Source: Isoetes taiwanensis (taxonomy: Eukaryota > Streptophyta > Lycopodiopsida > Isoetales > Isoetaceae). Taken from it: a stretch of DNA of 64,000 nucleotides. The stretch is from contig JAJEKV010000058.1 of the NCBI GenBank assembly GCA_021234155.1, forward strand, positions 1,110,987 to 1,174,986. Direction: 5' to 3'. The translations under genes were made by a program, and so were the position numbers. Below the pieces are notes generated by a model, which did no database searches, was not told the origin of the DNA, and was given only the letters and a program-made list of their open reading frames with translations. How positions within the stretch are numbered: the stretch's first letter is position 1; the number at the start of each line of letters is the position of its first letter. This document shows positions 1 to 64,000 of the stretch, in pieces.

Positions 1-35
1 TGCCTCGTATCAATAGGCATATGCAATTTAGAAGG

Positions 36-62
36 AATGTTTTACCTCCCGGCCTTTCCATC
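36..62 (-). other. Frameshifted Walker A of the Helitron helicase domain
   Basis: Minus-strand reading gives FIDGKAGR, then a TAA at 44-42; shifting by one base restores KTFLLNCICLLI. Together this is the P-loop (GxAGxGKT) of a PIF1/RecD-like helicase with one base lost or gained. The rest of the helicase lies left of the window. Confidence 0.75.
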
Positions 63-1521
63 GATGAACAAAGGTTGGTTGCTTTCACGATTCAAGCCAT
101 TCCCGAACGAAACTATATATCTTCCGTTGGTCATTTTCATTATGCTCATCATTTGCATTACTTCATCTAAGTACCATCCATGACCGTAAAATTTTCGCAA
201 TTCATGCATGACATCTCTTCCAAGACGAGGCCGCAGCTTGGAGACCGATGCCATGATGTTGGTACTATGTTGTGTTAGAATGTTGTTGATTAAATGAAGG
301 GATTCATTAAAAGCGATTGTTTCATCATTTGGGTACTGCGCCTAGCAGTCAACACTCATTGGTACTTTGAACCTCGCCCATAGCTCAATTGTCGGACCTT
401 GGTCCAAAGAAGAACATGGCAAAAAGAAACCGCGAATCGTGGGACTCAATGATAAGGAAGCGCCTTCTTCCATCACTAATATAGCCTCGCAAGAGTGTGC
501 GCAAGCAACCCCTTCGCCTCGGGCAAAACTGGTACGTTTCATATTGTTGTCCATTAACGATTTTCAGCTCATCCCATGTCCTTGCAGAGCGGTGCAGCAA
601 AATTTGTCTCAAGTAGAATGCCTCTCCCACTCGAGGCAATAGCAATCGTATTCTACAAACTATTGGCTGCCTCACTCTTTTCTTCACTATATTGGTCACG
701 AATCCTTCTCGTTCTTGTTCTACATAGTTCTCAGGTACGTCTACCAAGGCAGAATTGAACGCTATCAATGTCTGTTGTTCGTAATACTGAATCTACGTGA
801 ACGTATCAAACCTAGCATCTAAAGAACGTAAAAAGTATCGATCTAACAATGATCGTGTGCTAGACAGTGGTAGATGTAATGGTAGACCGTGTCCTCCATG
901 CCGCCTCCGTTGCGGATAAATACCGTGCCCTCAAGTAATCTTGTATGTCATCCCTGGGAGGTCTTTTAGGAACTTGATCAGATGAAATGTTCTCTGATGA
1001 CCCATTTATGGTACTCTTCGTTACTGATGGTTGACCCGTGACACGCTCTCCTTCAGTATTGTTTCTCGACGAGCTTTCTGCATGTTCTTCATGCTGATTG
1101 CTTAATGACGACGGTATGAATGACGAATGCCTCTCTTGGGTACTCGAAAAGTCGCCACCGTCAATCCTTTTATATATGTATCCATAAAGGTATGAGAATA
1201 TATGTACTGTAGATGCTATATCCACCATAATGTGGCAATCCAATTCATGGAGCAGGAATGCATTATATGGCACCACCCATACACCATCTATAGTTCTTCT
1301 CCTATACTGGACATAACCCTTTGAGTCGAGATATGTCGTTTGAGTGATATCCTTCTGATATTTGTAGCAACAAAGTTGCACCATCCGGGCGAAAGCATCT
1401 ATGAGTATGCTTATGAATCATAAATTTTGAACTTGCCCTCGAAGGACCGGATCTCGGCAGTAATTCGACCAATCTCATCGATGCACTCAACCGTATCTCG
1501 TGCCCTGGTTCGAGGGACGAG

Positions 1522-1530
1522 GTGTTAATG
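1522..1530 (-). other. HUH motif of the Helitron Rep, interrupted by a stop
   Basis: The minus-strand codons read His, TAA, His after GLP, where Helitrons normally have His-hydrophobic/small-His. The two metal-binding histidines are kept but the middle codon is a stop (1525-1527). The surrounding frame, VIEFQKSGLPH before it and HLV after it, is otherwise continuous. Confidence 0.85.
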
Positions 1531-3239
1531 GGGCAATCCGCTTTTTTGAAATTCTATGACGCTTATTACATATGATATCTCACGCTGAAAAAACTTATGA
1601 AGGAGCTCTTTTAATCGCTGTAATCTTCCATGGAAACAACGAACCACAATCATAGGGACATCCGATGCATTCTCGTCCACTCTCGCAGTGTCCTTTATTT
1701 CAGGCCAATCGATTTGTCGTCATAGTGATAAACAAAGTTGATGCCCTTTGGCTCTAGATAGAGCTAATGCATCAAGAAACTCAACGTAACACCATCGCTG
1801 GCTTCCTAAAAAGGACGATGGCAAGACAATGTCGGCCGGGTCGCCATTTTCTCGCCTCAATAATCCTCGCCATATTGTATTCTTCTATTGCGAAAATGTC
1901 TATGCTTTCTAAAGTAGTTCAATCGAGCATCCTCGACTCTTGAGTACATATCTACCAAGTATTCTCCACATAGACGCACCAAGTTGGATGAATCGGTCTT
2001 CATGTAGCAATCCGGGTCATGTACCATTGCAATTGTGTAAGACCATGTTCGCTCTCGAGTCCCCAACCAATTGTACCATGAATATGAGATGATATTGCAA
2101 ATGGCTCATACATAGGATCAAGTATGTTCACAAAGGTTGGTTCACCTTCGCTTCGCACCCAAAAACTAGCTACTCTAGGTGCAATGTCAAAGATATTGTT
2201 AACATCCACGATAGTCGCGATATATCATCACTAGCGCTTGCTCCTTGTACGCTTATATATGGACGGGCCCGGCGATGATCCCATCGCTCAAGGTTTCAAT
2301 AAAGGGATTTACTTGATCAAGAACTAAACCTACGATACCGATCCATTGAAATGGCACGCTTTGAGCTCGAGCTTGTGTGTACCTCTCCGACTCATCATAT
2401 ATGTACCAATGTATTGATGGCCGCTTTTCCCCCCACTAGGGCTTAGTCGATGATATGTTCGATCCGTTATGGTTACTTTATGAAGGAAAGTCTAAATCTA
2501 CAAATTTACCACTTACTCCAAGTACACTAAAGCAAAATAATCTATTCACCTTTCTTGCTAGTTTTGCAAATTCCGTATGTTGTAGAGATCATATAGTGTC
2601 ATAGAATAGGAGGCAATGGCGGCAATAGCCATCTTCCTTCATTGCAACATAAGCCATTTCTTTCAACATTTAACAATGGAATTTGACAATAAGTGCATCT
2701 CTTATTCCATATACACATAGCATATGTAATGATTTATTGTCAAGTTCATGCGATGTGCACAAGTTTCCAATGTGCGTATGACTTTCTCCTCCATCATTGA
2801 CCTTCTTCATTAGGTGTGCGATCGTGTTCATGTTTGAGCGCTTTGAGTCCAAAATCTCAAGAGTTTGTGATTGTAGACAACCTTGTTCACAGGTATTTCT
2901 AAATTTGAAAACCGAGCAAATAGCCTCTAATTGCTCTTCTCCAACCCGAGTAGAATGCAATATTCTTGCACGTTCTCTTGCTATTTGCCTTAAATGTTGC
3001 TTAATATTTCTCACAGCCAATGGGTTTTCAAGCGTTTGAGAGTTTCTAATAGGAGAGACGATAGATGGCTCACCATGGGTATGGGTTGGCGTCATAATTA
3101 ATTGGTTTAGCTGATGCATATTTTCTTCGGGGTTTTGAATACGACATTGATTCATACAACTTCGCTTTTCTTCTTTCACATTTCCATCACTTGCAACTAG
3201 GGACCGGTTATCTACAATGGAGCTCTCTATAAGTCTATC

Positions 3240-3731
3240 CTCAGTTAGCTTTGTATGGCGTTCTCTGTCTATTCGTCGTATCATGTCTCTATCCTCCGCA
3301 GATAAGTTTATGTAGCGTTCTACTCTTCTACGTCGTATCCTGTCCCTATCCTCCTCTGGATAGGTTCACAGTGGCGTTCTCTTTCTATTTGACGATCTTC
3401 TCTATCCTCTTCTGATAAGTTGGCATAACGTTCCCTTCTTTTAGATTGTATTCTTTGCATACTCTCTTTGGCCTAATCTAAGTTACACTCTTCGATCAAA
3501 CTATTCAAAGTCGTACTATTATCTTGTTTACCCACAGTTGTACCTATGTGTTCTGTATTTTTTTCTTCTATTATTCTAGCTCGACGTTGTCTTGCACGCT
3601 CTAGTTCTTTCTCGTATCCTCTCCCTATCATCCTCAGTCAAATTTGCATAGCGCGCGCGCTCTCTCTGTCGTGCTCTCTTTCTATATCTCTCAACTAGAT
3701 CTCTTTGTGCGACTCTATCACTATCATTCAT
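3240..3731 (-). repeat. Internal protein repeat at the Helitron N-terminus
   Basis: At least four diverged units of about 20 residues resemble RERARYANLTEDDRERIR, RRERYANLSEEDRED, RVERYINLSAEDRDMIR and RERHTKLTEDR. They are Arg/Glu-rich and probably helical. At DNA level they form a degenerate tandem of about 65 bp period. Frameshifts separate some units. Confidence 0.7.
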
Positions 3732-4906
3732 GATTGTTTACTTTAGGTAATTCCTATTTGACTGATGGAATATTGAAGTACCAACTCTTTAAGTTAAATA
3801 AAAAAACAATATGGGATAGTAACTCACTTGATACCGCTTTGATTGTGTCGTCTTTCCAACACAAAGATATTTTCTGAAGACAAAAAACACAAAGGATTGA
3901 TGAGAACACGCGTGTATTATAGTGTTAGCTACAATTGAGCATAATATGAATGGAATTCAAAATTCTAAACTTTTCTAACATCTCTTATTATGCATCCCTT
4001 TCCCCTACTATTTCTCGTTTACATCCACCTTAGACCTCTCTACATCTCCATTTGTATTGTGAGCATATAAGAACAACGGAAGGAGGAAGCGAGGGTTGCA
4101 CTAGTCTTCTATTAAAAATTCCAAAAATTAATCTAGATTTTGCATGAATGGAGAAATGCAAACTTAGGCATTTAAGCAAAGACCATGGACTTTTAAGGAT
4201 TGAATTTCGATTTTGATTTTCTTTATTGTCATCATTTTTATTTTATTTTTATTTTGGCAATATCGTATCTTAAATCTACTCTTGACTGACTAAATGATTG
4301 CGTGGTGCAACATTATATTCCAAAAAGTACTATCTTAAACCATATTCAGTAAATTTCAATATCATTGTTTCGAATGAGACAACGTCCTGGAATTAAGTCA
4401 AATGGCCAAGTAAATTCTAGAAATGAAAGATTTGAAGCACAAGTTGCGAGACAGACAATTAGGGATATTATTTTAACATGTGCTAATAGGTTCAGGTTCA
4501 GTTCATTGCCAATTCCTGCCAAATCTATCTTCTATTTTCTTCCGATTATGACAATAGTTTATTGTGTTTGCGAATGTCCATGTGGAATATTGGAGCCGAA
4601 ATGCTGTGTTTGAATTCAAGCCACATTGACCAAAATCATAAGTTTATAGAGTACTAGTTGGCATATGGTTTTGAATGCATGTGTTTGCTTAATTTATTGG
4701 AGCCAGATAATAAATTTTGAGCAAGTCCTGGATGAAGAGGGATGTTGATATGAGACGTTTTACTTATCTTATGTGGTGGCTATGCACAGGTTCTAGTGGA
4801 GAAAATGGGAATACCATCTAAGGAAGCACAAGGAAAACTTAACACGGGGCGGCATGGGAAGAATGATTTTATTGACCATCCCATAGGCCGGAGCCCAGTA
4901 AATATC
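3732..4906. other. Intergenic, no recognised gene
   Basis: AT-rich sequence to the right of the Helitron start codon. It would contain the Helitron 5' end and promoter if they survive, but I could not identify a 5' TC terminus with confidence. Short open frames here, such as the one at 4365-4613, show no motif. Confidence 0.5.
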
Positions 4907-5054
4907 GGACACTGACATGTTATACCCACGGGCATATCCGTGGTATATCCGTGTGTTTGACATGTTATAGCCACGCCAAAAAAAAACACACGGCGTTTTT
5001 GTGGACTTAGCCGATTTTTTGCCATTTAAGGCTGGGTATAACATGTCAGTGTCC
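4907..5054. repeat. 148-bp inverted repeat (MITE-like or hairpin)
   Basis: Two perfect 22-bp arms, 4907-4928 and 5033-5054, are reverse complements and begin GGACACTGACATGTTATACC. Between them lie further related pieces (GACATGTTATAGCC near 4960) and GGCATATCCGTGGTATATCC. I see no clear target-site duplication and no coding sequence. Confidence 0.7.
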
Positions 5055-5840
5055 AACATTTACCGCGATGGATCCCATAGTAACATTAAGTAATAATTTT
5101 TCTTCGCTTGCTTTTCTTATGCATGTACGAGGAGGTTAATTTTCGTACATTGGCTTTCAAAGAATCTGACAATAATGAGTTTCGCAGGCTGCTGCTAATG
5201 GTGGAGCGGAAGACAGGAGAGGGTTGCACTTTTGGAGTTCGATCGCTCACGGAAATCCATGGGCGTTATTGTTCGCGATAATGCTGGTAAAAATCGGCTG
5301 CTTGTGAAGGTAAATTACTTTTTGAGATGGATATTAATTAATGGCTTTGATGACTCATAATTGTGGCAAGGGAAAAGTAAAGGAAACCACGGACGAAATT
5401 TTGCACATCCATTTTTTCATAGCTTCCCGCTGTGTCTTCTAGCTATGGCGTGGCTCCAGGAACTTTGCCAAAAATTATTTCTGTATATTGGAAGTGCAGA
5501 TGCAGTTTTCTCTGGAGCAGCTATAGTGCTTTGGGAAAATCGGTTCTGGCATATCTTCCTTTTAAATAGAAGTTTGCTCTCATTTATCCGCATTCTTTTT
5601 GCCAGGGCGAGTTTCGCTCTGTACCTTGCTTCTAAGCTTCCCAAATCTGCCGGATTTCTTATTCAACACTGGTTCCGTGTTTGCTAAGGTTTGATTGTAA
5701 GTTATTCTGCCGCCATAGCCAAGCTCATGCAATCTGATTTGCCAGCCGATTCTGCGAAAACATGTCGGTGGGAATTGAGCCTCTATGGGACAAATTTTTC
5801 TGTGTTGGAATTAGGATCTAAAGGGTTACCACCACTGTTG
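5055..5840. other. Intergenic, no recognised gene
   Basis: Several open frames (for example 5361-5687) overlap on both strands, lack family motifs and look like chance. Nothing else identified. Confidence 0.5.
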
Positions 5841-6745
5841 GTTTTCGTTTTTTTTTCTGGTAAAAATTCGTTTTCTTTCAGCATTCATCATCCGGCTTTA
5901 CAATAGTCAGACCAGAAGGCTCCCTTTTGGTGCCAACATCGCCCTTTAGATCCAAAACCGGAACATGCATTAGAATTTGTATGGTTTTTCTTTCTTAGTT
6001 TCCATTTCCAGCACTTTTTATAAAACAAAAAGTCGCCTTCAAAAGACCAGGAGCAGACCATTTTTAGAAGAAAAGCATAAGATCAATCTCTATATTAAAC
6101 CAATAAAAATAAAGAGAATGAAATTTTTTCCCATGCATGGGAGAAGAAAGTCAGAAACTCTAGGGGATATCAAAAACAATGTTTTGTACTCTCTGAAGAA
6201 ACAATCTGTCAACAGGATTGTATTTTATATTTCTCTGCCAAAATGCATAGAAGCAATCCTTACAAAAGTCTGGTAAAATCCTATGCACTAGAATATAAGT
6301 CTGGATGATTCATCTAAAAAGAAATGCCAAAAACTTGATTAAACAGGCAACCATATCCCATTTGTTGCAGACCTCAGGAAAAAAAATTGTTGCATCTATA
6401 ACACAAGAACATGGCAGCATGAAGAGCCATTTCATATCCTAAATCCTGTAATTCATCTGCCAAATACCATCATTGTAGCCATAAACGTAGCTATACTGCA
6501 AGAGTTGAAGGAACGAATAGATAGTTAAAATTTAGGATAAATAGGGTCTCCAATGGCCTCCTTGGTTTCATGCTTACATAAGATAGTGATAAAGAATTTA
6601 TATACCTCGAGACAAAAGAAAACTTACAGATAGGTGCAAGAAAACAGATAGAATTCTAAAATAAAAAATTGAAATAGATAAGTGATGCAGAGCAAACAAG
6701 ATACACAGTTGGAAATTATTCAAGAACAACTAGAGTAAATTATTC
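5841..6745 (+). repeat. Diverged direct duplication, copy A
   Basis: Copy A matches 7581-8530 in the same order. Shared blocks include CAGCATTCATCATCCGGCT (5880/7616), GGTGCCAACATCGCCCTTTA (5930/7660), AGTCTGGTAAAATCCT, CATATCCTAAATC, AGGGTCTCCAATGGCCT, and GAAAACTTACAGATAG followed by GATGCAGAGCAAA. Small insertions and deletions separate the blocks. I do not recognise it as a known element or gene. Confidence 0.7.
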
Positions 6746-7580
6746 AGAACCTTTAAATTTTATGCAACAAACCAGGAATCAAGGGAAAAAATTTAATCAA
6801 TCCATGAAAGAAAGATGATGCAAGAACAGATCATGATATCATGGGAGATTAACTCATGACTGCTTTTGGACTATGTAAAGCCATGATCCAGGCATTTGGA
6901 TCAACTTTGGATGTATACAATTTTTGGAAATTTAATGGAAATGTTAACATGGTGCAGATCTTCGTTAAATAAGAAAGCTAGGGCAAGCCTTGTATCATAG
7001 CCTAAAACCTAGAAATACTCCCTGAACAACCTAGAAATACGGCCCTGAACAAAGCCGAAATGCATGACCAGAACAAATATGAAATATTTTTTCATAAATT
7101 AGAATCCAGCAACAACAAATGCTGCCATGATAGAACTCCATAAAAGCTAAAGCCCAAGGAATGAAGAAAGTTTTTGATTTTCATCCCCTCGCCACTGTTG
7201 TTGTTGTTTGTAGATGAAGGTTCATGAAGACCATCATCTAGAAAAAAAACGAGATCGAATAAAGATTCCCAAAGGGAAACACAAGTAAATATGCCTTTGT
7301 TTTCAAAAATATCTCCTTATAGAGATAACTGCCATGCCATGGCGCCTTTGAAAAACGGATTCTTAGAGAATGGGCCAATTTGAGTTATTGGCGCCATCCA
7401 AAGAAGGGCAATAGGAATTTGCCCACCCTTCTTGTGGGCAGGAGAAATTCAAAATCATAGGCAAAAATTTGACGGCGGTTCAAACCGACGGATTGCCACA
7501 TAGGACGGAAGACCAAACCATCTTGGACGGTAGCACAATAGACTTCCGGGAATTTGCCCAACGTATATTTCCACCTCAGG
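6746..7580. other. Spacer between duplicated copies, no recognised gene
   Basis: AT-rich. No convincing coding sequence or terminal repeats. It holds a short near-duplicate of the phrase CCTAGAAATAC around 7008-7040. Confidence 0.45.
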
Positions 7581-8530
7581 GTTTTCGCATTTTCTGGTAC
7601 AACACGTTTTCTATCAGCATTCATCATCCGGCTGCAATAGTAGCAGACCAGAAGGCCCTTTTGGTGCCAACATCGCCCTTTAGATCCAGCATTACTACTT
7701 TGAGAGGCGCAAAGGCATGGTTTTTTGGCTGACTTTATTTCCTAAGCGATTTTGATTATACAGTGCATGGAGTCGCCGTCCTTCAAGGACCTGGGCCATC
7801 TGCGATGAGCTTGTGGAAGCTTGCGTTGCTCTAGGTTGGGCCAATCCCACTCTTGTCCAAACTCAGGCCATACGGAGATCATTCGAGAAGAATTAGCTTA
7901 GAAAAAGGGGATTGGGGCTTTCAACAGGGTATCCGACCTCTGAATCAAAGGAATAGGGCTAGAAACAGGATTAGAGCTTATAAATCCGCTACTTGCATGC
8001 ATGGAAGCAGTATCTACAATAAGTCTGGTAAAATCCTCTGTTGGCCCAATTGGGTTTAAGTCTGGTAAAATCCTCTGTTGGCCCAATTGGGTGAATTAGT
8101 ATCTCTGAAAGGTACCCCTTTGCAAAGAGTTGCAGCGTAATTTACAGAGGCACTTTGCCTGCAGAGCTGCAAGAACATTGCTCCAATTTATCAGCAAATG
8201 CATATCCTAAATCATGTAACTCCCTACATCAAATTCTGCCATTTTACTGCAAATCAAGCTATTCTTCAAGCTTTCCAGGGTCAGAAACGAATAGATGTTA
8301 TAGATTTTGGGATCAAACAGGGTCTCCAATGGCCTGCTTGGTTTCAGAGCTTAGCTTCCAGGCCGGAAGGGCCGCCGGATCATATCAGAATCTTAGGGTA
8401 TAGACTGGACTGATGCAAGAAAACTTACAGATAGATGCAAGAAAACAGATAGATGCAGCAAACTTACAGACTGGAAATGATGCAGAGCAAATCCGAGCAC
8501 AGTTTTAGAATTATTCAGAGTTATAGGTGC
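7581..8530 (+). repeat. Diverged direct duplication, copy B
   Basis: Second copy of the 5841-6745 sequence, about 1.74 kb downstream in the same orientation. It contains its own local tandem duplication at 8021-8092. Copy B keeps longer continuous sequence than copy A in the 8200-8370 stretch. Confidence 0.7.
8021..8092 (+). repeat. Tandem duplication, 35-bp unit, two copies
   Basis: Units 8021-8055 and 8058-8092 are identical over 35 bp and start AAGTCTGGTAAAATCCTCTG, with a two-base spacer. This suggests a recent local duplication. Confidence 0.9.
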
Positions 8531-10158
8531 ACAAGATCTACGAGTTATATACAGGCGGCCAAGGCCAAATAACCAGACATGCAGACTATCCACCGCCATA
8601 GTTTGTGGACAGGGATTATACACCGCCATAGCTTACACAATATGACAACCTAGACGGAGTTCGACGGATTGGATTTATCAAAAAAACGTGGCGACAAAAG
8701 CAACAGGAAAAAAAACCACGACAAAACAGAAAATAGAAATTGAAAAAGGGACTTATATATGTTCAGATAATACACATATAATTTCCATTGTATAGATATA
8801 TACTTAATGTAGGGCACCCCTGAATAGCGATGGTTCTAAGTACTCCAAAGATTTGGGTTGTTCAAGTATTGAAACCCTACAAAGTTAAGGGTAAAACCCT
8901 TCCCTTTGGTAGTATTAAAACCAGGAAGGGAATAAGCCCACATTAGAACCCTTCCATTTAATGGAAACCCTTCCTATTTTGGTTTCCATGGAAAATAGCA
9001 ATGAAGACTCCAAGATGAAACCCTTCCCGTAAAATGGAAATAAAGGGTTTCATTGAAAATCTGGGGGAGTCCCAAAACAAGAAGGGTTTCCATTTTTTTT
9101 TTTTTTTCTCCAACAACACGCAACACGCATATTAATGGTGCACGCCATAAATCCATGTCAAAGGACATCAAGAATTTAAATTTCCATTCATGAAGAGATT
9201 CCTCATTTTCCCCAACCCATTGGAAAATAGGAAGGCTTTTGGATCAACTCTCAAAATAGGAATTTTCCACGCTTCATCAAAAATTTTAAGGTAAACAAAT
9301 TTCTAGTTTTCTTGTTATCACATAATTGTATAAGAGGATACATGCAATCATGTAATTTTATAAGAGGAAACACACAAGGGATGTAAAAGCGCCAAGCTAA
9401 ACACCCCCAACATGACAATGAAAGTGTAGCATCTAGATTCGAGCATCTAGATCCGAGCCAAACAAACAAGATTTACAATCAACAAGTTCCAATGTTACTT
9501 TGGCTAGGGGATGAAAAAACAAAGAAACACTGAAGAGCTCAAATAGCATCTGATTTAGAGAACTTGTGTAAAGTCAGGACAACCTAATATAATGAGTAGT
9601 TGTCAATGCCATTGTTAGTCGTCGTTTCCATTGTTCATCTTTGCTTTTGCTTGTTTCCAATGTGATTAATTACATAAAAAGCATGTCATAAATCAGATGT
9701 CTATATGTGAACAACATCATCGATGAAAAATGCTAAACATGATACACATCCAAGTAGAAAAAACAAAAAAAAGTTGAAGAAATAGTTGTCATCTTCCTGC
9801 TGATAAACACACTGAAAACACTTATCATCTGCTCCTTTGTTGGTCCCAAAATGGAACACTTGAACCTTTGTTGGTCCTAAATTGTGAACTATTGGTTGAT
9901 AATTGACGAACTAAGCAAATCGAAAATCGCCCTAAGTTAACTAGAGTGCTCTCTATTAGACCAATGTCATAAAACAATGCAACCACCTAAATGTGCCCTT
10001 TGTTAGATCACCACCTCATATCACCCATTGTAAATACATAATGCTAAATTTACGAGGCTAAGCTTACACCCTAGGATGAAATAGCTTAAGAAATAATAAC
10101 ACTATTTGACATCTTTCAATGCAACAACCACGTTAAAATGACCAAGATCGGTCTTTAC
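8531..10158. other. Intergenic, no recognised gene
   Basis: AT-rich. 8860-9060 contains repeated phrases of the type AAACCCTTCC and GGGTTTCCAT in both orientations, giving weak internal inverted repeats. A partial relative of the dispersed 10159/15418 repeat lies near 9870-9925. No gene seen. Confidence 0.45.
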
Positions 10159-10262
10159 CATGCATTCTCACACATAATTGTAACCGACGAACTTATGTTG
10201 AAAATAATCAAATTAAGTTAATGGAAAAAAGGGAATGTATGTCTAGGTTACAATTTAGCATC
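10159..10262 (+). repeat. Dispersed repeat, copy 1
   Basis: Related to 15106-15172 and 15418-15520. Shared phrases are CATGCATT, CGACGAACT, TTGAAAATAATCAAATTAAG, TGGAAAAAGGGAAT and ACAATTTA. No coding signal. It is an unclassified repeat family. Confidence 0.65.
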
Positions 10263-13200
10263 TAGGATATTTAAGCACTTGTTCAATATCTTAATCGACA
10301 TTGTTATGTTAATGTTCTGCACAACCAAACTGTTTGAGATTTGCAATAATGCTATTACTTTCTCTCCACACATGTATGCACAAATCCAGGAACATATGTA
10401 GATACATAAAATATATCTCTTCCATTTATCTTACAAACATCAATGGCAATACGGATGTATCAATCTAAATTGGATAAGAAAGTAGCTCTTGATAGAAGCA
10501 ACGAGGATACAATTGAATTTACCAACCTGAAAAGAACGATGCCATATTGATTTGAATGTGCCAATAACCTCATCTAGTACAAATAAGGCTCTCGATGTTT
10601 ACCTTCAATCCTATCACCACAAAAATAACGAAAACATCCTGTGGAGACTACTTCAAAGACCAGCATTCATTGATTTTGATCCAAGCCATGATAATGAAAA
10701 ACTTATTTATTGTCCCATGTTCTTCTGCATCTTGGCATTTTCCGGAAGTTTTGACACCCCTTCGTATCAGATCTTAAAGATCCACAAGAACATTTCTTCA
10801 CTTGCATGTGCCAATAAGTCTGCCGGATGGGATTAACATTTTCCCAAATCCCATTCATGGAAATTTATTCAAGGGTTTCATATTTTTTTTAATAACCCCA
10901 ATAAGGGAGATAGTGTGAGTTTGGCACTAAATGTATGTATTGTTTGACTTATGATCTTTATCTTTAGTTTGCTTAATCACTTATCTAAAGCATGTTCCTT
11001 TTTTTTTTTCCTATTTTCTTTGATGCAAAAATTTTGGGAGAATGGTGTCTTTAAAAAAAAAAAAAAAAAGGAGTCATGTTGTTTTCTTGCCCTCGAAATA
11101 AATGTCTTGCAACGAAAGCAATCCATCCTCTACCATAATCCGAATCTACTTCAATAAATGCTCAATCATGTTTTCTATCTCAGGAAACATAGGTCCGGAT
11201 GAGACATCAAAGTGGAGATGGAGAGTCGGAGAATTTGTTGCATGTTTCCCACTTGAAGGTTGAACTATGGAGAACAACCTATTTCTTCCAACGTCTAACG
11301 CCTTTGAGCCTAGTATTAACGCCTTTTTAGATGCACGAGATGATGGATTTTTCCATATGAACTTAGATAGCCAAGGATATCCATCTTCCTATTGAAGATC
11401 GCTTTGGAAAGCATGGAATTTTAGCCAAAAGGAATTGTAAAAGAGTTTTAAATGGGCATCAAAGTTGAGGCACTCATAGACACCTGCCTTCCTTTGAACA
11501 TGTCAATAACTTAAGCAAATTTCCCAAACCTATGTTGCCTTTCTAGGCATGTCAAAATCCGCTTTAATCGTTCTATATGGATTCAATACAAAATGGCTCT
11601 CTTTTGATTTATTAGGGACTTGATTCATGACAAAAATGTGAATTGTATTATTATGTTTATTTTATGGCCTGGATGTGTGCAAAGAGGGGGATTCTAGAGC
11701 TCAAATTTTATCCCGCGACAAGGCATGGCAAATCTAAGTTAACTACTCATCTTGTTTGTCCCAATATCTTCCACCATGGTAAAAGAATAGCCCCTATCCA
11801 GTTTTGTATTCTTTCACAAATGCGTGTGTGCAAATTTTAAAGGCAAAAGGTAACAAGGACCCAGTAGTCCGAGATATCTTAGATTGCTTAATCTACTTTG
11901 GCTATGGATGTATCTCGGATAATAGATGCTTATCGTGATATAGTTCTTCAAAATGCATCAGCCTGAGGTCTAGCTAGTAGGTGATTTGGGTGGAATACAT
12001 AAAAATGACATCATACTTTAGGGCTACAATCTCCACCCCATAAACAAATTTTTTTCCGATTAGGTTTTTCCATTTAGATAACCCAAAGGCTTTCTTTCGG
12101 CCTTAATGTTAGCGATGTATTTTCTATTCCCATTGTGGATTCCTGAATTCCCACCGGAATTATCAAAATTGAAGCCGTGTACCCCTGCATGTTCCCAATT
12201 TTCATTTAAAGAGAAAAATAACCAAAGGCCATTGACATAGTTGCTTCGCTAAAAATTTGTCGATGACCATGATGCCCAATTTCACATGTTGTAGGGGAAC
12301 CAGATGATACCTTTTGACTTTTCCCAACATTAAGGAACCGTATGGACATATCATACAACTTTGAGCTCTCATTTTATTACTGAGAAAAAGATTCGGAGCT
12401 TGCCGAATCAAAAAAGAGCTTGAAGATGTATGCTAAGAAAGAATAGAGGTATGATGCACACATGACCTTAATCCCAAGTTTGATGCAAATTTGAAGCTTG
12501 AAATGATCATGTTCAACTTCTTGCCATCGTTAATCCTTCTCCGAACCCGGTCTCAAGTTGTTATTGCACCAACCAAACAAGTGAGCTCTCATTTGCCATT
12601 TGATAGCCCCTTTCTTCTTCACAATAATGTGCTTTTGCTACATGTCATGATGAGTTATTGGTGAAATTGTGGAATACACATTGGCAAAATATATTGACCT
12701 TAACTCAATACATGGTTGAGACTAAGATAACATGGCAAGGAGCCACTATGGCGGATAAATTCCTCTAATGAGCAGATGTGTGGACTCAAAGATATCGGTT
12801 TATTCTTTTGTTATGGTGATAATGATACATGGTTTATGGGTTGACAAATTATACAGAATAAACATCGCATGAATTACACAAAGAATATAATCACCCTGTG
12901 GCACAAGTGAATCTTTTTTTTTGGACTTAATTAGATGTTTATGGTTTCATCATTGCTTTGTTGACACTTGGATGATTCAAGCTTGATGCATGTCTAGAGT
13001 CCGAAGAAAGAGATAATTCCTAATGTGCTCTCAACTCAACCGGAGCTTGAAATGCTATGGATTAGAAGCAAGCTAAGGATTTAATAATATTTGAAAAATG
13101 CGTAAGATAGCAAAGTTTTAAAAGGTAGATACGCTTAGTGTAGGGTTTAAGTTTTGCGGACGGTAGATATGCTTGCTTATAGCCGCTGTTTGCTAGGTAA

Positions 13201-14706
13201 TGCCGTTGCATGTTGTCCTATCATGTAGATGCTCGCTACTATATTGTGGCTTTTAAGCCTTCAGTATTGTGTAGGTTATTATTGTTGTGTAGATTGCCAC
13301 ATGAAATGCTACATGAGATGTCGGTTGTTATATATGCCTAGGTGGAGTAATGCTTGCAAGGAGTTCGTTTATGCTCATATGCATTGCTACATATTATGAT
13401 CTTAAGGCATAACATGACCTTATTTATAATGTTATTTGCATGCTTAGAGTCTGTTGCATTTGCACTTATGTTAGACTCTTCTAGGCTTGCATGCACTATT
13501 ACATCGCATTATATTAAGGCATAACGTGATAAAAAAAACACTTTAAGAAATATCAAGGCAACCTTAATCCTATGCTTTTAGAAATTGGCGATTGTAGATG
13601 CCTAGAAGGTTGCATATTGGCTTTTAACAACACAGGTCCCTTTATAGTTTAGATTGAATGAGACATTGAGCTCTATTCGATTTTTCGCAATATGATACAT
13701 ATGGCTACTTGGCTCCTAGGGGTAGCAGGATGGTGCTCATGTATGCTTAGACTGAAAAACATTGTTAGGCCCTTTGACAAACATTGTTAGGCAGAGCTTA
13801 AATAATATTTTTTTGGCCTAATGGATGCCAAAGTTTTATCATTTGCTTCAAAAATTCCGAAGTATAGTGGCGGATAGTTGAATGTCTTGCATATCTCGGG
13901 CTAGCTATCTTGATCCGACTTTCTCAAGGAAAGGTATTGTTCTAAAACTCTATTTCAAAAATAATGTCGATTCTTGCCTTTAAAAAATTGTCTTTACAAA
14001 GAGGCTCCGGTTATAGGCGCGGGTGCGGTGATGAGTTATTACATAGTTTTTGAGCACTGTTTTTTTAACATTACATCCAAGTTCCATTTTGGCAAATTAG
14101 TCTCTATTTTGCAAATTCAATTCCATCCATAGCAATAAACCCATCGAAGCATATGAAACACATTTCTGTCACTAATGAGAGAACGCTAACCTTTAGAGAA
14201 CCAAGGCTACAATATTATTATCTTGATATTTGGATCTCATTGTTTTCCATAATTCTTTATCTTCAAATCAAATGAACATTTTCTATGAATGGGCTTTGCA
14301 TGGTGTAATATAGGTGGGTGTTATCTTAGAATGGAGTTATATTTGAATGTTAAACAAAAGGATATTTATGTAGTAATACGATAGAACATTTTTTGCAAAT
14401 CTTATATGTTTCAAGCTCGCTTTGCTAGTGGTACAAAGACATTTAAAAATACAAGTATTCGTGTAAGTTATTCATTCTTTAGGTAGAGTTAATAGAATAT
14501 TTGGATTCTAAAATCGACCGCTTGTTTGTTTTTAGCCGGCCTTGGTCGCCAGAGATAAATCCCCCGCCAAGGTTCAAACCCCAAAAAGCTATCATTGCAT
14601 GACATGTTTGAAAAAATATATATAATACTTTGCATTGACAATCTTATAGTCCCCGTTATGATCATCAAAACCTTCTATTTACGCTGTGAACCGCCAGCAT
14701 CCAGAA
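10263..14706. other. Intergenic, no recognised gene
   Basis: About 4.4 kb of AT-rich sequence with many stops in all frames. Short open frames (10552-10836, 12202-12411) carry no motifs. I see no terminal repeats or tandem arrays of note. Confidence 0.5.
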
Positions 14707-14838
14707 AGAAAAATGCTGTTTCAAAAACCGCATGTTCTAGCTTAAAATAGACAAGGCACGCTTGGTTTAAAAAAAGAAATGCGTTTTCAAATCTCGCATG
14801 TTCTAGCTTAAAATAGACAAGACGGGAAGATCTTTTAG
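14707..14838 (+). repeat. Tandem duplication, 66-bp unit, two copies
   Basis: The block CGCATGTTCTAGCTTAAAAT recurs with a 66-bp offset (14729 and 14795), with related sequence upstream of each. Copies are slightly diverged. Confidence 0.75.
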
Positions 14839-15010
14839 CCTTGGCCCGATAAGTTTCTTGTACTTAGAAAGTATAAACCCTTTTTAATTCACGTGACATT
14901 GGAGTGCCAAACAAGTATGGAGCACTTATTGGCATGAAACAAAATGGGAATTTATATATGGCAATGAATAAATATCCTAAAGATAAAAGATATGTTAAAC
15001 CCATATACTA

Positions 15011-15095
15011 GGGGTGCCCTTATGGGTCCCATAGGTCGATGGCCTTATATGTGTATTATAAAAAATAATTCAATCATTCTCATTCTTATTTTGAA
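15011..15095 (+). mobile_element. LINE 3' end remnant
   Basis: It matches the 3' end at 49145-49215: TATGGGTCCCATAGGTCGAT here versus TATAGGTCCCATAGGCCGAT there, then a TATAAAAAATAATTC stretch and CATTCTCATTCTTAT. It looks like an older, tail-degraded insertion of the same LINE family. No coding part remains. Confidence 0.6.
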
Positions 15096-15105
15096 ATGGC
15101 ATCTT

Positions 15106-15172
15106 GAACATATTATTGTTGGCAACCAACTATTGGTTGAAAATAGTCAAACTAAGCAAATGGAAATATGGG
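15106..15172 (+). repeat. Dispersed repeat, copy 2
   Basis: Begins GAACATATTATTGTTGGC and continues AACTATTGGTTGAAAATA. Closely matches 15429-15496 and, more distantly, 10171-10237. It sits directly after the LINE 3' remnant. Confidence 0.75.
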
Positions 15173-15417
15173 ATAGCTCATATTCTAGATTTTGATATAG
15201 ATTTGAAGTAGATTTTGATATAGAATTGATGTATATATCATTTTTGAATTCAATGTAAATACAATTTGTTCTTCAATGATAGGATTCTGTTATTTATAAC
15301 TTTCAGATACTAAAATTTTCAGTGGAGATCAAGTGAAATTTTCTGCAACTCTAATAGTCAATGGAGATAAAATTCAATGCAACAATTTACATCAAAATAT
15401 CCAGTAATTTCTCCCAA

Positions 15418-15520
15418 CCATGCATTACGAACATATTATTGTTGGCGACGAACTATTGGTTGAAAATAATCAAATTAAGCAAATGGAAAAAGGGAATATA
15501 AGCATATGATACAATTTAAC
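15418..15520 (+). repeat. Dispersed repeat, copy 3
   Basis: Shares GAACATATTATTGTTGGC and AACTATTGGTTGAAAATAA with copy 2, and its longer flanks (CATGCATT, ATACAATTTA) with copy 1, so the repeat unit is at least about 100 bp. Confidence 0.75.
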
Positions 15521-15907
15521 TCAATTCCAAGTCCTTTTCCTTTTTATCTTTGTCCCTTCTGCAGGTGTGTCAAGTAGGCTTTGGCAAGTGTGTGCAGTTT
15601 TGAACATGGCAAACTACTTGCATGATGTTAACAAGTGCCAAGGGTTGCAAAGTTTGTCAACGGGCTGAGGTGTTTGCGCCATGGCGGCTAACCACATTTA
15701 AATTTTAGTTTCGGCAAGGATTCCTCTCCATCCAAACCCACACATCTAATTGCTTGAGAATAGATAGATGCGTGCACTCTTAAACAACTTAGATAGATAG
15801 ATAAAAAAAATTTAACATGCACTCTTAACAACTAAACTTATGTGAAGTATAAATCTACATAAAGAAGAACAGTTAGGTGCTGTTCTGCCCTCTCATCCAA
15901 CCCTATG

Positions 15908-16425
15908 TTGCCACGTGGCAAATTTTAGCACACTTCTATTTCCATACAAAATATTCATTGTTTTTGTGGAGTTTCTCTGCTCCAGCCATCGAATCGCTGA
16001 CACGTGGCACTGTTCTCCACGTTATTGTTCTCCCATTTAGGGACGCTTCATGTCACCGGCCTCAAAACTTATGTTATTATGTTAATATGACGTCGGAACT
16101 GCATGTGAATACAGTTGGAGAGGCGCCTCGAGGTCACCTTTGCCCCGCCTGTAACTGCTCTAGCAGTTCGGGGGACGAACAGCTCAGACGTCGAACCGGC
16201 CGTCTCAAATGAACTGCATGTGAATACAGAAGAAAAATTTACATGTGAGGCGCCTCTTAGTGGGCTTTTCCTGCCGTGTCAACAGGTTCCTATATACAGA
16301 AAAATAGAATAGAACATGTGCCACTTGTAAGCTTAAATCTACAGAAAAATAAAATAAAACGTGTGCCACGTGTAAGCTACCTATTTGCTCATAAAGGAAA
16401 CGACGGCACCAAAGGTAATATAAAC
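15908..16425 (+). promoter_or_regulatory. Promoter region with three G-box/ABRE elements
   Basis: Upstream of the KFB gene there are three CACGTG cores: in a 14-bp perfect palindrome TTGCCACGTGGCAA (15908-15921), in GACACGTGGCAC (near 16000) and in GCCACGTGT (16366-16373). The first two contain ACGTGGC, the ABA-response core bound by plant bZIP factors. A TATA-like TATAAAC lies at 16419-16425, about 100 bp before the ATG. Regulation by ABA or light is inferred from these motifs only. Confidence 0.6.
16086..16375 (+). repeat. Short duplications inside the KFB upstream region
   Basis: AACTGCATGTGAATACAG occurs near 16096 and 16211, each followed by GAGGCGCCTC. TACAGAAAAATA then A-rich, then TGTGCCACNTGTAAGCT occurs near 16294 and 16340. 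The second duplication creates one CACGTG from a CACTTG relative. Confidence 0.75.
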
Positions 16426-16523
16426 GTCCATCAATTTTCTCAGAAATCATGTTTCCATTTCTCACTTGTACACCCAATTTTTGTGCTTAATAGCTCTGAT
16501 TTTAGTTTGACAGGCAAGTGCAA

Positions 16524-17582
16524 ATGGAGGATCTAATTCCAGGGCTTCCAAATGATGTAGGGATGCTATGTTTAGGCCGGATTTCGTATCAAAGCCATGC
16601 TGCGATGCAGGGAGTATGCAAAAAATGGAAGGAATTGACCAACAATCCGTCGTATTTCAGCTACAGATGCGCGCAAGGCTTCACCAGCAAAGCGATCTGC
16701 ATTCTACAGGCATCTAAACCCACTGCACAAAAAATCGGAACCCTGCCCACGTTCCGTCTATGCATGCTGGATCCAAAGAATGAAGCTTGGACATGGCTGC
16801 CCTCCATACCCGATTTCCCGCAAAGTATGCCCCTCTTCTGCAAATGCGAATCTGTCAACGGAGAAATATTTGTGATTGGAGGCTGGCATCCAGATACATA
16901 TGATCCTATTTCTTCTGTCTATGCCTTCAATTTTAGCTCCGGATTGTGGCGCAGAGCCGCTGATATGCTCACTCCTCGTTCCTTTTTTGCTTGTGGAGTT
17001 TTAGACGGCTGTATTTTAGTTGCAGGAGGGCATGATTCTGATAAAAATGCCCTCTCCAGTGCAGAAATTTACAACCCAATTCTGAATATGTGGAAGCCCC
17101 TTCCTGACATGAGCCAGGGCAGGGATGAAGCCAAAGGAATTGTTTCACACGGCAAATTCTATGCCGTTGGTGGGTACCCAACTCAATTCCAAGGCGGATT
17201 TACAGAGAGTGTAGATATATTTGATCCAGAAGAAGGCTGCTGGAGAGTTATGGAGGATTTCTGGTTTAAAAGGGCTGCTCCTAGTACCGCATTTGCTTGG
17301 AATGGGGATATTTTTGCATTCCGAGGTCTGGATTTGGTGAATTTTGATGTTAGGATGAAAAATTGGCGCGCTGTAGATGCGATTTCTGGCGGAGGAGAGG
17401 TTAAATGCGTGAATATAGTAGGGGATGAATTAATTGTGATGGTTAGAATAGGAGGAGAATTTATTCGAACGCTTGTTTATACGAAGAAAAAGGAATGTGG
17501 AAAGAGCGCGGAGTGGAGAATCTTCGAACCGGAGAAGGACTTTTGCGGTCTGCCTGAATTTGCATGCACTGTCGAAATATGA
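16524..17582 (+). CDS. F-box/kelch-repeat protein (KFB, KMD-like)
   Basis: A 352-residue protein without introns and the only clearly intact gene here. Residues 2-45 are an F-box (EDLIPGLPNDVGMLCLGRIS then VCKKWKEL), which would bind SKP1/ASK in an SCF ubiquitin ligase. Residues about 110-270 carry kelch repeats: IFVIGGW, ILVAGGH and FYAVGGY, with trailing LWRRAADM, MWKPLPDM and CWRVMEDF tryptophan motifs. The C-terminus (270-352) has weaker kelch-like strands. Length and opening match plant KFBs of the KISS ME DEADLY group, known to mark type-B response regulators or phenylalanine ammonia-lyase for degradation; the substrate here is inferred, not shown. I chose the ATG at 16524 because it begins MEDLIPGLP as in relatives; the in-frame GTG six bases earlier is not a normal eukaryotic start. 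Confidence 0.93.
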   Translation: MEDLIPGLPNDVGMLCLGRISYQSHAAMQGVCKKWKELTNNPSYFSYRCAQGFTSKAICILQASKPTAQKIGTLPTFRLCMLDPKNEAWTWLPSIPDFPQSMPLFCKCESVNGEIFVIGGWHPDTYDPISSVYAFNFSSGLWRRAADMLTPRSFFACGVLDGCILVAGGHDSDKNALSSAEIYNPILNMWKPLPDMSQGRDEAKGIVSHGKFYAVGGYPTQFQGGFTESVDIFDPEEGCWRVMEDFWFKRAAPSTAFAWNGDIFAFRGLDLVNFDVRMKNWRAVDAISGGGEVKCVNIVGDELIVMVRIGGEFIRTLVYTKKKECGKSAEWRIFEPEKDFCGLPEFACTVEI

Positions 17583-18960
17583 ATTCCAGAAATTGCCCAC
17601 ATTGGCTTCTTGATTTAATCCCACAAATCTGACTATTGATTCATTCCATGCAACTCGTAAATTCCATATGAATCAGTTGATTTAAGTACTTACTGTTGTT
17701 CAATTCTTCTTGGTGATTTTTAAGTATTGTTACGAAAACGAAACTATTTCAATCCATTTCTTGCAACCCTTCCTCATCTCCACTACTAAATCCCTATATT
17801 GCAAGTTGTAGCATGCTTCTACTCCTAACTTTTAGCACCAATATAAAAGTCATCTAATGTTGGATCTAATTTATCTTGCTCTCTATCCCCTTCATCTTTT
17901 GAGCTATGTTCAAATTATCTCGGAAGAGTTTGCAATCCCTTTCTTTATATCACCTGACATCAGTGATGACTTTAAGGTGTGAAACTTCGTAAAGTTGCTA
18001 TATTTTACCATTTTTTAAAATCTGGATTCGATGGTTTACTAGGATGCGTACGCTAAAGAACTTCATAAAATCGCCAAAATCTGATATTATTACATCCCAA
18101 TTATAGCAAATTCGCCAAATTAATGGACATTTTACAGTAAAAACCTCAACTTTATGGTAAAACATCCAATTCTACTAAATTCATTCCTATAAAAATGTTG
18201 GAAAAATAGGAAACAATCGCCACCATTTCTATAGTTTAGAAGCATCTAGAGGATGATAAAGTCATCACTGCCTGACATTTGGTATAGTGGTGAATCACTA
18301 GTTTAGATATGAAGGGATTTGAGTTCCATAGTTTGGATGAGTTCGTGCAAAGTCGATTGCTTGTGGGGAATTGACTCATGTTTGAGCATCTCATGGACCT
18401 AATGACCTTAAGTGAATGTAACAAAAATGCTCTTTCTTCCTTCTTACTATCCTTCAAAATTATACTCACCATATGGCCTTTAGAGTAAAACATGGGCAAA
18501 ATTGGCTGCCATGTGAAGGGATGAGCAAAGCTTTTGTCTTGTACAAGTTGACCTTCTTGCTAGTTGCCTCGCAAGGTATAAGATGTTATTGCACAACACG
18601 ACACTCGTCGACAAAAACATGTATGGAAGGTGCATTAGGCAATCTTTGCCATAATTTTATATATTTCACAAAAGATAAGATAAGATAAGATAAGATAAAA
18701 AGAGTGAAGTGACATGGACGTGTTTTGGTGCCAAACGAGTAGCCAATAAACCATTAGAATGATGATGTGGTAAAAATAGTAAAATAGAGCATTTTTTTTT
18801 TCTCACGGCTAGTGTAGATGGGCCAAACGCATTGATGACAACTATTATGGCATTGTGGCCCAAACACCCTCTATATGTTAAAAAATATTGGCCCCATCAA
18901 AGAAGTCAATATAAGATGTACCAATAATATGGATTCATCAACAATATGACTCATCAACAT
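17583..18960. other. Downstream intergenic, no recognised gene
   Basis: AT-rich 3' flank of the KFB gene. No canonical AATAAA was found close to the stop. A short (GATAA)n run lies near 18675-18700. Nothing else supported. Confidence 0.5.
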
Positions 18961-19018
18961 AAAGCATTCCATAGATTTTGGATAATAGAGTGTTGTATTG
19001 GGGAATGGAAGGGAGGAG

Positions 19019-19088
19019 CCCCTTTCCGGTTCGGAAAGGGGGGCCCCCAACCGGTGGCAGCCGGGGTCCCTTCCAAACCGGAAAGGGG
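19019..19088. repeat. GC-rich hairpin, 13-bp perfect stem
   Basis: CCCCTTTCCGGTT (19019-19031) is the reverse complement of AACCGGAAAGGGG (19076-19088); a third related piece, TTCGGAAAGGGG, lies between them. It stands out as GC-rich in AT-rich surroundings, 140 bp before the recombinase ATG. It could be a foldback remnant or a 5' leader structure. Confidence 0.75.
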
Positions 19089-19227
19089 CGACCCCCTTTC
19101 ATTCCTCAACAAAATGGAAGTTTGGTCGTTCGAAATTTTGTACTTTTTGTTTTTGTTTTTTTCTTTTGTTGGCACAGTTTTGTCATTTTCGAGAGGAAGA
19201 CTGCGACATTCTTGGAGAAGCTCGGCC

Positions 19228-21631
19228 ATGGCTCCAGGGAGCGGCCCTGCTTCACGGCCTCCTCTTCCTCCTTCTACACAGAAATATGGCCTTCATAGGG
19301 CGAAGGCCATTGCGCGCCAGCAGATGAAGCATGCTGAAGGCATTGATGTGATTTTTCTTGCATCCTTTTTTGTTTTTCGGATTCTTTTAGTAATGAATGG
19401 TTGTTCTTCAGCAAATGGTACTCAAGGAGTTATATTTCAAGGTTTAGTTACTACTTCAGGTATTTTTTTTAATTTTAGACCTCATTTCATTGATTTCATT
19501 CTTTCTAATGGAAAGTTTATGATCTGTAGGTTTTCAGGGCATGCTTCCATCAACGTTGAGCGATTCTGAAGGTAGGTGCATGATTCCTTAACATGTTTGT
19601 GTTTTCTTGAAGATTTTACCAGTTAATGGTCCTTAAATAGTGTTTATGTTCATGCAGGTCAGAATATGATGTCTTTGACAAATAAGAAGTCCGATCTCAT
19701 GTCTTTGATGAACCAGAAGTCTGTTGCCATGAAATATCCTGGTAAGTTTGTCATTTTCTCTTGCTTTATTGTGCACAAATTTCTGTAATAGAGAGTTCTT
19801 ATGCATGGCAGATGCTAACAACGTGGTATTACACGAAAAAACTAGTTCATCTACTTTGGAAGGTATGATTTTAGTTGAATGATGACAGTTTGTGGAATTT
19901 TAACAAGTAGTTTGATGCATGCAGGTATCAATGGAAGCTCTATTACTCCTATGGAGACATTTTGTGCTTCAAGTCTGTTTTTTGTTTTTGTATTTTAATT
20001 ACAATAGGTCATTTTTTCTAGAAGAAGTAGCTGCAAATAGCGCTTCATTTGAAGCTCCCTCTTTTAGTCTTGGCTCTTGTGTTGAGAACAGTAAAAAGGA
20101 TAATGGAAAAGACACAAGTATTTCTGTCATAATTTTTGATCAGATTCAGCAAGATCAAGAGAAACCAAGTATTTCTAAGATTAATCCTGGTCGTCGTGCT
20201 GGAAAGAGAGCCTTAAAGATTGGTGGATTTAGGGAATTGGATCCGGAATTGATGGAGAAAGTTAGTGCTTGTGGAAACAATGCATCACAACCTAAGGACG
20301 ATTGGGCCAGGGGTAGGTTTGATGCGTGGAGGTTACATGTTGGGCAGAAAATTGATAGAGAAATAGAAGAGATTCCACTCGACGAGCTTGCTGGAAATGT
20401 GGAGCCATTCTTTCTTTGCGTACAACGGCTTGATGGTGTCAAGTATCCGCCGGATAGGTAAGTTTCTATCATTTTTTATTTTAGTTTGAATATTTCTAGT
20501 TCTAGTATACAAATTTTGAATGTTATAATTTCAGTTTGCAGAATCTTTTCCGAAGTTTTAATAAGATTCTTCGGCGAGCACAAGACATTAAACAGTTGAA
20601 TACTAAGCAGGAAGAAAAGATAATTGATATGTTCCACGATATCAAGTTTTTGAAGGTGAGAACAGCATTGGAAATATCAATGTAGGAGTCTGCTGCCGCT
20701 GGTTTTCTTCCCAAGCATCAGAAGAGTGATATCCTTAGCAAGTCTGATCAGGAGAAGATCTTGGCGCATCCAATGCACCAAGTTAATACTGGTACTGGTT
20801 TGCAGAAAAGGTTTGCATTCTACTGCATGACTAGATTTTTGATCCGAGGTGGACAAGAATTATCCAAGGTTCGTGATTTCCAATTCAATGTTGATAAAGA
20901 TTGTGTTAAGGATTATATAGAATACTGTGAGACTACTAGCAAAAACTGGCATGACGGAATGAATAAATGCAAACCAGAGGATTTTAGAGAGCCCGTTAGG
21001 TGTTATGAGCTTGATGTAATTGATACTTGGAAGCATCTATTGAGTCATCTTCCGCAGTATGAAGTCAAGGACAAGATTGGTGGATGACATGTCTTCTCCC
21101 AGGCTATAAACCGCCCAAAAAAATGGATCTTGTATAATGTCAGTCACGTGTCCAGTAAAACAATTTCTACATGGTTGAAAGACATGGTAGATGTCTGCGA
21201 AATTGAGGGGCATTTTACAAACAAAAGTTGTAGGAATACGGCCATTACACAAATGTCAGTTTCTGGTGTACCAATTGAGGTAGGCATGTCAATTACTGGG
21301 CACAAGAATAAGGACTCATATAAAAGGTATGATCAGAGTGGTGTCGTCGCTAAAGCTTCTGCTATGGTAGGTTATTTCATGTGGTAGGAACTATTCTGAT
21401 TCGTTTCCGAGCAATGCTGAAAATTTAACTGTTGGATTGGCTGGATCTTCAAATTCTGCTGTGAAAGCTGCTGGTTTATATAATCCTTTAAAGGAGATCA
21501 CTAAGTCAGTGCCTATCGAGCTACCAGCTGAAATTGATGATGATTACTGCAAGGACTTGGATACTATCTTGCTGCAAAAGCCAGAATTGAGGCGTTACTT
21601 TCCACTGTTTTCTGCTGATCATATCTCTTGA
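19228..21631 (+). pseudogene. Crypton/DUF3504-type tyrosine recombinase (multi-exon, broken)
   Basis: Site-specific tyrosine recombinase of the family found in Crypton DNA transposons and their domesticated DUF3504 derivatives. A plausible start is MAPGSGPASRPPLPPSTQKY at 19228. Small exon-like pieces with GT/AG edges follow (19658-19741, 19812-19862, 19925-~19970), then 20022-20457 ending PPD and joining 20535 as PPDSLQNLF, the usual family motif. The catalytic domain (20700-21390) shows GLQKRFAFYCMTRFLIRGGQE, SCRNT, TGHKN and YKRY: Arg 20845-20847, Arg 21232-21234, His 21301-21303 and Tyr 21328-21330, the last nine codons after the His. The usual HxxR His is replaced by Lys (KSCR). Breaks: TAG at 20683, TGA at 21085 and a frame change near 21371-21387 before the C-terminal AEIDDDYCKDL. 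Hence a pseudogene unless unrecognised introns remove the stops. Confidence 0.82.
20458..20534 (+). other. Intron inside the recombinase gene
   Basis: GATAG|GTAAGT at 20457/20458 and ATTTCAG| at 20534 are good plant splice sites. Joining them turns GATAG plus T into Asp-Ser and gives PPDSLQNLF, the expected family sequence, so the intron is well supported by the reading frame. Confidence 0.85.
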
Positions 21632-22734
21632 TGGAATTTATTTTCTTATTGTCTACATGTAACTTCCTTGGGTCAATGGCTTTATTGACATTGTTGTGTA
21701 TATTTTGTTTCTCTTCAAGTTAGAGTGGATGATAAGTTTTATATCTGAATTTGGATGAGATTCAAGACCGCTTTTTGGGTTGATAGCTTTTTTTTTTTTT
21801 TGTCAAATTGGATGCTTTACCATTATGTGTGCTGAAATTAGTTTACAACATTGGATGAGTGCGTAATGGATCGAAAAAAATCAAAGGCTACTGCACTAAG
21901 AACTAGAGAGGCTTTCTAGCTAAGTCGAGCTCTATAAAGCATCATCACAAGAAGATTAGAGTAATGCAGGATGAATTGGTGCAAGATGTCCATAATGAGG
22001 TATAAAAAAATGGTGATGAAGAGTGGATAACTCCAGATAGCCAAGAATAATGTATTAGCTTTTCCATCAATAATGTATTAGATTTTCCCCGTTCTTACTC
22101 AAATAGAAGTTGCAATATGAACTTTGTCCAGGTTATTAGCTTGATCCATAATAGGGAAGAGAGGAGTTGTGAGCCAACATAGGAAGAATTGCAAGCCAAA
22201 AAGAGAGCGCCCAATTCTGTTCTAAATCGACTATTTCCCTACGGTGCCAAATTTTAATTCTAATAGTGGTTCATGTTCAGTAAAATTTGGCCTGTCACAA
22301 TTCTCTATTTGGATCAAGATACATTTCTCACGTGGGAGTTTTTTTGTGATTACATGTGCATTTGAGGAGTGCAAATTTACCTCAAAATTTGACTATTGCA
22401 CCTCATCCAATTTCTCTCCGAAAAAGTTTTCGATATAGCTTAAAATACAATCTTTATGGCCCCATACTTGGTTTTGTGACAAAAATGTAGCATCTCTAAT
22501 TTTTTTAGGGAATGTTAACTTGATCCACTATTGATAGACCCCCCATATCTATCAGCTTATTTATATATGTTTTACCATTGTATCTTGACCGCACTCTCTC
22601 ATATTTATCTGTCCCTTCTTATCCTCCTATATATATAATTACTAGAAATTGAATTAGATATATCTATCGTTAGGCCTTTTGCCTTCTTATCCTCCTATAT
22701 ATACAAGTGTTTGCAATATGAGGGACTGCATAAA
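21632..22734. other. Intergenic, no recognised gene
   Basis: AT-rich. Contains a T-run at 21789-21801 and two TCCTCCTATATATA phrases near 22632 and 22690. The phrase TAATTACTAGAAATTGAAT (22637) recurs at 29459, so both may belong to one dispersed repeat. Confidence 0.45.
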
Positions 22735-23545
22735 GCCCAAAGGTTCTATGAAGATTCTCTTAGATTCTCTAAAATTCCATCAAGATTCCCTTAGATTCTC
22801 AAAACTTTTAGGAAGATTCCCAAAGATTCTCTTGAGATTCTTCTAGATTTCCAAAGATTTTCTTAGATTCTTAATGTTCTACAAAGATTCCCCTAGATTC
22901 TTAAGATTATATGGAGATTCCCCTAGATTTTATTAAGATTCTCAAAGATTCTCTAAAGATTCCCCTAGATTCCAAAAAAAAACCCCAAGATTCCTCCAGT
23001 CTCTCCAAGATTCTATCAAGATTCTCCTAGATTCTTCGAGATTCCATTAAGATTCCCATAGATTCTTAAAGATGTTATGAAGATTCCTTTAGATTCCTCT
23101 AGATTCCCAAAGATTCATTTGAGACTCCCTAAGATTTCCTAAACATTCCCCTAGATTCTAAAAGAATACCCCAAGATTCCTCTAGATTCTCCAAGATTCT
23201 ATCAAGATTCGCCAAGATTCTCCAAGATTCTATCAAAATTCTATCCAAGAAGTGCTTGAGATTCCTATAGATTCTCTTGAGATTCCTCTAGTTCCCATAG
23301 ATTCTATGAAGATTCCCCTAGACTCCGCAAGATTCCATCAAGTTTCCTCTAGGTTCTTAAAGATTTTATCACGATTCCCTTAGATTCCCTTACATTCTCA
23401 AAGGTGCTCTCTTGATATTCCCATAGATTCTCTAAGATTATCATGATATTCCTCTGGATTCCCTAAGATCCTATAAAGATTCTCCTAGATTCCCTCAACT
23501 TACCATAGATTCCTTGAAACTCGAACATTCCAAAAAGATTCTTAA
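22735..23545 (+). repeat. Degenerate AGATTC minisatellite
   Basis: About 800 bp built from dozens of copies of AGATTC joined by short pyrimidine- or A-rich linkers, for example AAGATTCCCCTAGATTCT. Spacing is irregular, mostly 11-17 bp, and all frames are closed. It ends abruptly near 23545 where ordinary sequence resumes. Confidence 0.85.
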
Positions 23546-25489
23546 TGCTCGATCATGTTGGCTCCAACTGCGGCAAAATAATGTCAAAGCACCACTCATT
23601 GGAAAGCTCTCGACGAGAGGAATCCAATGGCATGGACCTCACCTCCAATGGCAAGCTACGTCCTTTTGAAGGCGATTAAACAAAAGGAAGCTTCCTAGAA
23701 TGTCCACTAATAAATGCTTTGCCACCTCATTACTTTTTTTTATTAATGAGGGTGCCACCTCACCTCCTTAAAAAAAAAACTAATTTAATATTAAAAAGTT
23801 AATGGCTAGGATCTTTTGATCTAACGGTTAAGATCTGCTACACCAAATTCACTTTTTGGCACCTTCCTTGCACCTTCCCCATAAAAATCAAGGGCTAGGA
23901 TTTCGCCCTCCCCTTTGATCCAACGGTTCACAGATGGGGTGTATGCCCCCATGCATGACTTTTGCATGCCCCCATCAAAATCCAAGGGCTTAAGCTACGC
24001 CACCTCACCAACTTTTTATCCAAGGGCCAAGATCAAAACTTTATATGTAATGTGCTATTTTATGACAACCCCCATGAGTTTCTATATCCTTCTATATATA
24101 TACAAGAATTTAGCTTTACGCTAAGCTGGAAATACCTGGGATTCTGCCAAAATAACTCAATGTCCTAATAAGACGACTTTTAACCAATCTAACAGCTTTG
24201 GCTATTTTTATCTTAAATTGAATACAATTGTCAAATGTGCATTTCAAGCATATAGGAATTTAATATGCTTTATTTACTCGCAATTCATCTCCAAGGTTAA
24301 TGTGGCGGGTGCTTAATATTGTTGCTTAGTTAGCCTACTTCATATTATATTTTATATGGCATGTGCATAATGTTGTCGTGTCTGCCATGATGGTGTTGCA
24401 ACTCTTGCAAAAAATGCAAGTTTGAGATAACAACTTTGAAGTATATTTACTCCCTCAACTTGATTGAGCGATGTTGTATGCTAGATCTAAGGTTGGTAAC
24501 CAATCCATGGATGATGCCAAGATTAAGAACATAGAGCTTTTTGGACATTTTTTAGAGCTAGAGAATGAGATTGTGTGAACTTAGGCAAAAGGTGCAAAAA
24601 CTTGGTATCAAAGATGCTTAATGTAAATGTTGAGGCCTATATTCAATGGAATTGGTCTAGATACTTAGTTTGGATTCTTTAAACTTTGCCAAAATTTTTT
24701 ACATTCTCGTCATGGCTCGTTTAAATTCTTTTGGATTCCATGAGATGCGCCCAATTTCCTTAGAGAGTCTCGTATTATTTCATTTGGATTTCATGAGATG
24801 GGCCTAGATTTAATAACATCTAAGTATGTAAGGGCAAAAAAAAAAAAAAACAAATTTGTCTTCAAAGAAAAACCATTAGGTTGCATAGCTCGGCTAATGA
24901 TAAATATTCAAATATTCAAGGATTCATAGGCACTGGATTTCATTATCTATCAGAATTGAAACCTTAGATGTCAAAATCATTGAGAACGTAATGGCATATG
25001 TGAAATCCATGTAAAGAAGTAGTGCTCTCTGCAATCATAGCGAATGTATTTAGAAAGAATGGATTCTAAATTCTAATGAATGTAAATGCTAAAGGCCTAT
25101 CTTTGCCTTTGAAAAATTGCTCCCACAAAGCCGCCAGACTAGCACAGGCTCTGTTGTCAGAAACATGAAGGTAGTTTTTTGAAGGTAGTTGGGTTTTTGA
25201 CGAGTGGATCTGCATACCATCTACAGACGTTCTAAACCGATATTGTTCTTTGTTGCTAGTTTAAGAGCCAATACAAAATATTCAGATTTTAAATAGCCCC
25301 CAATCTACAATGGAAAATTGGGAATCTAGCATGGGAAGGAGGAAACGAGCGGAAGGCTGCATTCAGTCATAGCCATAAGTATCCATTTTTGCATTTTTTA
25401 TGATTTCCGGAGCAATTGATCAAAAAATCATGCCTGGCACCGTAATCCCAACTCTTCACAATTAATTCTTCTGCGAAATTCCCCCTCTT
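23546..25489. other. Intergenic, no recognised gene
   Basis: 23800-24020 contains repeated phrases such as CAAGGGCTAGGAT / CAAGGGCTTAAG and ATGCCCCCATGCAT / ATGCCCCCATCAAA, with ATCTAACGGTTAAGATC and ATCCAACGGTTCAC of the type common at plant repeat ends. No gene seen. Confidence 0.45.
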
Positions 25490-25744
25490 GAAGGTGGAAT
25501 AAGAACACCTATAGTCCGGGAACAGGTTATCTATGACAGAGTAAAGAAAGAAATGCCTGAGCTTTTAGATCAATTGGAGCATAAAAGGCTTGCTTACTAT
25601 GATATCTTGGAAGAGTACGGAGAAAATGGCTGGAAGATGACGTTTCAAGCTCCTGCAGAGGCCAAGCTGAAGAAAGGTTCGTTTCTTTCTGATCTAAATA
25701 CTAATTATGCCGAAGCAGAGGCTAGTCCAGTACTTCTAGAGTAG
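25490..25744 (+). pseudogene. Orphan exon-like fragment, unknown family
   Basis: An open stretch of about 85 codons ending in a stop at 25742-25744. It has natural-looking composition with no low complexity: IVREQVIYDRVKKEMPELL, then HKRLAYYDILEEYGENGWK. A pyrimidine-rich stretch ending in CTTGAAG lies just before it, so it may be a terminal exon. I do not recognise the family and find no partner exon nearby. It could be a captured or relict gene fragment. Confidence 0.45.
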
Positions 25745-26923
25745 CAACTACCAATAGTTGTATGCTCCTAACATAGCAGAAGCCAGCAATCTATATTATC
25801 TATTCACAAGCCATGACTAATGTCTGTCAGGGTGCCTCCCCATTAGAGCAGGAACTCAGTTTCCACGTCAACATAACCGAGTTCCCTTCGAAGAATTGGT
25901 ATGCGACCATTCCCATCGAAACCGAGTTCCCTTCGTTTTGTTTTATTCGGAGGAGTGCGTCAGTGGGTGATCCCACCGGCTGGATCCCCACTACAAGACA
26001 AACGGAGTTCCGAACTGGGGTATTCGGAAGTTCTTCGTTCCTTCCGAAAAAAGGGAGGCTGCCCTCGCCATGTCAGCAAAAATAGGTATTTGGGTTAGTA
26101 ACGGGAATGGCATTTTTTGAACTGGGTTTGACACATGGCAAAGGGAAGGTCAGTTTTTGGGCTAATGGGGAGGCACCCTAAGGGCAGAGCACAGCAAAGA
26201 GCACAACTTGTAGCAAAGGGCTTCAGACAGCGTACACAGATCAACGGCAGCCTGCCACGTTTAGCCGGAAAGTGGCCGGGAAGAGCATGCCAAAAAGTCA
26301 CTAATTCCAAAAAAAAAAATTTGCTAGTAATCTTATATATAGAAAAGATGATTATTAAAAAAAACCGGCACCAAAAAGGCATTTTGGAATTATATATACT
26401 GATTTTCAGGCATAAATTCAATGTGAAATCAGTAATAGGTATTTTTTTTTGAAAACCGTGCATTTTTTTCTCCGGCATCCTATTTGGGGGAAATTCCTTT
26501 GGATCTGGCCTGTGTTCCAGTGCGATCTGCAAGGAGTACAGTAAATAGGGCTAATTGCCAATTTATTTCGTGGAAACCAATTTCTGGGTGGTGCGGCCTA
26601 CCTGCAGGTTGATCGGCTATCTTTTATGCTTTATGTGGAGATGGAGGCATAAGGGTGATTTCGGATGGAGTACAACAGTTACATGGAGCAGTTACATGGT
26701 GCTTGGAGCCGTTGCTACCTCTTCAACTGGAAACTCCATCGCCGGGAAACAAAAGGATGCACGGCACACTATAGAAAAGCACATGTAATTCTACGTTTGG
26801 GCTTTAGATAGATGGAAAGGAAAAGAAATTGTTGAATGGGCACCTCGTCATGCTTTTGCTGCAGAAAATTTTGGCTAGAGTATATTATCCGGCCCCCCTG
26901 TGGCCCCCCTGTCACAGGCATGG
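25745..26923. other. Intergenic, possible tiny Copia trace
   Basis: Around 26178-26240 the + frame reads AQLVAKGFRQR, resembling the ARLVAKGFxQR motif of Copia reverse transcriptase, but without the neighbouring motifs. CCGAGTTCCCTTCG repeats at 25878 and 25921. Otherwise unremarkable. Confidence 0.4.
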
Positions 26924-27289
26924 TATTATCCGGCCCCCCTGTTGTATTGGAGGAGTGGAAGAGGTATTTGGTGCAGGTCGTTGGAGGAGTGGAAGAGGTA
27001 TTTGGTGCAGGTCGGTGCAGATTCGGGCCTCCGATTCGACAAGCCGCTGCGATGGTTTTGCTCATCATGGTTTTGTCAAGTTTATTATCCGGCCCCCACA
27101 GCCGGCCCCCGTCCACCGAGCATGGTATTATCCAGCCCCCCTTCCCCTCGCGACCGACAAAAACCATCGCACGGCGAATTGGAGGCCCGACCGCGACCGA
27201 CCAAGCACCAAATACCTCTTCCACTCCTCCAACGACCTGCACCAAATACCTCTTCCACTCCTCCAATACAACAGGGGGGGCGGATAATA
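26924..27289. mobile_element. Foldback element with ~130-bp inverted arms
   Basis: The left arm starts TATTATCCGGCCCCCCTGTT and the right arm is its near reverse complement ending GGATAATA. Each arm contains two tandem copies of a 40-bp unit with GGAGGAGTGGAAGAGGTATT, followed by a GGGCCTCC/GATGGTTTT block. Extra ends of the same kind (TATTATCCGGCCCCC) occur at 26883, 27084 and, with TATTATCCAGCCC, near 27126, so copies may be nested. No transposase inside. No certain target-site duplication. Confidence 0.78.
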
Positions 27290-29160
27290 AACTTGATCCC
27301 AAGCATTTGGTGCTTTGGATCGCCGCCCCTCTAATCGCTTTTAGAGCTCGGGCAATTTTTTCGTCACATTCTAAAATACTTTTCTCCAAGCAGTCTTCTA
27401 ATTCACGGTCATAATGATCTTCTCCTTTGGCTTTGGCCTCTTCATATCTACGTTAGTTGGGATCATGCTATGTTTACATTCTATGTTTTAAATTTGATTG
27501 GTCGTACCTGCACCTTTCTTTTCCCCTCGATCCTTATTTAATCTCTTTTCTTACTTCGAGCTCCGCAGTCAACGAGCCTAATAACTCTGTTTTTTACTCG
27601 TAGTTAAAAAACAATGGCTTGAGGTACAAAACGGATAAATACGACATCAATTAGATTCTACAAGACTTAGGCCCGTTGATTCCACTTTGGTCCCGATTCT
27701 TTAATGAGCACAAATCGATGGGCAACAAATAAGCAATCGACGCCGCCACATGGGATTCCATCTGCAGGGTGGAAACTCCCGAGATGGAGTCGATTATAAG
27801 AATTTTTGTGATAAATAGATGTTGCGTGAATTCTTATCGGCAGATGCACTACGAAATGATGCCAGCTAAGCTCAAGAAAGCTTCAATCACAAAACTATCA
27901 CGACTTCTGTGGAATGCTGATTCCGACACTTTGATTCCTACAAGCTGGTATTTGTTGCAAGCAAGGTTGCAATCTGCCGGCCTGGTGGAATCTGGGCCTT
28001 ACTTCAAATAGCTAACACATGGCATAGTAGGTAAATGCATTGCCTACATGATGCATGCTTAGGTGAGGTGGCGAGTTAGATGGAATTTAAAGGTAGTCCT
28101 TCAATCCAACTTGGCCAATTGTTTACATTAACATTTATAATTCCCCTATTATTATTGCCACAATTTTTGTTTTAATCACACCCTCCTCTATAGATGGTTA
28201 ACACCATGATCGCTTTAGAGGCATGGTAAGTCTGGGCTTGCAGGTAGGTGGTAATGGGGTCATATATGGTACAAGAACTTAGAATGCACAGTAGCTCTAT
28301 GTTTATATCCTTGAAACTTTGGAGAAAGCAAATTTCGTTCCATTCTCATTTTAAACACTCTAAACAAGTAGAATATCATAGCTTAACATATTGCACTTTC
28401 TGTATTGCCAACTAACAAATTTAATTTTCGCATGAGGAACTCCAACAATTGACTTAGTTCTTCTCTTCTGAACCATTTGGACTGGATATGCTGGATCCAA
28501 GCCATACCCGTCTGCACGAATCCAAAGGCCACATATAAGCAAGTGACGTTACTATTGATGTTCCATTGCAGGGTAAGAGATGATGAGTTAGAGTCACAAA
28601 TCATAAATTTTAGTGATGAGAAAGCTTGCCCGGAAGAATTAAAGGAACGTAATGACCAGGAGCTTTAAATTATGGCATTATTCCCTTTAAATTATAGGAC
28701 GGAATTTTGCCCCTGGTTTTGCGGAGCGGCGCCGCTTTTGAGACTTCCTCTGCTTGCCCTGTTCTAAGATTTTTTTTTTTGGCAGATGAAGATGCGGAAG
28801 TTTACCTTCATTCGAGCATCCTTCCTTCGGTTTCTCATGCGCAAATCTGAGGCGCAAGTCTGAGCACAGGTCTGAGGCGCAGATCTCCTTCTTTCCGTTG
28901 GCTTAGCATCCTGTTAACTGTAAGTACCCTGTTTTTTGACCCAAATCATAGAAATTGTGATGTGCCTCTATTTCTCTTCTATTCTTCCTTTTCTTTGTGG
29001 GTATTGCGCCCATTCAACCAGAACAGGTATCTTCGTATTTTATTTTGTATCAGACCACTGTTTTTAGTGATTCAACACGAGGCTTTGATTTCTCGTTTTC
29101 TATTTAGATTCGTAAATCAACATAGGAGCAGGCAGGAGAAAGAAGGAGAAGGAGAAGCAA
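27290..29160. other. Intergenic with short unassigned open frames
   Basis: Open frames at 27769-28011 and 28477-28668 have moderately natural composition but no motif I recognise. At 28840-28890 the phrase TCTGAGGCGCA repeats two to three times. 28960-29160 could be a leader of the 29161 ORF. Confidence 0.4.
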
Positions 29161-29310
29161 ATGAAGAGCCCATATACGAATTTGTCTGCCAGAGGGTCTA
29201 ATTCCTTTCCGGCATTGGATTTCAAGCAAGCCGCGAGTGCTCCGCCGAGTCTGGCGGCGCCGCTAGAGCCTTTACAAGGCGTAATGATCCTCCCACTGGA
29301 AATTACCTAG
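29161..29310 (+). CDS. Short ORF, possible first exon of an unknown gene
   Basis: ATG at 29161 opens a 49-codon frame beginning MKSPYTNLSARGSNSFPALD, rich in Ala, Pro and Ser, and less AT-rich than its surroundings. The ATG follows a purine-rich leader. A possible splice donor (GC|GTAATG) follows codon 40. No downstream exon is recognised before the purine tract. It may be a truncated gene or a captured fragment; function unknown. Confidence 0.35.
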   Translation: MKSPYTNLSARGSNSFPALDFKQAASAPPSLAAPLEPLQGVMILPLEIT

Positions 29311-29617
29311 TACATAATATGCACGCTCCTAGATTGATATTTACATTTTTCACAAATTTCTAGCATCAAAAGCTTTATTTTAGTCTTGAGCACTAGCAAA
29401 GTACAATTTCTAAAACTTGCAAAGGGTGCACAGGGCGCCGGCGTTGTACATATTAAGATAATTACTAGAAATTGAATCTTATATTATAAAGTTTTACCGT
29501 AAGTGTTGGACCATGCCCTAATTTAGATGGCTTAGATTATCAGATTGCATCCGAAGGCCAAGATTTATTGCATGACGTCTCACCACTGTGATTGGTTATT
29601 GCTTTGATCTCTTAAGA

Positions 29618-31165
29618 GGAAAGGGAAAAGGAAAAGGGAAAGGGAGGATGAAAGGGAAAATGACGGGTAAAAAGGCACGAGAAAACAGGGAAGAGGGAAA
29701 ATGGAAGGGAAAAAAGGCATAGGAAAAAGGGGAAGTGGAAAAGGGTGAGGAACGGGAAAAAGAAAAAAAATAAGATAAAAGAAAAAGAGGAGGGAGGAAA
29801 AGGAAGGGAAAAAATGCAACGGGAAAAGGGAAAGAGGGAAAGGGTGAGGAAAGGAGGAAAGGGGAAGGGAAAAGGGGGAAGAGAAAAATGATTGGAGAGA
29901 CGGAAAAAAGGCATGGGAAAATACAAAGGGAAAGGGAAAACGAAAAAGAAGGCAGAAAGAGGAAAAAGGAAGGGAAAAAGGGCACGAGGAAACGAGAGAG
30001 GAACATGGAAAAGAGGAAGAGGGGAAGGGCATGTGAAAAATTTGAAGAGAAAAAGGGTGAGGAAAGGAAAAAGAAAAGAAAGGGAAAAAGAGCATGGGAA
30101 AGGGAAAAAGAAAAAGAAAAAGAAAAAGAAAAAGAAAAAGAAAAAGAAAAAGAAAAAGAAAAAGAAAAAGAAAAAGAAAAAGAAAAAGAAAAAGAAAAAG
30201 ACGGATAGGGAAATGGGAAAAGGGAAAAGGGGAAGAGGGTGGGAAATGAGGAAAAGAAACACGTAAAAAAGGTAAGGAAAAAGGAATGGAAAAAGATATG
30301 GGAAAATAAAAATGGAAAGAGAAATGGAAATGGAAAGGGGAAGGGTGAGGAGAAAAGGGAACATGGAAAATGAGAAGGGATGAAAAAGGAAGGCAAAGGA
30401 AAAAGAAAAAGGGAGGCAAAGAGGGGGGGAGGGGAGAAAATGGAAAAAAGGAGCGAGGAAAATGGGAAAGGGGAAGATGAAATTAGCACGGGAAAAATGG
30501 AAAGAGGCAAAGGGCGAGGAAAGGGAAAGAAAGCAAGGGAAAAAGAGCATGAAAAATGAAAAAGAAAAAAGAAAAAAGGGAATAGAGAAAGGGGAAATGG
30601 AAAAGGGGAAGAGGGTGAGGAAAAGAGGAAAATGAGCACGAAAAAGGGTGGGAAAAAGGAATTGAAAAAGGCATGGAAAAAGGGAAAGGGAAAGAGAAAA
30701 GGAAAAAGAAGAGGGAAGGGAAGGAGGAAAAAGACACGGGAAAAAGGTGGAGAAAGGATGAAAAAGGAAGGAAAAAAAAGAGATGGAAAGTGGGGGAGGA
30801 AAAGGAAAAAGGGTACAAGAAAAAAGGGGAGAGAGAAATGGGAAAATGGAGGGCATGGAATAAAGAGGAAGAGGGTGGGGAAAGGAGAAAAGGGGCATAT
30901 GAAAAAGATGGAAAAAAGGAAACAAGAAAAAGGCATGAAAAAAGAAAAAGGGAAAGGGAAAAAAAAAAGAAAAGGAAGAGGAAAGGGAAAGGGAAAGGGA
31001 AAAAGGGCGCGAAAAAATTAGGAAGAAAGGGGAAAGATTGAAAAGGAAAAAGTTCATCGAAAAAGGGAAAGGAAAAAATGAAAAGGGAAAAAGGAAGGGA
31101 AGGGAGAAGGGGGTTAAAAAAAAGAAAAAATGGAGAAGGAAAAAAGAATAGGAAAAATGAGAAAA
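29618..31165 (+). repeat. 1.5-kb polypurine tract
   Basis: Almost every base on the + strand is A or G, made of irregular GGGAAA/AAAAAGG words with rare C or T (often in GGCATGGG or GGCACG). The purine asymmetry is extreme and continuous. Very long open frames in it translate as Lys/Glu/Arg or Phe/Ser/Pro/Leu runs and are not genes. Confidence 0.95.
30103..30199 (+). repeat. (AAAAAG)n microsatellite inside the purine tract
   Basis: About 16 uninterrupted hexamers of AAAAAG. It is the most regular part of the tract and the likely site of length variation. Confidence 0.95.
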
Positions 31166-31361
31166 GAAAAAAAAAGAAAGTGCGTAAGAGAATGATGAAA
31201 ACAGAAAACGCGAGATAGAGTAGAAGACAAAGGAAAGGGGAAGCGTGTCGAATACACAAAATCCATTATAGCCAGCAATGCTGGACTTAGTTTCTATTAT
31301 ATTAGATATGAATAGGAGTCTGAGATGAACAGGTTTCCGTCCACATGGGTTCCCAACTTAT

Positions 31362-31390
31362 GCCCAGCAACGCTGGGCACCATTACTAGT
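31362..31390 (+). mobile_element. Helitron-like 3' terminus (+)
   Basis: GCCCAGCAACGCTGGGC (31362-31378) forms a 7-bp stem, followed by ACCATTA and CTAG (31386-31389) and then T. This is the standard Helitron 3' end: hairpin, short spacer, CTRR, insertion before T. An element ending here would lie to the left. A related weaker hairpin, CCAGCAATGCTGG, is at about 31274. Confidence 0.72.
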
Positions 31391-33202
31391 TAGATATATT
31401 ATCGTTGAATAACTTGGAGCGACTAGCATCTGTGAATCGTTGCATAAAGAGGTACTTTTTCCTTGAATTTAGTTTGAGATTTAGATTAGAGTTCGAGAAT
31501 GCCTTCTTCAATTAAAAAATGCAATTTGAGCACCGTAAGTGCCCATGGCGTCTGTTTTTAATTCTCTCACAAAATTTGCAGAGTTATAACTTCCTTCTCG
31601 CTTAACTTCCTTCCCGCTATGGCCAGATTGTTTTTCGATGAAAAACGGACCCTCTTCCCTCCTATTTGTTTCCTTCATATTCTGCGTGCTTTTAGCTACT
31701 CTATTTGTGTCGTAGCTAAAGATAGAATTAGAACCATGGTTTCTTGACGGAAGCATTCATGCACATAACGCTGAAAATGAAAGGATACGAATGGAAAAAG
31801 CTGATGGGGTAAATCAATCGCAAATGATTTCAATTTGCACCGGATGTTGAGAACAAAAAATATCAAAAGCCTCTTTGAGCTGATCTTGCTTGCACACCTC
31901 CAAAACTTCCAAAGAAATTTTTTTCTGTTTGCCAAACTTTTGCGGCTACATCCGACTGCTTCTAATAGGGATTAAAATGCTTGCCATAATTTAGAGTCTG
32001 GTGAACACTGAGCATGGAATGAAGGGGCTTCTGGGTTTCCCCCTGTTCCTCAGCTGCTAGACACTGCATATGAAAGAAAAGGATGGCGACCAAACAGAGG
32101 GAGCTATCATAGGCGAAACATTGGGTTGCAAATCAAACGCATATACCAGCTGTTTTCAAAATAATGAAGGGTAAGTTGTAATCAGGAAATCCAGAAACGC
32201 TTATTTCATTAGACTTCATAGATAGAACGGACTAACCTTTGCGTATGTTATAATTACCTTGCTTTTGTCTCAATTCGCCACAGTTGGGCTACTTTAACAC
32301 AATCGAAAAATCAAATGTCTATATATTAGCTTTTGAAGGCAAATCCTTCAAATGTGCAGATAGCCGAGCCATCCAGTCTTTTAAGCTAATGCTTTCGGAC
32401 ATTTCCATACATATCCAAGTTTTTTTGAGCTGGTGCTTCCGGACACCGGCCTTTATTCAATTTCGACAGACATTAGAGCTTTAGCTCCATAAATCAAAGT
32501 AACACTCAAAAACAGGAATGAGAGGCCTCTGTATAATTTTTATTCCATACAGGACAGTGGAATTCCATCTACAGGGCATCGAAGTTCCATTTATAATATC
32601 GGATATAGAGGTAGGTAAGACATGCTAAAAATTCTGTATTCGTAAATAGTCAACTAAATGCCATGTTGGCCAACCAAAATTATCAATGAATCACAAATTC
32701 TTACACTTTTAGACAAATTCCAACGATGATCCTTAATACTCCAATGCAAAATTTGTATCTTCCAAAATCTCATTTTGATTAAGAGAAGGTCGATCCCCCT
32801 TCCTCGCCCGTTATGGCTGAGATAAACAAGCTTGCCCTCCTAAACTTGCATTTTTTTCCCACTTTAATGGTAGAAAATGGTGAATCCCAAGATATTTTTC
32901 TCAAGTCGAACTCGCTGGGCAAATTGCAGAACGAAGGCTTTGAGGGCCACTGCTTTCCAAATTGATTAGATGAAAAAAAGTTGGCTTCTTAAGAATGCAA
33001 GGTAGATTCAACTGTGGGAAGTAGAGTGTATCTGGGGAAGAACAGAGCATTTTGCAGTACAAATGATCGATTTGAATGCAGGGTGCTAACCTTGGGCTCC
33101 CAAATTCAAAAAAGGCCTGTATGGAAGCAGCATCAATACTGACAATATTGTGCACAAGAGCCATGCTTCTCAATTTCGATAGATTTTGAGAATCTAAATT
33201 AA
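31391..33202. other. Intergenic, no recognised gene
   Basis: AT-rich. Open frames near 31508-31935 (minus) and 32284-32484 (plus) have no motif. No repeats stand out. Confidence 0.45.
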
Positions 33203-33230
33203 CTAGTTATGGTGCCCGGCGTTGCCGGGC
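33203..33230 (-). mobile_element. Helitron-like 3' terminus (-)
   Basis: Minus strand reads GCCCGGCAACGCCGGGC (33230-33214), spacer ACCATAA, then CTAG (33206-33203) and T. The stem is perfect. An element ending here would extend to the right. Confidence 0.75.
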
Positions 33231-34057
33231 GTAACTACAAATTTATTGTAGAATTATATGAATAAAATGTTGGATTTAGGAACATATGTAGGGTTGTCAA
33301 TGGTGCTCCTTTTAAGTTATTGTCCAAGTTGGCTGTAGATGTAGATCCGAGCATACTGATCTAGAATGTTGTGTAGTTTTTATTGGTTTACAAAATGACC
33401 AACAATGTCCAACAAAGAATATGAATTAGTTGAAAAAGATACCCATAATTTAGATGTCATGTAATTCAGACGTCATGTCTACCCAAAAAAATATCTGATC
33501 TATTTTAGGTTCTTCCATTTTAACAAAGCAACCCAAGGGAAGGAAGCTTATGTATATCGTGTGCACTAAAATACTCGCATTTGGTATTGGATTCGCAGTA
33601 TGGTAAATCTCTGCTAAGTTGATATTGTTGTGATTTTTCTATTTTGTGTTGTGCATGTAGGATTACACATTTGGCTCTATATGTATTTTATTTCTTTTCT
33701 TAATCAACCCTAAATCTTTGAAATCTTTAGATGCTAAAAAAGAATTCGTTTTGCCTATTCATTCGATTGCCCATTTTTCTTATTAGTATATTAAGCCCTG
33801 GCGCCAATAGTTTACTTGAAATACTCATGAAGTTGTGGCTAGCTTTCCAAATCTAAAGGAATTGTATCTAAAAATCTAAGCCTTAGTACCAATAGTTTAT
33901 TTGGGGCTATTCATTAAGTTGTGGCTTGCTTGTCAAATCTAAAAGAGTTATCTCAAAATACTGTGAGAGGTGATTAAAGAACATGTGCATGCATCATAAA
34001 GAAATGCAACAAATGCATGTTAATCACAAAAAACATGCATCTATTATGAACAAACAC

Positions 34058-34165
34058 ATGTCCCAGCTCTATAGGTCTTTCTAGATGTTCATGACATGTG
34101 AATATAGCCTAATGTCCCAGCTCTATAGGTCTTTCTAGATGTTCATGATATGTGAATATAGCCTA
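34058..34165 (+). repeat. Tandem duplication, 54-bp unit, two copies
   Basis: ATGTCCCAGCTCTATAGGTC starts at 34058 and again at 34112; the units are almost identical. Confidence 0.9.
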
Positions 34166-34445
34166 ATGTTTATGACATGTACATTGGAGCATGTGGCACT
34201 TCTCTAATAAACCATTTGCCACACAATTGCAACCCGAATGTAATGTATACAATATACACACGTTTCTACTTTTGCAATTTCATCCTATTCTATTTTGCAA
34301 TATCCTAGTTTGCATCGTGTTACATAACAATTATTGACATTTTATTTATCACAATATTATCTATTATCCATTGTTCTGAAGTAGAAATCATCTAAGAAAT
34401 GTGGTCTCTATGCCACCCTATACTGGTTTAGTATAGCGTGCAGAT

Positions 34446-34545
34446 GATCTTAGGGAATTAAATAGAAAATATTAGTCTTTGCAAGGGAAGCACAGGATCT
34501 TAAAGAATTGAGTAGAAAATATTGTTCTTTGCAAGGGAGGCGACA
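34446..34545 (+). repeat. Tandem duplication, 50-bp unit, two copies
   Basis: GATCTTAGGGAATTAAATAG (34446) and GATCTTAAAGAATTGAGTAG (34496) begin units that both continue AAAATATT and TCTTTGCAAGGGA. Moderately diverged. Confidence 0.85.
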
Positions 34546-35302
34546 AAAAGGTTCAGTATCTTCATCTGCATATTCACATTTTGACTTGATATTCTCACAT
34601 ATATTTGATGGCAATTGATGCCTACATTGTATAGTGAACAAACTCAGTTCAACAGAGGAACTTACTTTAATAACTCCAAGCTAGTATAATATTAATTCTT
34701 TAGATGCACGGCGCCCTCTGTTTTTTGTCCCAAATAATGCAGAGAGTGGTAGAGCATTTCCTTGTTTGTCAAGAAACTATTCCTGGCACTAATTGAATTC
34801 CTTAATGAAACACATTGCCAATAACATAATAAGACAATGAAAAGTATCCCCATGCGTCCTGTGTGAGCTATGTCAGGGATTTGTTGGTAATTACTTGTGA
34901 TTGGAAAAAGGAAAAATATATGATGATACTCTGTGATCTTGAATGATCTAAATGCCACTGGTACATAGTTCAAAATCAATGGGACGTCCTTGCCCTAAAG
35001 GTCTAAACTGAGTCTCTGTTCTAGTCTATGTTCTGCCATGAGTGTTTACAGAGCAACTTGTGAATACCCATAGGAACAATTAAAATAAAGAAGTAAATGA
35101 TTAGGGTTTCACACCTGTGTATGCATAAAAACATATTAGAACACAACCATCTTGAAGAGAATGAAGATTTTTGTAATGTCAACCACATGCAGCAGAGACA
35201 TCTGCAAGACATAAATATATGCAATAAGATAAACCAAGGACTTGGCATTTATCACTCAATGCATGCAAAGCACATGGAATATTGAAGCTCAAAGAAAGTA
35301 CC

Positions 35303-35398
35303 TCTTATTGGATCAGAGTGTGATTCACCAATTATGCAACAGCCGAATAATCTTATTGGATCAGACTGTGATTCACCAATGATGCAACAGCCGAATAA
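35303..35398 (+). repeat. Tandem duplication, 48-bp unit, two copies
   Basis: TCTTATTGGATCAGAGTGTG at 35303 and TCTTATTGGATCAGACTGTG at 35351; the units differ at only a few positions. Confidence 0.9.
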
Positions 35399-36115
35399 AT
35401 TGACCAATTCTTATAGACCAATTCTTGTGGGTGTTTGCTCTGACAGATATGTCATTTGAGTATCTTCTATGATGGGTTGCAGTGCCAGTTATCAGATGCT
35501 TTGTTCAGCCTAATTGCTGCATGTTATTTGAGCACAGCCAGCACTGTGGCTGCTAATCCATTTTGATTGTTGCATGCCGTTTAAGCACATCCAGTTTTGA
35601 GCACAACCAGCACCATGCCTGCTAACTCATCTTGATTATTTGAGCATATCCAGCACCATGCCTGTCATATTTTAACTCGTTACTCAATAAACAAATATAA
35701 ATCTAACTCCTAGTATAAACCTGTATATGCTATCACAAATCTAAGACATAATAACATTTACATTTAGCTACAAATTGTTTTTTGAAAAGGTTGAGCATAA
35801 AGTAGCACAAATAATTTCTTTTTGTGCAGACAAATAGCACGTCACTTCCCCCATGTGTATCCTATTGCTATGGAATTTAACATTTAAGATAGGATTCCGT
35901 TGCTTGAATGGAATGAATGATGTACTTCTACATGATAATACAGAGTTTTTGTATCTAAAACATAATTATTCACCTTCCATGCATTATGCCAGCATCATTG
36001 GAGCGCTGTAAGTTTTGTTGTGGCTATAGTAATTGTGTTCTAGGAGTAAAGGTATATGCATAGAATCTTGTGGCGTAAACAATTCTCCTGTGCTTTCCTG
36101 TATGGGCCCGCTTAT

Positions 36116-36178
36116 ACTGCATAAATATTAATACATATACTGCATAAATATTAATGCATATACTGCATAAGTATTAAT
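36116..36178 (+). repeat. Three-copy 22-bp tandem repeat
   Basis: ACTGCATAAATATTAATACA-type units follow one another three times, with single-base differences. Confidence 0.85.
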
Positions 36179-37990
36179 AAGGGCAGAAGTAAGATGACAA
36201 ATGTCCTAGAAAATTTACCATTTGCAAATGCAGCCAAATGTAACCAAATGTAAGACGTCCAAGTAGAGCAAAAGGGAAACTCTAGTGTATTGGCTACATG
36301 CGAATCTTCTAGCAAACTCACTAAATTTGGGTTATTTAAAGGACATCAAATATGGATTCTCAACCTCAGATAATAAAGGTACAAAGGAAACTGTAAAAAT
36401 GATATTTACAAATAAATTGGGGTCCACAAATACATGTCTATTACAGGTTCTTAGAATTCAGATATAACATTCAATATGCATAATGCATTGCATAATGTAT
36501 ATCAAGCTCTTATCATAGGAATTGATTTAGAGAAAGAATCTCATCTGTTCACATGGCGTTCTGAGACCAGGGTCCTTGTCCAACCAAATGGTCATATGCA
36601 ACAACGTATATGTAGGGAAAAAGAACACAGGAAAGAACGACAAAAATCTTAGCAACACAAAGGGTTAAGTCAGATAAATGGCCAAGAAAATACTAATCTG
36701 AGATCCTCTGTTCATATGAAATTTGAGCCAAAATGCTAATCCAATGAATTCTGTGTATGCAATGGCCCGTGTGCAAAGGAACAATAATGTGGAGCTTAGA
36801 GCACTGCACCAAAAGAAAAGGTAATTATAAATGTTGTATCTTTGATAGCTATCCTGAAAAGTTGCAAAAAAAGATGGCTCTTCCTCTGATAATAATTCCT
36901 ATATGAAGCACGCAAACAAAGGAATAACGAATAGAAAAATGCAATGATATGTTTCCAAGAGCGAGATCAAGGAGAGAGAGTAGTTATGGGAAAGAAACTT
37001 ACCAAAGAAATCAGCAGCTCCATATTCCACCGATCAAAGCGGATATCTTGAACAACTGTGGCATGCATGCGGAGAGATAGAAGGAAGCAAAACTCAAAGC
37101 AAAAAAAATTGGAACAAAGAAGATTAAAATGAGACATGGAGCACTCAGACTCTCCTCTGCCATGGGAAAATGCAGATTTCAAAATCTTGAATGACATTGC
37201 AACAAAAATATTGCATAAAATTCAAGCTCACAAACACTGCTATTCTCGTCCTCCACACATCTTTGATGCCGCTTACCCTCAAAATCCGGCAGAATAAAAA
37301 AGGTGATACATAGGAAAGAGCATAGCAAGATTTAGGTTTTCTGAATCGATTGAAGTCCAACTCCAATCCAAAGGCAAAGGTATTATGCAGGTATACAGAT
37401 GAAGCTCCCCCTTTCTTTACAACAAAAGGAGCATGTGAACATTCCTAAAATCGTCAAGCATTTAAGGATTTGATCAGCGGCCAATATCAAAATCAAATCG
37501 ATGGAAATAAAGGAAGATACCTGTGTGTTTGAACCCTAGAAACAAACCGCAGTTCCAGTGCTCTTCAGGAAATAAATCAGTTTTTCGACACCCTTGCAAG
37601 GTAGCCGGATCTGTCTGCATGTAAAATGGTCAAACACCCAAAGAAAAACAGTCAATGTGCTAAATGCAAACCCGTACTCCACCACGAAACCCTAAATTCA
37701 CCTTCTTCGTGCCCGACATATGCGAAATTTTAATGGAAAATCAACTGAACCAGAAAACTTCTCTCAAACTCTAAAGCCATGAATTATTTTTTTTTTCGAT
37801 TTTTAGATAACCGGAATTTTTTTCCGGTCACTAAACCCTTTGAAATCTTAGGAAATGTGCCTAAGAAAAATTCCAAAAACTTTTTTAGCCAAACTGGAAA
37901 ATCCCAAATTAAAAAGATTGATTGATACACATCTAGAAAAGCCCCTTTCTTTCAATTTAAAGATTAACATATTTGTTGTCGGATGCACAA

Positions 37991-38011
37991 GGCGCCGGCG
38001 GAGCCGGCGCC
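37991..38011. repeat. Perfect GC-only hairpin
   Basis: GGCGCCGGC (37991-37999), loop GGA, GCCGGCGCC (38003-38011). A 9-bp perfect stem in AT-rich DNA, just left of the ABCB pseudogene. A half-relative, GGCGCCGGCG, lies at about 29436. Confidence 0.85.
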
Positions 38012-38040
38012 AAATTCTTGTATATTTATAATCTAACATA

Positions 38041-38830
38041 TGTCATTTCTAATGGTTCTCTTTATAGGATGCAAGCGAGCTAGGACCAAGTTGTGGTGGA
38101 AGGTACTCTTGCTGGGCTGCCATGTATTTGCATTATAAAAGTTTTAGCTTGGTTTTAAATGTGGCATTGCATACTAATATTGCCAATTTGTTCAAAAGCT
38201 TCTTTGATATCCATAGAATGGTGCAATTTTTTTTAATGGTATGCCTCTGGCAGATAAGTCTCCAGAAAAGAGAAACTTTTTTAAGCTATTTATTTGAGAA
38301 ATATTTGTATCAGAGCTTGATGCTTATTTATGGATCGTACGTGAAAAAGTATGAATTAGATATGAAGATGTATTCCTCTTTAGACTATTCGTGATCTAAA
38401 CAAGTTGGTTTCATTTTTATATGCAGATAAGTATTGTCAACCAAGAACCAATGCTCTTCAATTGTACAGTCGCAGAAAACATATGCTATGGGGAATAACT
38501 GTATGTCCTGCAGTAAGAAAAATTGAACGAATTGCAGTGAGTAGACTATGATGGATAGTTTGATTTATGGATCTCTAGCACAAAGAATTTGGATAAAAAC
38601 TGGTCATTTCTAATGGGATATTCTTTTTAGGGATCAAAGGAGCTAGGACCACGTGAGGTGGGAAGGTACTGTTGCTAGGCTAATTTGGTTGAAAACAGAA
38701 AGGTGCTGTTCTTTTTAATGGTGTACCTCTACCAAAGATATCATATTGAGCATCTCCATGAAAAGTTACCCGTTAATTCATTTATTTGAGAAATATATGT
38801 AGTAGAGTTTAATGCTCTTTTATGGTTGGG
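38041..38830 (+). pseudogene. ALS1/TAP-like ABCB transporter exons, Walker A exon duplicated
   Basis: Remnant of the nucleotide-binding domain of a plant half-size ABCB transporter (ALS1-type; relatives act at the tonoplast and in aluminium tolerance). Copy 1 has LGPSCGG (about 38079-38098) followed by a GT donor-like site, TNIANLFKSFFD (about 38174-38209) and NGMPLAD (about 38237). An exon after ATGCAG reads [20 protein letters not shown] (38427-38486) and then hits TAA at 38496, covering the Q-loop. Copy 2, from 38606, repeats the splice-like TTTTTAG, ELGPR..VGR and FNGVPLPKISY, with a frameshift before EHLHEK. No signature motif, Walker B or membrane domain is visible. The Walker A lysine reads Arg or is at a splice edge. 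Non-functional; family assignment is from recalled motif order. Confidence 0.72.
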
Positions 38831-39199
38831 AAAAACTACAAAATGCCCTTATCTTTTGACGAATTTCATCATATGTCCCTAATTTTCCATAGTTTTACTA
38901 AATGCCCCTGATCAACATTCCATAAATCAAGTTTCCCTGGCCTCTGTAACATTTCAAGTTTCACAAAATGCCCTTCAATTTTTCGTATTCAATACAACGC
39001 CCTTTTTCAACGGATATCTTTTTGGCATCATTTTGGATCAACTTTTAGTTTTGTGCATGGTTTCCATCGTATTTTCTTCTGATCGAAACTCATTCGCTCC
39101 ATCAATTTTTGCTCACAAGCTCTCACGATTTTGCACCAATTCTATTTTCTTAAGAGTTCTTGTGCCCGGGGGGGACATTTATAAATATTGATGTACATC
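38831..39199. other. Intergenic, no recognised gene
   Basis: Contains repeated phrases of the type AAATGCCC(T/C) (38856, 38902, 38958), which look like a short degenerate repeat. No coding signal. Confidence 0.4.
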
Positions 39200-40430
39200 T
39201 TATTCAAGATAAAAAAACAAGAGCTCGAGATGTCTTGGAACTTGTACACACAGATTTGTGTGGCCCTTTGAACATAAGAGGAAGAACAAAAAAAGAGTAC
39301 TTTTTAAACAATATGTGAGTGACATGGAAAAGGAAACTGGAAAAAAAGTAAAGTGTATCAGATCTGATAGGGGAGGGGAATACCTGTCCATAAAGTCCAA
39401 ATATTTTTGCATTACTAATGGCATAAGGAGACAATTGACATGCAGATACATCGGGTGTAGTAGAAAGGAAAAATATGACCATAATGGATGCAGTAAGGTC
39501 TATGATCAAGGATAGTGGACTCCCCAACTATCTCTGGGAAGAAACCCTCAAACCTTTATTCTAATCCAAAACAAGCTCCCTTCTTCAAGTATCAAAGGTC
39601 ATATTTCAGAACTTACCACAGTAAAAAGAAAAGACAAGTCTGAGTTATGACATGTTTAAAGCTTATGGATATCTTGTATATGTTCATGTACCCTCAGAAT
39701 TGAGGAAGAAACTTGATGACAAAGCTGAGATAGGCTTTCTTGTTGGTTATAATGAAGAAAGTAAAGGATATAGAATTTTTATTCCAACCAGCAAAGCAAT
39801 AGTGGTAAGCAGGGATATAATATTTGATGAGAAAGTCCTCTATGAAGATAGAAATGAGAAAAAGGAATAAAATAGGAAAAATGTGGACAAAGAAGCCAAA
39901 TTTGGGAAAACAATGGATGTTGACTTGGACTCTAACAGTGAATTGGACAATGCAGAAAATAATATAACAGATTCAGATGAAAACAGAAATGAGAGCAGAG
40001 AAAATCAAGCAGAAAAGCCTATTAAAAGTAATGTGATAGAGAAGAGAAGGGAAACTCAAGCAGAGAGATTATGAGAAGAGGCAAACTTGGAAAATGGTCA
40101 ATATGGCAGAAATGAGCATGGAAGAAGCAGAAGGATTGAAAATTTAGGATATGACTATGATCAAATCACGGCCTTAATTGAGGATGAACAGTTGCCTAAA
40201 ACAGTTGAAGAAGCACTGATCAGTCATGGCAAAACCAAGTGGGAAGAAGCCATGCAAGAGGAACTAAATTCATTTGAAGAGACACAAGCATATGATCTTA
40301 TGCAGCATCTCACCAATCAAAAATCATAGGTACCAAGTGGCTTTACAAGATAAAAGTTAATGTTGATGGAAGCAAGAGATTTAGCTCGTCTAGTAGCCCA
40401 AGGATACACTTAAAAATTGAATCTTGAACT
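39200..40430 (+). mobile_element. Ty1/Copia retrotransposon fragment (integrase to start of RT)
   Basis: Broken Copia polyprotein. In order: LVHTDLCGPL (about 39241-39272), the integrase entry; SDMEKETGKKVKCIRSDRGG (about 39318-39377), including an integrase-core Asp; DSGLPNYLWEETLK (about 39507-39550); KLDDKAEIGFLVGYNEESKG (about 39709-39768), the integrase C-terminal block; an acidic linker; EALISHGKTKWEEAMQEELN (about 40210-40270); KWLYKIKVNVDGSK (about 40333-40375); and, after a frameshift, ARLVAQGYT (about 40383-40410), where the RT begins. It stops there; the RT palm with YVDD and RNase H are absent, and I see no LTR. Several stops and frameshifts. Dead, truncated at both ends. Confidence 0.88.
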
Positions 40431-40892
40431 CCACCATATGTATGTTATGATTGATTGACTGGTCATGTAGTACTTGACTAGAAAGTATTAAAATGGAGAG
40501 AGTTGACTACAAGTCAATTGATTGGGAAGAAAGTGTCTAAGTTAACCAAAAGTCAACTCATTGACTAGAGAGTCAACCACTTTACTAGATTTTACTAGGT
40601 AGTCAAATAATTCACAAAAATAGTAACTTGACACGAGCACCCATCATTGATAAATTATTCAAATACCCATGTTAGTCCCTTACGCAAGGCCTTGACTTTA
40701 TTGCATTCTTGCATAAATGCATCTCAATTGTCCTACAAGAAACTTATCGCGGCGGCGGCGGCCAAGGCCGCCGCGAACGTTTCTCTTCTTCAACTTCTCC
40801 CTTTAAGATTGGTTGAGCAGCATGCTGCAATCTAAAATATTTTCCATTTGTTCCCAACGTTTGGAATGAGTCTATTCTGTAATATGTCTAGT
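40431..40892. other. Intergenic with AGTCAA-rich stretch and GC hairpin
   Basis: 40455-40620 repeats AGTCAA/TTGACT words in both orientations (TTGACTGG, TTGACTAG, AAGTCAA, AGTCAAC). A perfect 9-bp GC hairpin lies at 40755-40774 (GCGGCGGCC-AA-GGCCGCCGC). Confidence 0.55.
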
Positions 40893-41519
40893 TTAAGGTG
40901 AAACTTCATCTCCTACATGTTGCAGTGGAAAATATCTACCGTTGGTAGACAATTGGAAGCTACATGCTACATTACGTTCGTATTGGCCAGTCCCATCCAC
41001 GAGTCCACAATGCAAGCATCTAATCCATCTTGTGGATCCTTCAACATCCGCCTCCATGGAAAGCAAAATCCTCTGAAACTCTAAGCAACTACGGCCATGG
41101 TGAAACATGCATTGTGGGCATCTAGCTTTGGCCTTTTTTATGCATGCCACGTAAGCAGGTGGGCGGACGACACCTGGCAGATCCAGTGGTGATAGTTTTT
41201 GGAGCTCCAGAGCAAAGGTCCTGTCCATTTCTATCTGTTTAATTCGATCCAATTCTTCCTGCTGTTGAGAAATGGCAAATTTGCGCATTTCTTCCTTCTC
41301 TTTGGCAACTAGTCCGATTTTGTGCGTCTCATTTTGGGGTCTTTCTCCAAGCAGATCCAGGAAAATTTTGCTCACCTTTGTTGCCACCATTATTTTTTCG
41401 ATTAGTCTTCTTCTTAACGGAAGTGAGAATCTTACCTGGGTCTTGCTCTGATGTAATGGCCACTCTGCATTTGAAGGCAAGCTTTTGGAAGAACTTGCTA
41501 TTCCGGCACTGTCTGTCAT
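40893..41519 (-). CDS. Hypothetical protein with CxxC motifs
   Basis: An uninterrupted 208-residue frame from the ATG at 41519. The middle (about 85-115) is charged and probably coiled-coil (KEKEEMRKFAISQQQEELDR). The C-terminal part has Cys-pair motifs RCPQCMFHHGRSC and RCLHCG about 30 residues apart, suggesting one zinc-binding site. The N-terminus is basic. I do not recognise the family. No TATA box or intron was defined. An overlapping frame (41329-41538) is open too, so it may be chance or a relict gene. Confidence 0.4.
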   Translation of the reverse strand: MTDSAGIASSSKSLPSNAEWPLHQSKTQVRFSLPLRRRLIEKIMVATKVSKIFLDLLGERPQNETHKIGLVAKEKEEMRKFAISQQQEELDRIKQIEMDRTFALELQKLSPLDLPGVVRPPAYVACIKKAKARCPQCMFHHGRSCLEFQRILLSMEADVEGSTRWIRCLHCGLVDGTGQYERNVACSFQLSTNGRYFPLQHVGDEVSP

Positions 41520-43390
41520 AGCCAAATCCGCCCGTCAACTGCTATTCTGGCACCATAGCCAAATCTATCTGTTTCGTGGGCGCTCTGCTACTACGGCATC
41601 CCCAAATTCCTCTGTTTTTGTGGGCATTAGTGTGATCAATCTCTGCTATTCTCTGCCAGCTCCAGTTTTGGGTTGACAAATGCCTCTATTTTAGTCGGAT
41701 TAAGCTGTACTTTTGGGTAGTTTTTCGGATTAATCTCTTCTATTCTACCAAAGACGAGTTTCTTTGTTTTGGGTCTTCGTTGGGGGGGAGGGAGGGGGAT
41801 TAATGCCACTTCGGCGATAAATTTCTCTGCTTTTGGGACCGAATCTTGTTGGGCGGATTATATGGCGATAAAAACTCTCTGCATTTGGGGATTAAAACCA
41901 TTGTAATGCTATTACGCACTACCAACTGCTTCCGATTCATGAGTTGGGAGGCTTTAAATTTTCTCTTGTTTGTGTTGGGGCTTCTGCTGTAACAAAAGCA
42001 TATTTTTAACAAACTGCAGCCGAGACAATCATAGATGCACCGGAGGCATAACTCGCTTTCGCTTGTTGCTTTGTTTCCATGCCTAGTCCCGATTTGTTGG
42101 TTAGTTGTCCGGGCCCACATCGACCTTTGATTTGCATTGGCATTTGTTGCGTATTAAACCTACCCCGCTTTTTGCCCCCTATTTTTGAACTTTCGACGGA
42201 TTTTGTTCTTCCTTCCGACCATTCACACTTCGCCTTTGCTTTCTATTCTACACCGCCTTCGAAAAAGCTTGAAACGCCCTACGAAAATAATTCCTCCCTG
42301 TTTGCCCTCATACCTACCGGATTTCTTCCGAGCTTTCCAATGCGCTTGCTCGCGCCCTACTACTACGGTGGCTATGGTGGGTAGAAAATAAAAAAAACAG
42401 AGCACCTAGTATGTACATCACCAAAGATCGAAGGAAAAAAACCAAGTCCACAAACCCAAATGTTTATTTTCCTCTCCTCAGATCGGCTAATCCAGTTTGA
42501 AGAACGATCCGGTGGGGATTTAATGAGCAATCGCTGATAATAGTTTCACATTTATTGGTTGGTCTAGCTTAGCTTTCAGTTGGAAGAATTGAGCAAGGGG
42601 AGTCACGTGGTTGTGGCTCCTCCTCAATAAATATTAATTAAGAAAATACAAAAAATGTTCCTCAATAATATTTTTCGACACTTGGCGTGCATGCACTGGA
42701 GCATCAAAGAATCTCGAAGAATAGAATCAAAGTGTATGCATTATATATGGTTTGATTGTCTTTATGATCTTAGTTTATCACACATGTACTAAGGGCAAGT
42801 AAGAGCAAATGCTACAAATTGAAATGTCAATAGATGAATAATATATCGATCTAAAATGCACAAAAAAACAAAATTTCCAAGTCATGAATTTACATATCTA
42901 GCAATATAATAATCAATAGTGCATTGTATTTTATGGGACTAGCGTCCCTTTTTACAAAGCCAAGTAGTCCATGAAAACACATTGACACTGTTCACGAGTA
43001 TTTTGATGAAATGGTCTATTTATATCCATTTATTTTTTATCTACCTTTTCATTACACCTAAAAAAAAATAGGAAAGTTGTTCGCAATCTTCAACATCTAT
43101 AATGAAATTTTATGTTCCGAGATGCCTTCAATAATTGTCCTGCATCTCTCATGGACCGTATGGCCCACATAGTCCTCAAAACTTTTATTTTACCAACTAT
43201 TATACCTTTTCAATGAATACCTATAAAGTTCCTCGTGCTCGCCGTGTTCGAGAATATATATGAAGCTTTTGGTCACAATCCTACTAAGATGGCCTCATTG
43301 CATGAACCAAGTACTAATGCAATTTCACATGTTCTCATAATGGTATTGCCTTCATTGCGTGCTTGGATCTCGTATACACTAAATTACACA
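41520..43390. other. Intergenic, no recognised gene
   Basis: 41520-41880 has repeating TCTGCTATTCTG / CCAAATC phrases; 42079-42384 is open on both strands but without motifs. The rest is AT-rich. Confidence 0.45.
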
Positions 43391-43404
43391 TAAATATGTG
43401 GAAC

Positions 43405-43560
43405 AAAATATTTTTACCCCGGTTATTGTGATTCCATCGCAAAAAATTCCATCCCGCGGAATCACGGTAGGAGACCCCAAGTTATCGTGCAGCCCCCGTT
43501 ATCCGGTACTGCGAGGTCGCTTCCAGTCATTTATACCTTCCCATGGAATCACAACTTTGC
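43405..43560 (+). repeat. Left terminal inverted repeat
   Basis: Pairs with 45400-45555. Conserved blocks are TTATTGTGATTCCATCGCAA, CCCGC(G/A)GAATCAC, CCCGTTATCCG, ATACCTTCC and TGGAATCACAAC. Confidence 0.8.
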
Positions 43561-43935
43561 TATTCCGCCGGATGGAATCACCAATTCACGATTCTTCGAG
43601 ATGGAATCACCGCTCATATATTCCACCGGCGGAATCACAAAATCAGATTATTTATTCCATGAGACGGAATCACAATCGTGTTTTTACGCGGGACGGAATC
43701 ACAACCTTGCTATTCCGCCAGATGGAATCACGAACGTCTGATTCCGTGAGATGGAATCACCACTTACGTATCCCGCCGATAGAATCACAACATTGCTATT
43801 ACGCGGATGGAATTACAACCATGCGATTACGCGCCTTTGGAATCACAAATGTAAGATTCTTCGAGATAGAATCACCACGAATGTATTCCGCCGACGGTAT
43901 CACAACCGCTATTCCGCGGGGCGGATGGTTCAATC
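43460..43935 (+). repeat. GGAATCAC subterminal tandem array
   Basis: About 14 units with period near 31-33 bp, each with a GGAATCAC core (a few changed to AGAATCAC, GGAATTAC or GGTATCAC) preceded by a CGGAT- or GAGAT-like word. Starts in the left TIR and continues inward. The open frame across it is a repeat artefact. Confidence 0.88.
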
Positions 43936-44047
43936 CCCCAGGTTTATGCCCGATTCTATAAAAAATGGTTGAGGATGGTTTAAGCTAAGCCTACGTTACT
44001 TTGAAGATCATGAATGGTGCAAAAAAAAAAGATTGGCTATTCCATTT

Positions 44048-44172
44048 TGTTTGTGCATGTCCACTTTCAGTCTAATGTTCTTATTTAGTGGTCGTGGATC
44101 TTGGCAAGAACTCATTGAATCTATCGTTTGGGCTCACAACAAATTAAAAGTTGCTCCTCGCTATCCAAATCC
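44048..44172 (+). pseudogene. psaA: Plastid psaA fragment in nuclear DNA
   Basis: Translation gives [20 protein letters not shown], then [10 protein letters not shown], the near-C-terminal segment of photosystem I P700 apoprotein A1 (plastid version has GRGYWQEL). About 40 codons are recognisable; then the frame diverges into unrelated sequence. The changes (Tyr to Ser; an extra piece before SLMF) show decay. It lies inside the TIR element, so it was either captured by it or inserted into it. No function expected. Confidence 0.85.
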
Positions 44173-45399
44173 ATTGTTATGCTATGCAATGTCCAGGGGA
44201 TTTGAACCCCTTGCCAATATCGGCAATGCCATGGGCTACTTCAAAGCAAGAGCAAGAAATAAGCCCGTTTTAAAGCAAGAAATAGAATAGAAACCCTTCC
44301 TACCGTAAAGCCTAAGACCGTGCATAACCAAGATCAGAGTCGAAAAGGCGTGGGGAGGAATTTGGCAGCCTTGCAAAATTCTCGCAAGGTCCCAAGTCAT
44401 GAATAGATCGGATCCCAAGCTGAAGTATTTCTATATGTATGAATGCGAGGTTTTTATAATGCCGCATCCTCCTTTGATCCAAATTCTCGTAAAAGTCTGC
44501 ATTGTTTGCTTCTACCTCTCCCAATCCGGCCATTATAAAAGTCCGTTGTATATCTTTGCATTGGCATTTAAGCACTCCTAGTCTTCATATTTGGCGGGAT
44601 AATGCTCAACCCGATGTGAATGATACTTCCCACGAAGAGGCTTAAATGAAAACCGCTCTTCATCGATGACCACCACAGTTCAAAGCGAGCTTAAAAGCGG
44701 ATAAAGATCATGCGGTGAGAAGAGAGGATGATTTGGGGCGATTTGGCCTCACCACGCTTCTTAGGAGAGATTTGCATCAAATTTTTAATACAAAAAGCAG
44801 AAGCTGTTGCCCATGCTCACTATGTTCTCGCTCTTTTGGATTAGACAGAGCCCAAACAAGGAGAAAGAAAAACATAGACGATTCTAAGTGTTAGGAATCA
44901 TCCAATGTCTTGAAAAAGCACCGAAAAAGTAATTGAAGCTAGAGAAAACGGCTCTAGAGAAAGGTAAAACAAAGGAAAACAAGCCGAAAAACGGCTCCAC
45001 CGGCTCTTTTGCTGCTTTTACCCGCGATCGCAACGAAACCCGTTTCTAACCACGTAAAACAGATTTGTTCTAACCCCACAAATTACTTTGCCATAGCCAC
45101 ACTCCTTCTGCCTGGAAAACAAGAAAACAAGTGAAAAATGGTACCCAAATGTGTTTATTGCCATTTGTGATGTGCTCCCCCAAGCACCGCTTTCCGTGCG
45201 ATTCCCCAAGCTCAAGGTCTTTTACCTTTAAGCCCAACGCATTTCCTCAACGCCAGAAAGCCCTCTTTACTTCCGCCATATAGCGGCGAAATCCCAATGA
45301 GCAAAACCTCCCAATGAACATGACGTAACAAATTTAAATTTTACAGGGGATATTCTACCAGGCAGAGCGTGGAATAAAAGGGCAGTGATTCCGTCCGGT
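44173..45399. other. Interior of the TIR element, unassigned
   Basis: No transposase motif seen. A tRNA-like B box on the minus strand (GGTTCAAATCC at 44208-44198) sits in AGGGG/CCCCT stem sequence, possibly a decayed SINE or tRNA piece. Open frames at 44312-44575 and 45267-45533 (minus) are not recognised. Confidence 0.4.
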
Positions 45400-45555
45400 G
45401 GGATTTGAAGGTTGTGATTCCACCGGAAGGTATTAAACGAAGCTGTCAGGTACGGATAACGGGCCTCCAGAACGGATCCCGTTCCCGGAGGGTCTGTGAT
45501 TCTGCGGGAGGGAATATCTTGCGATGGAATCACAATAACCAGGGTAAAAATATTT
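45400..45555 (-). repeat. Right terminal inverted repeat
   Basis: Reverse complement of the left repeat; it has fewer internal GGAATCAC units, so the tandem array inside the left arm expanded or the right arm lost units. Confidence 0.8.
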
Positions 45556-45569
45556 TCACGCTAAATATG

Positions 45570-47447
<1,878 letters not shown>

Positions 47448-48769
47448 TATTTTTACGTCATACCACATTTGCAGCGTCCATGAGGACAAGAAACTAGAAA
47501 GGCCAAGCTGCATGATGACTGGTCCAACCACTACAGATTAATCCAGTCTCGTGTCGTTGATGGAATGAGGTCTATCAACATGTTGTTGTTGAGATCTAAC
47601 GTTGTCACCTGGGTTCCAATAGTGGGTAGATGACTTGATGCATATTAGGACCATTAGAACAATGGAATGCCTTGAACCCTTAACCCAAGGAAATTACGCA
47701 AGATCTATTAGACAACCATCTAAATTGATTGAATTCAACATAAAGATTGAGCTAGATTATATTAGATTTCACAATATTGCATGGATATATCAACCCTTTT
47801 AATTTGAGATTTTTTGGTCTGGTGGAAAATGTTTTTGGTTTTTTCCTTTGAGTGATTTCCTAAGATTATTGGTCTTTTGGTGCGTGCTTCCAAAAATCGG
47901 AAAAAATAGTTTGTATGATTTGGGGTTTAAGATTTTCAGAGAGAAATTTCTAAAATGGGTCCAGATTTGGGATCGAGGTTTTTGAAGGCTGTTCCGATGG
48001 ATCAGGAGGGGTGGAATAATCATCTCATATGTTATGCTACCCCCTAAAAGTCACGAGCAGAGGCAACCTTGGTCACGGTAAACTGGCCAATCAAGCATCT
48101 GGATGCGCCTGTGGTAGAACACGTATGGTTCGCATCTGAGCTGCTATTTCAATCATCCTATATCCTTATTGTAAGGTATTGCTCTTGGATTCTCATGTCT
48201 TCTACTTTGATTTTTTCAGGTTTGAATAAGTGTGGGCTCCAAATATTTAAGGGAAAATCTATTCTGTGTGTCTATGCACAACATGATTGCTCAATCTCTG
48301 CGTTTTTAATGTGGCGAAGGACTTGAACCAGGTAATACAAAAAGACTTTACCAGATCATGTATTACTCAAGTTCTATTAGGATTACAGAAGCTCTTATCA
48401 GGGTTGTTTATTAGCAGATTGTCTAGGGACGAAGTTAGAATAGGCAGGTAACCAGACTACATGATCCGATCATTGTTGTAAAGTTTGTTCTTGGATTACC
48501 ATGTCTCTTTTTTTCTTTTATTTAATTGAACAAGCTCAGCCTCCCTGTCTGTTTGCCATGCATTAAAGAAGTAGACCCCAGCAGTATCTAGGTGATTTAG
48601 CAAGAAAGCTCAAGAGTTCAAGATTTGAAGGCTAGATAGTCAGGTTTCAAGATTTCGTTGTTAACCTTTGAGGAACCAGGCCTGTAGAGGGGATGTTCTA
48701 GGGTTTTAAGTTTTGATATTTGTATTGCTTTGCAACTTACATACAACTCTTTCTTTCCTAAAAAATTTA
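47448..48769. other. Intergenic, no recognised gene
   Basis: No motif-bearing open frame; the frame at 48069-48326 has none. The body of the LINE whose 3' end follows is not recognisable here, so that element is probably 5'-truncated. Confidence 0.45.
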
Positions 48770-49314
48770 GGTGATTGGTGAGCCACGCCAGGACAAGCTC
48801 TGGCAATGCTGCCAAATGGGAGTCATTGAGGATGAATCTCATACCCTTCAAAGTTGCCCAGCATATGATCAAATTCGGACGCGCTATGCTGAGTTGGTCG
48901 GGCCTGGCCAGCCGTTACATGTGACATTGAGCACAGCATCTTTACGGGTGCTGGGATCATACCTTCAGGAGGTTATGGACATGCGAGATCAGCTATGTCC
49001 TCGGGCACACACTTGACATGTATATACATTTATTTCATGATGATGTGTACTTGTACAGTTTGACATCATCCTTATTACTGCCACGGTTTTCCTTGGCAAA
49101 CGCTTTGGTGGGGTTTTTAACCCAGACGGAATAAGTTTGTTTTGCGTTCTTATAGGTCCCATAGGCCGATTGGCCTCAGTGGACGATAAAAAATCATTCT
49201 TATTCTTATTCTTATTCTTATTCTTATTCTTATTCTTATTCTTATTCTTATTCTTATTCTTATTCTTATTCTTATTCTTATTCTTATTCTTATTCTTATT
49301 CTTATTCTTATTCT
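48770..49314 (+). mobile_element. 5'-truncated LINE 3' end with hexamer tail
   Basis: 48771-49013 encodes the C-terminal tail of a non-LTR retrotransposon ORF2: LWQCCQMGVIEDESHTLQSC, then PAYDQIRTRYAEL, the Cys/His motif (C-C-x8-H-x4-C) found after reverse transcriptase and RNase H. A 3' UTR follows with CTTATAGGTCCCATAGGCC and GGACGATAAAAAATC, then a (TTCTTA)n tail, as LINEs often have. RT and endonuclease are absent. A second copy of the 3' UTR is at 15011-15095. Confidence 0.75.
49193..49314 (+). repeat. (TTCTTA)n tail
   Basis: About 20 hexamer units directly after the LINE 3' UTR. The matching degraded copy at 15 kb shows CATTCTCATTCTTAT in the same place, which supports this being the LINE tail rather than an independent microsatellite. 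Confidence 0.9.
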
Positions 49315-51524
49315 TTCGGTTCTAGAATGTAATTGCGGCCACTTCCTGGGTTACAGCACCTAGCAGTTTATTGTATTGTTTGGCCCTTCATTCTAAAGAT
49401 TTTTTTGGGTGTTTCCTGATTCTTTTATGCCAGAGAATCACCTTCAAGCGTGACAGACGTGTTGGCAGTGGGCAAGCTACAACAGTATGTTTTAATCTTG
49501 GTATTTTTTAGGTTTATCATTTCCTTTGAAGCACCTTCAGAGGCTTAACCGGAATTCAGAGCCCATTTCAAAGAATTTGCTGGTTAATCTCGATTGCATG
49601 AATAAACTTGTAGAGATGAGGACTTCATTTTGTACGATTCATTTTAAGTCTTTCGTGCAGTTCATTTTCATTCCTTAGAAGCTGTTGTATTGTATACTAT
49701 TTATGCAAGAATTTGATAGCTATAGAAGAGTTATTTAGTCTCACTCACCAAATAATTATCCAGGTTCGATCAAGAATGTATGGCAGGAGTTGTGCTTGTC
49801 GGTAGGCCTTTCAGTTCTTCGATGATGATCATCAAGTAAGTGTTTGGATTGTTTCTATACTGAAGATCATTGCGTATTTATTGACGTGAAGTTTGTATGT
49901 GTCTATTAAGTGACTAAACATTTAATCATTTTAGCATCTCTTACAAATCTTACTAATATGTTTTATTGTCTCTAATATGTGTTATGATAATTGATATAAG
50001 GGAGGATGATGAGAATGAATTAGTATGTTTTCTAAATAGCTGCACAAGCAAATGCAAATGAAGGTTTTAGATATGGATATTTCTACGTCCTAAATAAATT
50101 GTTCTCTTTTTGCAGCTGGCCAGCATGTTAACATTCAGAATATGCATATATTTTCAAGGGTTAATAGGAGTAAGTCTACTACTTTTTTATTATCGCATTC
50201 ATGTTTGCATGATGTGTTATATGTGTCCAAGATTCAGGTTCATGTTTTATCTTATGTGGATTCCTATGTTTACACCAAACCTTCTAGAAGCAACTGTCAG
50301 AAGGCAATTCTTGGTGTCAACCTACAAATAAAAAGAAGCTATGCATGGTTCCTATGAAATATAGTATAAAAACATGGATGTGCATAAATGTTAATGCTTT
50401 GTAAGGCTTTAATACTGCTATTATACCTAGATGCATATGTGTGTATGATGCGTTGCACAAGGTTTTAATACTGTTGGTATATCTACGATGCATATATGAA
50501 CTATGTTTGCAGCTTTCTTACACATTTTAACACTGTAGAGCTATTTATAGAGCTTTGAGATCATTCCATTAATAGGCAAGGTACTTGCACTCTATAGTTT
50601 TAAGTGTTTCTATGCTGTTTCTACACCACTCCTCACTTGGATTAAGGCACATTCACATTCTCATGAACCATGTTGCAGTGTTGTCTATAGCTGCAATGCT
50701 TGCTATCAGATTTGGCGTTGCATAAACCGCTGGAACATCACTCCTTATCTGGATCAAGGCATATTTACATTCTCTTGAATAATGTTGAAATGCCTATAGC
50801 TTGCAATGCTCGCTATCAGATATTGATGTGCATAAACTGCTGAAATGGCATCCACCAAAGAATTCTGCAACTAACAGAAATTTGTATTCTCCACAGAATT
50901 TAGAATGATATCAAACATTAGGTCGCCCAGTTGCAAAGCAACATGTTCATCTCGATTGTTGATTTGGAGTTGCATAAAGGGCATTGAATTACATTGTTTC
51001 TAACTAGGTCGCAGAGGGTGCTACAAAAAAATGGATCCCACGAGGCCGATCAAAATGGTTTTGCTTGGAATCTTCAAATTGGAGATATATTAATTTAGGA
51101 GTTTGTCATGATTGAGCACAAATATTTTGTAGAATTTGAAATATGAAAAAGGTCTTTCTTTGGGTCGTGGGTTTGTTCATTTTATTCCGTGTTTCTTTTA
51201 CGCCTAATATAGAGAGTCTAGAGGTAACAAACCTTGGATCAATTCCTTCCTTGCTTTGATTTATAAATAAATGGTCTTTGAGTTTGGTCATTAGCAATTA
51301 TCCTATATCTTACAAAAGTCATTTGTATTGCATGTCATTTTAGCAGCTTCAAAATGCTTTATGTACTAGACTAGGCTTCTCATTCATCTCAGCAGATTTT
51401 CTACAATGGTGGATAGTGGGTAGCCGCACACATGCGAACTACCCATGAAAAATAAAGGGAATATCCAATTATATCATTTGGACCCCATAAAATACAATGC
51501 TAATAGATGTTTGGCTGGTGTACC
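49315..51524. other. Intergenic, no recognised gene
   Basis: AT-rich. Diverged tandem duplication of about 112 bp at 50627-50845 (CTATAGCT(G)(T)TGCAATGCT, GCTATCAGAT, GCATAAAC). Another at 50405-50495 (TTTTAATACTG, GATGCATATATG). No gene. Confidence 0.45.
50627..50845 (+). repeat. Diverged tandem duplication, ~112-bp unit
   Basis: CACTCCTCACTTGGATTAAG (50627) and CACTCCTTATCTGGATCAAG (50739) start two units that share CACATTC/TACATTC TCATGAA, TGCAATGCT, GCTATCAGAT and GCATAAAC. About 80 percent alike by eye. Confidence 0.75.
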
Positions 51525-51605
51525 TGCCAAAAGCTTATCACCAGGATTAAAAAACCCCGCCCTTTCGGGTTTTCGAGGAAAAACCCTAGTGATAAGCCTT
51601 CGGCA
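51525..51605. repeat. 81-bp imperfect hairpin
   Basis: TGCC-AAAA-GCTTATCAC pairs with GTGATAAGC-CTTC-GGCA, and CCAGG with CCTAG; the inside continues with AAAAAACCCC / GGGTTTT pairing. The whole 51525-51605 could fold into one stem-loop. It may be a tiny MITE or a foldback RNA precursor. No TSD established. Confidence 0.65.
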
Positions 51606-51744
51606 AGGGGCTTGGACAAACGTAAGGCAGAGAAATCACTCCCAAAACCCACAAATGGAGAAGTCGAAACAGATGCCGCTCGCCAACCTGTACCTGCACA
51701 TCACCAACACAAAAAAACGTGACAAAACAAACCTCCCAGAGTGG

Positions 51745-51835
51745 AGGGGCTGATCACGCGTGCCACGCGACAATAAAACAAAAACCTCTTCAAATAGAGG
51801 TGCTGGTCACGCGTGCCAGGCGACAAATACAATAA
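51745..51835 (+). repeat. Tandem duplication near 51.8 kb
   Basis: GATCACGCGTGCCACGCGACAA (near 51752) and GGTCACGCGTGCCAGGCGACAA (near 51805) are a two-copy repeat, period about 54 bp, each preceded by GAGG..GCTG. Confidence 0.7.
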
Positions 51836-52064
51836 ACAAAGAAGGGGGGAGGGTGGGTTCAAAGAGAATAAGGTACTGCTGAGAGAGAAGAGGAAGCGCC
51901 GATGAGACGTTGATGCAGAACCGCGCCTAAAATAGCGAACTCCCAACCAGAAAGGGCATGCGCCGCATGCATGCATGCAAGACATGCATGCTCGCCCCAT
52001 TCTAGAATGGCGATCCGATGTCTCGGATCGATGGGAATCTTTGTCTTTACAGGTGCAGGAATTG

Positions 52065-52142
52065 AATCATAAAATGGATGCATCTTAATGTCACCATGCA
52101 ACAAATGCAACAAATCATAAAATGGATGCATCTTAATGTCAA
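52065..52142 (+). repeat. Tandem duplication, 48-bp unit
   Basis: AATCATAAAATGGATGCATC begins at 52065 and again at 52113; the shared core is about 29 bp and identical, the rest is partial. Confidence 0.85.
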
Positions 52143-54469
52143 TCTGTCTCTGCCATTGCAGCATGATTCGAGGGGTCGATGCCCAGAGATCTAATTTGCC
52201 CCTTTCCATTTTCACGTGCATATCCCCGCCATCTGTTCATCACCGCCCATGTTTTCTGTTGTTTTACATCAGATCCCGCAGGAGGGTCTATCTTTGAAAG
52301 GAAGTTTTAGGGCATTTGAATGTCTTCGAGCTGGTGAGTATGGATTTGAGTACCTTCGCCTCTTTATGGAAGAAACCGGTTGGTGCAACGATATCATTTT
52401 GAGCCCCTTTCTCCCTGCAGTCGTTTAGATCGGCTATCCCTCATTTTTTCCGTACGTGGTTGAGAAATTATATCACTGGAGTTCTTCTTTATCTGGTATC
52501 TGGTGGGCTCTGGTGCCTCTACATATATGATGGTATCTCAAGGTCCTATGTAGATGTTCACACTATTTAATGTGATTTTCTGGTTGAGATGGCCTATTTT
52601 GGAATATGGTTGCTTATGCCAGTTGCACTGTTATGGGTGCTTTAGAGTGAAAAACGTAGCTATCCAGCAAGTTGAAGGAGAAACTACTCATTTGATCATT
52701 TGAGACCATCTTACCATATATTCTGCACACTATTTATGGAGCTTATGATGCTGATAGAGGTATTTCAAGTTTTGAATATGGTTTTACTTTCTTCTAATCT
52801 TAGTGATATACGTTCTAGGATGTAAATGCATTACAAAAAGGAAATCTTAATAAGAATATAAAGAAATAGAAGTCAAGAAGCAACAGTTTGTCGTCCCTCA
52901 AATATGCTTTGAAAGGTACAAATCATTAAGCCAACTCATATTTGTATGCGTATCCCAAGGATTATGGGGTTGATCTCAGAGCTTCTTATTTTGCCATCTC
53001 AAATCCATCTAATATGCAGATATCTGGTTATGGACCCACTCGACCTAGATACTAAAAGAGCATAGCAATTTACCAAAGTAGAGTGGCATATTGGTGAAAA
53101 CAATCCACCGTGAACATCTCTTGCATATACAGAAGTTTCTGGAACACATATGATTAAATAAACTGTATTGAAAAACAAAGAAGAATTTTGTTTGGCTACC
53201 AATGTTCATCTTTGAGACTATGTCCGCATTCTTGAACATTATGATTTTGGTTATTATTTTGAGTAGTAGAGCTTTTTCATTTTCTAGACATATTTGTAGA
53301 AAGCAAGGTCATGGTATAGATTGGTAGAATCCATCGCTATGCCCAAGCATAGGGGGATTTCGGGGGGTTGATGACACCAATCGAGATGGCTATAATTAGG
53401 TTCTGGATTGCAATACTTTCGGACTTCTTTGTTTCTTTCCGAAGAAATGCTCTTTGCAATGGTTTGCACATTGAATGATCTTTGGAAGAAGGAATCTAAT
53501 AAATCTTATGGATCTTTTGCCCCTGCGAGAGGTTACCATATTACAATTGCATTGCATGTTCTTGCAAAAATAGAAGCAATGTTTCTGCCTTATGGTTGAA
53601 TTTTTCTTGGACCGCTAATTTGCGAACCTATGAGCAATTTGGGGCTGCCGCTTCTATCTTGCGACCTTCGTAAGTATATGCATCTATTCATTTCAAATTC
53701 CTACATTTGAACATGTCTTATATCTGTGCTCTTGAAACTTTTGTGTGGTGTTGCAAAGTTGGCATGTCAAATACCACCTTTTTAAATTTTCTCTATTGCC
53801 AACTAATGTGTCTTTATGTACGTACCAACCACTCAAGACTTCTCAAAACTGTTGCAGAAAAGTTCATCCACATGAGTCCATCTAGAGGATGTAGATTAGT
53901 GTTTGGTATGTGATTACATATCCTGTTTACCATACTATCCAAATTGTACATGACCCAAATGCATCAAATAGAAACTTTGGTCATGCTAGATGAAATGTAG
54001 AAAGGAGTCTGTGGATGAATATGAATTTGTGGATGAACTTTGAGGGTTGCATAATGGTAATGGGTGGCTGCATGCATGCATGTTGCCACTTGCATCCCAC
54101 ATTGTTTAGGAGTGGTGGCATACTCTTTTCTTAACTCCTAGAGTTGAGGCAACCTATAAAATCTCTAGCTTTATGATGCTTTTTGTCTAGAAAGGACCAA
54201 AATGGTATGGCATGTTTGAGATCCCAAGTTTGCTTATTTGTTTTTCATGAAGACAAGCTTTTCATTGTTATCTACTTCTGTGAGAAGCATCTACAAAGTT
54301 CAATCTAACTTGCCACGTCTGCCTATGTATTTCGTCCTTGATTTCTCCAGTTTGAAATGGAGCATAATCTTTATATAATGGACCTTTTCTCCAGATGTGA
54401 TTGATGCGTGTGTGACTTAAATATGATTCGCAATAAAAAGAAGGCTACTTTGCTGCAATGGTGTTCAGG
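52143..54469. other. Intergenic, no recognised gene
   Basis: Open frames at 52216-52428, 53408-53599 and 53707-53913 lack motifs. No terminal repeats seen. Confidence 0.45.
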
Positions 54470-54611
54470 TATTTAGTGCTGGAATTATTTGTATATTATT
54501 TGTTGTGTTGGGTACATATTCTGTAGAACATGACATTAGATATTTAGTGATGGAATTATTTGTATATTATTTGTTATGTTGGGTACACATTCTGTAGAAC
54601 ATGACGTTAGA
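54470..54611 (+). repeat. Tandem duplication, 71-bp unit, two copies
   Basis: TATTTAGTGCTGGAATTATT (54470) and TATTTAGTGATGGAATTATT (54541); the units differ at about four positions. Confidence 0.92.
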
Positions 54612-55073
54612 TGAATCAATGTTTGAGCTTAGTATGTTCTTTTTCTACAATGTTGACTAGAAATTATCATGTTGCACCTTTTTTTCTGTTTTTCTATCTT
54701 TATTTTTATTTTATTATTGACGATGCAACAATGGTACAACTCCTTTGATTCACTGCAAGCAATAGCATATGCTAGCTACATTCAAATTTTGTGGAGAAGG
54801 AACACAGAATATAGAGTTAGACAAAGATCGTAGTATTTTTCTGATGCATGCCTCAATAACAGGTATTAGATGTTCCTTCTCAACTATTTTCATAATTGCT
54901 AATAGAACTTTATGTAGAATGGCCCACTCATGTGACAAAGTCACATCCACAATATCCTAACAATCTGGCAACGTCAGATATTACCATTGTTATCTTACAA
55001 TTGTCTTCTTGCCACAATTTTTATTTCTCTTTTACTTTCATAATATATTTCTCAGATCGCATCAAGAAACCAC

Positions 55074-55217
55074 ATCTATTGGTATTGCTCTCCATTGGAA
55101 TCACTCTGCTACATCTGTTCAAAAAAATAAGATAACATTTTTGGCATCTATTGGTATTGCTCTCCATTGGAATCACTCTGCTACATCTGTTCAAAAAAAT
55201 AAGATAACATTTTTGGA
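55074..55217 (+). repeat. Tandem duplication, 72-bp unit, two copies
   Basis: ATCTATTGGTATTGCTCTCC starts at 55074 and 55146. The units are almost identical, so the duplication is recent. Confidence 0.92.
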
Positions 55218-56883
55218 CCAATGGAAGTTTATACAACAAAGGTTGATCTGCTCTAATTCGATACTAGACATGATGCACACACAATGTGGGTCAGATTATA
55301 TCAAGTTGTGTATTTGAACCTTGTTGCATCCTAACCTTATTCTTTGCAGATCCAAGTGCTTCTCAAATAAAAGTCATATTCTACATATGAAGGCGACCTA
55401 GAAAATTAGTTTCGTTCAAAGAATAGAGATTGTGGATTATAACATTTTGGACCCTATATCTTCTGTGAAGAATTCCCAGCACTCACAAGATGAAGCTCAC
55501 CGGTGCATGGTATGATTTTCTGTACAACCCATCAGTTACTGGGAGGACATCAGCAGCTTGAATGTGAGCTAGGCTACTTCATTGCCATGCTTTCCTGATA
55601 GAAATTCGAGCACCATCAAAGTCGCTATCAACTAGGTATACTCAACGTTTTAGCAACCAATGCATAGACTTAATATTTTTTTGCACCTTTGATCTTATTC
55701 AACTCCTTATTCATAAAAAAACTAGCTTTAAGAGATACTTTTGGTTTCTAAATGGCGCTGTATAATGGCCGTGTAATAATGACTGTTGGGTAGAAGCATA
55801 AAAGGGTGATTGAATTTTTTTGTATATTAATGTAAAAAAATGAACTGGGTTAAAGTATTTGTAATGTACATTTTGAATTTTACATGGAGTTGCCTATCAT
55901 TAATAAAGGTGGTTGACGTCCAATATTCTCCATAATTATACCAAATTCTTCCGAAATCTTGGCGCACATTTTGAACTTTCCTCAATGGATCAAACATGGA
56001 TCATCCATTTTGAATTTGTACACTAGACTTGAATTCATTACATTAACTTTGTCATTGTATCATAGATGCTTTTTTTTCCCTAAAACAGGAACAACTATCA
56101 ACACTTATGTTTGAACACTTAGGAAATGCCAGTGATGGTTGTGCTAGCCGAATTGACAAACTTAAATCAAATAGACAACTTTTCTATTATGGAACTCGCA
56201 CTTCGTAAAGCCATTGGCCCATGAGAATAAATGACATTCCTTTATACATTAATCTTTGTCTATGCACCATATCAACAAAACAACACAATACAAGTACTTT
56301 AATTTTTGTAGGGTACCATATCAATCTTAAAAGCATGAACGTTTCATTACAGTAGATAATACTGGCCGCTAATAACAGGTGCATACATGTGCACAACAAT
56401 GAGGATCACAATCGCTTGAAAAGTATATGGACAATAACATTCAATTCAATTCAACAAAATAAAACGATATTGCGTTTCCCAATACATTGCTTGCCAGATT
56501 TCCATGTCTATGTCTGGCACATACAAATAGGATGTATCTGTGGAATTCAAAAACTTACATGTTGTATATTGCTTAACATGGTGGTCAAACTTGGACTATA
56601 GAAACTGTGCAAATGTTGTGTCACAAATATTAGTATAGGTTCATATTATCATCAGTAGGTTGAAAAAGCCATGTATTGCAATGATATTTGAACAAAACAA
56701 ACCACTATAGGAACGATGAACAAGAAGATCAAATTGATATGTAACTTATGTAACACAACCAATCTTCGAACTACTTCAAATTATCTGCAACTTATTTTGT
56801 CATGGCTTCCTTTTCAATATAGAAAAGTATTGTGCATATACATACAATTTCATAACTACCTACTTAAAAACGTACCTATGCCT
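55218..56883. other. Intergenic, no recognised gene
   Basis: AT-rich with no convincing coding sequence. If the Helitron-like terminus at 56911 belongs to an intact element, this stretch would be part of its body. Confidence 0.4.
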
Positions 56884-56886
56884 GGC

Positions 56887-56912
56887 CGGCAACGCCGCGC
56901 ACCATAGCTAGT
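56887..56912 (+). mobile_element. Helitron-like 3' terminus (+), partly decayed
   Basis: CGGC-AAC-GCCG hairpin core, then CGC, ACCATAG and CTAG (56908-56911) plus T. The outer stem is mutated, but the order and the ACCAT.(G)CTAGT spacer match the ends at 31362 and 33203. Confidence 0.62.
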
Positions 56913-56969
56913 TTGCCTTAAAGTGCATGTGTATTTAACTACTCAGATCCTTCATTTGCATTTTTGTGT

Positions 56970-57325
56970 GATATCTAATTGGGGTGAAACTTGTGTTTGG
57001 TAACATAGATTGTATTTTTATGAGGTAATTGCCATATTTAATGTCTTTGGATGAACTTTTTAAACTTGACATTTTAAATGTTATTTGAAAATTTTCCAAT
57101 AACAAGAATGAATTAACTTTTACACATGACCATAGTTAGCTAGCATGGAGCGACACATAACGTTTAAAGATAAATATTTAGTTGGGGTTTAAAATATAGG
57201 GTGTCTTTGAAACTTGCGATTGCTAACATCGTCTTTGGACGAACTTCTTGAACTCAGACAACTCGAATGTTGATTTGAGAGAAATAATAAAGACAAAGTT
57301 AGCTTCACACACTAAATCAGAACTC
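56970..57325 (+). repeat. Diverged tandem duplication, ~205-bp period
   Basis: Two units share, in order, ATTGGGGT/GTTGGGGTT, GTCTTTGGATGAACTT / GTCTTTGGACGAACTT, TTTAAACTTGACA / TTGAACTCAGACA, AATGTT..TTTGA and a final CACATGAC / CACACAC. Confidence 0.65.
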
Positions 57326-58630
57326 CTTTTAACTTTTATCAGAATATCATCACCAAATGATGATCTAATTCGACCAAAGACGACTGCCATAGACCTCATT
57401 TCGGAAGGATCCAATACATAACAAGATGTGAGTGCATCTTCTTTTGTAAGGAATATCATTTTGGTAGTTAATCAGATTGTTGAAATAAAATTTTGTAAAA
57501 TCCCTTAAGAGTATATTGTACATTTCTAAAATTCTGCAAAATGTTTTAAAGTATTGCACATTTCTGGCATTCTATATGAAGCAATACATTGACATGTCCT
57601 TGTTGTCTATGTGAAGATAGCTCTGGTGTTCCTTTCACTAGAGCATCAGTTTTATAGGCAGTGGTATCAGATTATGTAGCAGCTTGGTGTTTGCTTCACA
57701 CTTCAACATTTCTCAAATTGCTCACGACCTTACAAGAATGTTCTACGATTTTGCAAGGACAAATGGATGGCTGGCGCACCATGAATACCACTAAAAAGTA
57801 TTACAAACTTGGCGCCTTCTTGATTGGATTGAGCTCGTGGCTATAACACGCACCTCTTTAGCATATTTGGAGACCATGTCTTGGACGACATAGAAATGAT
57901 AAGTCCATGTGATGCTACCTGATGTTACTATTTTAAGAGTACCTTTACTAAGTTAATTTAAAGACATAAAATTAAGAAAGGGGTGGAGTTGACTTATGCT
58001 CATGGCGAGATTCATATCTTGTTTTTTAGGATCTTTGATTGAAGAGTTTAGACAATGATGGCTTATTGCCTCGAGAGCGTGCAGCTTTGCATTTATAGTA
58101 AGCTTTGAAGCATGTTAATATCATCTAGATTTGAATGAAACATCTAAACTTTTAACATTGCTCAGGAATATCAAAGTCGTATGCTCAACATCATTTAGAG
58201 TATCTCATTAGGACATTACATGCCCCTTATCATACTGGACACATATAATCAACATGCGCTAGAATGATACATGTTGGTAGCGAAAGAATATGACATAGTT
58301 TCTCGAGGAAGTTGTTGTACGCTGATGTAAGGCTGCTTAAGGCTGCTACGTTACATGTAATGGTAGGAAACAAGAAATAAAGCATAGACACCATGCATCC
58401 AGTAAAAAGAAACTAATGTACATAATATAAGGTTATAATTACAATTAAGGATCACGTCCAAAAAGCAAGGCAAAATTAGATATAATAGTCAAAATTATTA
58501 GTTAACGTAAAAAACTATGCTCAAAGTGAGTAGTGACATTAAGGAGTGACACGTATATTAAAACAAGGTGCAAAGCACTGTGGATTGCCCCCAAAATGCT
58601 ATTATGAATAAAGCTTTATAAATGTATCTT
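57326..58630. other. Intergenic, no recognised gene
   Basis: No motif-bearing frame. GTACATTTCTAAAATTCTGC and GCACATTTCTGGCATTCTAT near 57518 and 57555 form a small imperfect duplication. Confidence 0.4.
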
Positions 58631-58635
58631 CATGC

Positions 58636-58855
58636 GTCTGGTCGTTTAGTCTAGTGGTAATACACTAGGTGTAGCAACTATAGGTCTCGAGTTTGAGACC
58701 GCCCAGAATCGCACTTTGAACTGTTGGGTGTCAAAACCCACAGACGCAATGTAAAGTTGTTGGGGGCAGGGCCCAACAAAGCAATGTAGTGTTGTCACAT
58801 GTCCAGTTGGATGCTGCCTAGTGGTGTGACGTTAAAATACTATCTATTTATCTAT
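58636..58855 (+). mobile_element. tRNA-derived SINE candidate
   Basis: The head has an RNA polymerase III A box TAGTCTAGTGG (58647-58657) and a B box-like AGTTTGAGACC (58690-58700) 32 bp apart, as in a tRNA gene. No complete cloverleaf is seen. The body has GGGCAGGGCCCAAC and the end is a simple A/T tail with CTATTTATCTATTATTT. This layout is that of a plant SINE. The target-site duplication was not identified. Confidence 0.6.
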
Positions 58856-60030
58856 TATTTAAATTATTTAATTATTTTGAAAGTAGTATAGGAACATGGA
58901 TGAATCATTTCGTTGCATATGTCTTTGTTTTTGCAAGGCAAAGAGGTAAGTGGCCAATGTCACGAAGATGTTGTTTTTCTATTCTGATCCCGTGTTGACA
59001 ATTCATGTGTATTTTTTTTGTTTTGTTAAGGGTGATGCGTAACTTTTTTTTTTTGATGTTTAGATGTAGATTTTGAACATTATTTATTAGCATGTGTTTG
59101 TGTTGAATGGTTAAGTCCTTTGAGGTGTAGGGTTCGACTTAGTGTTGAATAACATGAGTAACATATGGGATTTGAACCTCTTGAGAACGTATGAATGCAT
59201 TACCGAGTTTTCGTATCCTTTGTATTGTATCCACATTATTCACTTTACATTCTTCTATAATCTTCGATATTGCCTTCCAAGACATCCTGCAATGTGGAGG
59301 TATGGGATGCAATGATTACCAGCTTTGCTCAACATGGTGAAAGCTTATACTTAAGTTATTTTGAGATATGCTAGCTTGAAAATCCCCAAGGAAGGAGGCT
59401 CATTCATGAGATGATACTTCAGAGAGTGTGACATGATTATAGGGAATACCAACAATAAAACAATAGAGAAGGGGCAAACAAACATGCATAATGTCCAAGT
59501 TTAGTTCCTTTTTATAAAGATGTAAACAAAAAACATAATTCAATTAAATACTTAGTTTGCGCCCTAGCCTGTTTGATTGAGCATTCACCCTTCCTAATTT
59601 GGACGGTGAGGATGACCCCTTGAATCCATATTCTAGATTAGTTCTATATAAAAGCGAGGGACAGTGAGGGGCTCAGATTAGTTCTATCAAAGAGGGGGAG
59701 GGGACAAAAGGCGCTTGGTAAAAAAGGCAAATCCTTTAACCTTTTGCCTATTTGGACGTGGCCTTTAAGGCCCTCTTATGCTATAAATTCACCACCTTAA
59801 GCTAACTTCCAACACGCAAGGAGGAGCAAGGAGACATGGCTTAGCATGAGGAACAAGCACGCAGCTATGAAGACGACTTGATTGACATCATATTTGGTAA
59901 GGAAATAATGGAGGAAGACAGCACCTGCTATATGACAAGGCTGTCTTCACATCTAAGAGAAACACGCTGAAGATCAACAACAAGGTCCTTCAGAGGTGAT
60001 ATGGATAACTCCATACAACACTATCTAACA
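58856..60030. other. Intergenic, no recognised gene
   Basis: A perfect B box on the minus strand (GGTTCAAATCC, 59178-59168) has no convincing A box. Otherwise no features. Confidence 0.4.
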
Positions 60031-60058
60031 CTAGTAATGGTGCCCAGCATTGCTGGGC
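60031..60058 (-). mobile_element. Helitron-like 3' terminus (-)
   Basis: Minus strand: GCCCAGCAATGCTGGGC (60058-60042), ACCATTA, CTAG (60034-60031), then T. Perfect 7-bp stem. Sequence nearly identical to the end at 31362-31390 in the other orientation. Confidence 0.75.
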
Positions 60059-61296
60059 AATTATTTGAAACGTGTAAGGTTGTTTTATAGTGACCCTCAC
60101 TTGAGAACCTATAAGTTCGGATTATGCTTCACATTTGCTTTCAATTGTGTGGCAGCCCTCCCTTTTAATCATGAGTCAAAAAAGTTGAAAATCCAAACCT
60201 AAAATGGCCAATGTAAAATCACATCAATGCTAAGGAAAACAATGCGGGTTTTCTAATGGTAAATTAGAACTATTGGTATGGTAGAATTAAAAGGAAATGG
60301 TAAGGTAGAACTATTGGTATGGTAGAATAAGAAGCAATGCAATGTTAAATGTAATGCTTTAGCTAGGCTTGCTCAATTAGTAACTCAACTTTAAATATTT
60401 TTTTGCTTTATGCCACATATTGTCCAATTTTTTATGAAATTGCATCAGTTTGTGGCTTCTGGGGCATTAAGCAAGGGCATGTACTATAGAGCATATAAAG
60501 GCAACATGCGTTCGGTTTCAAGGCTAGTTCTTTTACCACTTTGAAGTTTAAGTGTAACCAACTAAAACCATCCGTGACAGATGTGCATGCCCTATAAAGC
60601 ATGTCAAGACAGCATACGTTCATGTTCGGTTTCAAGGCACATCCAACTAAAAACATTCTGTGATAGTTCGTCATGAGTCTGTACATATATGAGCAACATA
60701 AGAATGAAATAGTGCAATCACAATTTTGGTTTATGAATAGAGTCAGTTTAAAGTTGGACTCCTTGGGTTAATATGAGGATATGGGACAGTAATGAAGTAA
60801 ACATCATAACTAAATATTAAGAGTATGTAGCAGTATTACAGTTGCCACAGGATCATACTATGCCCAGTAGTCTGTACTTCCTCACTCACCAAGAACGTCT
60901 TAAAGAGAAATACATGAATGGAATCATGGGATCACCTTCAATTCATAGTAGCCTAGGAGATCCCTGACTCCCAATGTCACAAACATGGAGCCTTGGTTTT
61001 CAAAGTTAGACACCTGCGGTATAATGCAAATGCAAGCCATTCATAAGTTGCCAATATCCTAAGGTCTTACTTCCAGAGCCATGCGGCCAAATGTAATCAT
61101 TCCTTGTATTTCAATATTCTTCTTTGGTTTCGTACACTCTCCAATATCTGTTGCATTAACTAAGTTGTCAGATAATGAGAGTCTGTAATATTGCCATATT
61201 GCAGACTGAAAACGTACAGTCAGCAAGTCTGGATTTCCCACCTCCCCAGTTTGTTGTTGTTGCATCAAATTTATATTTAAATCATAGTAAACGTGT
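60059..61296. other. Intergenic, no recognised gene
   Basis: Contains GAACTATTGGTATGGTAGAAT twice (60267, 60307) and a diverged duplication with GTTTCAAGGC and CAACTAAAA(C/A)CAT (60478-60665). No gene. Confidence 0.45.
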
Positions 61297-61313
61297 GCCC
61301 GGCGTTGCCGGGC
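61297..61313 (-). repeat. Helitron-type hairpin without a clear CTAG end
   Basis: GCCCGGCGTTGCCGGGC is the same palindrome as at 33214-33230. The following minus-strand bases (ACACGTTTACTATG) have no CTRR. Related pieces occur at 61727-61740, 61749-61765 and 61928-61945 (GCCGGGCACACGTTTACGAT). Confidence 0.6.
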
Positions 61314-64000
61314 ATGTTTGGCCGCACATCAATTTGGATTGCGTGTTTATATGGGCACTCAACTGTGGGTACATGTATATTAACCCTAAATATTCTTTTG
61401 AAGATTTGCATATTTGCTAATTGTTATGTATAATTGCATAAAGGAGAAGTCGCCAAACATATAATTGTCAGTCAAAAGCTACATACGTATAGAAACCATC
61501 CCATAAAAAAAATTGTCTATAAGCTAAGCAAGTATATGAAGTGGATTCCATCACCCTAATGCATTGCCTAATTGGAACTAATGTGTAGTTTCCCAACTCA
61601 TAGAAAACGTCATGACCCACATGCATTCATCAAATAGGGGCAAATGTTATAACATGTTTTGTGGTTTAAGTTATTGTTTGGCCAATTTAATTACCTAGTT
61701 GTCATAATTCATTCAAGTAAATGTATACCTGGCGTTGCCCAAATGTATGCCTGGCGTTGCCGAGCATACGTTGGGATGCATGTGAAAGGCTTTGTAACAT
61801 TAGGCTTATCGATTCCATATATTATCTAAGGATTTATAAAAGAGACCCTAGCATTCACCAAAATTGATGACATTGAGTTTGTAATAATGGCAACCATTGT
61901 AATACTGGAGTTTACTGCCAATCGTTAATGCCGGGCACACGTTTACGATGGTTGCCACAGAGTTTGCCACTAAAATGATTAGGTGCATACAGAAGTTATT
62001 TGGTACTACTACAGCAATTTGGTCTATGGTGTTTTTCTTGTTGTTGTCGGTTGATTTTCATTGTGGTCTTCCTTTCTTATAGAACATCATAATGTCTTCA
62101 TATTTCATTACCACCAATATTTGATGAAGTATACTTGATTACTTCTGTCTAATTTATTATTCAAGATAAAAATGGCACAACAAAATTGTCGCGCCAAACC
62201 ACCACCTAAGGTGCAATTCACTATGAATCGGGGATGTTATAAAAAGCATAACAACCTGTTATAAACTTCTTGTTATCAACGCTTTTGTAGAGAACACCAC
62301 ATCTATAGGTTGTCAAAGTACTGATTTCAATCCCACGCTTTTTTCCATGTTTAATCAGGAACTCAAGTTCATGAACTCGTTTATAGTTGTTCTTCTTGTA
62401 CACATAAAGGTCTCAATTCTTGTACACATAGAGATCTCAAGCTCTGCCATAAAATATGGATCAGTGCATCATCTTCAAGGAACGGTAGAATTATTCAAAA
62501 GACTACTGCATTATTCTGCATAGGATTAAATCACATATGTACAACAGAGCTAAAGGACATATAATTTACAACAGAACATGTGTACAACATATAATTTACA
62601 CCACACGTTCATGCACCATCACCATCAGATCTGATAAGAAGATGCAAGTTGCTTAGCCTGACCCCAAATTGTGATCTGCACTCTAGTCTTTCACTTTAAG
62701 ATCCCACATTGGTGCACATGGGCCTGCAATGATAAATCAATGTGCTCTTTGCACAACAATTCCAGTATCTATGTCGAGAAAGGAAGTCGTCTTTGCCTGC
62801 CCTTTATGCAAGGCCTCTGATATTTAGGTAAATTCAGAGCTAAAGTTCTATAATGTCAGCACTTCATACCGCATAATATCATAATCAATATAGTAGTCAG
62901 AATGTGAAACATGATTGGCTGGATCAGTTTTCTAGGCATATAAGGTAATAAGCAATTGGCAACGATCAGTCTTACAACATCGCCCTTTTTTACATATGGT
63001 GTAAGTTTTATGGACTCAATTAATATGGCAGACAGTCTAAAAATAACCTTGAAGTTTTCAAGTACTTCAAATTCTTTTCTTTTTCTTCTTCTTCTTTAAT
63101 CTTGAACATGGAACATCCATCCTTGTCACTGATTTCAGTCATTCAAAACAAAAATATTTAAATAAATGACTGCGTTAAATAAACAATAGCTTAAAATAAT
63201 GGTCAAGAACTTAGCTGAGCTATTGCAAATGCTGCACATTGTTCCATCGATCCATTTTTGTCCTTAGCCAAGCCAACTAAAGGAATACAGATTTCCATTC
63301 CAATTCCTTCATAATGTCCAGAATGTACGCAATGCTTATATTTCGAGGACCTCCTACACCGCAAAGATACCTCCATAAGATTTCGAAATTGGTCGGAGTT
63401 TACAATAGTTCTTGATCCACATCCGCAAAATCAACATAACATCTATATAAACAAAAACGTGCCTAATGGATTTTCAAAAGACCTATAGGAATCTCAGGAG
63501 GAAGAATGAGTGCCCAAAGACAAATGAATGAATACATGTTTTTTTTTTGCACTTGTCGGCAATAACACACATTTAGCAAAAATGTGATCGCCAAGAACCC
63601 TATAAAATCGAACATTTTAGGAAATAAAATGCAAACTCACATTGGAACATGCAGATCTATTCTACAATAATCCAATAGGAATTTGTTCAATGAAGAAGGG
63701 GTCTCATGACCACAAAAAATCCTTACTTAAGCATGCTTGCAACAACAAACTTAAAAATCTGTATTTGCATGATTGCAAACAATAAACTTCCCCGTTAAAA
63801 ATCAGTCAAGCCCTATCCCGTGAAGGATACAATTTAAAAAGATTACCCAACGTTTTTTTACGCCAAGATTTGCCGTGCTTTCAATCTAACATGATAAGAG
63901 TTCCCGTTAAGAATCCGGCCGTGCCCCTATCAAGAAGGATAAGGCTTAAAAAAAAAAAACCTGGATGGTTTTTTTCATAATCGAATGCACTTCAAGCTGA
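61314..64000. other. Intergenic to right edge, no recognised gene
   Basis: Holds the hairpin fragments near 61.73-61.94 kb and two-copy short repeats (CTTGTACACATA at 62394 and 62418; CATATAATTTACA at 62558 and 62589). The open frame 62221-62403 has no motif. Confidence 0.45.

Follow-up and report, generated by a model that had tools for sequence, protein, structure and literature searches.

Cryptons, which reportedly go back to Goodwin 2003, share with the transposon family described here a tyrosine recombinase (YR) that is the sole enzyme of recombination identified, element ends with short direct repeats, the lack of a target duplication and the existence of non-autonomous derivatives. The terminal direct repeat of Cryptons comprises 4-6 bp and is similar across copies; in the family found here it is mostly the 3-bp sequence TGT, which is extended in some copies, and in a second lineage (lineage II) only GT. 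In the available sections of their 2011 survey, Kojima and Jurka tabulated Cryptons from fungi, animals and stramenopiles only (PMC3212892). According to a further study, Arabidopsis has no described Crypton (PMC7385966), and the repeat table of a plant survey contains 24 'Crypton' fragments of 1.7 kb in total (PMC6294377). In searches of one open-licence literature library, no description was found of a land-plant Crypton or of a Crypton with an internal complementary region (ICR). The present family differs from Cryptons in its land-plant host, its high copy number and the presence of a hairpin and an ICR; furthermore, it carries a lysine in place of the histidine of the HxxR motif, and no GCR1_C domain was found.

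A second group of relevance are the DIRS1-like retrotransposons. According to the available part of the literature (PMC3266345), the two halves of their ICR match the two element ends and overlap by 3 bp, and insertion occurs without target duplication; the present family shares these features. However, the ICR of DIRS1-like elements is located at the 3' side, while it lies at the 5' side here; their inverted terminal repeats span tens to hundreds of bp, in contrast to inverted arms of only about 12 nt; and the present family retains introns and was not found to contain a reverse transcriptase (RT). According to PMC3537659, no complete DIRS1 element of the ALOG type is known from any streptophyte. 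The DUF3504 genes (ZMYM2/3/4, QRICH1, KCTD1; PF12012) share remote homology with the family through the Isoetes locus L030. The DUF3504 domain lacks most catalytic residues (PMC3212892), whereas the family has kept them and does not match PF12012. Judged by its sequence, the family appears to be Crypton-like at its ends and DIRS1-like in its ICR signal.

The window copy and its surroundings

The window is the whole stretch of 64,000 nucleotides analysed here, taken from contig JAJEKV010000058.1 of the lycophyte Isoetes taiwanensis. Copies were searched for in 1,658,258,908 bases of the same genome, distributed over 1110 contigs, and the sites discussed are numbered L009 to L070. The recombinase gene of the window is a dead copy of a large transposon family. 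The remnant extends from 18994 to 21622 on the forward strand, to which all features belong unless stated otherwise; its 5' end is intact, and approximately 0.6 kb of the 3' end is missing. Position 18994 is the point at which homology to the unlinked copies L010, L012, L015 and L019 begins. The 5' terminus TGTAT (18994-18998), which includes the terminal direct repeat TGT, belongs to the sequence TGTATTGGGG, which opens copies whose flanks are unrelated; L011 and L013 also start with it. Homology of the window to other copies stops at 21622; five copies (L010-L013 and L016) continue beyond this position, which was therefore rejected as the 3' end of the element.

The putative first coding exon starts with an ATG at 19228 and is provisionally assigned to 19228-19340, on the basis of similarity to N-terminal stretches of L010, L011, L013, L020 and L021. 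The exon encoding the core-binding part (20022-20457), the start of which was deduced from a splice acceptor, is separated by a GT-AG intron (20458-20534) from the main exon (20535-21622), which encodes the YR catalytic domain and a C-terminal extension. An earlier sequence-only reading of the locus had proposed a join at 20457/20535 that yields PPDSLQNLF. This join holds, with the GT donor at 20458 and the AG acceptor ending at 20534, and all 11 copies inspected, among them that of the window, have an intron at this position. The same reading had recognized an Arg, Arg, His, Tyr set, which was likewise confirmed: catalytic Arg I (20845-20847), Arg II (21232-21234), the histidine of the TGH motif (21301-21303) and the nucleophilic tyrosine (21328-21330) lie in a single frame, the tyrosine follows nine codons after the histidine, and the set is invariant in six other aligned copies. 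The lysine replacing the HxxR histidine is encoded at 21223-21225. A chance occurrence of this set is very unlikely in view of its invariance and of the Pfam match of the C-terminal piece described below. Two in-frame stop codons, TAG (20683-20685) and TGA (21085-21087), are located within an exon that is continuous and open in L020, L021 and L028, and they are therefore lesions; introns as an explanation for both stops were rejected on the same grounds. The damage further includes a +1 frameshift near 21367-21371 and the loss of the last 0.6 kb or so. The stops, the frameshift, the 3' loss, the upstream start at 18994, the element ends and the ICR all go beyond what had been read from the window initially. 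Of the initial proposal, the Crypton-like YR gene, its split by an intron and its location in a plant genome stand; the gene is, however, one dead copy of a high-copy transposon and not a single gene.

The neighbouring gene at 16506-17582 encodes Kelch repeats and an F-box, in agreement with the Kelch/F-box (KFB) gene predicted near the recombinase gene. The stretch from 16149 to 24865, which contains this gene and the transposon remnant, is a segmental duplication with about 98% identity to another contig (L009). The Kelch/F-box neighbour and the duplicated block place the gene in plant DNA and argue against a contaminant. Contamination, which had been raised as a possible objection, is also very unlikely as the source because the copies are dispersed over many contigs, one of them 53 Mb in length, and because pattern scans of viral and prokaryote collections yielded no confirmed relative. 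Two further features of the window are a degenerate tandem array with periods of 41 and 62 bp directly after the remnant (22736-23514), and a 1.6-kb tract (29600-31200) with about 91% purines on the plus strand, which contains a GAAAAA array at 30063-30201.

The recombinase family in the Isoetes genome

In searches against Pfam, the C-terminal piece of the window gene (21088-21384) matched Phage_integrase (PF00589) with an E-value of 2.5e-7, above the cut-off, and the other four of the five window pieces gave no credible match. All six aligned copies matched PF00589, with a best E-value of 8.9e-8 and with L020 over and L021 under the cut-off, and all six matched PHROG integrase families at up to 4e-10. 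A XerA-like recombinase model of NCBIfam was hit by four of eight members, far below the cut-off. Searches of PDB profiles gave no match for query A1 and two weak, unrelated chains for query A2, and a single-sequence AlphaFold2 model of the recombinase reached a pLDDT of 35. GCR1_C, the domain of CryptonF, was not detected, and no Pfam match was obtained for the C-terminal extension. Arg104, Lys230, Arg233, His256 and Tyr265 (alignment numbering) are invariant in the six aligned copies, and lysine replaces histidine at the HxxR position in every copy that is readable there. The catalytic R, R and Y of a Crypton-type tyrosine recombinase are hence retained, with lysine in place of the HxxR histidine. 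The damaged copy L027 has a histidine instead of Arg104.

The sequence-only reading had labelled the gene as DUF3504-type and suggested a profile search, which speaks against the label: PF12012 is matched neither by any of the five pieces of the window gene nor by any of the six aligned copies, and the family matches PF00589 instead. DUF3504 as a direct label was therefore rejected. L029 and L030 are two loci of this genome that pass the PF12012 cut-off, and L030 can be aligned with the window's family, the best E-value being 4e-18 for a search database of these two loci only; DUF3504 thus seems to be a remote relative of the family, linked to it through L030. Both L030 (contig C606) and L029 (contig C31) are further intron-rich YR genes.

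With a DNA query, for which 40 of 112 candidates were scored, 46 matches including the window itself were retrieved; they comprise near copies with 84-98% identity and a group at 67-71%. A protein query derived from L020 yielded 152 matches, L020 included (139 of 2017 candidates scored); these cover divergent lineages, with identities down to 34% among the matches listed. At least 25 of the listed matches, again including L020, extend over no fewer than 250 of 278 positions and are free of stop codons there, as counted by eye for one exon rather than for whole genes. Selection was analysed for L011, L020, L021, L022, L024, L027 and L028, with the stops of L024 and L027 masked. Between subfamilies, that is in 20 of 21 pairs, pS ranges from 0.71 to 0.85 and pN from 0.13 to 0.24, which shows that the recombinase protein was under purifying selection while the subfamilies diverged. 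Ratios are not given for the divergent pairs because dS is saturated in 19 of these 20; the close pair L020/L022 has a dN/dS of 0.43. L011 and L013 are 98-99% identical and have different flanks, so that movement is not ancient, and we infer that the family may be active to the present day.

A second deep lineage (L066-L069) has the same layout of the 5' end as the main family. In L067-L069, glutamine replaces the histidine (TGQ for TGH), and an intron is apparently located just before the tyrosine. The two second-lineage proteins scanned, L068 and L069, do not match PF00589, and L069 reaches PF12012 with an E-value of 0.01, below the cut-off. A YR frame with 46% identity is present at L070 (C1070:7727000-7733000), with no convincing inverted ends nearby; it may have arisen by truncation of a copy or by domestication.

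Element ends, target sites and the internal complementary region

Complete elements that were read are 3.0-4.2 kb long. The 5' end common to copies with unrelated flanks, which corresponds to window position 18994, is TGTATTGGGGAATGG, and the copies running past 21622 finish at GACCCAACTTCCATTTTGT; three further subfamilies have ends of the same kind. Among 24 insertions with both flanks, TGT is present at the 5' end of 22 and at the 3' end of all 24, the two 5' exceptions being L049 and L058, which carry other bases. L012, a duplicate of L011, is not part of this set, and neither are L010, for which no 3' end was found, and L015/L016, which insertions have split. The terminal repeat extends to TGTA or longer in nine of the 24, where the target agrees, and no target duplication of more than 2 nt was found among them. 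The target carries an A at position -1 in 19 of 30 cases (p 2.6e-4) and at position +1 in 20 of 37 (p 2.9e-3). A natural empty site in cis was identified at L041, where a neighbouring repeat unit contains a single TGT within a 20-nt match; it is the sole empty site found. Lineage II (L066-L069) shows only GT as shared terminal bases, the ends of L066 being uncertain.

When up to two mismatches are allowed, the genome contains 139 sites with the motif of the 5' end, against 3 for the control, and 1015 sites with that of the 3' end, against 19 for the control; each complete element has the 3' motif twice, once in inverted orientation. Fifteen non-autonomous derivatives were read, of which eight are 644-874 bp and seven 270-302 bp long.

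When the two ends are joined at TGT, inverted arms come to lie around a 13-nt spacer, CCCAAATACCAT/ATGGTATTTGGG in the L020 subfamily. In this subfamily, 12 of 12 arm positions are inverted (0 of 20000 shuffles), followed by ten of 12 in L011 (39 of 20000 shuffles) and nine of 12 in L027 (80 of 20000 shuffles); the arms are weak in L021 (30 of 20000 shuffles) and L026 (83 of 20000), with eight of 12 each. The fixed arm spacing is the best or tied in nine of ten copies, and in L026 another spacing scores 9. The predicted layout of the joined ends is as expected of a YR recombination site.

In all ten complete copies tested, the element's own ring junction recurs in inverted orientation a short distance inside the 5' terminus. 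The core of this inverted version is exactly 2 nt short in nine of these copies and 1 nt short in L022. The match scores 30-33 against the own subfamily and 7-18 against other subfamilies, with a shuffle maximum of 15 (1000 shuffles for each of four subfamilies). The inverted junction is also present in four copies of the second lineage (scores 41-57), where it is 1 nt short and, in L066, poor around the core. All 15 non-autonomous copies have retained it, the weakest being L046 with a score of 22 against a shuffle maximum of 11. It occupies positions +26 to about +166 from the 5' end; in the window, it is found at 19091-19127 on the reverse strand, with 19109-19127 complementary to the 3' end of complete copies; the match was tested in these since the window copy is devoid of its own 3' end.

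The inverted junction copy adjoins a 5' terminal hairpin, which extends from 18998 to 19109 in the window. The DNA fold of 18994-19140 has a z-score of -5.2, and none of 200 shuffles was equally stable; the corresponding values are -14.2 for L020, -6.9 for L021 and -11.9 for L068, the stem of which comprises 33 bp. The stem begins 4-5 nt from the terminus in three of four folds, and in L021 the first three bases are paired too. From these sequence features, we identify the hairpin-adjacent inverted junction copy as an ICR of the DIRS1 type.

How the family may move

The complete elements L020 and L021 were scanned for other enzymes of mobility. Their 20 open reading frames of at least 80 amino acids on both strands contain neither an RT nor a DDE transposase, and PF00589 is the only Pfam match below E 0.05. 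RT, RNase H and methyltransferase of a DIRS1-like Pol were not found in the two elements, and the Dam-type methylase model PF05869, which we take to cover the DIRS methylase, has no match in the genome. The retained PPDS/LQN intron in 11 of 11 copies, the lack of an RT in L020 and L021 and the missing PF05869 match speak for movement of the family as DNA.

The findings could also be explained by ordinary Cryptons in a new host, whose recombinase would act on double-stranded ends and in which hairpin and ICR would be incidental, for instance operator sites. The restriction of the coding capacity to a YR, the short terminal repeats and the absence of a target duplication are as in described Cryptons, so far as the accessible parts of PMC3212892 and PMC8969392 go, and the position of the ICR, directly upstream of the gene, would suit an operator. 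However, the ICR follows the ends of its own subfamily and has been retained in all 15 non-autonomous copies, whose length does not suffice for the gene; in addition, described Cryptons are generally low-copy in the available accounts, with the short direct repeat as their sole distinguishing feature. We therefore regard this explanation as unlikely. Even less credit is given to a derivative of DIRS1-like retrotransposons that has lost its RT and is copied via RNA by an RT acting in trans. ICRs overlapping on a 3-bp circular junction together with the absence of a target duplication are indeed hallmarks of DIRS1 in the accessible text of PMC3266345, but the introns present in every copy inspected, the lack of an RT in two whole elements and of a PF05869 match in the genome, and the 5' instead of 3' position of the ICR make this origin quite improbable. 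Moreover, Piednoel et al. describe green plants as lacking DIRS1 and treat damaged copies from Plantae as uncertain (PMC3266345).

The 3-bp repeat resembles a target duplication and the ends show some inverted similarity, as would be expected of a DDE transposon that duplicates a TGT target and carries the YR gene as cargo, as in MarCry. TGT is non-palindromic, however, and always has the same orientation to the element, and none of 24 insertions ends in ACA. A target duplication or a TIR transposon was rejected since the 24 insertions contain no duplication of more than 2 nt and the 20 scanned open reading frames no DDE domain, which leaves a DDE transposon highly improbable. An intron-split gene beside a Kelch F-box gene could be taken for a domesticated host gene or a contaminant; this is barely credible for a copy with two stops and a frameshift, which has many dispersed relatives, one on a 53 Mb contig, and lies in a segmental duplication that includes the F-box gene, though intact single-copy relatives may exist at other loci of the genome.

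The explanation we favour, and consider probable, is that the window contains the dead copy of a lycophyte DNA transposon family that encodes its own YR, is excised as a ring joined at TGT, inserts at aTGTa and carries an ICR that would act in cis. The recombinase of the element would cleave and recombine TGT at both ends, thereby releasing a ring whose junction, two inverted arms around TTGTAT, would serve as the recombinase site. Insertion of the ring would then take place at an aTGTa target, which would not be duplicated. The ICR, either single-stranded or extruded, could hold both ends side by side, as has been proposed for DIRS1. Such a cis-acting role of hairpin and ICR in keeping the ends together is the most likely one; an ICR that serves as a folded-strand recombination substrate, or as a decoy whose arms are incorrectly spaced, in most cases by 11 nt rather than 13, would fit as well. 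Whether these elements represent a distinct kind of RT-less YR transposon native to land plants, in which the DIRS1-type ICR and the 5' hairpin reflect an obligatory folded-strand step, is a more far-reaching proposal, which we consider possible yet rather doubtful. If it is true, such a kind would be the RT-less counterpart that is predicted if DIRS1 elements arose by the capture of an RT by such an element, or if the reverse took place.

This lineage, abundant in a land plant and with uninterrupted frames, broadens the range of YR transposons and provides plant material for tests of movement. The combination of a coding capacity restricted to a YR with an end signal of the DIRS1 type is furthermore relevant to the relationship between Cryptons and DIRS1 retrotransposons.
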